The notes under the pieces are model-generated. The model saw nothing but the letters and a program-made list of their open reading frames with translations. It made no database searches and was not told the origin of the DNA. The position numbers were made by a program, and so were the translations under genes. From a virus, in the IMG/VR virus record IMGVR_UViG_3300050821_002969, positions 64,001 to 103,362 of that record: DNA of 39,362 nucleotides; one strand, given 5' to 3'. Of this stretch, positions 1 through 39,362 are shown in pieces (within the stretch, counting starts at the first letter, position 1; the number at the start of each line of letters is the position of its first letter).

Positions 1-315
1 AGAATAACAAGCAATCAAGTGGCCAATGTATATTTGTTGCAAACATTGCACGTTACGTCTTTTGTTCGCTTTTATTTGGCGCTAGTTTGGCTTGTAACTT
101 GTTGAATGTTCGTTAGATTTCCACAGCCATGCCAGTGCGTTTTCCCGCGTCTAGGCAAGCGAACGTGTTTTGATGCCACTGAGGTATTACCGTGCTCCCG
201 TTCGTGCATCCTAGACGATTCGCATATTGAGACAAGATGCCCGCATGTTTCGCCATTACTTCGCCTTGCAACCATTGGCATGGTTTGGTCATCTTATTTA
301 TCGGAGGTAAATACC
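1..315. other. gene-free leader region
   Basis: No convincing gene on either strand. Open frames exist on both strands but lack ribosome binding sites and look non-coding. The region ends in a strong Shine-Dalgarno (CGGAGGTAA at 302-310) that serves the gene starting at 316. It probably holds the promoter of the + strand cluster, but I could not pick a credible -35/-10 pair. Confidence 0.4.
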
Positions 316-552
316 GTGACAATCACAAAGGTATTAGAGACTTGGAGCACCAAGGGATTGCGGTATCAGATTGAACTAGCAGAACAGTTACCGGATACCG
401 GAAACAATTATTACACTGTCACCGATTACACTCATGGGCGCGTTACCGGTTGCGCCGTAGTCAACACCTTGGAAGATGCCAAGATGCGGCTATTCATTGG
501 CATTGACTATGCCAAGATGGACGGTATCAATTACCAGAAAGTAGGCGCGTAA
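316..552 (+). CDS. hypothetical small phage protein (78 aa)
   Basis: I do not recognise this protein. The open frame extends upstream to 106, but the start chosen is GTG at 316 because a strong Shine-Dalgarno (CGGAGGTAA) sits six bases before it. The product is soluble, with no membrane segment or cysteine cluster apart from one Cys. Its stop TAA overlaps the ATG of the next gene (TAATG), so the two are probably translationally coupled. It is the first gene of a + strand run of small early-type genes at the left end. Confidence 0.7.
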   Translation: MTITKVLETWSTKGLRYQIELAEQLPDTGNNYYTVTDYTHGRVTGCAVVNTLEDAKMRLFIGIDYAKMDGINYQKVGA

Positions 553-797
553 TGATCGAATACCACGTAGGCGAGCACCGAAACGGGCGAATAAAGTTTA
601 CAACCGATGTAGACTGCCTCTCGCCCGATATCCTGCGGTATAGCAAGCAAGTCTTCCCTGACCGTAAAGCGGTTATGGACCAAGCATACATCCTAGCCGG
701 GCGCGGTTTTAGCGTATGTGTGGACGATGAACAGGGGTTAGATGAGCTAACCCCGTACATGGTAGGTGGAAAGCAAGAGGGTATATCCCATGTCTAG
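552..797 (+). CDS. hypothetical small phage protein (81 aa)
   Basis: Unrecognised soluble 81-residue protein. It starts at the ATG inside the TAATG junction with the previous gene, so expression is probably coupled. The sequence is mixed polar and acidic (VCVDDEQGLDELTPY near the C-terminus), with no membrane segment and no metal-binding motif. Its end overlaps the next start at 790 by eight bases, typical of packed phage early operons. Confidence 0.7.
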   Translation: MIEYHVGEHRNGRIKFTTDVDCLSPDILRYSKQVFPDRKAVMDQAYILAGRGFSVCVDDEQGLDELTPYMVGGKQEGISHV

Positions 798-999
798 ACG
801 CCTACGTGATCGTAATCTATCCGACCTAACGCCTACGCTTGCAGAGTATATCTTGTGGCGAGCGATAGACCACCTGAATACCGCTGATTACCTCGGAGGA
901 AAGCAATACCCCAGCTATGGCGAGCGCCTAGAGGCTAGGGTTATCCTTCGACGGTGTATCTGTACTCTCAAAAACCGCAACGTTTGTACCTGCCACTAA
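790..999 (+). CDS. hypothetical small basic phage protein (69 aa)
   Basis: Unrecognised. The frame is open from 766, but ATG at 790 has a purine-rich Shine-Dalgarno (AAGAGGGT) a few bases upstream and is preferred. The product is Arg-rich (MSRRLRDR) and ends with three cysteines and a histidine (RRCICTLKNRNVCTCH), which could bind a metal. It is the last gene of the first + strand cluster and is followed by a palindrome and a terminator hairpin. Confidence 0.65.
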   Translation: MSRRLRDRNLSDLTPTLAEYILWRAIDHLNTADYLGGKQYPSYGERLEARVILRRCICTLKNRNVCTCH

Positions 1000-1005
1000 A
1001 CCGCG

Positions 1006-1018
1006 TACATTTAACGTA
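1006..1018. repeat. palindrome TACATTTAACGTA, copy 1 of 3
   Basis: Near-perfect 6-bp inverted repeat with a one-base centre (one mismatch). It sits six bases after the stop codon at 999 and just before the terminator stem at 1022. Two further copies (TACATTTAATGTA at 1600-1612 and 2846-2858) occupy the same stop-to-terminator position after - strand genes. Confidence 0.7.
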
Positions 1019-1021
1019 CAT

Positions 1022-1049
1022 AGCCTAGCCCTAACCGCTAGGCTTTTTC
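1022..1049 (+). terminator. rho-independent terminator
   Basis: Stem AGCCTAG (1022-1028) pairs with CTAGGCT (1038-1044) and runs into TTTTT. It closes the first + strand cluster. Confidence 0.8.
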
Positions 1050-1113
1050 TTGTCCTTCCGTAACTTGCGCGTCATCTCATCTCACGCTAGACTAGTCCTC
1101 GGAGGTAATCCCA

Positions 1114-1254
1114 ATGTCGATTACATGGCAGTCGCATGAAATGCCCAAGCATAGCCCTGCTACTTGTAAGGTATGCAAACAAAGGCAAGAGACTGAAAGC
1201 TTTATAGAGTGGGCATTGCGGCGCGTTGCAGAGCTATTGCAGGCAAAAGAATAG
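1114..1254 (+). CDS. hypothetical mini-protein with CxxC (46 aa)
   Basis: A 46-residue protein with a strong Shine-Dalgarno (TCGGAGGTAAT, 1100-1110) four bases before the ATG. It contains one CKVC motif near residues 18-21 and a charged C-terminal helix (EWALRRVAELLQAKE). Because it stands between two terminators it is probably a separate transcription unit. A weak promoter-like pair (TTGCGC about 1065 and TAGACT about 1088) lies upstream. Function unknown. Confidence 0.65.
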   Translation: MSITWQSHEMPKHSPATCKVCKQRQETESFIEWALRRVAELLQAKE

Positions 1255-1281
1255 GCCAGCATGGTTAGCTGGCCTTGGTTT
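1254..1281 (+). terminator. probable terminator hairpin
   Basis: GGCCAGC (1254-1260) pairs with GCTGGCC (1268-1274), followed by TTGGTTT. The stem is strong but the U-run is interrupted, so it may be a weak terminator. It lies between convergent genes (1114-1254 + and 1293-1538 -). Confidence 0.5.
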
Positions 1282-1292
1282 GCGAGATGCGG

Positions 1293-1538
1293 TTATTCGA
1301 TAGTGAGAGTATCGCCCGTCTTGAGTAGGCGAACGTCCATATCTGGCACGTAGGAATTGCGACCTAGATCATTCTTAATCGGCCAGTATCGCCCGTTTGT
1401 TAGGCTGTGCCAGCCCGCTACGCTGCGATAGATTACCTCGCCTTTGAACTGGCCATTAGTCGCAATGGCGAATTGCTCCCACTCCATATTGCGGATGTCG
1501 ATTACTCCCGATTCGGCGCTAGGTGCGGTTAGCTTCAT
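1293..1538 (-). CDS. hypothetical phage protein (81 aa)
   Basis: Unrecognised 81-residue soluble protein. ATG at 1538 is preceded by GGAGGATTT, a good ribosome binding site. The sequence alternates hydrophobic and polar residues with several aromatic positions (YRSVAGWHSL, NGRYWPIKND), which suggests a small beta-rich fold. It is the last gene of the leftmost - strand block, separated from the DUF932 gene by a terminator, so it may have its own promoter in 1539-1570. Confidence 0.65.
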   Translation of the reverse strand: MKLTAPSAESGVIDIRNMEWEQFAIATNGQFKGEVIYRSVAGWHSLTNGRYWPIKNDLGRNSYVPDMDVRLLKTGDTLTIE

Positions 1539-1570
1539 GGTAGTAAATCCTCCGCCTAATCAGATGCAAT

Positions 1571-1597
1571 AAAAATGCCCTTGGTTTCCCAAGGGCA
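1571..1597 (-). terminator. rho-independent terminator of the DUF932 gene
   Basis: On the - strand TGCCCTTGG (1597-1589) pairs with CCAAGGGCA (1584-1576) and is followed by a U-run (1575-1571). It ends the transcript carrying the gene at 1619-2719. Confidence 0.85.
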
Positions 1598-1599
1598 GA

Positions 1600-1612
1600 T
1601 ACATTTAATGTA
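1600..1612. repeat. palindrome TACATTTAATGTA, copy 2 of 3
   Basis: Perfect 6-bp inverted repeat around one base. It lies between the stop codon at 1619 and the terminator stem ending at 1597, the same position as the other two copies. Confidence 0.75.
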
Positions 1613-1618
1613 CGTGCG

Positions 1619-2719
1619 CTATGCCGTAGCTGCAATTACATCTCCGAGTAATCCGCCTACTTGCGGACTATCGGGCATAGAGATAATCTTGGGCATGTTA
1701 ACCCGTTCTGCACCGTTTGTGCTTTCCAAGATTACCTCTAGGGCGCTAGACTTCAGTTTTTCCCCTGTTCCGATAACCGCGTTTTCCGCCCGCGCCTGAT
1801 CTACGCTCATACCGATGCGGCTGTCGGTCATCCGCACATTGCGCAAGTGGTCTGTCCACTCTGTTACTGCATTTAGCAGATTGTAAGCAGTCCCACCTAG
1901 GCGCGGGAATGCGTTATTGTCATTGGAAGCGTACAGAGCCAAGACTTCCGCGAGTACGTTGTCCCTGCGAGTATCCACTTTCGCATTCTCATTCTTGGGG
2001 AATAGCTTGTCCAAGATGCTAGTCATAGATTCCCGCGTGATCTTGCGAGTAGCCAATAGCTCTAGCTTTTCGCGAAGCTTGCCAGCGTCCATGACTACCC
2101 CTTGCATAACCCGCTTGGCATCTGCAAAGCGCTGATCTGCATTCTTGGTATGCTTTATGCGCAGCATACCGGTATTAGTCGATAGTGCCTGCCGTAACGT
2201 GTTTTCGCATACCGTTTGAACGGCGGAGATAAAAGCGGTATGCGCCATGCTGCCATCGTGCGCAGTAGTGAAACCAAGGTAATTCTGTACCGGAGATTCC
2301 CCGAGTACCGCGAAATCAGCTTGCGGGATACGGGCGCTAACCCATATTTGAGCACCGTTCCCTAGTGCTCCCGCGCTATCATAATGCGCACCGTCCTGTG
2401 CTTCTAGCAAGTCATCAACAAAATTGAAGCACTCGCTATTCTGTTTAATGGTGAATCCTTCGCCCACTCCAGAGGCGAGTAATTGATTGTCAATATCGCG
2501 GAATATGCTGTAGCTATCCACTGGCACATTAGCGCCTGAAGGGTTAACCGCGAAGTTTTGTACCTTGATTGCCTGCCAGTCTAACCCGGCAAGCTTCATT
2601 GCCTCTTGCCACGATACCGCACCGTCTACCCTTTGGCCTAATTTGTGCCATGCGTCTTCCCGTTTTCCTACCATGTACATTGCTACTTTGCCGTTTATCT
2701 CTGCTAGGTTATGCGCCAT
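1619..2719 (-). CDS. DUF932 family (phage/plasmid-like, TIGR03299-type) protein
   Basis: A 366-residue protein whose sequence matches my memory of the DUF932/TIGR03299 family of phage and plasmid proteins: an N-terminal AWHKLGQRVDG block, a conserved VPVDSYSIFRD segment, FTIKQNSECF and a central TVCENTLRQAL block. The family's function is unknown; it is common on phages and plasmids. Length fits a complete member. ATG at 2719 has GGGAGATAA upstream. The gene appears monocistronic, with a terminator on each side (2809-2836 and 1571-1597). No enzyme motif is obvious. The family call is by recognition, not by search. Confidence 0.85.
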   Translation of the reverse strand: MAHNLAEINGKVAMYMVGKREDAWHKLGQRVDGAVSWQEAMKLAGLDWQAIKVQNFAVNPSGANVPVDSYSIFRDIDNQLLASGVGEGFTIKQNSECFNFVDDLLEAQDGAHYDSAGALGNGAQIWVSARIPQADFAVLGESPVQNYLGFTTAHDGSMAHTAFISAVQTVCENTLRQALSTNTGMLRIKHTKNADQRFADAKRVMQGVVMDAGKLREKLELLATRKITRESMTSILDKLFPKNENAKVDTRRDNVLAEVLALYASNDNNAFPRLGGTAYNLLNAVTEWTDHLRNVRMTDSRIGMSVDQARAENAVIGTGEKLKSSALEVILESTNGAERVNMPKIISMPDSPQVGGLLGDVIAATA

Positions 2720-2808
2720 TGTGATTATCTCCCATTGCCGTTTATTGTCCGGCTGACAAGATACTTGCGATAAGTGAGATGTATTAAACCTAGGATTAGT
2801 TGCCTAAA

Positions 2809-2836
2809 TAAAAAAGCCTGCTATTCCTAGCAGGCT
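2809..2836 (-). terminator. rho-independent terminator
   Basis: On the - strand AGCCTGCTA (2836-2828) pairs with TAGCAGGCT (2823-2815), followed by a run of six U. It ends the long polycistronic unit that runs from 7180 down to 2859. Confidence 0.85.
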
Positions 2837-2845
2837 AAAACCGGA

Positions 2846-2858
2846 TACATTTAATGTA
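2846..2858. repeat. palindrome TACATTTAATGTA, copy 3 of 3
   Basis: Identical to the copy at 1600-1612. It begins immediately after the TAG stop of the 2859-3080 gene and lies ten bases before the terminator stem. Confidence 0.75.
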
Positions 2859-3080
2859 CTAGCGGCAGTATGTACCTACACAAAGGTTTTTCCTGATATC
2901 CTCTTGCACGTCTGTATAGACTCCCGCGACGGTCAAAAACTTGTGGCGATCAAACCCGCGTGCATCGCGCAAGGCATCGGCCACGTTGTACACCGTTTCT
3001 TCCCATACTCCAGACTTGAAATAGGGTACAGGTTTGGTAATGGTTAATGCGCGTGCTATATGTAAATAATTTATGCGCAT
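2859..3080 (-). CDS. hypothetical phage protein (73 aa)
   Basis: Unrecognised. ATG at 3080 directly follows the TAA of the upstream gene (TAAATG), implying coupled translation. The product is mixed basic and acidic (VADALRDARGFDRHKF, VQEDIRKN) and soluble. It is the final gene of the - strand early-type operon. It has no domain I can name. Confidence 0.65.
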   Translation of the reverse strand: MRINYLHIARALTITKPVPYFKSGVWEETVYNVADALRDARGFDRHKFLTVAGVYTDVQEDIRKNLCVGTYCR

Positions 3081-3494
3081 TTACCGTACCTCCCGTATAC
3101 CGCGCACGTATTGCGGTGGAATGGTACATTGACAAACTAAGCCCACTCCGCTGTCTGGGTCGGGTTTGAGTTTCGCGCGGTATGAACTGGGTAGGGACAG
3201 GGTAACCACGGCAGGCTTAGCTGTGGGGTTCTGTACTTTGCTTAGTTTGGTCCACGACATACCGAAGTCATAACCGGTTAACGGCAGTCCGCTTAAGTCT
3301 GTACCGTATGCGGCCCTGTCGTATGTTGCGCGAAAACGTGCATACATCTCCGCATAGTGGCGAATCGGCAATAGATAGATATACGGGTAATCCCGCAAGT
3401 TTTCTATCTGTAGCGCGTTATCGTGGATTTTCTTTAGTCCACTTTGTTTAATCTTCTGTGCCGCGTCCAACGTGGTTCCATGGTAGAAGATCAT
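3081..3494 (-). CDS. ADP-ribosyltransferase-like protein
   Basis: A 137-residue protein. Its N-terminus reads MIFYHGTTLDAAQKIKQSGL, the YHGT...A..I...GL signature seen in many ADP-ribosyltransferase-fold (ART/PARP/KptA-like) proteins. A second ART-like strand, YIYLLPIRHYAEMYA, follows near residues 38-52 and resembles the 'vYLt....A..YA' block. The C-terminal TIPPQYVRGIREV could be the last strand. Phage ARTs usually modify host proteins or nucleic acid early in infection. Here the target is unknown and the third catalytic position (Glu) cannot be assigned by eye. The start overlaps the stop of the next upstream gene (ATGA). An ART-like fold without activity is the alternative. Confidence 0.5.
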   Translation of the reverse strand: MIFYHGTTLDAAQKIKQSGLKKIHDNALQIENLRDYPYIYLLPIRHYAEMYARFRATYDRAAYGTDLSGLPLTGYDFGMSWTKLSKVQNPTAKPAVVTLSLPSSYRAKLKPDPDSGVGLVCQCTIPPQYVRGIREVR

Positions 3495-3652
3495 TGTCCA
3501 ATTACCAATTCCTTTTCGGAGTCTTTGATTTTCTCCGCGTCTGTTACGGGCAATCTGTACGGTTGCTGTGGCAAATAGTCTCCGTAATCTACTCCATCGG
3601 AGTATTGCCCGTCTTGGATTAAGGCGTCCAATATATCGTCTTGAGGATTCAT
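3491..3652 (-). CDS. hypothetical acidic mini-protein (53 aa)
   Basis: A 53-residue acidic protein (MNPQDDILDALIQDGQYSDG...). GAGGT lies seven bases before the ATG. Its TGA overlaps the ATG of the ART-like gene and its ATG overlaps the stop of the 24-residue peptide upstream, so it belongs to a coupled chain. No motif recognised. Confidence 0.6.
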   Translation of the reverse strand: MNPQDDILDALIQDGQYSDGVDYGDYLPQQPYRLPVTDAEKIKDSEKELVIGQ

Positions 3653-3723
3653 CGGCAGTACCTCGCGCCCACTACCAGCAAGCTAAGGAAAACAACTAAC
3701 CCAAGTGCTTCTGTGGCTGTCAT
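3649..3723 (-). CDS. 24-residue membrane peptide
   Basis: Tiny frame whose ATG overlaps the previous stop (ATGA) and whose stop overlaps the next start (ATGA). Almost the whole peptide is hydrophobic (ALGLVVFLSLLVVGARYCR), consistent with one membrane span and a short basic, Cys-containing tail. The double overlap supports real coding, although at this length it could be only a coupling leader. Confidence 0.45.
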   Translation of the reverse strand: MTATEALGLVVFLSLLVVGARYCR

Positions 3724-3926
3724 GCTAGTTTGACTCCGTTCCCGAGCAAGTATGCAGCGTAGAACGTAGGCCAGTCGCTATCTGGTTTTCCTTGGCTTGC
3801 TTCTAGCGCGTGGTGCGCATTGTAAGCGGCATTTAGCTTATCTGCTAATACTTGCACGCGAGATAAACAAATAGCCGCTTGCGATTCGGTTTGTGCTTCG
3901 TGGCAAGGTGCGGTGTAGTTAGTCAA
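3720..3926 (-). CDS. hypothetical phage protein (68 aa)
   Basis: Unrecognised, soluble and mostly helical by composition (LSRVQVLADKLNAAYNAHHALEAS), with two cysteines. The start is TTG at 3926, supported by AAGGGGG eight to ten bases upstream. Its stop overlaps the start of the membrane peptide. The aromatic C-terminal part (DWPTFYAAYLLGNG) looks like a conserved small-protein core, but I cannot name a family. Confidence 0.6.
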   Translation of the reverse strand: MTNYTAPCHEAQTESQAAICLSRVQVLADKLNAAYNAHHALEASQGKPDSDWPTFYAAYLLGNGVKLA

Positions 3927-3996
3927 GGTTTCCCCCTTGTGCGGGATACACGAAATAGAAAATCATCAGCATTGTACAGATCAAAATAAACTCCAT
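3919..3996 (-). CDS. 25-residue membrane peptide
   Basis: ATG at 3996 has an excellent Shine-Dalgarno (AAGGAGA, eight bases away). The first 17 residues are strongly hydrophobic (MEFILICTMLMIFYFVY), predicting one membrane span, followed by a short polar tail. It overlaps the next gene's TTG start by eight bases. It is too short for any family assignment; a small membrane effector or leader peptide is possible. Confidence 0.45.
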   Translation of the reverse strand: MEFILICTMLMIFYFVYPAQGGNLD

Positions 3997-4066
3997 TTTG
4001 TTGTTCTCCTTATGACGCTAATTGCGTCCCGTTGCGGCTACTGTCACTAGCCGCACTAGGCCGGAA

Positions 4067-4273
4067 TTAACTCTCTATATCTCCCAAGAAGCTTCCACCT
4101 GGGAATAAGCGGTCAACAATGGTGGACATGGTTAACTCGCCGGTAATCCCCCAGAAACCAGAGGAATAGCCGAATCTTCGGAGTACCATTACACCTATCG
4201 CCGCAACAATGAATATTGAGATGCGGATTAGGTGTTTGGTGTGCTTGGGCAATCGCTTGGCTCTGCTTTTCAT
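4067..4273 (-). CDS. single-span membrane protein (68 aa)
   Basis: Basic N-terminus (MKSRAKRLPKHTKHLIR) followed by a hydrophobic span (ISIFIVAAIGVMVL, about residues 18-31) and a polar C-terminal half, which predicts an inner-membrane protein with a cytoplasmic N-terminus. Its ATG overlaps the TAA of the preceding gene (TAATG). The family is unknown. Confidence 0.6.
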   Translation of the reverse strand: MKSRAKRLPKHTKHLIRISIFIVAAIGVMVLRRFGYSSGFWGITGELTMSTIVDRLFPGGSFLGDIES

Positions 4274-4392
4274 TAGCGTGTAGCTCCTAGCAACGCGACG
4301 ATTCCCGCGAGTGTTCCGAGAATCCAGAAGCGGAGAATTAAGCCGCCAAGCGATTCAGGATTGAAAACCAGATCGGTTAGCTTAGTTCGCAT
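4273..4392 (-). CDS. 39-residue membrane peptide
   Basis: AGGAGATAA lies five bases before the ATG, a good ribosome site. The C-terminal two thirds (GGLILRFWILGTLAGIVALLGA) form one long hydrophobic segment. It overlaps its upstream neighbour by eleven bases and its downstream neighbour by one. It is one of four tiny membrane proteins in a row; no family recognised. Confidence 0.5.
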   Translation of the reverse strand: MRTKLTDLVFNPESLGGLILRFWILGTLAGIVALLGATR

Positions 4393-4555
4393 AGTGGTTA
4401 TCTCCTTCCAGTTGATACAGGATAAACCGGCATTGCTCTAAGGCGAGAATGGTATCCCGTAATTGATTGGCCAATCTAATCTCCATGCGATTAGCTCTAG
4501 CCATAACAAAAGCTGAGCGTAACTCGGTTTCGGCTTTGATTAGTTTTTGTTTCAT
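4382..4555 (-). CDS. hypothetical helical protein (57 aa)
   Basis: A 57-residue highly helical, charged protein (MKQKLIKAETELRSAFVMARANRMEIRLANQL...), probably coiled coil. Its ATG overlaps the TGA of the metallopeptidase-like gene (ATGA) and its C-terminus overlaps the next start. Function unknown; a scaffold or partner of the membrane peptides is conceivable but unsupported. Confidence 0.55.
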   Translation of the reverse strand: MKQKLIKAETELRSAFVMARANRMEIRLANQLRDTILALEQCRFILYQLEGDNHYAN

Positions 4556-4899
4556 TCGTATGTACCCAGCGCGGCCTTTTCTTGCTGTTTTTCGAGATGC
4601 GGGTTAGCTATTTCGGCAAGATTCCATGCCTCTTTTTCTCCCGCTAATTCATTGCTCCCCCATGCCGCCGAAGTATGGAGCAATTCTCCTATGAGATGCC
4701 CAAATTCATGCGCTAGCGTGGTAGCGGTATTGCTTATTCCGTGGTATGGAATCCCCCGGTATTCCATTTCGTCCTTATCTACCTGTGGGGTTAACACGAT
4801 TTCGTATGTCTTCCCGCGCTCTATCGCTTCGATATGCGAGGAAACGTCTGTGCTTGCGTTGTCTAGATAGACTGAAACCTGCCCAAGTAGTTTTCTCAT
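4552..4899 (-). CDS. HExxH mini-metallopeptidase-like protein, paralog 1
   Basis: A 115-residue protein with a zinc-binding helix LAHEFGHLIGE (about residues 63-73) and, roughly 25 residues later, GEKEAWNLAEIANPHL. The HExxH motif plus a downstream Glu in an E-x-A-W context is the arrangement of gluzincin-like and ImmA/IrrE-like peptidases. The N-terminal part (VYLDNASTDVSS, TYEIVLTPQVDKDEMEY) forms beta strands shared with the paralogs at 5426 and 7499. It is shorter than known peptidases, so it may be a minimal protease or a metal-binding regulator. It is coupled at both ends by ATGA overlaps. Confidence 0.6.
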   Translation of the reverse strand: MRKLLGQVSVYLDNASTDVSSHIEAIERGKTYEIVLTPQVDKDEMEYRGIPYHGISNTATTLAHEFGHLIGELLHTSAAWGSNELAGEKEAWNLAEIANPHLEKQQEKAALGTYE

Positions 4900-5054
4900 C
4901 GCGAGTGCTCCTTGTCCTCGATATCCGATTCCACATAAGTCATGGGAACGGGCTGAATCAATAGCTGATCTTCGTCCGACAGTGCGTTAGTCCAAGCGGT
5001 TGCAGGACTATCGCCATAGCCGGTTAAGTACACCGTGAAGGTAAATGCTTTCAT
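4896..5054 (-). CDS. hypothetical small acidic protein (52 aa)
   Basis: Unrecognised protein beginning MKAFTFTVYLTGYGDSPATAWTNAL and ending in an acidic stretch (ESDIEDKEHSR). The 'Y.tGyGdtp..Aw.nA' pattern is common in small phage proteins of unknown function. ATG follows directly after the TAA of the upstream gene, and its TGA overlaps the ATG of the metallopeptidase-like gene. Confidence 0.6.
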   Translation of the reverse strand: MKAFTFTVYLTGYGDSPATAWTNALSDEDQLLIQPVPMTYVESDIEDKEHSR

Positions 5055-5426
5055 TTAATTTATCTCCTCTCTTGTGCAGGTTGCCTCTATCCACGCACCA
5101 TTGCTGCCCTTGATGCGCACGATTACGCTATGCAAGTCAATTTGTTCTGACAGCAATCTCGCGCATAGCTCTTTGGCTGCGGTTAGCGCCATGCGCTCAC
5201 ATGAGATTCCCTTCCACGTAGGTGCAAGCTTGCCAAACTTGGAATCAAAATAGGTTTGTATTTCCTCGTTGTTCATCACAAACCCTTCCCGAGTTAGCCG
5301 CTCATCTGTGGCGTTAATGCGGACGAAGTAGCTGTAATTTTTGGTTCGCATAGCCGCGCATTTGCAAGACGTGGCTACCATGTTAGCCGCGTGGAATTTA
5401 CCGTTGCGCTCTAGGGAAACAAGCAT
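5055..5426 (-). CDS. QueD/PTPS-like T-fold protein, catalytic ligands apparently lost
   Basis: A 123-residue protein whose block order resembles the 6-pyruvoyl/6-carboxy-tetrahydropterin synthase fold: KFHAANMVATSCKC (compare F.AAH....C), TKNYSYFVRINAT (compare HGHsY.v.v), LTREGFVMNNEEI (compare G.v.Df..i), then SCERMALTAAKELCARLL (compare P-T-x-E-N-L-A) and a final VIVRIKGSNGAWIEAT strand. The metal-binding AAH and HGH histidines are absent (AAN, RTKN), so if the fold is right it is not an ordinary synthase. The start at 5426 overlaps the upstream stop (TAATG). This is a fold-level guess by eye. Confidence 0.4.
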   Translation of the reverse strand: MLVSLERNGKFHAANMVATSCKCAAMRTKNYSYFVRINATDERLTREGFVMNNEEIQTYFDSKFGKLAPTWKGISCERMALTAAKELCARLLSEQIDLHSVIVRIKGSNGAWIEATCTREEIN

Positions 5427-5860
5427 TATCTGTACGTCTCGCTTCCCGCGCCACTAGCACCATTTGTGCTGTATCCCTCTAGCGCCGCATGTTTGATACC
5501 TTGGCTTAACTTCGGGTTAATGATTTCCCCAAGCTCCCAAGCTTTTTCCTCTGCTGCTATGTTTAGGCGAGAATCGCCAATCATCACAGAAAGAATTTTC
5601 AGTTTGGGATTGTGGGTAGGATCATTAAACACCGTAGCCACGAAATGACCTAGCTCATGCGCTAGCAACGTTTCTACGCTGGCAAGATTGCGCGGCTGTC
5701 TAATTGCCTCAAGAATTGGACCGTCAACCTTGGGGCGCAGGGTAATGGTGTAGTGGCTCCTGTCGCCTCTTGGTTTCAACATTCCGCTTGGGAAATCGCC
5801 TAGCGGATCATTGATACCATCCGAAATAACTACGTCTAGAGTTGCAATCGTGGTCTGCAT
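5426..5860 (-). CDS. HExxH mini-metallopeptidase-like protein, paralog 2
   Basis: A 144-residue paralog of the 4552-4899 protein. It has TLLAHELGHFVATVFNDPTHNP near residues 63-84 and AAEEKAWELGEIINPKL about 25 residues after HELGH, giving HExxH plus a downstream Glu. The N-terminal half carries the shared beta segment YTITLRPKVDGPILEA. A Gly/Ser tail (STNGASGAGSETYR) ends the protein. The ATG directly follows the stop of the gene at 5861-6013, and its stop overlaps the QueD-like start. The substrate is unknown. The third copy at 7499-7810 shares the HFVA...PTHN stretch. Confidence 0.6.
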   Translation of the reverse strand: MQTTIATLDVVISDGINDPLGDFPSGMLKPRGDRSHYTITLRPKVDGPILEAIRQPRNLASVETLLAHELGHFVATVFNDPTHNPKLKILSVMIGDSRLNIAAEEKAWELGEIINPKLSQGIKHAALEGYSTNGASGAGSETYR

Positions 5861-6013
5861 TTATCTTCCCCTTGTCAGTGCTTTTTCGATTTTGCGATGC
5901 GCGGAGTACAATTTGTCTAACTGGTATCCGTTTAACGTGTCGGGAGTCTTGTGCTCCCGATACATGGCGAATACTTCATCTGAAGTAAACCGGATTGTGA
6001 TTGTTTTATTCAT
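5861..6013 (-). CDS. hypothetical small protein (50 aa)
   Basis: MNKTITIRFTSDEVFAMYREHKTPDTLNGY... is a short beta-strand followed by two helices, an arrangement reminiscent of small ribbon-helix-helix-like DNA binders, but the match is only by shape. It overlaps the gene upstream by eight bases and abuts the metallopeptidase-like gene downstream. Confidence 0.55.
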   Translation of the reverse strand: MNKTITIRFTSDEVFAMYREHKTPDTLNGYQLDKLYSAHRKIEKALTRGR

Positions 6014-6176
6014 GCACACTCCAATAGTCATCCTCAGATGTGTTAAACGAACAGTTATCCAAGGCGGGATTGCATACCTCGGCTAGCTTGCGCCCAAGGA
6101 TATCGGGCGGAATAAATAGCTCGCCGTCCTCGCGTTCTGCTTTTTGCTGGATACAAAAGGGAATCAGGTTAACCAT
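6006..6176 (-). CDS. hypothetical small acidic protein (56 aa)
   Basis: The frame opens at 6197, but ATG at 6176 (MVNLIPFC) has AGAGGAAAA upstream and overlaps the stop of the repeat protein, so it is preferred. The middle section, GRKLAEVCNPAL, resembles the 'LAEIANPHL'/'LGEIINPKL' segment that follows the zinc site in the metallopeptidase-like paralogs, so this could be a remnant or partner of that family lacking HExxH. Confidence 0.5.
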   Translation of the reverse strand: MVNLIPFCIQQKAEREDGELFIPPDILGRKLAEVCNPALDNCSFNTSEDDYWSVHE

Positions 6177-6804
6177 TGGATTTTTCCTCTTCCGCAAAAC
6201 GCTTTGCGGCTACGGCAAACACTTTAATGTATTCACCGTATTCCTTAATCTCTGCCGCGCTATAACCCTCCATGCGCCCAATCGCCTTGTACTTTTTTTG
6301 CCATTCGGTAATCGTTCTAACGTGGCAGCCAATAGCAATTTCGTTAAAAGACGCCAGCGTTAGCGAGTGGCGAGTACCCTGAATATAGAGCGGAGACTTA
6401 ACCCAAGCGTTGCCGTACACCCAAGCGTTGCCGGACACCTGAGCGTCGCCGTACACCTGAGCGTTGCCGGACACCTGAGCGTCGCCGGACACCTGAGCGT
6501 TGCCGTACACCTGAGCGTAGCCGGACACCCGAGCGTTGCCGGACACCTGAGCGTTGCCGGACACCTGAGCGTTGCCGTACACCTGAGCGTAGCCGAACAC
6601 CCGAGCGTTGCCGGACACCTGAGCGTTGCCGTACACCTGAGCGTAGCCGGACACCCGAGCGTAGCCGGACACTATTCCTCCAATTAATGCCGTAGCGGCG
6701 GCATAGCTTGTCTCAAAAACCCACCCATTACCGTTAGCGTGTTGTTTCCATTGCTCTGGTTTGGTGGACGGGAATAACGCAATTACTTGTTCTATGGTTT
6801 TCAT
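6169..6804 (-). CDS. hexapeptide-repeat left-handed beta-helix protein
   Basis: A 211-residue protein. Residues about 45-133 are a run of about 15 six-residue repeats of the form [YS]-G-[NDY]-A-[QRW]-V, a pattern that folds as a left-handed parallel beta-helix. It is flanked by an N-terminal domain (MKTIEQVIALFPST...GWVFET) and a C-terminal domain (PLYIQGTRHSL..EIAIGCHVRTITEWQKKY) that accompany such repeats in other phage proteins. No transferase catalytic residues are evident. The role is unknown; binding or scaffolding is possible. At the DNA level the repeats are near-identical 18-mers, so copy number may vary. Confidence 0.7.
   Translation of the reverse strand: MKTIEQVIALFPSTKPEQWKQHANGNGWVFETSYAAATALIGGIVSGYARVSGYAQVYGNAQVSGNARVFGYAQVYGNAQVSGNAQVSGNARVSGYAQVYGNAQVSGDAQVSGNAQVYGDAQVSGNAWVYGNAWVKSPLYIQGTRHSLTLASFNEIAIGCHVRTITEWQKKYKAIGRMEGYSAAEIKEYGEYIKVFAVAAKRFAEEEKSNG
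6395..6675. repeat. 18-bp coding tandem repeats
   Basis: About 15 tandem copies of an 18-base unit (consensus on the + strand GCGTTGCCGGACACCTGA, with TAC and TAG variants) that encode the hexapeptide repeats. High identity between units suggests recent expansion or homogenisation by recombination or slippage. Confidence 0.85.
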
Positions 6805-6995
6805 TAGCGCACCATCCTTTTTGAAGCTTGCGCATCCAGAAATGCATCAAACGAGCGGTAATGAACACGATTACCGTGGGCAATCGCTAGCGCGTTAGGA
6901 TGCTGGTTGAACATGGCTTTGTCGGCCATAGCACGCAATGCGCGATGCTCCGAAGTTTGCAGTGCTTCGTTTAACTTCAATCCGAGGTAAGTCAT
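6804..6995 (-). CDS. hypothetical helical protein (63 aa)
   Basis: Unrecognised 63-residue protein with a helical N-terminal half (LNEALQTSEHRALRAMADKAMF) and a basic C-terminus (SKRMVR). The start is the ATG in TAATG with GGAGGTAA upstream, and its stop overlaps the repeat-protein start, so it is co-translated with its neighbours. Confidence 0.6.
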   Translation of the reverse strand: MTYLGLKLNEALQTSEHRALRAMADKAMFNQHPNALAIAHGNRVHYRSFDAFLDAQASKRMVR

Positions 6996-7180
6996 TATTG
7001 TTTACCTCCGAGAAAAGCGCTCATGCTAAAACGCGGTTTGTTGCCGTCCAGCACGGTCAAATAGTTTTCGGTTTGTGGACCGTAAACCATATAGGTGCGG
7101 CTAGCGGGAATGGTTTGAACTGAGAAAACTACCGGCTTACTGCGGTAGGGCGGATTCGGATTTTTCCATGCGACAAACAT
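6995..7180 (-). CDS. hypothetical small protein (61 aa), first gene of the - strand unit
   Basis: The frame is open up to 7294, but ATG at 7180 (MFVAWKNPNPPYRSK) has GGAGAAC seven bases upstream and matches the start pattern of its neighbours. The sequence is beta-rich (VVFSVQTIPASRTYMVYGP). It is the first gene of the leftward polycistron, so its promoter should lie in 7181-7284. No family recognised. Confidence 0.6.
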   Translation of the reverse strand: MFVAWKNPNPPYRSKPVVFSVQTIPASRTYMVYGPQTENYLTVLDGNKPRFSMSAFLGGKQ

Positions 7181-7284
7181 TTTTGTTCTCCATGCTGCGG
7201 ATTGTGTTGCTTGCGAGATAGACGCGGGAGTATTGCGTAAGGTTGCAAGGTAAAAATTACTAGTCTGTGGACGGAACTTTACAA
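7181..7284. promoter_or_regulatory. divergent intergenic region, probable promoters
   Basis: The leftward early-type operon and the rightward 7285-9854 genes both start from this 104-base region, so it should carry divergent promoters. Only weak matches are visible (for example TTGTAA and TAGTAA on the - strand, 16 bases apart). No operator repeats stand out. Confidence 0.3.
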
Positions 7285-7458
7285 ATGATTTCAAATCACA
7301 TAGTTAATAGACCGCGACCGCAATTACCAGATAGAATGCTCACGTTGCAGGACATAATTTATTACTACAACGATCTAGCTTGCTGGAAAGCGGACAAAGC
7401 AGAAGCAATCCTAGGCGGCGTATCGGATAGCTCGTGCCAATTAAATAATAAGAAATAA
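7285..7458 (+). CDS. N-terminal part of metallopeptidase-like paralog 3, or separate small protein
   Basis: Open frame of 57 residues (MISNHIVNRPRPQLPDRMLTLQDIIYYYNDLACWKADKAEAILGG...) with no ribosome site. It stops at 7458, inside the region where the next frame (7499-7810) must begin. One base fewer in the A-rich stretch 7446-7457 would join the two frames. I therefore think this is the front of a single interrupted gene. Alternatively it is an independent small gene, possibly leaderless. Confidence 0.4.
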   Translation: MISNHIVNRPRPQLPDRMLTLQDIIYYYNDLACWKADKAEAILGGVSDSSCQLNNKK

Positions 7459-7498
7459 AGTTGGCCCCAAGGAATACGAATTAGACGTTTGTCCGTTA

Positions 7499-7810
7499 GT
7501 GGACGAGCGTATTTTGGAGGCCCACAAAAAGGCTGGGAGAATCGAAGGTTCCACGCTGGACCTAGTTCAATCTATTATCGCGCACGAACTTGGGCATTTC
7601 GTGGCGCACATTACCAAGTGTCCCACCCACAACCAGTCAACATTCGACAAGATTCCGGTAACCATTAACGGGGAAGCTGCCGTGGTTGGCGTATCGGTGC
7701 CAGCAGAAATTAAGGCATGGACGTTGGCGGGAGAGATTTTGGGAGACAAATTAAACCAAAAACTTAGGACTGCGGCTACGGCTACTTATCTAATGGGTAG
7801 GGCCGCTTGA
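7499..7810 (+). CDS. HExxH mini-metallopeptidase-like protein, paralog 3 (probably frameshifted)
   Basis: The body contains IIAHELGHFVAHITKCPTHN and, further on, PAEIKAWTLAGEILGDKL. This matches paralog 2 (HELGHFVATVFNDPTHN, EEKAWELGEIINPKL). The GTG at 7499 lacks a ribosome site. Homology to paralog 2 continues upstream of it in the same frame (EYELDVCPLVDERILEA versus HYTITLRPKVDGPILEA), back to at least 7466 where no start codon exists. The true gene therefore probably begins at 7285 and is broken by a single extra base near 7446-7457, or depends on frameshifting. It lies on the opposite strand from its paralogs. Confidence 0.55.
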   Translation: MDERILEAHKKAGRIEGSTLDLVQSIIAHELGHFVAHITKCPTHNQSTFDKIPVTINGEAAVVGVSVPAEIKAWTLAGEILGDKLNQKLRTAATATYLMGRAA

Positions 7811-7839
7811 CTTTGTTCGGGGCGTGGCGTTAGATTAGG

Positions 7840-8150
7840 TGCAGTGAGTTTGTGGGCGTGATCGTTTCTTGAACCGGGACGGTCCCCCACAAACCATAAT
7901 TCACCGGTTCAAATGTCATTCCTCGAACAATTCGATCCAATGCCCTTGCAGCCGGAAAGCTGTCTAGCCAAGTAGGATTGTGCCTGCAAGGGTAGATCGG
8001 TGCCAATAGGCGCGTGAGCCGTGAGCCATCGTTAGGGGATTCGACTTCTGCGGGAGCCGAAAATAGCCAAGCAACACTTCACGCTGCAAAGCGACCGACG
8101 ATGACGGCATACCGTTATTGCGCTGGCAGAGAATAGGTGTTTCACCCAAT
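7840..8150 (+). ncRNA. candidate structured RNA with H-type pseudoknot
   Basis: The gene-free stretch 7811-8221 folds well on paper. GTTTGTGGG (7848-7856) pairs with CCCACAAAC (7886-7894). The loop segment TTGAACCGG (7869-7877) pairs with CCGGTTCAA (7904-7912), so two 9-bp helices interlock as an H-type pseudoknot. Next come TCGAA/TTCGA (7923-7935) and CCCTTGCAG (7943-7951) with CTGCAAGGG (7984-7992). Then follows a nested set: GGTGCC (7999-8004) with GGCATACC (8106-8113), CATCGT (8027-8032) with ACGATG (8098-8103), and inside them CGCT-GCAA-AGCG (8082-8093), a GNRA-loop hairpin. GGTG-TTT-CACC closes at 8146. The strand is assumed from the neighbours. It does not match tRNA, and I see no group I P7 core. 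Confidence 0.45.
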
Positions 8151-8221
8151 CTTTGCTGTCTCCCTCTGAATCGGGCATGACTAGAAACAAAGTCAAAAGC
8201 TAAACAAAACGCGGAGGGACT

Positions 8222-8320
8222 ATGAATAAGCTCGAAAAGATTTACGAATCCTACTGCAAGTGGTGCGAATCTCTTGGTATTAAACCAGCGCCATTTGTGG
8301 AGTGGTTATTCTTGAAATGA
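8222..8320 (+). CDS. hypothetical mini-protein (32 aa)
   Basis: A 32-residue frame with a strong ribosome site (GCGGAGGGA, about five bases before ATG). The peptide has two cysteines in YCKWC and an aromatic C-terminus (FVEWLFLK). It precedes a small gene in the same orientation and follows the structured RNA candidate. Real translation is likely from the ribosome site; function unknown. Confidence 0.5.
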   Translation: MNKLEKIYESYCKWCESLGIKPAPFVEWLFLK

Positions 8321-8330
8321 AGAGGGGAAC

Positions 8331-8618
8331 ATGAAACCAGAAACACAAGCAACGATTGAACGAATAGTCCAAGCTACCGGCACATCTGCATTACGTGCGG
8401 CGGCACAGATTATCCTAGACCATTTACCAAAAGGCGAAATGGAGGAAGGCGAGGAAAAGAAAATCTACGATGGCATCCTGCTTTCTTCTAACGATACCAA
8501 CAAGGCATTCACTGCGGCCATGGTTATAAGTGGCGTATTGGAATCCTATCAAGCGCACAAGCAAGCGGCAATGAATCAATTCGCTGAGATTGCTACGCAG
8601 AAAGCGGGGAATTGCTGA
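8331..8618 (+). CDS. hypothetical helical protein (95 aa)
   Basis: Unrecognised, predicted all-helical (ATIERIVQATGTSALRAAAQIILDHL; KQAAMNQFAEIATQK). AGAGGGGAAC precedes the ATG. It ends one base before the next gene's ATG, so the two are coupled. It lies in a small rightward cluster that ends with the recombinase and an endonuclease. Confidence 0.65.
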   Translation: MKPETQATIERIVQATGTSALRAAAQIILDHLPKGEMEEGEEKKIYDGILLSSNDTNKAFTAAMVISGVLESYQAHKQAAMNQFAEIATQKAGNC

Positions 8619-8849
8619 ATGAGCACAGACCTAATCGAAGGAACAAACGGCGTTTATCTCACACGATTCTATGGCGGGGAAAAGCGTGGTGTTTGCTATC
8701 AATTGGCCACCAAAGACGATAGTGGAGATTACAAATATCTCCAATTTACCGATTCACAAATGGACGATATCTGCCTCTCGTATCGCGCCTCGCGGGAAGA
8801 AATGCTGGCCAACCGAAAGGCTATTGTGGAGAAAGTATGCGGTTCCTAA
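8619..8849 (+). CDS. hypothetical protein (76 aa) upstream of the recombinase
   Basis: Unrecognised 76-residue protein. The first half looks beta-rich (GVYLTRFYGGEKRGVCYQLAT), the second half helical (YRASREEMLANRKAIVEKV). It directly follows the previous stop and overlaps the recombinase start by thirteen bases. The position suggests a small accessory or regulator, but no DNA-binding motif is evident. Confidence 0.65.
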   Translation: MSTDLIEGTNGVYLTRFYGGEKRGVCYQLATKDDSGDYKYLQFTDSQMDDICLSYRASREEMLANRKAIVEKVCGS

Positions 8850-9427
8850 CTCGCGAACAACTCCGCGCATTGCTGGAGGCGGCCAAGGCGGAGCCAAGAG
8901 AACATCTGTTGATTCTTTTGGCTTATGCCCACGGCTTGCGAAGCACAGAAGCGGTTAACGTCTGGCTTGGACCAACTACTGCGCGTATCAAGACAATCAA
9001 AAACGGCAAAGTATCCAGTGTGCCAGCGCCGTATATTGAGTCAAACACGCTTATCGTGCAAAGGTTAAAGGGGAGCGAATGCACGCGGCAGCCGTTAGTA
9101 ACTAATCCCGACCCACTATTCGACGAAGTGGGGTTGCTGGCCGGTTTGCCCAATGGCAGATTGTTTCCTGATTGGACAAGACATGACTTCAACAACCTAA
9201 TGCGTGCTTACGGCAAACGCGGCGTGATTCCACAATACCTAGCGCATCCTCACGCTTTGAAGCGTAGCATTGGTAAGCACATGGTACGCGGGGCCGGATT
9301 GGAGAATACCAGCGTATACCTTGGTCATAAAAACTGGAATAGCACCAAAAGTTACGCAAAGTCAACCGATGCTGAAGCATCGCAAGCAATGACTGAAGCA
9401 GTATTTGGCCGCGAGGAGGCGGCGTAA
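8837..9427 (+). CDS. tyrosine recombinase (integrase family), catalytic domain only
   Basis: A 196-residue protein with the layout of the phage integrase catalytic domain: AYAHGLRSTEAV with catalytic Arg about residue 35, HPHALKRSIGKHM with the HxLKR box about 139-143, YLGHKNW with His about 164, and nucleophile Tyr about 173 in KSYAK. All expected positions are filled, so it may be active. It lacks the N-terminal arm- and core-binding domains of full-size integrases (usually 300-400 residues). It could act in genome integration, dimer resolution or inversion. GGAGAAAGT precedes the ATG. No attachment-site repeat was identified nearby. Confidence 0.85.
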   Translation: MRFLTREQLRALLEAAKAEPREHLLILLAYAHGLRSTEAVNVWLGPTTARIKTIKNGKVSSVPAPYIESNTLIVQRLKGSECTRQPLVTNPDPLFDEVGLLAGLPNGRLFPDWTRHDFNNLMRAYGKRGVIPQYLAHPHALKRSIGKHMVRGAGLENTSVYLGHKNWNSTKSYAKSTDAEASQAMTEAVFGREEAA

Positions 9428-9431
9428 AATA

Positions 9432-9854
9432 TTGGTGGCCTGGAAAATAGAATTACCGCCAGAGAAACAATGCATGGGCTGCGGAGTCCGGTTTAGGGGC
9501 AGAAAGAATAAACTTTACTGTTCGTCGAAATGCGGCACGCTCCACGGGGATTACGACAATGGATTCTCTTTCTCTAAATATCCAGGATTATCAACTGGAA
9601 CGATTGGGGCAATTGGCGAACTTATGGTTTCCGCTGATTTGTTGATGAAGGGATACGAGGTTTTCCGCTCCGTTTCCGCTACTTGTTCTTGTGATTTGGC
9701 CATCCTTAAAAACGGTAAATTCCTTAGAATAGAGGTTAGGTCTGGCTACAAAATTAAATCTGGAGAGCTTCGTTATCTCGGAAAAGTGCGAGCAGACCAC
9801 GTAGCCATAGTTTTCAAAAACGAAATAGAATATAGCCCAAAACTACCGGATTGA
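9432..9854 (+). CDS. PD-(D/E)XK-like endonuclease with Zn-finger N-terminus (mobile endonuclease family)
   Basis: About 140 residues. The N-terminus carries a treble-clef-like zinc site (CMGCGVRFRGRKNKLYCSSKC). The rest matches the small group-I-intron-type PD-(D/E)XK endonuclease layout: GAIGELMVSADLLMKGYEVFRSVS with a helix Glu, then SATCSCDLAILKNGKFLRIEVRSGY with the Asp and Glu of the D...ExK-like site (here EVR), followed by VRADHVAIVF. AGGAGG (9414-9419) favours the TTG at 9432 or GTG at 9435, although TTG at 9405 is also in frame. Its end overlaps the convergent - strand gene by twelve bases. It is likely a free-standing homing-type nuclease. Confidence 0.6.
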   Translation: MVAWKIELPPEKQCMGCGVRFRGRKNKLYCSSKCGTLHGDYDNGFSFSKYPGLSTGTIGAIGELMVSADLLMKGYEVFRSVSATCSCDLAILKNGKFLRIEVRSGYKIKSGELRYLGKVRADHVAIVFKNEIEYSPKLPD

Positions 9855-10301
9855 CGTTTCTTCTTTTGGCCTTAGAGAAATAAACTCCCTATATGCCATA
9901 ATTTTTGATTTTATGGTTGGAATCATAGTGTTTATCGAATACCCATAAACTATCAACAAGCTTCTTTCGCCGTTTCCGTTGGTTTGTTCGAGGGCTTTTT
10001 TAAGTAATTTGCAGCCAATCTCTATGTTTAGCCGTGGTTCTAGTAGTTCTACCTGTTTTTGTCTGTAACCTTCATTGCGGGCTGCATCAGAACCTATCTG
10101 TAATAAGCCTAGGCGGCTTTCTGGCGCATTATTTCTACTTAATGCTGGGTTGTACTGCTGTGGGTCCATGGATTGCTCTACGAGGGCTGGATTAAAGCTA
10201 GATAGGGTATCTACAATTGCCAGCACAAACTCTGGAGGCAACCCCTCTGTCGTAGCAATGTCGGCTACCAGTGCGCAAAGTTCGTTTTTCTGATAAATCA
10301 C
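9843..10301 (-). CDS. lytic transglycosylase (SLT)-like protein without the catalytic Glu
   Basis: A 152-residue protein aligning by eye with the soluble lytic transglycosylase domain: PEFVLAIVDTLSSFNPAL (family: 'vlAvi.qES.fnP.a'), SRLGLLQIGSDAARNEGY ('GlmQi.p.ta...g'), LLEPRLNIEIGCKLLKKAL ('lfdp..Ni.lG..yL..ll'). At the catalytic Glu-Ser position the sequence reads Leu-Ser, so the acid catalyst appears lost. It is the last gene of the late block, next to the internal virion genes, so a structural role in the ejection apparatus is plausible. Alternatively it is inactive or uses another acid. Confidence 0.6.
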   Translation of the reverse strand: MIYQKNELCALVADIATTEGLPPEFVLAIVDTLSSFNPALVEQSMDPQQYNPALSRNNAPESRLGLLQIGSDAARNEGYRQKQVELLEPRLNIEIGCKLLKKALEQTNGNGERSLLIVYGYSINTMIPTIKSKIMAYREFISLRPKEETSIR

Positions 10302-10480
10302 TCGCTTAAGTGTGGCGCAATCGCTTCCCCAAGTAAATCTAGGGCGTATTGCGTGAATGTAAGTTTGTTGTTTTCATTTAGATAAACAACGACCTCATCG
10401 TCAGAAATCCTCATAGACATTATCATGTCTGGGTCTATCTCGTATTGACACGAAAGCTCTTGGTCTTCGTCACTCATCAT
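10298..10480 (-). CDS. hypothetical acidic protein (60 aa)
   Basis: A 60-residue very acidic protein (MMSDEDQELSCQYEIDPDMIMS...). It overlaps its upstream gene by eleven bases and its downstream gene by four. The second half (VVVYLNENNKLTFTQYALDLLGEAIAPHL) predicts strand-strand-helix. Located among internal virion genes; unknown role. Confidence 0.6.
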   Translation of the reverse strand: MMSDEDQELSCQYEIDPDMIMSMRISDDEVVVYLNENNKLTFTQYALDLLGEAIAPHLSE

Positions 10481-12218
10481 CTTTGGTAAACGCGGCTAGA
10501 TTTTTGGAACCGTGATATGACTTGTTGCGCTCTATCTTTTGCGCGGCTTGTTCGCGTGCTCCCTTAACTACGTTGGCGCGACTTTCCACTTTGGTCTTTT
10601 GGGCAGATATTTCCTCTGGAGTAGAACCCTCCCAAATTATGTCCGTACCCCGTTCGGGGATGTTGATTTTATATCCCGGAGTACGAGGCATAAAAGCATT
10701 GGTTGGCGGTGGCACGCTTGGACCCTGAAGCGAGACATGCAAACCAGTGTCGCCACGATCTTTCAATAATTGCCATCCCGCCCTAATATCATTGTCCCTT
10801 GGATCGCCTAGCAACGCACGCTTGCCGCGTACCAACGAAGCCTCGGCTGCGCGATATGGAGTAGGAGCCACGTCGCCAAGCGGGATTGCCGCTTTGCCGC
10901 GAGCCTGTTGCCATCGGCGCTCCATGGTGTCTGCTACGTCCCTCAATTGGCCGTTCCTAGTCTTAATCTCGGCAACATTTACCCCCAGCCTATCGCCTAC
11001 ACGGTTCTGTAGTTCCCCATATAAAACCTTGCGAATCGAGCTAGCCTCTCTACGCAATTCAGTTTCCGCCCCGACGGCCGCTTCGGATGGCAATCCCCCT
11101 TTGCCGCGCTCATAGTTTTTGAATAACATATCATTCAAATCGTTGAGCCTAGTGTCTAATTGACGCAGAGTTGCGGTACCAGTGTCTTGGTTGTATGCAC
11201 CTTGGTAGTTGGGGATTCTAGCCTTTGCCATTACTTCTACGTCTTGAACTGGGGCAAGTATATCTCGTTGGTAAAGCGAATGGAATTTATCAGCAGTTTG
11301 CATAGATAAATCAATCAAATCGCGTCTACCCTTTGGCTCTAGTCCGGTTTCTTGGGAGGTACCAATTAAATATGGCAGGTTCGATTTAAGCTCTTTGTCG
11401 AACTTCGCATAGTCGTTCCGCGCGGCATCGCCTTCCGCTCCAGATAACGCAACCTCTTCTGGTGGGTTGACTGCTCTAACCAGTAAATCGGCAGGTGTTT
11501 TGACATACTTGTTTTCCTGTGCCATTCTGACGGCATCAAATACTTCTGGGGTCCAGTGTGTGATCTGCCCTACTGGCAGCCCAAATAGGGTTGCCACTCC
11601 GGCAGACTCTAATGCTTGACTCGGAGTTGCTCCATGAGTTAATGCGACCCCACCAGCTACCGCACCCTGACGCATGGATTGCATCCCAAGTTCAAGCGCC
11701 CTCTGCACTTTTGGGGCAGTTTCTAAGGCTTTGTGAATCTTGCCAACCATCAGATATTTATCGCCCAGCGTTAACCCCTTAAGCGCTTCGTCGCCCAAAA
11801 CAAACTCGCCAACACCTTCTAGTCCAGCCCCTAGCGCCTCTCCTGTCCCTTCTGGCGTATTGGGATTAATGTCTGTATTAATAGGATTTTCTGTCTTTTC
11901 TGGTAATCCTTGAAGGTGCGCTAAATTGATCGCGGAACCAACGGTTCCCGTTGGCCCAAATTGCCCAGCGGCGTGTACCGTGGAGGCTAGCGCTTTGCCG
12001 ATTCCAGCAGGAATACCACTTGCGGCTTGTCCAAGCTGTTCTGGATCGGACAAGTTTACTGGTGATTGGTCGGTATTTTTGTTACCTAAGTTTAACGGCG
12101 GCGGAATCGGACGCGATGCCGCTTGATCCCAAATATCTCCATCTCCAGATTGTGGTTGCGGTGGTTGCGGTGTCGTAGTCTGCAGTCTTGTTGCTGCATC
12201 GTCCCAAATATCGCTCAT
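10470..12218 (-). CDS. putative internal virion / ejection protein (582 aa)
   Basis: A 582-residue protein starting MSDIWDDAATRLQ and repeating the DIWDQAASRP motif at about residue 28. Such repeated 'DIWDxA' leaders are typical of large phage internal proteins. A Pro-rich N-terminus is followed by Gly/Ala-rich possibly membrane-active segments (GEALGAGLEGVGEFVLG, GAVAGGVALTHG) and long charged helices (LRREASSIRKVLYGELQNRVGDRLG). It sits with the lysozyme-like and Gln/Ala-rich coiled-coil genes, the usual neighbourhood of podovirus ejection proteins. No enzymatic domain recognised; assigned from context. Confidence 0.5.
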   Translation of the reverse strand: MSDIWDDAATRLQTTTPQPPQPQSGDGDIWDQAASRPIPPPLNLGNKNTDQSPVNLSDPEQLGQAASGIPAGIGKALASTVHAAGQFGPTGTVGSAINLAHLQGLPEKTENPINTDINPNTPEGTGEALGAGLEGVGEFVLGDEALKGLTLGDKYLMVGKIHKALETAPKVQRALELGMQSMRQGAVAGGVALTHGATPSQALESAGVATLFGLPVGQITHWTPEVFDAVRMAQENKYVKTPADLLVRAVNPPEEVALSGAEGDAARNDYAKFDKELKSNLPYLIGTSQETGLEPKGRRDLIDLSMQTADKFHSLYQRDILAPVQDVEVMAKARIPNYQGAYNQDTGTATLRQLDTRLNDLNDMLFKNYERGKGGLPSEAAVGAETELRREASSIRKVLYGELQNRVGDRLGVNVAEIKTRNGQLRDVADTMERRWQQARGKAAIPLGDVAPTPYRAAEASLVRGKRALLGDPRDNDIRAGWQLLKDRGDTGLHVSLQGPSVPPPTNAFMPRTPGYKINIPERGTDIIWEGSTPEEISAQKTKVESRANVVKGAREQAAQKIERNKSYHGSKNLAAFTKDDE

Positions 12219-12222
12219 AAAA

Positions 12223-14076
12223 CTAAAACGCCTGCCCTTCGGATTGCGCTAGGGCTTGCGCTTTCTGTTTTTGTTCATCGGTCGGTTTCCCTCCGGTCCA
12301 CCCCGCTCTTTGCAGATAGGACTGGGCCTTAGTAACGGCGCGGTCGCGCTGGGCTGCTTGCGTCTGCAAATAGTCTGCTTTGGAAACTAGCTTGTCGTCC
12401 TTGGCGTAAATCTGTGCTGTCTCGCGCATGGATTCGATAGCGCCTAGCGCCTGCTGTACATTCATTTTGGCGTTTAACATTGTAGTCGCTTTATCTAAAA
12501 TTTCTTTAGAGAATCGGCTTGTGTGCATCTTGGTAAAACCAGATTGCGATGTGGTGATATCGTCGTACAACTTCTGGGCTTCCTTGTCTCCTAATCCGAA
12601 GTGGGCCTTAAGTTCTCCAATGGTTCCACCAATGGGTCCGACATAGTTTGCGTGCGCCTTAATTTGGGACTCAATATTGCCCAATTTCTCTATTAGAGTA
12701 TTTGCAGTGGCCGCCGTCTGCTGCTGCATCTGTCCCGGCTTGTACGCGGAAATCTTTTTGTTTGGAATTGGATTGCCAAACCCGTCCACTGGCTGAGTTT
12801 CGTCGGCTTCGTCCAGCGTCAACCGCTGCCCTCTTTGGTCTACACCGTCGTTCTGGCGTTGGTCGAAGAGCGTTTTCTGGTGCTCGAAATCCTTGTTATC
12901 GTCCTTAGCTTTTAGTGATTTCTGATAACGGTCATCCCATGGCTTGGCCTTGTCGATTAACTTCTGGGCACGCTGTACCAATTCTGGTGAGCCGCCGCCT
13001 TTGCGTTCGATAATATTCTTTGCATCCTCTATGGCCTGTCCTGCATTCTTGCCGTTTTCTTGGGCAAAATTACCCTCTGCTTTTTCTAGTGTCTTGCGAA
13101 TATCCGCCGTGTTAGCCATTTGGTCGGGCTGATATTTAGGGCTGAAGTTGTGGATATAGCTAGTAGCGAAATCTTTTCCTACTACAAATTCTTTCCCGTT
13201 GCGCACAGACTTGGCGTTTAATTCTTTCTTTGGCTCTTGGCCTTGGGCGATTGCATATAGATCGTCAAAGTTGTCCGGCACTGGCTTTCTAATGCTCTTT
13301 AGGTACCCCTTAACCTCGTCTGGTGTTGCTTGTGGGGCATCTAAACCGTCGCTTGGAGAAAGCTTAGATGTTTCTCCCTCCACTAGCGCCTTACGTCCTT
13401 CGTGAACAAATTGAGACGTTCCATCGGTAGCGTTAGTTCCAGCGTTAATCGTGGAATTCATTGGCGGGATGCCAGATTCTTCGTGGCCGGGAAACTTAAA
13501 ATCAAAGGCTTCGGCTATGGAGTTATTCTTTACGTGGTACACGCCAAACGTAGGGTGGTCGTTGGTCGAGAATCCGGTAGGCGCAATTGAAACCAGATCG
13601 TTTGGAAACTGTTTCTTGGCAGACTGTAGTTGTTGCATTAAATCGGCCTGCTTTTCGGCTGTTCCGCCAACAATTTCCGCATCTCCACCTTGATAGAGAT
13701 GGTCAAACCATCCGCGCATCGTATCGTGATATTCCTTTTGCGTAGCCTCGTCTGCTTGACTTAGGGCGTGCTTAGCCTGAAGCAATTGAACTTGTGTCAT
13801 GGCTATACGCTGCTTGCGTAATGTAGCCTCGTCTGCTTGTTCTTGCTGCTGTGCCTTTTGTTGTGCTGCGATTTGCGGAGCGCGGATACCGGCAGACATG
13901 GCGCGTTGTCCAGGTGTTCCCTGCGCTTGCGCTAGTGCTTGGACGCCACCTTGTAATGCTCCATTGACAAGGGTTCCCACGAGGTTCTTGAAAAACCCCG
14001 TGCCGCCAGAAATGCCAGCGGATTGGCCGGTAAGTGCGCCGCCATTAGGATCGGTTTGTGTCTGTGGGTCGGGCAT
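12223..14076 (-). CDS. putative internal virion protein, Gln/Ala-rich coiled coil (617 aa)
   Basis: A 617-residue protein. The N-terminus has a glycine-rich hydrophobic patch (GGTGFFKNLVGTLVNGALQGGVQALAQ), then a Gln/Ala-rich helix (IAAQQKAQQQEQADEATLRKQR...) and several Lys/Glu/Gln-rich coiled-coil regions through the C-terminus. Composition and position next to the lysozyme-like gene fit podovirus internal core or ejection proteins. The 5' end overlaps the lysozyme-like gene. Function is inferred from context only. Confidence 0.5.
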   Translation of the reverse strand: MPDPQTQTDPNGGALTGQSAGISGGTGFFKNLVGTLVNGALQGGVQALAQAQGTPGQRAMSAGIRAPQIAAQQKAQQQEQADEATLRKQRIAMTQVQLLQAKHALSQADEATQKEYHDTMRGWFDHLYQGGDAEIVGGTAEKQADLMQQLQSAKKQFPNDLVSIAPTGFSTNDHPTFGVYHVKNNSIAEAFDFKFPGHEESGIPPMNSTINAGTNATDGTSQFVHEGRKALVEGETSKLSPSDGLDAPQATPDEVKGYLKSIRKPVPDNFDDLYAIAQGQEPKKELNAKSVRNGKEFVVGKDFATSYIHNFSPKYQPDQMANTADIRKTLEKAEGNFAQENGKNAGQAIEDAKNIIERKGGGSPELVQRAQKLIDKAKPWDDRYQKSLKAKDDNKDFEHQKTLFDQRQNDGVDQRGQRLTLDEADETQPVDGFGNPIPNKKISAYKPGQMQQQTAATANTLIEKLGNIESQIKAHANYVGPIGGTIGELKAHFGLGDKEAQKLYDDITTSQSGFTKMHTSRFSKEILDKATTMLNAKMNVQQALGAIESMRETAQIYAKDDKLVSKADYLQTQAAQRDRAVTKAQSYLQRAGWTGGKPTDEQKQKAQALAQSEGQAF

Positions 14077-14440
14077 CTATAAAGTAGTTTAGTTTAGTTT
14101 CTGGTTTGATTGAGTCATCGCCAATGGCGCGTCGTAGCCAGCGGCAAACGTATTGTTCCGTGCCATCTTTAAGCGAATAGACTCGAATCAATCCTTTAAT
14201 CGTATAGTTTTCGCCGTCTAGTTTGGCTCTAGACTTACCGCTCACTTTTACGCCCAAGTCGAATAAGCCAGCACAAATTCCACTGTGCAAACTAGCAAAC
14301 CTCTTTAACTCGCCCGTCGCTACGCCATTAGAGTATTTGCCAAGACGAAGCGGGTTGTTCGCGTTAAACGCGGGGTCCGTTGGCAGTCTGGCTTTGTTGT
14401 ACTCCCACAATGCGCAAAGTAGGCACTCTAGCTTGGTCAT
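14045..14440 (-). CDS. virion-associated lysozyme-like protein (structural muralytic type)
   Basis: A 131-residue protein with the NNP-type layout seen in phage structural lysozyme-like proteins: ALWEYNKAR with a candidate catalytic Glu about residue 13, FNANNPLRLGKYSNGVA about 24-40, KRFASLHSGICAGLFDLGVKV, then NYTIKGLIRVYSLKDGTEQYVCRWLRRAIG, which matches 'TI..ii..yap..en.t..Yi..v...'. It would locally open peptidoglycan during genome entry. It lies upstream of two internal virion genes and overlaps one. The ATG lies just after the TAG of the preceding gene. A degenerate, inactive relative is possible. Confidence 0.5.
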   Translation of the reverse strand: MTKLECLLCALWEYNKARLPTDPAFNANNPLRLGKYSNGVATGELKRFASLHSGICAGLFDLGVKVSGKSRAKLDGENYTIKGLIRVYSLKDGTEQYVCRWLRRAIGDDSIKPETKLNYFIDARPTDTNRS

Positions 14441-15147
14441 TAGAAAATGCCGCCGCCAGCGCCTAGGCCCATATCTCCGCCAGCACTACCAGCAATTGAG
14501 CTAGCCGCACCGGCACCTTGCATAAGTGTAGACATTCCGCCAGTAGCAAACCCTACGCCAGCATTAATCAATCCACCAAGCACGCCAGAAAGTAAGTTGC
14601 TGCCAAAGCTACCTTCTTGGTTTATCGTGTGCGCTTGGTCAAACGAATTCTTGTTGGAGTTAGTTAGCAAGTTTCCAACCTGTGGCGACATTCCCAACAT
14701 TTGCGGGATGTTTTCTAACCCGGCAAGCGCCGTCATCTGTTGCTGATTCTTGTACTGCTGATTTGCTAGGCCGATATTCAAATTTCCTTGCGCTACCGTA
14801 TTTCCAGCGGCGGAATCAATTTGTGCCTGAATAGCTTGCTCGACTCCGCTAGGCAACCCTTTCATGTTTTGCGTGGCGAATGCTTCTTGCGATGACTGCT
14901 TGGCGTTTAGTGCCTGCGCTCCAGTTGTGTTGACTAGTTGTGCCTCTAGGTCGGCAATGGCGACGGGACCGAATCCCGTGGGGTTTTCGTACATTGACTT
15001 AAGCTGGGGCGTGAGGAAATTATTTAAAAATGACTGCTGTTCGCTGAATTGGGATACGAAGTCATTTTGGAGCATTAACGATTCTGACGCCGCTTGCTGT
15101 TGGGCATTCTGTTCGGCGGCGGATGGGCCGCCACATAAACGTACCAA
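14440..15147 (-). CDS. putative internal virion / tail protein, Gln-Ala-rich with Gly-rich C-terminus
   Basis: About 235 residues. The part from GGPSAAEQNAQQQAASESL onwards matches a widespread layout of podovirus virion proteins: a short Cys-Gly-Gly-Pro leader, a Gln/Ala-rich helix, NFLTPQLKSMYENPTGFGP, then a Gly-rich hydrophobic tail (GVLGGLINAGVGFATGGMS...). The frame is open to 15327, but that part overlaps the GNAT-like gene. I favour TTG at 15147 (LVRLCGGPS), although no Shine-Dalgarno is visible. Likely involved in DNA ejection or tail-core assembly. Confidence 0.5.
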   Translation of the reverse strand: MVRLCGGPSAAEQNAQQQAASESLMLQNDFVSQFSEQQSFLNNFLTPQLKSMYENPTGFGPVAIADLEAQLVNTTGAQALNAKQSSQEAFATQNMKGLPSGVEQAIQAQIDSAAGNTVAQGNLNIGLANQQYKNQQQMTALAGLENIPQMLGMSPQVGNLLTNSNKNSFDQAHTINQEGSFGSNLLSGVLGGLINAGVGFATGGMSTLMQGAGAASSIAGSAGGDMGLGAGGGIF

Positions 15148-15200
15148 TGGGGCGCTATCGGGATAATCAAAGTAGACAGACTCAAGCGGCTGAAGGGTTT

Positions 15201-15719
15201 CTATGTCGAACGAGTAATGGACGTAGATTCTTGGCACACTGTAGATTCTAGGGGAGTTTGTGAAACTTGTTCTAGCCACAATACTTGTTCGTGTCCGCTT
15301 GCAGTAAACCCAAGATAACGTTGGCAAAATTTGGCGAGCGCTGGGCTTTCTGTGTCAAAAATTATCTGACTATAACCGTTGGCCTTGGCGCGTTTTACTA
15401 TGTCGGAAAACTGGGTGACCAAACAGCGGGCTATTTTTTGTTTACTCACATCGCAGAACTGGACGTGTAAGCGCAAAACTGAACTGAGACGGGCGAACAT
15501 GATTACCGTTTCTTCGTCCTCGAAAACGATGGATTGCGTATTTGGTGCAACGAAAAACGCAGACTTGAGCCACTCTTTATGGCAGGCGTCAGAACGTATT
15601 TCTTGCTCCATGCGCGGGAAGTCCGATTTGTTTATCGGACGCGAGGTAATCATGCAGCGCCTTGTGTGTCGCACAATCAGGTTTTTAACGGGAACGATGT
15701 CATGTTTAGTGTGCGTCAT
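15201..15719 (-). CDS. GNAT-fold acetyltransferase-like protein
   Basis: Up to 172 residues. The C-terminal two thirds resemble a GNAT fold: VIMFARLSSVLRLHVQFCD (beta4/5), ARCLVTQFSDIVKRAKANGYSQIIFDTESPALAKFCQRYLGFTAS. The last stretch corresponds to the helix-strand-helix that ends many GNATs ('n..a...y.k.GF'). The acetyl-CoA loop (R/QxxGxG/A) is poor, so catalysis is doubtful. GNAT-like proteins occur among podovirus internal genes. ATG at 15653 (MITSRPINKSD) has AAGGCG upstream and may be the true start; the longer start at 15719 lacks a ribosome site. Confidence 0.5.
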   Translation of the reverse strand: MTHTKHDIVPVKNLIVRHTRRCMITSRPINKSDFPRMEQEIRSDACHKEWLKSAFFVAPNTQSIVFEDEETVIMFARLSSVLRLHVQFCDVSKQKIARCLVTQFSDIVKRAKANGYSQIIFDTESPALAKFCQRYLGFTASGHEQVLWLEQVSQTPLESTVCQESTSITRST

Positions 15720-15727
15720 TGTAGTTT

Positions 15728-16405
15728 TTAATGCGGTATTAGAGAGGTTAAAAACATAGACCTTGCGACTCCCGGAGAGGATATATTACCAGATGGACCT
15801 TTCCAAAAAAGAGAATAAGTTTCTATGTTAAGCGGGCTGTGTTGTAGCGGCGACGGATCGACGAAGGACAGGCTAACGATTGTGGGCGTATTAATGTTTA
15901 CATGTGTTGTGTTTTGAAAGATTTGACTAAGCAAGGCTCCATTGCGATAAAAAGCAAGCTGGACTGGATCGGATGCGGTTGTAGATTGTATTGGCAAGGT
16001 GGCGGTAATGTGTACTGGGCCATTTATTTTTAATGATAATTCTAAATTGGGAACAGTCCCCCATGACACCGTAGCTTTGACTGGAGCGCTACTACCCCCA
16101 CCCGTGATTTGCGCGGTTTGAGTTGTTGCAGGGGTAACAGAGGAAAGCAAGGTATTAACGGGGTCGTGCGTAATGGCCACTGGTGGTAGCTGCCACATGG
16201 GCCGCCTTGCTCCCGGAGCAAAATTCATAAACGGAGAATCGTATCCTATGTCGGTTTCGTAGGCATCTTGTGGGGACGCGAAGCCGCGCGGAGGAATGGG
16301 CGTAGGTGGGCGATTAGGGCCGACACTGCTTACATTCGCGGCGCTTTGCTCAACCGCTTGGTCCTGCGTCTTTTGGAGAAGTTCTTTTAATGTAGGTGCT
16401 GGCAT
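15728..16405 (-). CDS. hypothetical virion protein (225 aa)
   Basis: A 225-residue protein with a Pro-rich, flexible N-terminus (SSVGPNRPPTPIPPRGFASP) followed by a beta-rich domain (KATVSWGTVPNLELSLKINGPVHITATLPIQ...LSFVDPSP) of Ig-like or adhesin type. Its start lies in the TAATG junction with the 970-residue tail protein, so the two are translated together. Probably a tail or fibre accessory protein; no specific family recognised. Confidence 0.55.
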   Translation of the reverse strand: MPAPTLKELLQKTQDQAVEQSAANVSSVGPNRPPTPIPPRGFASPQDAYETDIGYDSPFMNFAPGARRPMWQLPPVAITHDPVNTLLSSVTPATTQTAQITGGGSSAPVKATVSWGTVPNLELSLKINGPVHITATLPIQSTTASDPVQLAFYRNGALLSQIFQNTTHVNINTPTIVSLSFVDPSPLQHSPLNIETYSLFWKGPSGNISSPGVARSMFLTSLIPH

Positions 16406-19317
16406 TAGTGTCCTTGCAATTGTGGCAATTGGCCAGCGGCGGGCGAGTTCGCTTCCTGCTTGCCGCTTAACCCAAGTCCTAGCACTTCATTCTGTGCCGC
16501 TTCCGCTGGAAATTGCAGTAATATCTGCACATATTTTACCGCTTCAGGTAGCTTCATTGTTAGCCATTGATATCTCAGACTTCTGTAATTTTGGGCAATC
16601 GCTCCGTAGGTTGGCGGGTCGTTCACCGGATTGGTTATAGCGGTAAATGTTCCCGTAATTTGTGAACCGGGAGCGTTGGTTAGCGTTACCCCGGCATCGT
16701 TTGCTAGAACAGATACAATCGGGGCACTGCCAGCGTTGGTTAGTTCAAGATAAAGATTTTCTACCTTGGCCAGCGTTCCTGGGTCGGCTTCTTGGATGGT
16801 TCCAATTACCACGTTGGGCGCGTAGGCTGTCCCTAAATCGCTAAACGTATTCAAGTCGCGTTGCGCTAGGCTTGTTCCGGTTCCAATCAAATACTTCCAA
16901 ACTCCGGGCTGTGTTTCCATGGTTCCCGCCGCAGTCATGTTAGTAAATTTCGGCAGGGCGGGTAGGCACCACGCTTGCTGACGGCTGTTGAATGGATACA
17001 AAACCTGTTTCGCGGTATCTAGCAAGAAAATCATCGCATCTAAACCGGAGCGGTACATGGCGACATAGGCTTGCGTTGGGTCTATGGACTGCAATTGGTC
17101 TGCGATTACCCCGCCCCCAACCTCTTCAACCCCGGCAGCGGTTATGGTAACAAACTGTCTGTCGGCGGTGAATACATAAACATTCGAGCCATCCGTATCT
17201 ACTGCGTTGTAGTTCCATGTTCCAACATCTTTTATGAAGTCATTGACCGTAAATGAAGTTGTAGAGATACCGCGAACCACCTTTATGTCTTCTAGTGTGT
17301 GTACAAGCATTCCATTGGGCAGAGCGGTTAATCGTAGCGACGTGTTTGGTAGAACAAACACATACGCCGGATTCCAGTTAGATTGCTGTAGACCAGAAAT
17401 TGAGTCTGGGCCAGTAGAAAAGAAAAGCTGACTACCGACCACGCCCCACATCCTGCCAGCAAACCATTCCATGGCGATTAAGTTGGCCGGTGGCGGGGTG
17501 TTTTGCAGGGCGGTTGAAGCTTGGTTGTTAACTTGAAGTGAAGTATCTGCGGCAGTATCGGTTACATTGCCAGTCGTGTTCGGATATGGAGACGTTGGCA
17601 ATTCGTAAAATATCGTGCCGCCGCCTGCGTCTACGGTGCGATATACGCGAATTTGGTTTACTTGTGGATCGGTAGACGCGGTTAATGCTACGGTTACACC
17701 GGCCTTGTTTGTAATTGGCCCGGTATTAGCCGAGGCACCTGAAGCATTAGAGATTTCTCCGCTTACCGAGTTTCCGTAAGCAAATACATAGCTCCAACCG
17801 TTTACGGCATTTACGGAACCACCGGCACCAGACACGGTTACGGTAGGCCCACCCGAACCAAAAACGGTAATTTGCACATAGTCTACCGAAAACAAAAACG
17901 CACTAACAGAATTAATAACGTTTGCCACAATGCCCGCACCAAAGTTGGTTTGGTTAACGTCGTTCGCAACCCAGGTTGTTCCCCATAAATCAGATGGCCC
18001 CCCATAACTTACAAACCCATCGCTGGTTCCAAGTGTGGCCGTATAAGTATTGCCAACAAGCGAGCCATTTTTTAAAAGAGTGAGTGCTAGGTTGGTGGCC
18101 TTGGTTCCTGTAGTTGACCCAGTTTGAATCCAGACTTCAAAAATTGAATGTGTGGCCGCAGCACTACCGGCCCCACCGGGGGCAGTCTCGGAAGCTGTAA
18201 CAATTACCGTACTTGTGTCGGTGGTTGGGTCAAGCACGATTGTGTCTGTTTGTTTAGTTCTGGAAGATGTAATGTCATAAACCGTGCCGCTTCCTTTGTT
18301 GCTAGTCCATGTCAAGAGAACCTCGCAACCGGAACCGCTAATCAGCACCGAAGAACTGATATTCAGAATAATCGGTGCCCCACCGGGGTTTACGGGGAAC
18401 GCCGAAAAGTTCTGCGATTTACTAGAACCGCCACCGCCTTGCGTTACTACGCCAGTACATGCTGTACCAAAATTTCCATCATAGGCTAGCGTTGGATTAG
18501 AGTAGGTTCCAGTATGCGCGGTAGGGCGTAGCGTGAAGTCTTGGCCAACGAATCCCCTTACGTCTACTTGGATACCGGAAATTGTCGTTGTGGCTGGTAC
18601 CGAAAATCCAAGATTGGTTCCTTCTAAAAGTCCAGCAGATGCTACTTTTCCGCTAGCTATTCCAGCAACCAATACAGTAGAAACAGCACCATCATTGGCT
18701 TGAATGTTTGTAGGGTTAGTCCATGCGGCACCGTTTATATTGGCACCGGTACCAACCGCCGATGGTCCTACTGAATTGGCTACGTTGGCAATAGAAATTC
18801 CCCAATTCGTTACTCCTTGTGAACCCGTTGGGCCATCCCATTTAAACGCAAACCCGTTTCCGCTGACAAATAAATAATTACCCACACCAAACATGTACCC
18901 CTTGCTGCCAATGGAGCCAACCGGCTTAGTAAAGATTACCGTTGGCGATGTTGAGTTTGGTGGGATGTATTCGATGTCAACGGTTGTATCGAAGATTTGA
19001 AACGTACCAAGACTGGCCGTTTTCCAACTGTAGGTATTCAGTAGCGTGCCGTTTAAAATTCCCGATGTGCAGTAATTGATATAGCCCGGTCGGCGCTGGA
19101 GTGTTAAGCGCGGAGTAATCTCCATATCGTTGCCAGAGAGCAGGGCGTCGTAAAGTTCGATAACCCGGCGTCCCATTAGGCGAATGGGCGTGACTAATTG
19201 ATTTCTTAAAGTTACAAGCCCGGTATAGAATCTCGCGAACCACAATGGCGGTGCTTCAAAAAAATATGAAATATTAGGCAACCTCTCCGAAGCCATAAGC
19301 GCTGTGCTCGTTGGCAT
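16405..19317 (-). CDS. large tail protein, nozzle / tail tubular B-like (970 aa)
   Basis: A 970-residue beta-rich protein. The N-terminal segment (PPLWFARFYTGLVTLRNQLVTP; MGRRVIELYDALLSGNDMEITPRLTLQRRPGYINY) matches the start of tail nozzle or tail-tubular-B-like proteins of metagenomic podoviruses ('.N.e.tp..t..rRPG...y'). A central insertion of Thr/Ser/Gly-rich strands looks like Ig/jelly-roll modules, then the WFAGRMWGVVGSQLFFS and VFTADRQFVTIT propeller-like blades return. Its first bases overlap the HNH gene upstream. ATG at 19317 or 19296 are both possible, and neither has a clean ribosome site, perhaps because the HNH gene inserted there. Confidence 0.65.
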   Translation of the reverse strand: MPTSTALMASERLPNISYFFEAPPLWFARFYTGLVTLRNQLVTPIRLMGRRVIELYDALLSGNDMEITPRLTLQRRPGYINYCTSGILNGTLLNTYSWKTASLGTFQIFDTTVDIEYIPPNSTSPTVIFTKPVGSIGSKGYMFGVGNYLFVSGNGFAFKWDGPTGSQGVTNWGISIANVANSVGPSAVGTGANINGAAWTNPTNIQANDGAVSTVLVAGIASGKVASAGLLEGTNLGFSVPATTTISGIQVDVRGFVGQDFTLRPTAHTGTYSNPTLAYDGNFGTACTGVVTQGGGGSSKSQNFSAFPVNPGGAPIILNISSSVLISGSGCEVLLTWTSNKGSGTVYDITSSRTKQTDTIVLDPTTDTSTVIVTASETAPGGAGSAAATHSIFEVWIQTGSTTGTKATNLALTLLKNGSLVGNTYTATLGTSDGFVSYGGPSDLWGTTWVANDVNQTNFGAGIVANVINSVSAFLFSVDYVQITVFGSGGPTVTVSGAGGSVNAVNGWSYVFAYGNSVSGEISNASGASANTGPITNKAGVTVALTASTDPQVNQIRVYRTVDAGGGTIFYELPTSPYPNTTGNVTDTAADTSLQVNNQASTALQNTPPPANLIAMEWFAGRMWGVVGSQLFFSTGPDSISGLQQSNWNPAYVFVLPNTSLRLTALPNGMLVHTLEDIKVVRGISTTSFTVNDFIKDVGTWNYNAVDTDGSNVYVFTADRQFVTITAAGVEEVGGGVIADQLQSIDPTQAYVAMYRSGLDAMIFLLDTAKQVLYPFNSRQQAWCLPALPKFTNMTAAGTMETQPGVWKYLIGTGTSLAQRDLNTFSDLGTAYAPNVVIGTIQEADPGTLAKVENLYLELTNAGSAPIVSVLANDAGVTLTNAPGSQITGTFTAITNPVNDPPTYGAIAQNYRSLRYQWLTMKLPEAVKYVQILLQFPAEAAQNEVLGLGLSGKQEANSPAAGQLPQLQGH

Positions 19318-20176
19318 TCATGTATTTCTTAATGCAATTATGGTTGGCACATAATACTTGGTAGTCTTCGGGGTGTTTAATGGCGCGTAATATAACCGCG
19401 TAAGAACCACCAAGTGCTCTAATCTCTTTTCTGCCGCCTCCCTTAATGTGGTCAATCTGTAAAACTCGGCGGTCAATAATCCCGCATCCAGCCCATGTAC
19501 ACTGGTTCCCGAGCACGCTAAATACTTTATCTCTATGCGTTAAGCGTTTCTCTTTTTGGTATTCCCTGTCGCAAGCCAAGCAACACCATACCCAAATCTT
19601 TCCGGCTTTTGTTTTCATAAGACCAAATTCGTCTGGATATTGTTTTGGTTGATTACACAAGCGGCAAATGCGAATTTCTTTAGGCTCCGCAACCTTCAAT
19701 GCAGATGGACGGCCACCCCTGCCGATCTTGCCGCTAGTTTCATTGTTTAAATGTCGCTTAATCCAATTGTGATTAGCACAAAGCAATTGAAAGCCAATAG
19801 GGTTATCTCTAGCCTGACGATAGAGCTTGTGCATTCCGATAGTTCTGCGCTGGATACCCCCTCCACCCTCGATATGGTCTAGTTGCAGAACCCGTGGATC
19901 AGTCCAATCGCAACCCTCAGTCCAGTTGCATTTATTTCCCAATAGCGAAAACAGATCAGATTTTAGGCGATTGTAGTTTTTTCGCCCTAACTTACGATGA
20001 CACTGCTTGCACCTAGCGGGACCAAGGTTTCCAGTTGCGCTATCTTTTTGAAGCGCAAAATCTTCTGGGTAAGCCTTTTCGTTCCCGCAATTACTGCAAA
20101 CATGGACGGTTTTTGGCCCCAACGGGGCGTGGCGCGTGATCCAGGATTTCTTTACTTGCTCGCTATCTGAGGGCAT
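19274..20176 (-). CDS. tandem HNH endonuclease (internally duplicated homing-type nuclease)
   Basis: About 300 residues made of two homologous halves. Each half has a zinc-ribbon-like CxxC pair (CSNCGNEKAYPEDFAL / CRLCNQPKQYPDEFGL; CKQCHRK / CLACDRE), the sequence SLLGNKC or SVLGNQC, an LQLDHI/LQIDHI box and LLCANHNWIK or VLCANHNCIK, giving His-Asn-His. The upstream frame is open to 20275, but ATG at 20176 (MPSDSEQ) looks like the natural start. The gene lies between the tail genes at 21391-22746 and 16405-19317, next to a methylase and an endonuclease VII-like gene, as expected of a free-standing homing endonuclease. Confidence 0.75.
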   Translation of the reverse strand: MPSDSEQVKKSWITRHAPLGPKTVHVCSNCGNEKAYPEDFALQKDSATGNLGPARCKQCHRKLGRKNYNRLKSDLFSLLGNKCNWTEGCDWTDPRVLQLDHIEGGGGIQRRTIGMHKLYRQARDNPIGFQLLCANHNWIKRHLNNETSGKIGRGGRPSALKVAEPKEIRICRLCNQPKQYPDEFGLMKTKAGKIWVWCCLACDREYQKEKRLTHRDKVFSVLGNQCTWAGCGIIDRRVLQIDHIKGGGRKEIRALGGSYAVILRAIKHPEDYQVLCANHNCIKKYMNANEHSAYGFGEVA

Positions 20177-20232
20177 ATTCCAGATTTTACCGCAGATGAA
20201 CATGGCATTACATGGCGAGTTTATAGGAGTTA

Positions 20233-20776
20233 TCAGAAGGTAAAACGGTCTTGGGCGCGTCTCTCTGCAATGCAAATCGTGTCATTGTGAGCACTGCCAT
20301 GGCAGACTAGCAATAGTTCTTCGAGAATAAAACCATGCTTCAATCCCATTCCTTGCGAATTCCAACCAAAGGTAAGCACGTATCCATCGGGCGCTAACAT
20401 GTTAACAATGGCGTTTTTGTGCTCTGTCCAGCGCCCCCATATCTGAACATCTCTTTGCGTTACAGGTAGTCCAACATTCTGGTAAACCATCGAACACTGT
20501 GCAATGGAATAGGGGGGGGTCAAATATAACTAAATCGGCCTTAACGCCCTTTTCGATTAAGGAGTGGATAAAATCTAGAGCTTCCAAGTGACTATCGGCT
20601 TGCGTTTCTGGATTAAGGTCATTGGTGTACGTCGCCCAGCGTTTATTTCTAGCAAACGGATCGACGCTGATTTTTGACTGGCATAAATATTTTTTAACAA
20701 AGGCGGCAATAACGGGAATGTCGAATGTATCCGCACTAGGCATGGCCCATTCGCGACGAATAACCAGCGGTTCCAT
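20233..20776 (-). CDS. adenine-type DNA methyltransferase, frameshifted at the DPPY motif
   Basis: The two frames join at the poly-C run (poly-G on +, 20512-20519, eight bases). Frame one (20776 down) gives VDPFARNKRWATYTNDLNPET...DLVIFDPP. Frame two continues YSIAQCSMVYQNVGLPVTQRD...NMLAPDGYVLTFGWNSQG. With seven C the protein would read FDPPYS, the D-P-P-Y catalytic motif of N6-adenine (or N4-cytosine) methyltransferases. With eight it stops early without the Tyr. AAAGGAGAAACAAG precedes ATG 20776, right after the endonuclease VII-like gene. It may protect phage DNA from host restriction. The extra base could be a sequencing indel, a phase-variable tract or a real lesion. Confidence 0.65.
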
Positions 20777-21358
20777 TTATCTTGTTTCTCCTTTGGCGTT
20801 AATCCACTTCGTGCGCTTGAGGTAGAGAATCATTGACTCCAAAGTAGCAATATCATGGCGTGCTAGCCCAATGGCCGTGTTGCATGGGGTACATAGTAAA
20901 CCACGGACACATTTGCCGCAAGATTTTCTTTCTGAACAGCAATCGGTATCGTGGTCCACGCAGAGGCGGCGCACCCTGCCCGTGGTTGGTTCCTTTGCGG
21001 GACATATTGCACAATGTCCATCTTGAGAATTTAGTATTCTTGCGTAATCCTCAATCGTTAGATTGTAGTTATAGCCAAGGAGATAATCGGGGCGATATTC
21101 GGGATGGGATTCGCGCCACTTCTTGTTTAGCCTACCGCGCTGAATACGATTGGCGTTGTTCCATGCACGGTTGTAGAAGGTTACCTTGTCACGATTGTTG
21201 CGTTTCCATTTTTTGCACCGCTCTTTTTCGTAATCTGGATTCGCGGCGTGATATGCATCGTTGTACTGTTTGACGTGTTCTGCGTTTTTCAGTTTCCACG
21301 CCTTTAAGTATTCTGCCTTCTTGATCTTTTGTTCTGGTGTTAATGTTTTATTGGTCAT
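20777..21358 (-). CDS. recombination endonuclease VII-like nuclease (HNH/treble-clef)
   Basis: About 193 residues. The C-terminal half is the endonuclease VII domain: YARILNSQDGHCAICPAKEPTTGRVRRLCVDHDTDCCSERKSCGKCVRGLLCTPCNTAIGLARHD. It has CxxC zinc ligands on both sides of the catalytic (V)DHD and the CN..iG block. The N-terminal half is Lys/Tyr/Asn-rich (HVKQYNDAYHAANPDYEKERCKKWKRNN), typical of mobile phage Endo VII relatives. The frame opens at 21466, but ATG at 21358 (MTNKTLTPEQKIKKAEYLKAW) is the family-like start. It may resolve DNA branches or act as a homing nuclease; the position among tail genes favours the latter. Confidence 0.8.
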   Translation of the reverse strand: MTNKTLTPEQKIKKAEYLKAWKLKNAEHVKQYNDAYHAANPDYEKERCKKWKRNNRDKVTFYNRAWNNANRIQRGRLNKKWRESHPEYRPDYLLGYNYNLTIEDYARILNSQDGHCAICPAKEPTTGRVRRLCVDHDTDCCSERKSCGKCVRGLLCTPCNTAIGLARHDIATLESMILYLKRTKWINAKGETR

Positions 21359-21390
21359 TGCTACAGTATAGCAGTAACCTACTGAAAATA

Positions 21391-22746
21391 CTACCCTCCG
21401 CGCATCAGCGGCAAGTCCGGGTGATACGATTCTGAGCGTTGCTCTTGGTCCTTGGCGTCTAGGCAACGTAAGACGTTTTGTTCGTGCTTCGCTTGCATTG
21501 TGGGAAATCTAGGGTCCTCATACCAGCTCAGGGCCGCCGCCAAAACTCCACTTCTTAAGCAGTACGCCAAATTATCCGGCCACGGAAACCAAGTATTTTG
21601 TAGCGAAGTTTTAATCGGCGCTTTCTGCTGGTAGAAGATGAATGCTTGCCAGATTTGGCTAGACGGTACAGGCCAAAAGCGAAATGTCAACGTGGTTCCG
21701 AACGCTTGCCCACTAGGGCTGCCAATGGTTTCCAAGATTCCGTTTGCGATAATGATAGGCGTGTTGGCGGCAACATAAAGAACCTGTGGATTAACGGAAA
21801 ACGCAGTGGAAGTGGTAACCAGATTTTGCGCCGCGTTTACACTTAGCTTCCATGTTGTGGCCGTGGTCGAATCGTTGAGCAAGAAGAAAGATTGGCCAAC
21901 AAGGTTGGTAAGCGTGATGGTAATTTGGCCAGCCGCGTTTACGCCAAGAAGCCAGTTGCCGCCGTTTGGGTCTTGTAAGACTATCGGCGTAACCGCAGGC
22001 GTGTTTTCGAGCAACATGCAGACCTTGAATGGCGGCTGGATAATGCTCTCGATATAGAGGCTAGAAACCACTTCTATGTCGTGTACGGGCCTCACTGTGC
22101 CCGTATTCATGTAATCCTGAAGGGTGCAGTGGGAAACCCAGTTTAAGTCGCCTATACCCTGCCCGCCATCGTTTTGTAGGCCGGTAGTCGCAACCGTAAA
22201 TTTAACTCCCAAAATGCCGCCATTGGTTCCGGTAACAAGCGCGGTTATGGGAGCGTTGGTTACGTTCATGGCGGGCTGTGCCGCGCCGGTAATGGTGACT
22301 ACTTGACCTACTTGCGGAATGCTGCTACCGGAAGTAACCGGCTGCGATCCCGGAGGGCCGTTTAGTCCAAATGTTCCATTGGGGGCGAAGTCGGAAAACA
22401 ACGCGGTAACCGTAGTGCCAGATTGCGATAGCCCTGGCCCGCTAGCCGAGATAACAGAATTCAAATGAACTACACATATCGGTACCGGAGGCTGTATTCC
22501 AGCATTTACACTCATCTGGCAGCCAGATAAAACGTAGTCTTGCTGGTATGGGATAGTGGTAAACGGGGCTATTGCTCCCTTGTTAAACTTCCAATCGTAG
22601 GGAGACGAAAGCAGCAGTTGCAAGGTATCGTTGCAGATTGATAGCGCAGGCTCGTTGGGCACACCCCCGGCACCGATGAGTGGGGCCATACGCAGATGGG
22701 TCTGACAAAACGATACCACGTCATTCAGGCTCAATGTGCTACTCAA
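21391..22746 (-). CDS. putative head-tail adaptor / tail tubular A-like protein (about 451 aa)
   Basis: The start chosen is TTG at 22746, because GGAGGG lies six bases upstream and the position just overlaps the stop of the HNH gene (22739); an ATG at 22797 is also in frame. The N-terminus (SLNDVVSFCQTHLRMAPLIGAGGVPNEPALSICNDTLQLLLSSPYDWKFN) resembles adaptor proteins of the gp11/TTPA type ('al..lG......p.......al..ln.ml..w'). The C-terminus (LRSGVLAAALSWYEDPRFPTMQAKHEQNVLRCL) gives the closing helices. The middle holds beta-rich insertions. It fits its place upstream of the nozzle gene. Confidence 0.55.
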   Translation of the reverse strand: MSSTLSLNDVVSFCQTHLRMAPLIGAGGVPNEPALSICNDTLQLLLSSPYDWKFNKGAIAPFTTIPYQQDYVLSGCQMSVNAGIQPPVPICVVHLNSVISASGPGLSQSGTTVTALFSDFAPNGTFGLNGPPGSQPVTSGSSIPQVGQVVTITGAAQPAMNVTNAPITALVTGTNGGILGVKFTVATTGLQNDGGQGIGDLNWVSHCTLQDYMNTGTVRPVHDIEVVSSLYIESIIQPPFKVCMLLENTPAVTPIVLQDPNGGNWLLGVNAAGQITITLTNLVGQSFFLLNDSTTATTWKLSVNAAQNLVTTSTAFSVNPQVLYVAANTPIIIANGILETIGSPSGQAFGTTLTFRFWPVPSSQIWQAFIFYQQKAPIKTSLQNTWFPWPDNLAYCLRSGVLAAALSWYEDPRFPTMQAKHEQNVLRCLDAKDQEQRSESYHPDLPLMRGG

Positions 22747-23497
22747 CGGCCACCCTCCGCGCCAATATTTTTCCCATGTGCGAGTAGAAAAACTCAACCG
22801 AGTGAGCCATTTTCATTCGATTGCAAATGCCGCAGCATGGAACAATGTTCCAACTAGCATATCCCTTACCACTATCTAATCTGTCAATCCCGTTATAAAC
22901 ATATGGAAGCGGCTGGTATTCACCTAGGTATCCTCGACATTTATAGACCTGCGACGGGGCGGTTCCGCAAAAATAACAATCCATCCGCGTGATTAACTTG
23001 AATTCATTTATGGAAATACTGAATTCTCTGTTTGCCCTTTTGGCGGCGCTTTTATATTGAGCAAACAAATTGTTGGCGGCTGCTTCGTTTTTGGTACTAC
23101 GAGGCTTGTGATATATGCAGCCACAGCTTTTAACCGACCTCTTAAACAGTTGGCATGGTAATACGTCTTTTGCACCGCCACATTCACACAAACACTTCCA
23201 GCGTATAGATGTGTGTTCTTGGCGAAGTGCCGTTTTCTTTATTGTGGTCGGTTCGCCTATGCCGACAACGGTTAGTTTGCCGAAGACCTTACCTATTTGC
23301 AATTCGTAATCCGTGGAACATCCACACGTTGCAGAATTGCCGGTTCTTAAATCTCGGCCACGCACCAGTGTCTCTCTGCCGCAATCACATTTACACACCC
23401 ACGCTGCGAGCGTACCCTTGCCGTTTGGCTTATTTTCCCCGCGCCGCAACACAAGCAATTTACCGAATCTTTGGTCAGTTAAATCTATTACTCTCAT
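22739..23497 (-). CDS. HNH homing-type endonuclease with zinc-ribbon repeats
   Basis: About 252 residues; ATG at 23497 lies in a TAATG overlap with the tailspike-like gene. The N-terminal half has two copies of a Cys-rich DNA-binding repeat ('GKL.V......W.C.CdCG.....v....l..g...sCGC'; WVCKCDCGRETLVRGRDL and WKCLCECGGAKDVLPCQL). The C-terminal half is the phage HNH domain: MDCYFCGTAPSQVY...NGIDRLDSGKGYASWNIVPCCGICNRMKMAHSVEFF, with CxxC, a ...DRLDS...GY...N..PcC..CN.mK core. Free-standing homing nucleases of this type sit between structural genes, as here. Confidence 0.8.
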   Translation of the reverse strand: MRVIDLTDQRFGKLLVLRRGENKPNGKGTLAAWVCKCDCGRETLVRGRDLRTGNSATCGCSTDYELQIGKVFGKLTVVGIGEPTTIKKTALRQEHTSIRWKCLCECGGAKDVLPCQLFKRSVKSCGCIYHKPRSTKNEAAANNLFAQYKSAAKRANREFSISINEFKLITRMDCYFCGTAPSQVYKCRGYLGEYQPLPYVYNGIDRLDSGKGYASWNIVPCCGICNRMKMAHSVEFFYSHMGKILARRVAVE

Positions 23498-25137
23498 TAG
23501 AACCCCGAGCACTGCCAGCGAATATGATCCGAAGTTCCGCCACCGCTTTCTTGTACGGTTACGGATGAGGTTGCGTAAGTGTTAAAAGAAATAATCCCCG
23601 CCGCGTTGGTTAGGTCGGAACCGGAACAGGAGTAATCGGCGGCTGCCGTAAATGGCAGACCCGTGATTGATTGAGTGGCCGCGCTATTTAGTAACACGTC
23701 GCCGCGAATTACGTAAAACGTAGGCTTTACCGTTCCCGCACATGCTTGCGTGCCGCCGCTTGTAGAACCACAATCTTGAAATACCGCGCCAGACACCGTA
23801 ATGGAAGCGTCGGGAAGGGTGGATGTACGGTTTGCCGATGGGGCGCTAGTTAGTGTGTTTGTAAACGTGGTGGCACCGCCACCGGTAAGCGCCACAGTGT
23901 CAAACGTCTGTGCGTAGTAACGATAGATACACGGCCCTTCGGCGCTGCCAACCTGTAACGGCGGGCAGTATATTAATCTTCCAGTGAAACTACTGTTGTA
24001 TTCGTTGGTAATTCGCGTACCGAACACTAAGTCTTCCGGCTCTAGGCGAATAGCGTTCGGGGAATTATTGGTAAGGCTCCAAAAATTAGTTACCGTATGC
24101 CCAACTGCAACAAATTCCTGAAGGCCGCGCACATCCAGTGTGTCTCCGCCAAACGTCATATTTTGGGCAACGGTTCCAGTGGGAAGGTCGTTCTCCACTT
24201 CTCCGCCGCGAATAAAAACCTTTCCCGCCGCCGCGTTTATCCACTGGTCGGACGTTGCGGCGTAAGTGCAGCCCATAATGCACCCGGCGTTCTCGAAATG
24301 GATAATATCCAGTGTTAGAGTGGAATTACCGCTCATATTGAAGCCATTCACAATGTTGTCATCAATCGACATATTCGAGAACGACATTTCCGATCCTGTA
24401 GCCGTCATTGATACGCCGGTATTGTTGGAGCATATGCAGCCGCCAATAAACGTATTGTGTTCAACAAGTAAATCATTCAAAATGCCAACATTGTTGCCAG
24501 ATATTTGAGCGTTTACGCTAGTCAGGTCAAACGTGCTATGAACATATAGGCCAGTAGCAAATCCCGCCCCAAGTTTCCCGATTCTTACGTTTGAAATAAA
24601 TTGTTGGTCGGTACCGGAAGATGGCCCTAGGCTTACACCAACGGAAGTAACGCCAGAACAATTTGGGGCGTTTCCAGAGTTTGTACACGCACCATAGATT
24701 GCCAAATCCCTGATTCCCCACCCGGTAAAATGGGCAGCAGTATAGTCAAACGTAATAGCCGTACCGGACGACGGGGTGAACGTAAGACACGTCGCACCCC
24801 CTGGATCGCCCTCTATCATGGCCGGTTTAGACGAGACGTTAAATAGTATTGGCGTTAGATATGACCAGCATCCGCCAGATGGGTTTGGTGGAATTCTTAG
24901 ACGGCAACCGGTAGCGCCGCACTGTGTACTCGCATATGCGGTGTTTACTTGCGCCCCAATATCGCTACCATTAAAGAATGTCGGGTTAATTATTGCGTTG
25001 ACCGACGACATGGTTTGTGGGCCGGTCCACGCGCAGGTTTGGTCTAGCGCACAAAAAATGTGGGTAGTTTGCGAGGTTAGAACAAGCGCAGAAAACAATA
25101 CTACAATGGCGCTGCCAATCCAGAATAATTTCTTCAA
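23497..25137 (-). CDS. tailspike-like beta-helix protein with Sec signal peptide, Cys-rich
   Basis: A 546-residue protein starting at TTG 25137 (AAGGAG eight bases upstream, TTGA overlap with the previous gene). The N-terminus (MKKLFWIGSAIVVLFSALVLTSQTTHIFCA) is a textbook Sec signal: basic n-region, hydrophobic core and a polar Ala-containing end. The body is a right-handed beta-helix or pectate-lyase-like repeat (FISNVRIGKLGAGFATGLYV, LLVEHNTFIGG, MSFSNMSIDDNIVNGFNMSGNSTL). Many cysteines are spread throughout (CGATGCRLRIPPNPSGGC, GGCICSNN, GCIMGCTY), suggesting disulphides and export. It may be a receptor-binding spike or a secreted glycan-binding protein. Confidence 0.6.
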   Translation of the reverse strand: MKKLFWIGSAIVVLFSALVLTSQTTHIFCALDQTCAWTGPQTMSSVNAIINPTFFNGSDIGAQVNTAYASTQCGATGCRLRIPPNPSGGCWSYLTPILFNVSSKPAMIEGDPGGATCLTFTPSSGTAITFDYTAAHFTGWGIRDLAIYGACTNSGNAPNCSGVTSVGVSLGPSSGTDQQFISNVRIGKLGAGFATGLYVHSTFDLTSVNAQISGNNVGILNDLLVEHNTFIGGCICSNNTGVSMTATGSEMSFSNMSIDDNIVNGFNMSGNSTLTLDIIHFENAGCIMGCTYAATSDQWINAAAGKVFIRGGEVENDLPTGTVAQNMTFGGDTLDVRGLQEFVAVGHTVTNFWSLTNNSPNAIRLEPEDLVFGTRITNEYNSSFTGRLIYCPPLQVGSAEGPCIYRYYAQTFDTVALTGGGATTFTNTLTSAPSANRTSTLPDASITVSGAVFQDCGSTSGGTQACAGTVKPTFYVIRGDVLLNSAATQSITGLPFTAAADYSCSGSDLTNAAGIISFNTYATSSVTVQESGGGTSDHIRWQCSGF

Positions 25138-25322
25138 GCGGCTAGCTCCTTAATCTCGATTGCGCGGGCACGCATGATAGCCTTGCCAATTTCGTAGGTT
25201 TTTCGGGTAAGACGTTCTTCCCAAAAAAGATTTAACTTGCGACCGAACGCTTCGCGATGCAACCTGTTTCTTAGTTGCCGCAGGAACCAGTAGGCGTTCG
25301 TAGTCGAGCGTAAGTCCCGCAC
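25134..25322 (-). CDS. hypothetical basic protein (62 aa)
   Basis: An Arg-rich 62-residue protein (WFLRQLRNRLHREAFGRKLNLFWEERLTRKTYEIGKAIMRARAIEIKELAA), likely helical and possibly nucleic-acid or membrane-surface binding. The only upstream in-frame start is GTG at 25322, because a stop lies four codons before it, and it lacks a ribosome site. Its stop overlaps the TTG of the tailspike-like gene (TTGA). Family unknown. Confidence 0.5.
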   Translation of the reverse strand: MRDLRSTTNAYWFLRQLRNRLHREAFGRKLNLFWEERLTRKTYEIGKAIMRARAIEIKELAA

Positions 25323-25354
25323 GAAACGATTCTAGGGGAGTTGATGGATGGGTT

Positions 25355-25882
25355 TCAGTCCACGTAAACTACGCTGTTTCCACGCTGGGTGGGTATCCTC
25401 AACTTTTCTTTGTATTGCGACCAGATTTCTTCGGTCAAGCATTCTTCGCGCTTTGGACTAAACAATGCAGGACAGTGTTGGCAAATTCCGCGAGTTATAC
25501 CGTCAGATTGACGCGCCCAGGCGATTGCGCTACTTTGATCTTCGCGTTGGTGACTACAGCTATTGGCGCGAAGCACCTGGCCTTCCCAGTATGCTTTCTG
25601 TGCTTGGAGTTTAGCTTCGTGCGCCCTGGCCTGTTGTTTTTCATGGAATTCGCTTACGGGCGGCTTGCGAGCTACCTCAATAGCTTGAGCCAGTTTTTCG
25701 GCAAACATTACTTGGCTTTCGTTCATTTTAGCGTTGAACGCAGCCAATAGTTGCGCAAATTCGCTTACGGGAACAGCGATTGTGCTGGTTGATTCGGTTG
25801 GTAGCTCTGCGGTGGGTTCTAGCTCTGCTGGTACTTCTACTGCTTCAAATGGATTAACCTTACTACGGGCCAAACGGTTCAC
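25355..25882 (-). CDS. hypothetical virion-cluster protein (up to 175 aa)
   Basis: An N-terminal Glu/Pro/Thr-rich segment (NPFEAVEVPAELEPTAELPTESTS), then a long charged helix (LLAAFNAKMNESQVMFAEKLAQAIEVA...QQARAHEAKLQAQKAYWEGQ), then a Cys-containing C-terminus (CQHCPALFSPKREECL) that may bind zinc. The frame starts at GTG 25882, but TTG at 25873 stands at a better distance from AGGAG. It lies directly downstream of the Tat-substrate gene. Not recognised. Confidence 0.5.
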   Translation of the reverse strand: MNRLARSKVNPFEAVEVPAELEPTAELPTESTSTIAVPVSEFAQLLAAFNAKMNESQVMFAEKLAQAIEVARKPPVSEFHEKQQARAHEAKLQAQKAYWEGQVLRANSCSHQREDQSSAIAWARQSDGITRGICQHCPALFSPKREECLTEEIWSQYKEKLRIPTQRGNSVVYVD

Positions 25883-25893
25883 GCTCCTAAGTG

Positions 25894-26379
25894 TTAAATG
25901 CTATACAAGATTCTACTGCCAACGCCAACCCCTTCGGCCAATTCAGCATCTATCTCTTTCTTGCGAGCGGCGGATACCATGGTCCACATCGTCTTGGCGG
26001 CACGGTAGGATAAATCTGTGGCAGCTTTTTTAACAACGGGGTCGATTGCCAACGATAAATCGGACATCGAAAAATAATCGCTATATTGCCGCATGGTAGC
26101 AAATTCGGGCAGTAAATCATCGGCGGCAATCTCGTGCAACGTGAACGGATGAATGATGCCAAAATATGCGTCCTTGCCCTGTATGTAGGTTGCGGTTTGG
26201 AGTTGGTTTACTGCGTTGCGAAGATCGGATGCCGTTAAAACGCCAGCAGTCTTTGGGATGAACCACTTTGGGCTACGCTTAACCCAAGAGATGAATTCGG
26301 CAAAGAACCCAACCTCTGCCATGGTTGCTGTAGCAACCCCAGCGCCAGCGGCTAATTGCAGGAAGCGTCTACGGTTCAC
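25894..26379 (-). CDS. twin-arginine (Tat) signal protein with capsid-like segments
   Basis: A 161-residue protein, GTG start overlapping the tatA-like stop (GTGA). The N-terminus [22 protein letters not shown] fits the Tat signal consensus (RRxFL, weakly hydrophobic Gly/Ala core). The body does not resemble a redox enzyme. Residues about 47-86 ([14 protein letters not shown]...[17 protein letters not shown]) match the major-capsid motif of this same phage (LSASLTRQAVMSL...LFAGIIHPFAAFDL at 39141-39362). Residues about 94-125 ([27 protein letters not shown]) resemble the segment that in N4-gp56-type capsids comes before that motif, so the order seems swapped. Probably exported folded across the inner membrane; its job outside the cytoplasm is unknown. 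Confidence 0.7.
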
Positions 26380-26543
26380 TTCTCTGGCCGGTCATCTACA
26401 AGTTCTTTCATGGCAGATTTAAACTCTTTTATGCCTTGTCCGATTCCCTTGCCCAGTTCCGGCAGTTTGCGTGGACCAAAGACAAGTATGGCAATACCGA
26501 AAATTACCAGCAGGTGCATGGGTTGGAACAATCCTTCAAACAT
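26376..26543 (-). CDS. tatA: TatA/E-like twin-arginine translocase subunit, phage-encoded
   Basis: A 55-residue protein with GAGGAG five bases before the ATG. It shows the complete TatA layout: an N-terminal membrane helix ([13 protein letters not shown], residues 10-22), the hinge [10 protein letters not shown] (22-31), an amphipathic helix ([15 protein letters not shown], 31-45) and a charged acidic tail ([10 protein letters not shown]). The FGxxKLPELG signature is diagnostic of TatA/TatB/TatE. The short length and Lys-rich amphipathic helix fit TatA/E. In bacteria TatA oligomers form the translocation element with TatBC. No tatC is present, so it would have to work with host TatBC. It directly precedes a Tat-substrate gene. 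Confidence 0.9.
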
Positions 26544-26805
26544 TTTTACTCCTCACGTCCGCGTGATTTTCTTGGACTTTAAGGATTGTACCATCCGAAG
26601 CAAGGCCAACGGCCACAGCGTTACCTTTGTGGTCGCGGATTGATATGTAATGCGCGTTATCTCCGATTGGGTCACTAACACACGGCCCAGCATCAATCAA
26701 GTGTATGTCCACGCCAGACCATCGCCTAATGAGCGCCTTAATGCCAGCAGCCTCTACCTCGGTCAACCCACCGTGATATGCAGTTGAAGATGGTGCGTAT
26801 GCCAT
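26536..26805 (-). CDS. hypothetical protein (89 aa) upstream of tatA
   Basis: Unrecognised 89-residue soluble protein with one Cys ([41 protein letters not shown]). The first third is helical, the rest strands. It overlaps tatA by eight bases at its 3' end and starts one base after the glycosyltransferase-like stop, so it lies in the same operon. No signal peptide, no known domain. Confidence 0.6.
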
Positions 26806-27636
26806 TTATTTCACCAGTAACCTTTCGTCTATTTCCGCTTGCGCTACGCCAGACTCAGCTACGGAGATTAGCGACCCGGAATAAGAGTAAATTCCCCAAT
26901 GTTTCAACGTAACCCATGGGGCCATCCAAACCTTGCCGCCTATCGACTTCCACATACGCGAAAACCAGTAGTCCTCGGAAAGATAGTGATTGGTTTCGGG
27001 GTCAATCTCCGCGCGGTAAAAGTCGTAAATCTCTGGACCATAGAAAGACGGCTCATCCGACATTGGCGTGTAAGATTTTACCTTGCCAGAATCAATCATC
27101 TTTTGATACACGGAGCGGTTTAACAGCATGAACCCAGTTCCCGCGTCCGTAACTTCGTTTAATGTATCTAGGCTGATTTGGGTCACCTTTTGGTCTTGCG
27201 TTTTGCCAACGATGTTGACAACGAAATCCCCGCACAATTTGTCTAGGCTATCAACGTCAATTTGTGGGTTAAGAATAACCGCTTTTTTAACGCGCGACCA
27301 GTTGATTTGTTTCTTGGGATACGGTGCGGCAATAAATTCCTCGTCTAGCGTGAGACATTTCAGCACGTCCGCAGCCGAAAACTCTATGTCGCCATCAATC
27401 AGCATTTGGTGGCTAAAGGTGGACGACATAAACAGGTCGGCTTGGCGGTTTCTGGCGCGAGTTACCAAGCTATCGTGCATGAAGTTAATGGATAGCGGGA
27501 CTTCATAGGCGCGGCAGAGACTTGCCAGCGAAAGCAATCCGTTCACGTAGGGCGATAGGCAACTTAGGTTATAGACTGGAGTGGTAAGAAACAAGCTCTT
27601 TCCGGCTAGTTGGTCTACTCGCACTGCTTCCACCAC
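26806..27636 (-). CDS. glycosyltransferase-like protein (GT-A type, DxD)
   Basis: A 276-residue protein. LFLTTPVYNLSCLSPYVNGLLSLASLC opens like a nucleotide-sugar-binding strand-helix. HQMLIDGDIEFSAADVLKCL holds a D-G-D (DxD) metal/nucleotide-sugar site near residue 80. TDAGTGFMLLNRSVYQKMI and SEDYWFSRMWKSIGGKVWMAPWVTLKHWG are the acceptor and 'ED' C-terminal blocks seen in family-2-like and phage-encoded glycosyltransferases. It starts at GTG 27636 inside the end of a methyltransferase gene. It probably adds sugar to a phage or host surface glycan or to virion proteins. Confidence 0.7.
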   Translation of the reverse strand: MVEAVRVDQLAGKSLFLTTPVYNLSCLSPYVNGLLSLASLCRAYEVPLSINFMHDSLVTRARNRQADLFMSSTFSHQMLIDGDIEFSAADVLKCLTLDEEFIAAPYPKKQINWSRVKKAVILNPQIDVDSLDKLCGDFVVNIVGKTQDQKVTQISLDTLNEVTDAGTGFMLLNRSVYQKMIDSGKVKSYTPMSDEPSFYGPEIYDFYRAEIDPETNHYLSEDYWFSRMWKSIGGKVWMAPWVTLKHWGIYSYSGSLISVAESGVAQAEIDERLLVK

Positions 27637-28124
27637 ATCCTAGAATTTTCCGCCAAATTGAAAGTACCCAAAACCTCCGTAACGCCCTGCACTACTCCGG
27701 GAGAACCCATGTCGTAATCGTGACCACAAATGATGCCGCCAGATTCTATAACCGATAGCGCGGTCTTAACATCGCGGACAACGAATTCGTATCTATGCGA
27801 GCCGTCCACAAATATAAAATCATACTTAGGCGGCTTCGGCGCTTGCGTGAAGTCTAGGTTATCGTGGTCCGCTTTCCATGGAAGCACCTTGCCGGTAGCT
27901 ATGTGGTCGGCTAGATTCTTTGTGAAGTTATCGTAAATCTCTTGTCGCGCTTTCCATGTAATCACAATATCTTCTGGCCCCTTGAAGTTATCGCAGGCAA
28001 TCACGAATCCAGAAGTATTGTCAGCCAAGGCACGAGTAGAGCGGCCATAATAGCTGCCCATTTCTAGTATCTTGGTATGCGTTGTAGCCTGCCATGCAAG
28101 AAACTCTAGGTCGCAGGTGTTCAT
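27615..28124 (-). CDS. class I SAM-dependent methyltransferase (Methyltransf_24-like)
   Basis: About 170 residues. The Rossmann signature is clear: TKILEMGSYYGRSTRALADNTSGFVIACDNF (motif I E-x-G-x-x-x-G-x-S/T plus the acidic loop D), then KYDFIFVDGSHRYEFVVRDVKTALSVIESGGIICGHDYD (motifs for D-x-x-F-x-D-G-x-H and GG). This D-G-x-H pattern is typical of the sugar O-methyltransferase / Methyltransf_24 group. It overlaps the next glycosyltransferase gene by 22 bases. A role in methylating phage or host glycans is likely. Confidence 0.75.
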   Translation of the reverse strand: MNTCDLEFLAWQATTHTKILEMGSYYGRSTRALADNTSGFVIACDNFKGPEDIVITWKARQEIYDNFTKNLADHIATGKVLPWKADHDNLDFTQAPKPPKYDFIFVDGSHRYEFVVRDVKTALSVIESGGIICGHDYDMGSPGVVQGVTEVLGTFNLAENSRMWWKQCE

Positions 28125-28189
28125 CAACCCTTTTGTGTTTCTTGCTTTTACGATGTCAATTGGGGCGGAATAAACAAGGGAATTGTTAT

Positions 28190-28528
28190 CTAGGGTGATA
28201 CATCCACCTGTAATCTGAGAGTTTTTCCCTTGAGTTCGCTGCGCAGGATTGGCGCGGGACGGGAAGGCTTGGAATCGTCCTCATAAGTAAAACAAGAGAT
28301 AGCATACTTTCTTTCGGTGTTTTGTACAACCAGCAGTTCCGGCTTCTTGCCGGAATCTCCTAGACGACCGTTTAGGGTAATCCAAACATCGCCAGCGCCG
28401 TTAATTTGCGTGCGCTTGACCGTGGCTTGGCTACCGTCTGGGCGGGAGAGTTCCAAAATGAAATCATCGGGATTATCGCCAATGTCTAACGGTATCGGCG
28501 GCTCGAAGGAATTCCAGTAGATTTTCAA
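28190..28528 (-). CDS. hypothetical beta-rich virion-cluster protein (112 aa)
   Basis: A 112-residue protein with alternating strands (MKIYWNSFEPPIPLDIGDNPDDFILELSRPDGSQATVKRTQI...) and a C-terminal KGKTLRLQVDVSP. It looks like a small beta-sandwich or Ig-like domain. It lies between glycosylation genes and other small virion-like genes. No family recognised. Confidence 0.55.
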   Translation of the reverse strand: MKIYWNSFEPPIPLDIGDNPDDFILELSRPDGSQATVKRTQINGAGDVWITLNGRLGDSGKKPELLVVQNTERKYAISCFTYEDDSKPSRPAPILRSELKGKTLRLQVDVSP

Positions 28529-28584
28529 GAATTAACCAATCCTATTTTTCTCTCTGCATAAATAGATTGTTTTCAACAACTTGA

Positions 28585-28944
28585 CTAGTACTGCACGATC
28601 ACAAGGTCCACTGTCTGTTGCAAGTTAAGATTGCCGTTCGTCGAGTTAATCACTGGAACCTGTACGCGGGGATGGCTTCCGGTTGCATACGATGTGCCGG
28701 TTGGAGCAAGTAACTGCACTGTTCCAAACGACAAACCAGAGTTCATGTTGGCGTTAGAAAATGTTGCTGGCAGGGTTGCTTCCACTTGCCCATTGCCCTG
28801 GAACATCCACGGAACGGTAATCGTAACGGTAGTCTGCCCACCGTTCCCGGTAACATTGCCAGCGGCCAAGGCGTTCGGAGCGTATACACGCGCCTTTTCC
28901 GATCCAACGGTGCGAGTCCAGTTACTGCGCTGAAAGGTTCCCAT
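28585..28944 (-). CDS. putative virion decoration/structural protein (119 aa)
   Basis: A 119-residue Thr/Asn/Gly-rich beta protein (GNVTGNGGQTTVTITVPWMFQGNGQVEATLPATFS...GTVQLLAPTGTSYATG) of capsid-decoration or fibre-like composition. ATG follows ATAGGAGAATA. An HNH/AP2 gene is wedged immediately upstream, as happens near structural genes. No specific family. Confidence 0.55.
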   Translation of the reverse strand: MGTFQRSNWTRTVGSEKARVYAPNALAAGNVTGNGGQTTVTITVPWMFQGNGQVEATLPATFSNANMNSGLSFGTVQLLAPTGTSYATGSHPRVQVPVINSTNGNLNLQQTVDLVIVQY

Positions 28945-28947
28945 AGA

Positions 28948-29442
28948 TTATTCTCCTATGTTAACTCTGGCTAGCTCACCGAATACTTCTTTTGCCGCCC
29001 TGTCGTATGCCTTAGCGGCTTCCGTCTTGTCGGTAAAACTTCCCAGATACTTGGTTTTTCTGGCAACCGTAATATTTGCGTGCCAGCGTTTTTTGTTCTT
29101 GTGCCACGTTACACCCTTAAGTCCGCTTACGTTTCCGATGCGCGGCTTAGTGTTGTGTGCGTTTCTATTCCTAGTAGCGTATATAAGATTTGATCGCTGA
29201 TAATTTAGCGTGTTCAAATCCTTGTGGTCGCATACTAAATCTTTTGGCTTTGGACCAATTACTAAATGGTGCAACCAAAGCTGTTTTGTTTTTCCGTACT
29301 GCCCACCGCCGCGAGTGCTAACAACGTAACCATTTTCATTTAACCACCACTCGCTATGCTTAACTGCCGCCTCGTATACATCATCGTCTACAATCGCCGT
29401 CTTTTTGGAGTTGGTTAATGGTAAGAGCTTCATAAGAAGCAT
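28948..29442 (-). CDS. HNH-AP2 homing endonuclease
   Basis: Up to 164 residues. The central HNH core is LWLHHLVIGPKPKDLVCDHKDLNTLNYQRSNLIYATRNRNAHNTK, with the H-H, D-H and N of the HNH_3-like fold. The C-terminal domain is AP2-like (SGLKGVTWHKNKKRWHANITVARKTKYLGSFTDKTEAAKAYDRAAKEVFGE), a DNA-binding domain shared with plant AP2 factors. This pairing is typical of free-standing phage homing endonucleases. It inserts between two small virion-like genes. An ATG at 29433 is an alternative start. Confidence 0.85.
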   Translation of the reverse strand: MLLMKLLPLTNSKKTAIVDDDVYEAAVKHSEWWLNENGYVVSTRGGGQYGKTKQLWLHHLVIGPKPKDLVCDHKDLNTLNYQRSNLIYATRNRNAHNTKPRIGNVSGLKGVTWHKNKKRWHANITVARKTKYLGSFTDKTEAAKAYDRAAKEVFGELARVNIGE

Positions 29443-29461
29443 TTTACCATGCTCCCCACGC

Positions 29462-29851
29462 TCAAATCCCTTGATTAAAAATGAACAACAGGCGCGAATT
29501 GGTGTTGATGTTAGCCGCGCTGCCCATGCCGTAGAATGTAACGTTGATGCCAGAGCTATTCTGGAACACGCTAGAAATAGCTACGTTAGTGGTATTCAAA
29601 AAGTTGATGTTGGAGTTTTGAATGTTCGGCGCTGGCGAGTTGTAGTTGGTATTCGCGAGCAGCGTTACCGCGATAGGTAGCGTAAACGTGTTAGAAGAAA
29701 AGAATGAACCACTGCCAGTAGCGGGCGCGACGAGCGTAACAGTTGTGGCGCTGTTGCTGGTTAAGGCGATATTTTGATTGATGGTCGCCTCGCACCAAAG
29801 GCCCACAGACGAAGATTGTGCAGAAGACAGGACGCCAACGTTGGAACTCAT
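29462..29851 (-). CDS. putative virion structural protein (129 aa)
   Basis: The start is ATG at 29851 because AAGGAGAT lies six bases upstream, and the codons before it do not look like protein. The product is Ser/Asn/Thr-rich and beta-stranded (VGVLSSAQSSSVGLWCEATINQNIALTSNSATTVTLVAPATGSGSFFSSNTFTL), similar in style to 28585-28944 on the other side of the HNH gene, so the pair may be related decoration proteins. No family known. Confidence 0.55.
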   Translation of the reverse strand: MSSNVGVLSSAQSSSVGLWCEATINQNIALTSNSATTVTLVAPATGSGSFFSSNTFTLPIAVTLLANTNYNSPAPNIQNSNINFLNTTNVAISSVFQNSSGINVTFYGMGSAANINTNSRLLFIFNQGI

Positions 29852-29980
29852 AGAAAATCTCCTTGGGCAGCGATGCGTGCCCCACAACAGTTAAAAGCAT
29901 AGAGAAGATTTAAGATGGCTTGCAATAGGCTGGAAAATAAAGGGGCCGCCCAGATAAACTACTGTTAAACGATGCAAGAT

Positions 29981-30868
29981 TTATTTTTGGTTGGCTTTTA
30001 CGGTGTCCAGAACGTAACGGGCCACGGATTCGGTTGTAAGGTTTTCTCTAACGTGTGCCATGACCGATTCAATGACACGATGATAAAAATCTACAGCGGT
30101 GTCGCATCCGGCCACTCCGTACTCTATTAACTGCATAACGAGAAGCAATTCCTTGCGCGGCAGGCGATGCATGACGGTCTTGGGCGCTGCATCTAATACC
30201 CTAAAATACGGCAAACACGCTTGCGAAAGTATTTCTTCATGGCGCATACATTCCCACCCGCTTTTCTTCATGGTCGGAGCAAAGTAGCTATCTCGGTACC
30301 CTTGGTAATACTCGTTTTCATCCTCGAAAATATAGGTGCGGTTTATTAGCGGGTCATATTCCGCCATGAACCTTTTCTTTTCTGGTATCTCGGTAACCAC
30401 TTTTTCTTTTGGTACACCGAAGTGTATCGGTAAGAAGTCCCAATTATCGCCCAGGAGTTCGCGCTTAAAATAGGTTCCATACTTATAGATATTCAGCGCC
30501 TGCGGGTAGTCCTCGCCATCAATAAAAACCACCCTTTCGGGCGGATACGTGGCCGTAACGCCGCCGAAATACGCTTGGTTTCTTTGGATTCCACCGTAGA
30601 TCACCAAATCAAAGAATTTATTTTGCAACTTCTCTACTATGTCCGTTCGGTCGCAGTTTGTGTCTGGTGGAAGTAGGCCGAAAAGCGTAAATCCTTTTCC
30701 ATACAAGTCCGACAACCTCGCCTTGCCGTCGCCAAAACTATCGGCATACATGTACCAAGCCCTGCGATAATCAACCACGTCGTCTCCCATAAGCATCTTT
30801 AGGCCATGCAAAACCGTGTCCTGTTGATAATCCGGTGCATCGCCGTTGGTTAGGAAGAGTATCTTCAT
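29981..30868 (-). CDS. GT-B-like glycosyltransferase (CgeB-type)
   Basis: A 295-residue protein beginning MKILFLTNGDAPDYQQDTVLHGLKML (N-terminal Rossmann strand) with LVIYGGIQRNQAYFGGV, VVFIDGEDYPQAL and, near the C-terminus, ECMRHEEILSQACLPYFRVLDAAPKTVMHRLPRKELLLV. That final stretch resembles the 'E.la.GclP.f.......' donor-binding segment of CgeB-like GT-B glycosyltransferases. ATG overlaps the next upstream gene's stop. Part of the glycan cluster 26806-34364. Confidence 0.6.
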   Translation of the reverse strand: MKILFLTNGDAPDYQQDTVLHGLKMLMGDDVVDYRRAWYMYADSFGDGKARLSDLYGKGFTLFGLLPPDTNCDRTDIVEKLQNKFFDLVIYGGIQRNQAYFGGVTATYPPERVVFIDGEDYPQALNIYKYGTYFKRELLGDNWDFLPIHFGVPKEKVVTEIPEKKRFMAEYDPLINRTYIFEDENEYYQGYRDSYFAPTMKKSGWECMRHEEILSQACLPYFRVLDAAPKTVMHRLPRKELLLVMQLIEYGVAGCDTAVDFYHRVIESVMAHVRENLTTESVARYVLDTVKANQK

Positions 30869-31134
30869 GGCTCAACCTCGATTGGGAAGTGTTGGTTAAA
30901 CCAGAATTGGCCACGATTTCTATAGCTTTGTTGAACGTGCTCACGCCAAGTATGGGGTTGTTTGCATGGGCGGAACCCAAGACCGTAATATGCGCTCATG
31001 GGTGCGAGTTCTCCTAAGCCATAACGCGGAGCGACACTGTAATCGGAATGCATTTCTTGGCAAGTCCAATCGTTCATAAAATCTAGTGGGTGTACTTCGT
31101 CGAATGGTACGCGGCAATAGTTGCAAACTTTCAT
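30865..31134 (-). CDS. hypothetical protein with CxxC (89 aa)
   Basis: A 89-residue protein starting MKVCNYCRVPFDEVHPLDFMNDWTCQEMH. CxxC plus later Cys and His residues could bind one zinc ion. The rest is aromatic and polar (APMSAYYGLGFRPCKQPHTW). It overlaps the start of the glycosyltransferase-like gene and the end of the methyltransferase gene. No family recognised. Confidence 0.6.
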   Translation of the reverse strand: MKVCNYCRVPFDEVHPLDFMNDWTCQEMHSDYSVAPRYGLGELAPMSAYYGLGFRPCKQPHTWREHVQQSYRNRGQFWFNQHFPIEVEP

Positions 31135-31769
31135 AGCTTTTTAAACACCGCAATCCAGTCCTTCCACTGGTCACCGCTGATAACCTCTTCGCCTAGCTTG
31201 AATTCGTATTCGCTGATGTGACTATAAATTAATTCTGCGGGATGCCCCATCTTGCGCGACCACGCTTCCAGCGCCTTACCAGCCCCCGGATAGAACCTCC
31301 AGCAATCTACTGGGCATGGATGGTATGGACCGCAACTTGGGGCCATAATGTAAATCAGCCCACCAGTCTTGGCAATGCGAATCATCTCCATGAACAGCAA
31401 CCAGAAAAACCCTACATGCTCCAGCGTGGAGGAAGAAACAACGATGTCCGCGTATTCGCTTGGCAAGTCTACCGAGTACGGGTCGCTGGTAACAATATCT
31501 ACGTTCTTTCCCGAAACGCAATCTACGCCTACAAACTTAACGCTTTCTGGGATTACCTCACGGATGGAACCGTTGATGTCTTGGGAGCCAAATTCCACCA
31601 CTGTCGCGGTTTCTGGAGGAATTTCATTGGCAAACTTGTTAAAGAAAAACTTGGCGTTTTCGTATCCCGTTCCGTGCATGTAATTGGTAATCCAGTTGGC
31701 TATTCTGTCGGTTGTTGATTTGTCGTATATACGCGATTCGGCAATTACAAGGTTTTGCACGTTATCCAC
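31131..31769 (-). CDS. class I SAM-dependent methyltransferase (Methyltransf_11-like)
   Basis: A 212-residue protein starting at GTG 31769. ATVVEFGSQDINGSIREVIPESVKFVGVDCVSG matches the SAM-binding motif I region (variant V-E-F-G-x-x-D). LPSEYADIVVSSSTLEHVGFFWLLFMEMIRIAKTGGLIYIMAPS gives the 'D.v.ss..leH......l.e..Rv.k.GG....' blocks of Methyltransf_11. It lies between a glycosyltransferase-like gene and an epimerase and probably modifies a sugar or glycan. Confidence 0.7.
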   Translation of the reverse strand: MDNVQNLVIAESRIYDKSTTDRIANWITNYMHGTGYENAKFFFNKFANEIPPETATVVEFGSQDINGSIREVIPESVKFVGVDCVSGKNVDIVTSDPYSVDLPSEYADIVVSSSTLEHVGFFWLLFMEMIRIAKTGGLIYIMAPSCGPYHPCPVDCWRFYPGAGKALEAWSRKMGHPAELIYSHISEYEFKLGEEVISGDQWKDWIAVFKKL

Positions 31770-32002
31770 ATGCCGTCCATTACGTCGCCTTCTTTTACTA
31801 ACGGAAACGATTCGTGCTCAACAATGAAATAGAAGCAATACTTGGCCGAATCGAAACCAGAATTTATGATCTTGCCGCCTTCTGGAATCCCGCCCGCTTC
31901 CACTAGGTAGTGGACGGTTCTCCCTTGGTTAAACATGTTGCCTAGTAAGTCTGGGCTAAAGGCTAGCATCTTAACGTGTTTACCGTTCACGGTAGTGGAC
32001 AC
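31745..32002 (-). CDS. hypothetical small protein (85 aa) in glycan cluster
   Basis: An 85-residue protein (MSTTVNGKHVKMLAFSPDLLGNMFNQGRTVHYLVEAGGIPEGGKIINSGFDSAKYCFYFIVEHESFPLVKEG...). It starts at GTG 32002, overlapping the epimerase gene by sixteen bases, and overlaps the methyltransferase gene downstream. The pattern 'vhylve..gipe....' is beta-rich and has no family I can name. Confidence 0.55.
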   Translation of the reverse strand: MSTTVNGKHVKMLAFSPDLLGNMFNQGRTVHYLVEAGGIPEGGKIINSGFDSAKYCFYFIVEHESFPLVKEGDVMDGMWITCKTL

Positions 32003-33009
32003 CCGTGCCAGCTAAGTTGTCTCCAAGATGGTGGCATATTTTTTTCAACTTCTATGGCAGTAAACGGCTTCCCCTTGCGCGATCCAAACTGTTTAGCCCA
32101 AGCCGCCGTTCGCGCCAAGCCTTCTTCTAGGGTGACTTTTGGCGCGTAGCCGAATACCTTTTGGCACTTTGTATGGTCGCTGAAAGCGTGCAGGACTTCA
32201 TTGCGTTTATCTAGGTGCGTTACCGGCAAACTCGTTTCCATGGCTTGCTGTACGGCCTCGGAAAGTCTATTAACCGAATAGGGTATATCGGCACCTACGT
32301 TAAACGTATTTCCTTGGGCTTCCGTAATATTTACGGAGTTAGCAATGATTGGCGCTACGTCCGATACGTGTGTAAAGGCGCGAGTCTGCGTGCCATCGCC
32401 AAAGATTGTTAACGGCTCGCCTTTCATGCATTGATTCATGAATATGCCAACCACGTTGCGGTATGGGTCGGACAAGTTCTGGCGTTCGCCGTAGACGTTG
32501 TGTGGGCGAAAAACGATGTAGTTTAGCCCAAACATATCGTGCGCGGCTTTCAGGTCTAGCTCTACCGCGTACTTGCTGATACCGTAAGGATCACTTGGGC
32601 GCGGGTCCGTAGATTCCAGAAGCGGCGTTTGATTCGTGCCGTAAACCGCAATAGACGACGTAAACACGAAGCACCTAACCCCGCCATGGTTCACTGCTGC
32701 GTTTATCAGGTTCACGGAGCCAATCAGGTTGTTTGTGTAATTGTAGCGGCGAATAAAGTGAGACAACCCTTCCGCCGCGTATGCCCCGAGATGGTACACG
32801 TAGTCAATCTGGTGCGACACAAAAATCTCTCCAAGCACCGATAAGTCGTTTATGGAACCGCGCAACAGTGTCGCCTTGGGATTGACGTTCTCCGCGAAGC
32901 CGCCAGATAGATCGTCTAGAACCAAAACATCGTGGCCTAATTCGATTAGGGAGTCTACGACATGGCTCCCCAACATTCCGGCTCCCCCGGTAACAAGCGT
33001 GCGAATCAC
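31987..33009 (-). CDS. NAD-dependent epimerase/dehydratase (UDP-sugar epimerase-like SDR)
   Basis: A 340-residue extended SDR. VTGGAGMLGSHVVDSLIELGHDVLVLDDLS contains the T-G-G-x-G-x-x-G nucleotide motif (about residues 7-14) and the acidic residue that binds the adenosine ribose. VFTSSIAVYG and PYGISKYAVE supply the catalytic Ser/Thr and Tyr-x-x-x-Lys (about 142-146). FRPHNVYGERQ and FNVGADIPYSVNRL are substrate-loop features of UDP-glucose 4-epimerase-like enzymes. It would provide activated sugars for the neighbouring glycosyltransferases. The substrate is not determined from sequence. Confidence 0.85.
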   Translation of the reverse strand: MIRTLVTGGAGMLGSHVVDSLIELGHDVLVLDDLSGGFAENVNPKATLLRGSINDLSVLGEIFVSHQIDYVYHLGAYAAEGLSHFIRRYNYTNNLIGSVNLINAAVNHGGVRCFVFTSSIAVYGTNQTPLLESTDPRPSDPYGISKYAVELDLKAAHDMFGLNYIVFRPHNVYGERQNLSDPYRNVVGIFMNQCMKGEPLTIFGDGTQTRAFTHVSDVAPIIANSVNITEAQGNTFNVGADIPYSVNRLSEAVQQAMETSLPVTHLDKRNEVLHAFSDHTKCQKVFGYAPKVTLEEGLARTAAWAKQFGSRKGKPFTAIEVEKNMPPSWRQLSWHGCPLP

Positions 33010-34364
33010 TTCTTCACCACCAATACGCCCATGCCCTGTCCCCCCGGCAAGCTAAAATTTGTTAACCCTTTATCTTTGCAGAATCGCTCGAATTCTTGGC
33101 CAACGGCTACAGACGGCCAATCGCCGCCAAATTCCTCAAATGTCTTTGGTGGATTAGTGTCGTGGCACGCTATCCAGCCACCATTCTTAACCCAGCGAAA
33201 ACAATTATGCAAATCGGCCAAGAAGCCATCCATGGAATGGTCACCATCTATAAAAGCAGCATCAAATTCGTTGTCTGGAAAGATTGCTTTCTTGCTATCG
33301 TTTTGCTCAAACGTCCAGCGCGGATGAGTCCATAGCGCAGTGCAATCGCTTATGTCGATAGAGTGTAGGTGTCCACCGTGTTCTTCTAGTCCAAGCAATA
33401 TGGCCGCCGTGCTTGCGCCGTCACGCACCCCTATCTCAAGCATTCTACCGCGCGAATTCTTTTTAAGCCACGGTAAATACTCGCGCATGTCGCCCTCTCG
33501 GCATCCGCGTTCGTAGCGTTCCATAATTGGATTTTTAGCAGGTAACGCCCCAAGTGCAGCTTCGACCGTAGCAACATAATCGCGCTTACTGAAAGCATCA
33601 AAAGCATATTGCCCCATAGCATCTATCCTACCCTTGGTTACAACATCTCGACAAATTTCTACGATGTCTTCGTACTTGCACATCACCATGGCTGGCAATA
33701 AATCATCGTAGTCGAGTGTATCGCTAGATAATTCGGTAACAATGCATTTCGAGTTGGCCATCCAGAACGATAGGCGCTGAATATTGGTAAGCGTGCGACC
33801 GTCGTGATTAACGTTTAGACATACAGCGGCAGCCGAAATCATCTGGTCGCGAGCGCCACCGTAGCACGAATCAACCGCCGCAACCCTTAGTCCCGCCGCC
33901 CTCAATTCGTCTATTATTTTTTTCCTCCGCGCGGTAATCCACCCAGAAAAAAAAACATCCCAAGCATAGCTATATGCTTTTGGAATCCGAACTAGGTTAG
34001 GCGTAAATCCGAACGGGACGTGCTGGCAATCGTAGCCCAATCGCCGCCATTCTGCCGCGTTTTGTTTGTTGTAATCCCAAACGGTTTTACCTTTAGCGAG
34101 ACGCTTGATGTTTTCCCATGCTGGGTGTAGTACGCCTTGTTCGAGATTGTAAATAATTACGTTATCCGGCAACGCTTGTTCTTTGGATAGCAACTCCGCG
34201 CCGAATAAGATATTTGTCCCGTCTTTGGAAAACGTGTTCTCGCAGATTACAACGTCGTGACCTAGCGAGCTTAGCGCCCAACTAAGGCTGTCGATGATTT
34301 CCGCGAAACCAGATGTGTGCAGAAAACCCGGTGGGCGGATTGCTACGATGTGGAACTTTGACAT
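33006..34364 (-). CDS. glycosyltransferase-methyltransferase fusion (452 aa)
   Basis: Two domains. Residues 1 to about 285 look like a GT-B glycosyltransferase: HIVAIRPPGFLHTSGFAEIIDSLSWALSSLGHDVVIC; a central WDVFFSGWITARRKKIIDEL; CLNVNHDGRTLTNIQRLSFWMANSKCIVTEL. Residues about 295-452 are a class I SAM methyltransferase: RGRMLEIGVRDGASTAAILLG (motif I), HSIDISD, DAAFIDGDHSMDGFLADLHNCFRWVKNGGWIACHDTN (the D-G-x-H pattern), like the 27615-28124 gene. A poly-T tract of nine at 33947-33955 is in frame and intact. Its end overlaps the epimerase start by four bases. Confidence 0.75.
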   Translation of the reverse strand: MSKFHIVAIRPPGFLHTSGFAEIIDSLSWALSSLGHDVVICENTFSKDGTNILFGAELLSKEQALPDNVIIYNLEQGVLHPAWENIKRLAKGKTVWDYNKQNAAEWRRLGYDCQHVPFGFTPNLVRIPKAYSYAWDVFFSGWITARRKKIIDELRAAGLRVAAVDSCYGGARDQMISAAAVCLNVNHDGRTLTNIQRLSFWMANSKCIVTELSSDTLDYDDLLPAMVMCKYEDIVEICRDVVTKGRIDAMGQYAFDAFSKRDYVATVEAALGALPAKNPIMERYERGCREGDMREYLPWLKKNSRGRMLEIGVRDGASTAAILLGLEEHGGHLHSIDISDCTALWTHPRWTFEQNDSKKAIFPDNEFDAAFIDGDHSMDGFLADLHNCFRWVKNGGWIACHDTNPPKTFEEFGGDWPSVAVGQEFERFCKDKGLTNFSLPGGQGMGVLVVKK

Positions 34365-34376
34365 GCGGGAATTATA

Positions 34377-34997
34377 CTATGTGCGAAACCCCGCAACTTG
34401 GTTTTTCCAATGTTTTCCGCGACTGTCGGAAAACTTTACATCCCCAAAGGTATCCAGAACTTGCTGCCACGAAATAGCCCCAAACTTCAACAGGCGCACG
34501 AGAACGGTGCGCCATCCCCACGTTGGATAAATACTAGGCAGGCCAGCCGCGTCCTCCTTCATAATCGTGAATTCTGGGACGAAACCGCGCTCGCAATACG
34601 CGTTCGTGTATTGCAACTGCTTGTCCTTGACCACGTAGAATGAGATGTTTTGCTTGAAAACGTTGCCGTCTTGGACAACTAAATTCTTGTTCATTTTGAG
34701 AATTCTGGAAACTAGCTCCCCAGAAGAGAGCACCTTGCCCATTTGCCGCTCTTTGTTACAAAAATCGTCTTGGTCTGGGTAGCGGTATTGTTCTACCTGT
34801 TTACCCGTTTCCTCCCACAACCGCAATAACTCCTCGCGGTCGCCAGCGGGAAGCAGGTTCTCCTTGTGTAGCGGCTCAACCTTGGGAGCCGTTAGCCACG
34901 CATAACAGTTCGGCTCATATCTTTCTTCTGGTTTAGGTAACGGGGTATATGTATCTGCTAGTTCTATCGCAGAACTACGCTTAACGTACTTATTCAT
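34377..34997 (-). CDS. conserved-looking hypothetical phage protein (206 aa)
   Basis: A 206-residue protein with a basic/Tyr-Pro-rich N-terminus (MNKYVKRSSAIELADTYTPLPKPEERYEPNCYAWLTAP) and a denser folded part (NISFYVVKDKQLQYTNAYCERGFVPEFTIMKEDAAGLPSIYPTWGWRTVLVRLLKFGAISWQQV). I recall similar 'FYV.kd..lqYt..Y.erGfvPEf.i' proteins in other phages but no function. Its start overlaps the end of the phosphatase gene. Confidence 0.6.
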   Translation of the reverse strand: MNKYVKRSSAIELADTYTPLPKPEERYEPNCYAWLTAPKVEPLHKENLLPAGDREELLRLWEETGKQVEQYRYPDQDDFCNKERQMGKVLSSGELVSRILKMNKNLVVQDGNVFKQNISFYVVKDKQLQYTNAYCERGFVPEFTIMKEDAAGLPSIYPTWGWRTVLVRLLKFGAISWQQVLDTFGDVKFSDSRGKHWKNQVAGFRT

Positions 34998-35697
34998 CTT
35001 GGCTCTGCACTTCCCCGGTCAAGATTTGCGGATGAAACCCATTGCGATCTAGCGTGATAGCGATTATCCCTCCCGGCTCTACCGGAATTTCATGGTACCC
35101 CTCGCCAACATCATCGCCCAACATTTTAAGAATTACCTGAATAAAGCTACCATGGGTAATTACAACCACAGGTAGACCCTCCATGGATATTCGCAAATAG
35201 CGGCGGAAGGCGTTGGTGGCTTGCTGACTGAAATCCCCCCATGATTGACCGGCAACAGGCTCCACTTCGGGATTGTTTTTAAACTGCTTAATATCTTCCT
35301 CGTGGTCTTCTATTGGTTCGCCCTCTATGTCGCCTAAATCCCAAGAACGTAAATCGGTATCTACATCTAGGGGAATATTCTTGGCCTCGATTAGCGGCAT
35401 CGCGGTCTGGCGAGTACGGTTAAGGTCGTCTACCGCTACTCGCGATACCTGAATATCGGCAAAGAAGTCGGCTATCTCTTGTGCCTGTTTTTCTCCCTTG
35501 TCGTCTAGGTCGGGATTAATCAACCCGCGAATCTTTTCTTGGCTGTCGGCTTTAACGTTGCCATGGCGCACCACGTACATGACTGGCTGGCCAAGTTTTG
35601 ATAACACCGAAGTCGGGGAATAGCTGTTTAAGATGTCATTCGATTGGGACGGGCTATCCCATTCGGGCATAAGTAAACTGGCAGGGGAATAACTCAC
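34990..35697 (-). CDS. histidine phosphatase family (phosphoglycerate-mutase-like)
   Basis: A 235-residue protein. After a 35-residue leader, VMYVVRHGNVKADSQEKIRGLINPDLDDKGEKQAQEIADFF holds the R-H-G catalytic motif (His about residue 45) with a nearby Arg and the L-x-x-x-G-x-x-Q-A helix. SRVAVDDLNRTRQTAMPLIE carries the second Arg (R-T-x-Q-T). VVVITHGSFIQVILKML holds the second catalytic His. All core residues are present, so it is probably active on a phosphorylated substrate. It is unusual cargo for a phage late block. Confidence 0.8.
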   Translation of the reverse strand: MSYSPASLLMPEWDSPSQSNDILNSYSPTSVLSKLGQPVMYVVRHGNVKADSQEKIRGLINPDLDDKGEKQAQEIADFFADIQVSRVAVDDLNRTRQTAMPLIEAKNIPLDVDTDLRSWDLGDIEGEPIEDHEEDIKQFKNNPEVEPVAGQSWGDFSQQATNAFRRYLRISMEGLPVVVITHGSFIQVILKMLGDDVGEGYHEIPVEPGGIIAITLDRNGFHPQILTGEVQSQDE

Positions 35698-35715
35698 CTA
35701 GATAGGTTATCAAAC

Positions 35716-35952
35716 TTAGTAGAAAATCGGGCGTTCGTGCTCCTCGAATATCAAGGCTACACGGAAATGCGACATTTCTTCCATCTCTTTTTCTTCTGCA
35801 AGCTTGGCCAAATCTTCAGCAGGCCAGAATACGGTGGACGCATGAAATCTTGGATAAGGCTTAGAAACGGAACCAGAACGTGGCGGGAATGGACGGTGAA
35901 TACGGGCGTAGTCCGCTATTTCTTTCCTGATATCTACTAATTCGTAGTACAC
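35716..35952 (-). CDS. hypothetical small protein (78 aa)
   Basis: A 78-residue protein starting at GTG 35952 (MYYELVDIRKEIADYARIHRPFPPRSGS...). It combines a helical start, a Pro-rich middle and an acidic helix (AEDLAKLAEEKEMEEMSHFRVALIFEEHE). It lies eighteen bases upstream of the phosphatase start with no family match. Confidence 0.55.
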   Translation of the reverse strand: MYYELVDIRKEIADYARIHRPFPPRSGSVSKPYPRFHASTVFWPAEDLAKLAEEKEMEEMSHFRVALIFEEHERPIFY

Positions 35953-35971
35953 AAAAATAGACTACCAAAAC

Positions 35972-36076
35972 TTAGTAGAAATCGGAACAACTTAGGAAGA
36001 AATGGCAGAGCGGGCAAAGCATCTTACAGCGAGATTGTTCGAGCACGGTACCGCACTGCGGACAACTATTCGCTAT
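35972..36076 (-). CDS. zinc-ribbon reading frame (start unclear)
   Basis: Between two annotated genes the - strand encodes a frame [31 protein letters not shown], the pattern of a small zinc ribbon (CPxC...CPxC) with a C-terminal 'SCSDF' often seen in phage zinc-ribbon proteins. No start codon precedes the first CxxC in this frame, except by a shift from the 36066-36263 gene, which is also Cys-rich. It may be the frameshifted 3' half of that gene or use a rare start (ATA near 36076). Confidence 0.35.
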
Positions 36077-36263
36077 CTTGTTCGCAGATACACTCGCCGC
36101 AGGGCGTATCGGAATACGGAACTGGGTAGCCGCAGCCATTCGAGCAATAATAAACCTCTTTCGACTGCACCGGCTTATCCTTGTAGGTTCTTACGCGATG
36201 CCGTTTTTCCGCTTTCTTGGCGTGCTTGCGGTCGATCTCGTTAGATAGTTCTTCTGGTTTCAT
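36066..36263 (-). CDS. hypothetical zinc-binding protein (65 aa)
   Basis: A Lys/Arg-rich N-terminal half ([26 protein letters not shown]) followed by [28 protein letters not shown], with C-x3-C and C-x2-C pairs that should bind a zinc ion. Such small zinc-finger proteins are common in phages, with unknown targets, often nucleic acid. The ATG overlaps the frameshifted gene's stop (ATGA-type). See the neighbouring ribbon frame at 35972-36076. Confidence 0.55.
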
Positions 36264-36722
36264 TTGTGCTTTGCGATGAAGTCGTCGATAACGTCGGCTA
36301 CGATCTGGGCACGTTCTTCTTGGCTTTCAGCGTCAATGTAGGGTTCCTCGAATTCGCTTGGCCACGAGTCAACAAAAAAATAAATCGCTTGCTTCGTTTT
36401 CTGTGATACCAAGTAGTTCAGCGGCGCGGCGTTGGTAGCTGCCAATCAAGTCGGGGGATTCTGGGTCTAGGTTGTCGCCTATAATTTTTGTCCATCCGGC
36501 GATACAGCCAATCGTACCACAGGGGGGGATTGGTTGACTCTTGGCATCCCACGCCTTTATTTCAAAGTTAAACTTATGTTTTGACACTTTGCAGTAAGTT
36601 GATTCCGCAGCAATTTTGCGGTTAATAATCCAGTTGCTCATGCGCAGACGGGCGGGGTTATCGAGAATATGCTGCTTGACCTTCTTGAGCAGAGCTACGT
36701 TTAACGTACTTTTCTTTTTCAT
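36260..36722 (-). CDS. conserved hypothetical phage protein, broken at a T7 tract
   Basis: Frame one (36722-36369) gives MKKKSTLNVALLKKVKQHILDNPARLRMSNWI...PPCGTIGCIAGW...AAELLGITENEASDLFFC and stops. Frame two (36445-36260) continues after the tract with [37 protein letters not shown]. Removing one T from the seven-T run (+ strand A7, 36373-36379) joins them to LFFVDSWP...., the expected order of a widespread phage family ('C.tigCIAGWa......a...lgl...ea..LF....WP......a......idhfi'). Either a sequencing indel or a true mutation. Function of the family unknown. Confidence 0.65.
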
Positions 36723-36737
36723 TTGGTTCCTCTCCGG

Positions 36738-36965
36738 TTACTTAGAGTTGGATGCCGATACCTTGAAAAGCGTTGCACAAATAAAATTCAAGGCCAGCGC
36801 TTTCCAAACCGTTAATTCAGGTGCGCCAAAGACAGACTGAATAGCCGATGGCGTTAGCAAGTAGTTGATTACCCATTTTGTGGGATAGGCCATAACTACC
36901 GCTAGGCCGGTAATGGCCAAAAAGCCTAGCACGATTACGCCGATAACTTGGGCAAATTTATCCAT
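36738..36965 (-). CDS. two-span membrane protein (75 aa)
   Basis: MDKFAQVIGVIVLGFLAITGLAVVMAYPTKWVINYLL... has one strong membrane span (about residues 8-27) and a second weaker hydrophobic segment (VWKALALNFICATLFKV, about 53-69). The size and topology would suit a holin-like or small envelope protein. No lysis cassette is nearby, so I make no functional claim. Its ATG overlaps the metallophosphoesterase stop by eight bases. Confidence 0.55.
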   Translation of the reverse strand: MDKFAQVIGVIVLGFLAITGLAVVMAYPTKWVINYLLTPSAIQSVFGAPELTVWKALALNFICATLFKVSASNSK

Positions 36966-37521
36966 TAACCACCTTGGGGTCGTAGTTTTTAAACTCTGGA
37001 TGCTTGCCTTGCGGCAGGCGGTCCATGGTTTCCTTTAGTCTGGCAAACGATACCGGCGCGAACTTCCACGAATCTACGCCAACATCTAACGACTTACCGA
37101 ATGTCGGCAAGCCGCCGTGGGAATGTCCATACAAATGCCACACACCGCGCAAGTCATGGTGCCACGTCCGCATCCCGTAATGGAATAAAACAATCTCTTG
37201 GCCTTCGACATTGATTTCGTCGTAGTGCTTAATAGACGCAAACCGCCACGGCATAGCCATTGCAATCTTTTCGTGATTGCCGATTATCAGATGAATCTCG
37301 CCGTGTAACTGCTTGGCTAGTTTTGCGATGTATTCCTTGTTGGCGTTGCGGCCAAACGCGAAGTCGCCTAAGTGGTAAACGGTATCCGTGGGCGAAACTG
37401 CGTTGTTCCAGTTATTGACAATCTCATTGTCCATTTCCCAAGATGATGCGAATGGGCGATTGCAATACTTGATAATGTTTCCGTGGCCAAAATGCGTGTC
37501 GCTAGTAAAGTGGGTGGTCAT
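36958..37521 (-). CDS. calcineurin-like metallophosphoesterase
   Basis: A 187-residue protein with the whole metallophosphoesterase motif set: FTSDTHFGHGN (D-x-H, residues 8-10), TVYHLGDFAFG (G-D), IIGNHEK (G-N-H-E), LFHYGMRTW (H), LYGHSHGG (G-H-x-H). This is the compact phosphoesterase type common in phages, cleaving phosphomonoesters or phosphodiesters, possibly nucleotides or nucleic acid ends. Length is right for the family. It sits upstream of a small membrane protein and downstream of the capsid terminator in transcription order. Confidence 0.85.
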   Translation of the reverse strand: MTTHFTSDTHFGHGNIIKYCNRPFASSWEMDNEIVNNWNNAVSPTDTVYHLGDFAFGRNANKEYIAKLAKQLHGEIHLIIGNHEKIAMAMPWRFASIKHYDEINVEGQEIVLFHYGMRTWHHDLRGVWHLYGHSHGGLPTFGKSLDVGVDSWKFAPVSFARLKETMDRLPQGKHPEFKNYDPKVVNG

Positions 37522-37563
37522 GTTTCCTTAGATGCTTAACAACCCGTAAAAGGTCGCGGGAAG

Positions 37564-37728
37564 TTATTCGTGCTCAACCGTAAACGAAACATCGTTGGTT
37601 TCGGCTAGTTCTTGGATGTCGTTAACAAATTGATCCGCCCTAGACTGAAGTGTGCCCTCGTCTATTTCGCGGTCGGTTTCAAAGCCAAACGTTAAAAGCC
37701 ATTTACGCGGCGCTTCTGTGGTTGCCAT
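37564..37728 (-). CDS. hypothetical small acidic protein (54 aa)
   Basis: The start at 37728 (MATTEAPRKWLLTFGFETDREID) is preferred over the longer frame because GGGGGA lies five to six bases upstream. The product is acidic with one beta-helix-beta pattern (KWLLTFGFETD...LQSRADQFVNDIQELAETNDVSFTVEHE). It is the first gene after the capsid terminator. Unknown function. Confidence 0.6.
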   Translation of the reverse strand: MATTEAPRKWLLTFGFETDREIDEGTLQSRADQFVNDIQELAETNDVSFTVEHE

Positions 37729-37782
37729 GTTTTTCCCCCATTCTACAAGGTATTGGATGGCAGATTGCGGGAATTGGATGTA

Positions 37783-37814
37783 AAAGAAAAACACCCCAGA
37801 TTACTCTGGGGTGT
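37783..37814 (-). terminator. strong rho-independent terminator after the capsid gene
   Basis: On the - strand ACACCCCAGA (37814-37805) pairs over ten bases with TCTGGGGTGT (37800-37791), loop GTAA, followed by TTTTTCTTTT (37790-37781). It stands seventeen bases after the capsid stop codon and separates capsid transcription from the accessory genes. Confidence 0.9.
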
Positions 37815-37830
37815 AAGTTGTTGAAAACGC

Positions 37831-38223
37831 TCAAGAAATCGACGCTTCTGCTTTCAGAAGTCGAAATCTTGGGTGGAGTGCCGCTGATTGTGGAACCCTC
37901 ATGGCTGCGTACTTAAAATTGTACGCGCATGAAGCGCCCACTACCCTTGCTGGATCGGCTACCGATGGTTCCCAGTTACGCACGATCAACTGATAATTCC
38001 GTTGTTCCGGGATTTCAGTTGCACCAAGCGATACCGAGAATACAGCATCTTGTCCGACAACGTAGGTACCGTAACCCGTCTTGCTTCCTGACGGGAAGGA
38101 CGCGAAGGTCGATGCGGTGGTTGTTTCAATGAATCGAGCGCCAGCTACATCTATTACGCGATACCCCTGTACACCACGCATGAGTTCTTCCGAACCCTCT
38201 TTGTGGTATTTGCAATCTGTTAC
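37831..38223 (-). CDS. major capsid protein, 3' exon (C-terminal part)
   Basis: The C-terminal part of the HK97-fold capsid, N4-gp56-type: SEELMRGVQGYRVIDVAGARFIETTTAST..., GYGTYVVGQDAVFSVSLG, and the terminal NFKYAAMRVP strand. The frame is open upstream to a stop near 38231. I place the exon boundary at 38223, so that splicing gives ...AAFDLNKH-VTDCKYHKEGSEELMRG. The only ATG in this frame lies within the domain and has no ribosome site, which supports production by splicing from the 5' exon at 39141-39362+. Confidence 0.8.
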   Translation of the reverse strand, partial: VTDCKYHKEGSEELMRGVQGYRVIDVAGARFIETTTASTFASFPSGSKTGYGTYVVGQDAVFSVSLGATEIPEQRNYQLIVRNWEPSVADPARVVGASCAYNFKYAAMRVPQSAALHPRFRLLKAEASIS

Positions 38224-39140
38224 CCGTAGTTTTTAACTACGCGGCCATCTCATTTCTGGATGACTCAATGCATCGCTGCATTGTTCGGACTATCTCTTTG
38301 CCCACTTGGGCATCGCCTATATAGTCTCTACACGTTCCCTTGCGGGCTTCGCTCGGTGTTTTCTCTTGCGAGACGTTCACCGAATTAGGGCGATTATCAG
38401 TTCTGGGTTTCCCTAGAATGACCCCGATGTTGAGGATATCAATTACGCCGCCTGCTGTATTGTCGTTCAGTCACTTTTGTTTTGGCAGCCAACGTCACCG
38501 TTGGTGCGCTCTTACTGTTACCAGCAAGGTCAGACTCTATCTTCACTAGGCGGCTGTCGCGCATTTCCTAGTGTCTGGCGTATTAGTCGTTACGGATTCT
38601 TGGTTATTGAGAAATTGGCAACGTTCCGCGAGTTTTTGTCTAACCTCGTGGTGTTTGCCTTCTAGGCGAACCCATTCGAGGGCCAACCTTGCTTGCTCTT
38701 GCTTGATTTTTAAATAAGGCAAGATTCCAAGCAGAAAAGGCTCCCGTGCTTCGCGTGTCAGAATGTGCCATGTCCAGCGCTTCCTGTGGTGCTCTTTTAC
38801 TTTTTTGACGCCGTAATAGCGCCCACCAAACATCCCCTGAATCCACGCAATGAGCGGGAAGTGAGAATTGTTGATGCTTATTTGCAACGAAGGCCGCATA
38901 AACGTTTTGGTTGATTTCCGGTAGTAGGTTTTGCCCTTAACCTTATAGGGCGCTCCTTCTCGGTTGGTTGCTTTCCCAAAACCCATGTAAATCGTGCCTT
39001 CAGCATCAAGCATAGAAGCGATGTACGACCAATCTGTATCTAGCATTTCTCGTAACCAAGCCTTTCCTCGGTATTGTCCTTGTGGACGTGATAATTATAA
39101 CACGGCAAGGGGTTCCACCGATATAGCCAGATTACGACCC
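38224..39140 (-). ncRNA. group I self-splicing intron in the capsid gene
   Basis: The intervening 917 bases carry a clear group I catalytic core on the - strand. P7 is formed by AGACTAT (38327-38321) and ATAGTCC (38293-38287), the P8 hairpin is GCCC-AAGT-GGGC (38311-38300), and the surrounding GTAGAGACTATATAGG / AAGAGATAGTCCG matches the conserved P3/P7 text. P4-like CGGTG/CACCG lies just upstream. A hairpin CGTAGTT/AACTACG (38241-38225) sits next to the 3' splice site. The 5' splice site is proposed after CAT (39141), where AACAT can pair with the internal guide GTGTT (39103-39099), placing the usual U-G wobble at the junction. Confidence 0.8.
38546..39046 (-). CDS. LAGLIDADG homing endonuclease inside the intron
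   Basis: A 166-residue protein encoded between P1 and the core. YIASMLDAEGTIYMGF is a LAGLIDADG helix with its acidic residue followed by the first beta strand. The rest (QISINNSHFPLIAWIQGMFGGRYYGVKKV, RRKWTWHI-like, REPFLLGILPYLKIKQEQARLALEWV) matches a single-motif member that works as a homodimer. It would cut intron-less capsid genes and promote spread of the intron. GAGG lies upstream of the ATG. Confidence 0.85.
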   Translation of the reverse strand: MLDTDWSYIASMLDAEGTIYMGFGKATNREGAPYKVKGKTYYRKSTKTFMRPSLQISINNSHFPLIAWIQGMFGGRYYGVKKVKEHHRKRWTWHILTREAREPFLLGILPYLKIKQEQARLALEWVRLEGKHHEVRQKLAERCQFLNNQESVTTNTPDTRKCATAA

Positions 39141-39362
39141 ATGTTTGTTTAGGTCGAACGCAGCAAAAGGGTGAATAATCCCAGCGAAAAGCCCATCCGT
39201 CTGGGGTCTAACGTCCGCACCACGCAGTGACATTACAGCCTGACGTGTCAACGATGCAGAAAGGAATTCGTTGTCAGTGCAGGAAATAACGATGCTGGTG
39301 TCGGCGGTAGCCTCAGCTTCAAACTCGGTACGAGCCAACGTGTTTGCTGTTAGAGCAGCACG
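39141..39362 (-). CDS. major capsid protein, 5' exon (partial, runs off the window)
   Basis: The frame is open to the window edge. ARTEFEAEATADTSIVISCTD and NEFLSASLTRQAVMSLRGADVRPQTDGLFAGIIHPFAAFDLNKH carry the signature 'L.......A...LR......dG.y.giIHP..a.Dl' of N4-gp56-like capsid proteins. Without splicing the frame would stop two codons after the proposed exon end (GGG TCG TAA). The amino-terminal half lies beyond 39362. Confidence 0.8.

Follow-up and report, generated by a model that had tools for sequence, protein, structure and literature searches.

A family of large pseudoknotted RNAs with an invariant core in uncultured phages

The locus

The window analysed here is a stretch of 39,362 nucleotides that corresponds to positions 64001-103362 of the IMG/VR virus record IMGVR_UViG_3300050821_002969 (103,362 bases), from an uncultured phage. 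Within it, a protease-motif gene lies upstream of a stretch without a plausible gene (7811-8221), and small ORFs, an integrase and a PD-(D/E)XK nuclease lie downstream. The first-pass annotation had described these roughly 410 bases as gene-free, and this was borne out, the sole frame in the mechanical ORF list being one of 61 aa on the minus strand (7964-8149). When its fold was compared with those of shuffled sequences, the plus strand gave z-scores of -5.9 (7811-8221) and -6.9 (7805-8198), and of -3.9 when the sequence was limited to the likely transcript. The minus strand, with a z-score of -1.6, showed no such excess of folding.

Relatives of the RNA

With a conserved 20-mer of this region as the starting point, six further distinct homologues were retrieved from seven IMG/VR contigs, two of which have the same RNA. 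The string GGGGATTCGACTTCTGCGGG was found in three other viral contigs, in which 24 more flanking bases are identical, and further patterns retrieved L015, L016 and L017, and then L038. The RNAs of L015 and L016 are the same, so that eight contigs represent seven distinct RNAs: the window, L005, L006, L007, L015 (= L016), L017 and L038. A covariance model, R1, was built from these seven; it scores 116-136 bits in all members, with one copy per virus record, and it can be used for finding hosts and more members.

Searches beyond these members gave no further relatives. R1 found no additional match in 28 loci and 10 virus records, and its best score in 398 sampled Pseudomonadota genomes was 26 bits, which is chance level against the 116-136 bits of the members. 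BLAST detected no relative among 50,697 phage or 72,556 plasmid records, and with the region or its 75-nt core as query against phages, plasmids and E. coli genomes it returned nothing or chance matches of 20-35 nt. A pattern scan of genome contigs produced one match, which lay inside a protein-coding gene and was rejected as chance; two viral pattern scans gave many chance matches in coding DNA, and those tested with R1 scored nothing. With the integrase as query for relatives there were no matches. As most scans required part of the conserved block at 8027-8038, more diverged members may exist.

Promoter and extent of the RNA

The 5′ and 3′ surroundings of the RNA in the window contain the following features.

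7807-7812, plus strand: TTGACT, -35 element of a predicted sigma-70-type promoter, overlapping the stop codon of the upstream gene
7830-7836, plus strand: TTAGAT or TAGATT, predicted -10 element after a spacer of 17 or 18 nt; its position relative to the first helix is similar in six of the seven members
7843-8175, plus strand: the whole structured RNA, its putative 5′ end taken from the promoter and its putative 3′ end from the last conserved block
8222-8320, plus strand: downstream ORF of 32 aa with a good ribosome site (GGAGGG), differing from the downstream gene of the other members

The promoter of the window is the best-scoring one in the 75 nt around the 5′ end of the RNA, and 0.3% of random windows reach its score under a matrix of approximate E. 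coli frequencies. Its predicted transcription start is at about 7842-7844. A sigma-70-like promoter ends 4-26 nt before the first helix (P1) in six of the seven members, L017 being the one in which none was found; by member, the share of random windows that score as well is 0.003, 0.056, 0.09, 0.002, 0.01, 0.363 (L017) and 0.013. These predictions support transcription of the RNA from a sigma-70-type promoter of its own, situated just before the first helix. Taken together with the last conserved block, the promoter suggests that the RNA of the window probably runs from about 7843 to about 8175, which would give a length of about 330 bases in a family of about 320-400 nt. The window also contains a long-range closing pair of 9 bp (7808-7816 with 8187-8195), which probably lies outside the RNA because its 5′ arm sits in the predicted promoter.

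The 5′ pseudoknot domain

The first part of the RNA is predicted to form the following elements.

7848-7856 (GUUUGUGGG) with 7886-7894 (CCCACAAAC), plus strand: P1, 9 bp; a perfect P1 with differing letters occurs at the same place in all seven members
7860-7864 with 7880-7884, plus strand: P2, 5 bp, stacked inside P1, its loop holding the pseudoknot strand; a counterpart exists in six of the seven members
7869-7877 (UUGAACCGG) with 7904-7912 (CCGGUUCAA), plus strand: pseudoknot helix, 9 bp, replaced by other pairings in the relatives
7920-7935, plus strand: motif UCCUCGAACAAUUCGA, joining the pseudoknot domain to the core; a similar CUC..UUCGA motif is seen in six of the seven members

The two interleaved and perfect 9-bp helices that had been noticed at the outset, GTTTGTGGG with CCCACAAAC and TTGAACCGG with CCGGTTCAA, are present exactly at the coordinates given above for P1 and the pseudoknot helix. 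None of 1000 dinucleotide shuffles of the 130-nt region reached an H-type pseudoknot of 18 bp. This domain is too diverged for alignment, and the members were compared one by one by their best pseudoknot. It was found at the same place in each of them, and shuffles equalled it in 0, 39, 50, 14, 0, 0 and 3 of 1000 cases. The counterparts of the pseudoknot helix in the relatives are UGAUCGG/CCGAUCA, GCCAGAG/CUCUGGC, AAGCGCC/GGCGCUU, GCCAAGGAGC/GCUCCUUGGC and CGCCAGUGGUUC/GAACCACUGGCG, so that one topology is built from different letters in all seven RNAs. It is weak in L007, where the second helix overlaps P1 by one base and 5 bp remain. By these comparisons, the predicted 5′ domain is an H-type pseudoknot whose letters change freely while the pairing is kept.

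The conserved core and the 3′ part

Downstream of the pseudoknot domain we could assign the following elements.

7964-7976 with 7983-7995, plus strand: core helix 1, loop AUUGUG; 8 of 10 pairs compensatory, 97% of cells paired
7998-8004 (CGGUGCC) with 8024-8031, plus strand: core helix 2, with five invariant pairs, enclosing helix 3
8009-8011 with 8018-8020, plus strand: helix 3, a small hairpin with one compensatory pair (C-G to U-A in L006)
8027-8038, plus strand: invariant block CAUCGUUAGGGG, identical in all seven members; part of it was a requirement in most scans for relatives
8040-8061, plus strand: core helix 5, a UUCG-AC-UUC-UGCG-GGA-GC-CGAA hairpin with a UNCG-type loop; 5 of 8 pairs compensatory
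8064-8071, plus strand: invariant block UAGCC(A/G)AG, in which CC (8067-8068) pairs with GG (8035-8036) to form the invariant helix 4
8084-8087 with 8126-8129, plus strand: helix P8, assigned by hand, without a formal significance test
8128-8132 with 8150-8154, plus strand: P9, a tentative terminal hairpin, assigned by hand
8164-8172, plus strand: conserved tail CUCUGAAUC, present in five of the seven members

Covariation across related phages, which the first-pass annotation had proposed as a check, was determined on a core alignment (A1) of the seven distinct RNAs with 114 positions and 30 pairs. Compensatory changes were observed at 14 of the 30 pairs, and 97.6% of cells were paired; sliding one strand dropped the pairing to 33-51%. 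There were 31 double-change cells against 8.3 in shuffles, and no shuffle reached any of five covariation measures. At one pair of helix 1, CG, GC, AU, UA and GU all occur, and the UUCG/CGAA of helix 5 is replaced by GCUG/CAGC, AUUG/CAGU or AUUA/UAAU in relatives. Helices 2 and 4 are nearly invariant and hence outside the reach of the covariation test. In most relatives P8 extends to 5-7 bp (CUGACCA/UGGUUAG, CUGACUA/UAGUCAG, CUUUGC/GCAAAG, GCAAGC/GCUUGU). That these sequences constitute a real structured RNA family is, in our judgement, virtually certain.

Two elements that had been part of the initial description turned out to be confined to the window. A further 9-bp helix (7943-7951 with 7984-7992) can indeed form there; it is not kept in relatives, and it overlaps and competes with the covarying hairpin 7972-7976/7983-7987 of helix 1. 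Similarly, the hairpin closing on a GCAA loop near 8083-8092 exists in the window, and the relatives form another helix at this place.

Among the kept pairs of the core alignment we counted about 15 G-U cells, compared with 1 cell that would read as G-U if the other strand were the RNA, and this retention of G-U pairs points to the plus strand as the RNA. It also argues, as does the fixed position of the promoter, against a DNA-level element (a replication origin, or a packaging or recombination site) in which the hairpins would act as single-stranded DNA. Such an element would suit the location of the RNA, which follows recombination genes and in several members precedes replication-like genes; we consider this explanation very unlikely, the more so as the fold signal of the window is strand-specific, though that of the relatives is not clearly so. 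The relatives have modest z-scores of -1.4 to -3.6, as is to be expected because the pseudoknot cannot be modelled, and the case rests on covariation.

Coding potential

In five of the seven members (L005, L006, L007, L015 and L038) one frame (..CCA TCG TTA GGG..) runs without a stop from end to end of the RNA, the chance of which is about 0.07-0.19 for each, and this could be taken as a sign of a protein-coding gene or its remnant. The same frame contains 4 stops within the RNA in the window, by which coding is already excluded there, and 3 in L017. The differences within the open frame show no excess at third codon positions and no sign of selection at the protein level, and the part of the frame within the RNA has no Pfam or PHROG match. 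Since the helices covary as well, a coding origin, which the first-pass annotation had named among the findings that would overturn its proposal, appears extremely improbable. We do not read the open frame of the five members as coding. In L007 it joins the downstream gene, which encodes a DUF559-type endonuclease (10662-11102, minus strand), lies directly after the RNA and is readable in frame with it.

Comparison with known RNAs

A scan against Rfam 15 at the gathering score gave no match in the window, L005, L006 or L007, and a scan to an E-value of 10 on stretches of the window, L017, L038 and L015 yielded chance-level fragments only (best E 0.42). The Rfam check suggested earlier therefore connects neither the window nor the relatives scanned with a known family. 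ARAGORN reported 0 tRNA or tmRNA genes in the window and L005-L007. Group I and group II introns had no Rfam match, and no gene is split at the site. These absences, together with the covariation and the recurring pseudoknot, support the initial view that the element is neither a tRNA nor an intron.

An element that cleaves or splices itself, be it a large ribozyme or intron-like, would be in keeping with the size of the RNA, its pseudoknot and its strongly conserved core, which are typical of large ribozymes, and with its appearance as an inserted cassette relative to L002, a syntenic phage. This explanation is improbable, as the RNA matches no Rfam ribozyme family, group I and II included, is not seen to split a gene in any member, and shows no flanking exon similarity to L002 that we noticed.

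Two short resemblances were also considered. The strings GGAUUCGAC and AAAAUAGCC within the RNA are reminiscent of tmRNA. Unlike tmRNA, the RNA has no tRNA-like domain, and GGAUUCGAC varies to GGAUUGACC, GAGCUGAC and GAAUUAGCC in relatives; the idea was rejected because the string is part of a covarying helix. GGUGCCAGYAG resembles the 16S 530 loop, a likeness that was rejected, being without BLAST support in E. coli genomes. We conclude that the RNA represents a new, previously uncatalogued family; it is no tRNA, tmRNA or intron, nor is it what remains of a coding sequence.

RNAs of large size in which much of the sequence is fixed have often proved to be catalytic, ribonucleoprotein or switching RNAs. 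Few such phage RNAs are known, and the function of GOLLD and ROOL is still unexplained. The present RNA adds to them a family with a defined predicted structure, a compact core of about 110 nt suited to binding or cleavage tests, and a likely promoter. Literature searches found no described phage RNA that corresponds to it, although absence there is not proof. GOLLD and ROOL are large pseudoknotted phage RNAs with strongly conserved parts, of unknown function and without a fixed protein partner (PMC12286853), and in being large and phage-encoded, and in its pseudoknot, conserved parts and want of a fixed protein partner, the RNA of the window is like them. It differs in being about half their size, in its architecture and in having no match in the Rfam scans; moreover, GOLLD and ROOL are often near tRNA islands, whereas no tRNA was found in the window or L005-L007. 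As judged from sequence and predicted structure, the family thus stands beside GOLLD and ROOL in kind and is unrelated to them.

Gene context

The genes around the RNA vary between phages. Upstream of it, L005, L006, L017 and L038 have an annealing-type gene, which is Erf-like in L038, and a YqaJ-type exonuclease; downstream, L005, L006, L007, L017 and L038 have an HNH gene, and a small gene and a replication-like gene are common to L005, L006 and L038. The RNA of L015 stands at the head of an operon, and the genes upstream of it are divergent. Among ORFs of at least 60 aa within 9 kb (a shorter distance at contig ends), no coding gene was common to all members. In L002 the upstream protease-like gene, a 95-aa gene and the integrase are syntenic with the window, and the RNA is lacking. 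This absence at a syntenic site, and the differing places at which phages keep the RNA, suggest the behaviour of an accessory cassette equipped with a promoter of its own.

The first-pass annotation had also offered the possibility of a regulatory leader for the recombinase cluster. As put there, this has become weaker: in other phages the directly downstream genes differ and are not recombinases, the recombination pair (Erf and YqaJ exonuclease), where present, sits upstream of the RNA, and L002 keeps the integrase without it.

Possible modes of action

The sequences support a terminal hairpin (P9) at the 3′ end of the RNA, which is terminator-like (a stem followed by UUUUC) in L015, L017 and L007; the conserved tail of five members lies beyond it. 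After the RNA of the window there is no clear or strong terminator. In every member the gene that follows is codirectional, with its start no more than some 15-70 nt from P9. According to the fold predictions, the ribosome site of this gene is fully paired in the window (0.00 unpaired) and 0.26-0.81 unpaired in the six relatives; with masking in the window only, ribosome-site masking as a general mechanism, that is a translational riboswitch, was rejected.

The best reading, which we put forward tentatively, is that of an early phage RNA which stands alone and binds a host partner through its invariant core. The RNA would be made from its own promoter, the pseudoknot domain would protect the 5′ end or serve as a scaffold, and the working surface would be formed by the invariant core (CGGUGCC, CAUCGUUAGGGG, CUGCGG, UAGCCRAG). 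Its probable partner would be a macromolecule of the host, for instance RNA polymerase, the ribosome or an RNase, because no phage gene adjoins the RNA in all members. In favour of a stand-alone role are its differing neighbours, a 103-kb phage with integrase and protease-like genes as against phages with Erf, exonuclease, replication and HNH genes. This reading is weakened by the lack of a strong terminator before a close codirectional gene, which also fits a leader, and by the conserved tail that five of the seven members retain downstream of P9. The host partner and the action in trans are purely what we infer, and the earlier proposals of a large ncRNA or a host-directed RNA would agree with this leading interpretation. 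If the RNA is indeed host-directed, phages would be using RNA alone to act on the machinery of the host, which would be new.

The main rival, which we regard as possible though not probable, is a cis-acting leader. Such an RNA would likewise be made from its own promoter, fold on the emerging transcript and act on that same transcript, either by rendering RNA polymerase resistant to terminators, in the manner of HK022 put, or through switching of P9 (attenuation, riboswitch-like). The promoter directly at the 5′ end, the codirectional gene close by, the weak terminator-like P9 immediately in front of that gene (most evident in L015, L017 and L007), the lack of a strong terminator in the window and the place of the RNA at the head of the L015 operon are all consistent with this. 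There is also a precedent in HK022 put, an RNA of about 70 nt with two stem-loops (PMC9378689): put is a phage RNA next to a promoter and read into downstream genes, as the present RNA would be, and the latter could act likewise on RNA polymerase. However, with about 330 nt, a pseudoknot domain and an unrelated multi-helix core, it is far from the simplicity of put, and so large an RNA with so many fixed bases would be unusual for a pure antiterminator. The downstream genes differ between members, which leaves no single regulated gene, and the masking confined to the window tells against a leader as well. Like large riboswitches and attenuating leaders, the RNA is structured and promoter-proximal, has core bases that are fixed, and places a terminator-like hairpin in front of a gene; it differs from them in that it has no Rfam match, its downstream genes vary and masking of the ribosome site is not conserved.

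A bolder reading, which we consider rather unlikely, is that an undescribed kind of RNA machine has its active site or binding face in the invariant core, or that the RNA is a new large ribozyme. As such a machine, the phage RNA alone would capture and reprogram an enzyme of the host, candidates being RNA polymerase, the ribosome and a defence nuclease.

Proteins encoded near the RNA

Small proteins with an HE(F/L/I)GH metalloprotease motif are encoded in the window at 4552-4899 (minus strand), 5426-5860 (minus strand) and 7499-7810 (plus strand) and in L007 at 52-1017 (minus strand), so that several related ones occur in one phage and its relatives. The 7499-7810 protein, the one of them that was tested, had no Pfam match. 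The protease-motif gene before the RNA (7466-7810, plus strand) seems to be shortened at its 5′ end in comparison with its 143-aa homologue in L002, to which the similarity appears to extend upstream of the first start codon. Repetitive proteins were also observed near the RNA loci. An ORF of 211 aa in the window (6169-6804, minus strand) contains about a dozen YGNAQVSGNAQVSG-type repeats and is likely to have a repeat-built fold, L015 encodes SVRASVGDSV-type repeats at 171-965 (plus strand), and L017 encodes pentapeptide ADLSG repeats at 9150-9653 (minus strand), both of these proteins being strongly repetitive.
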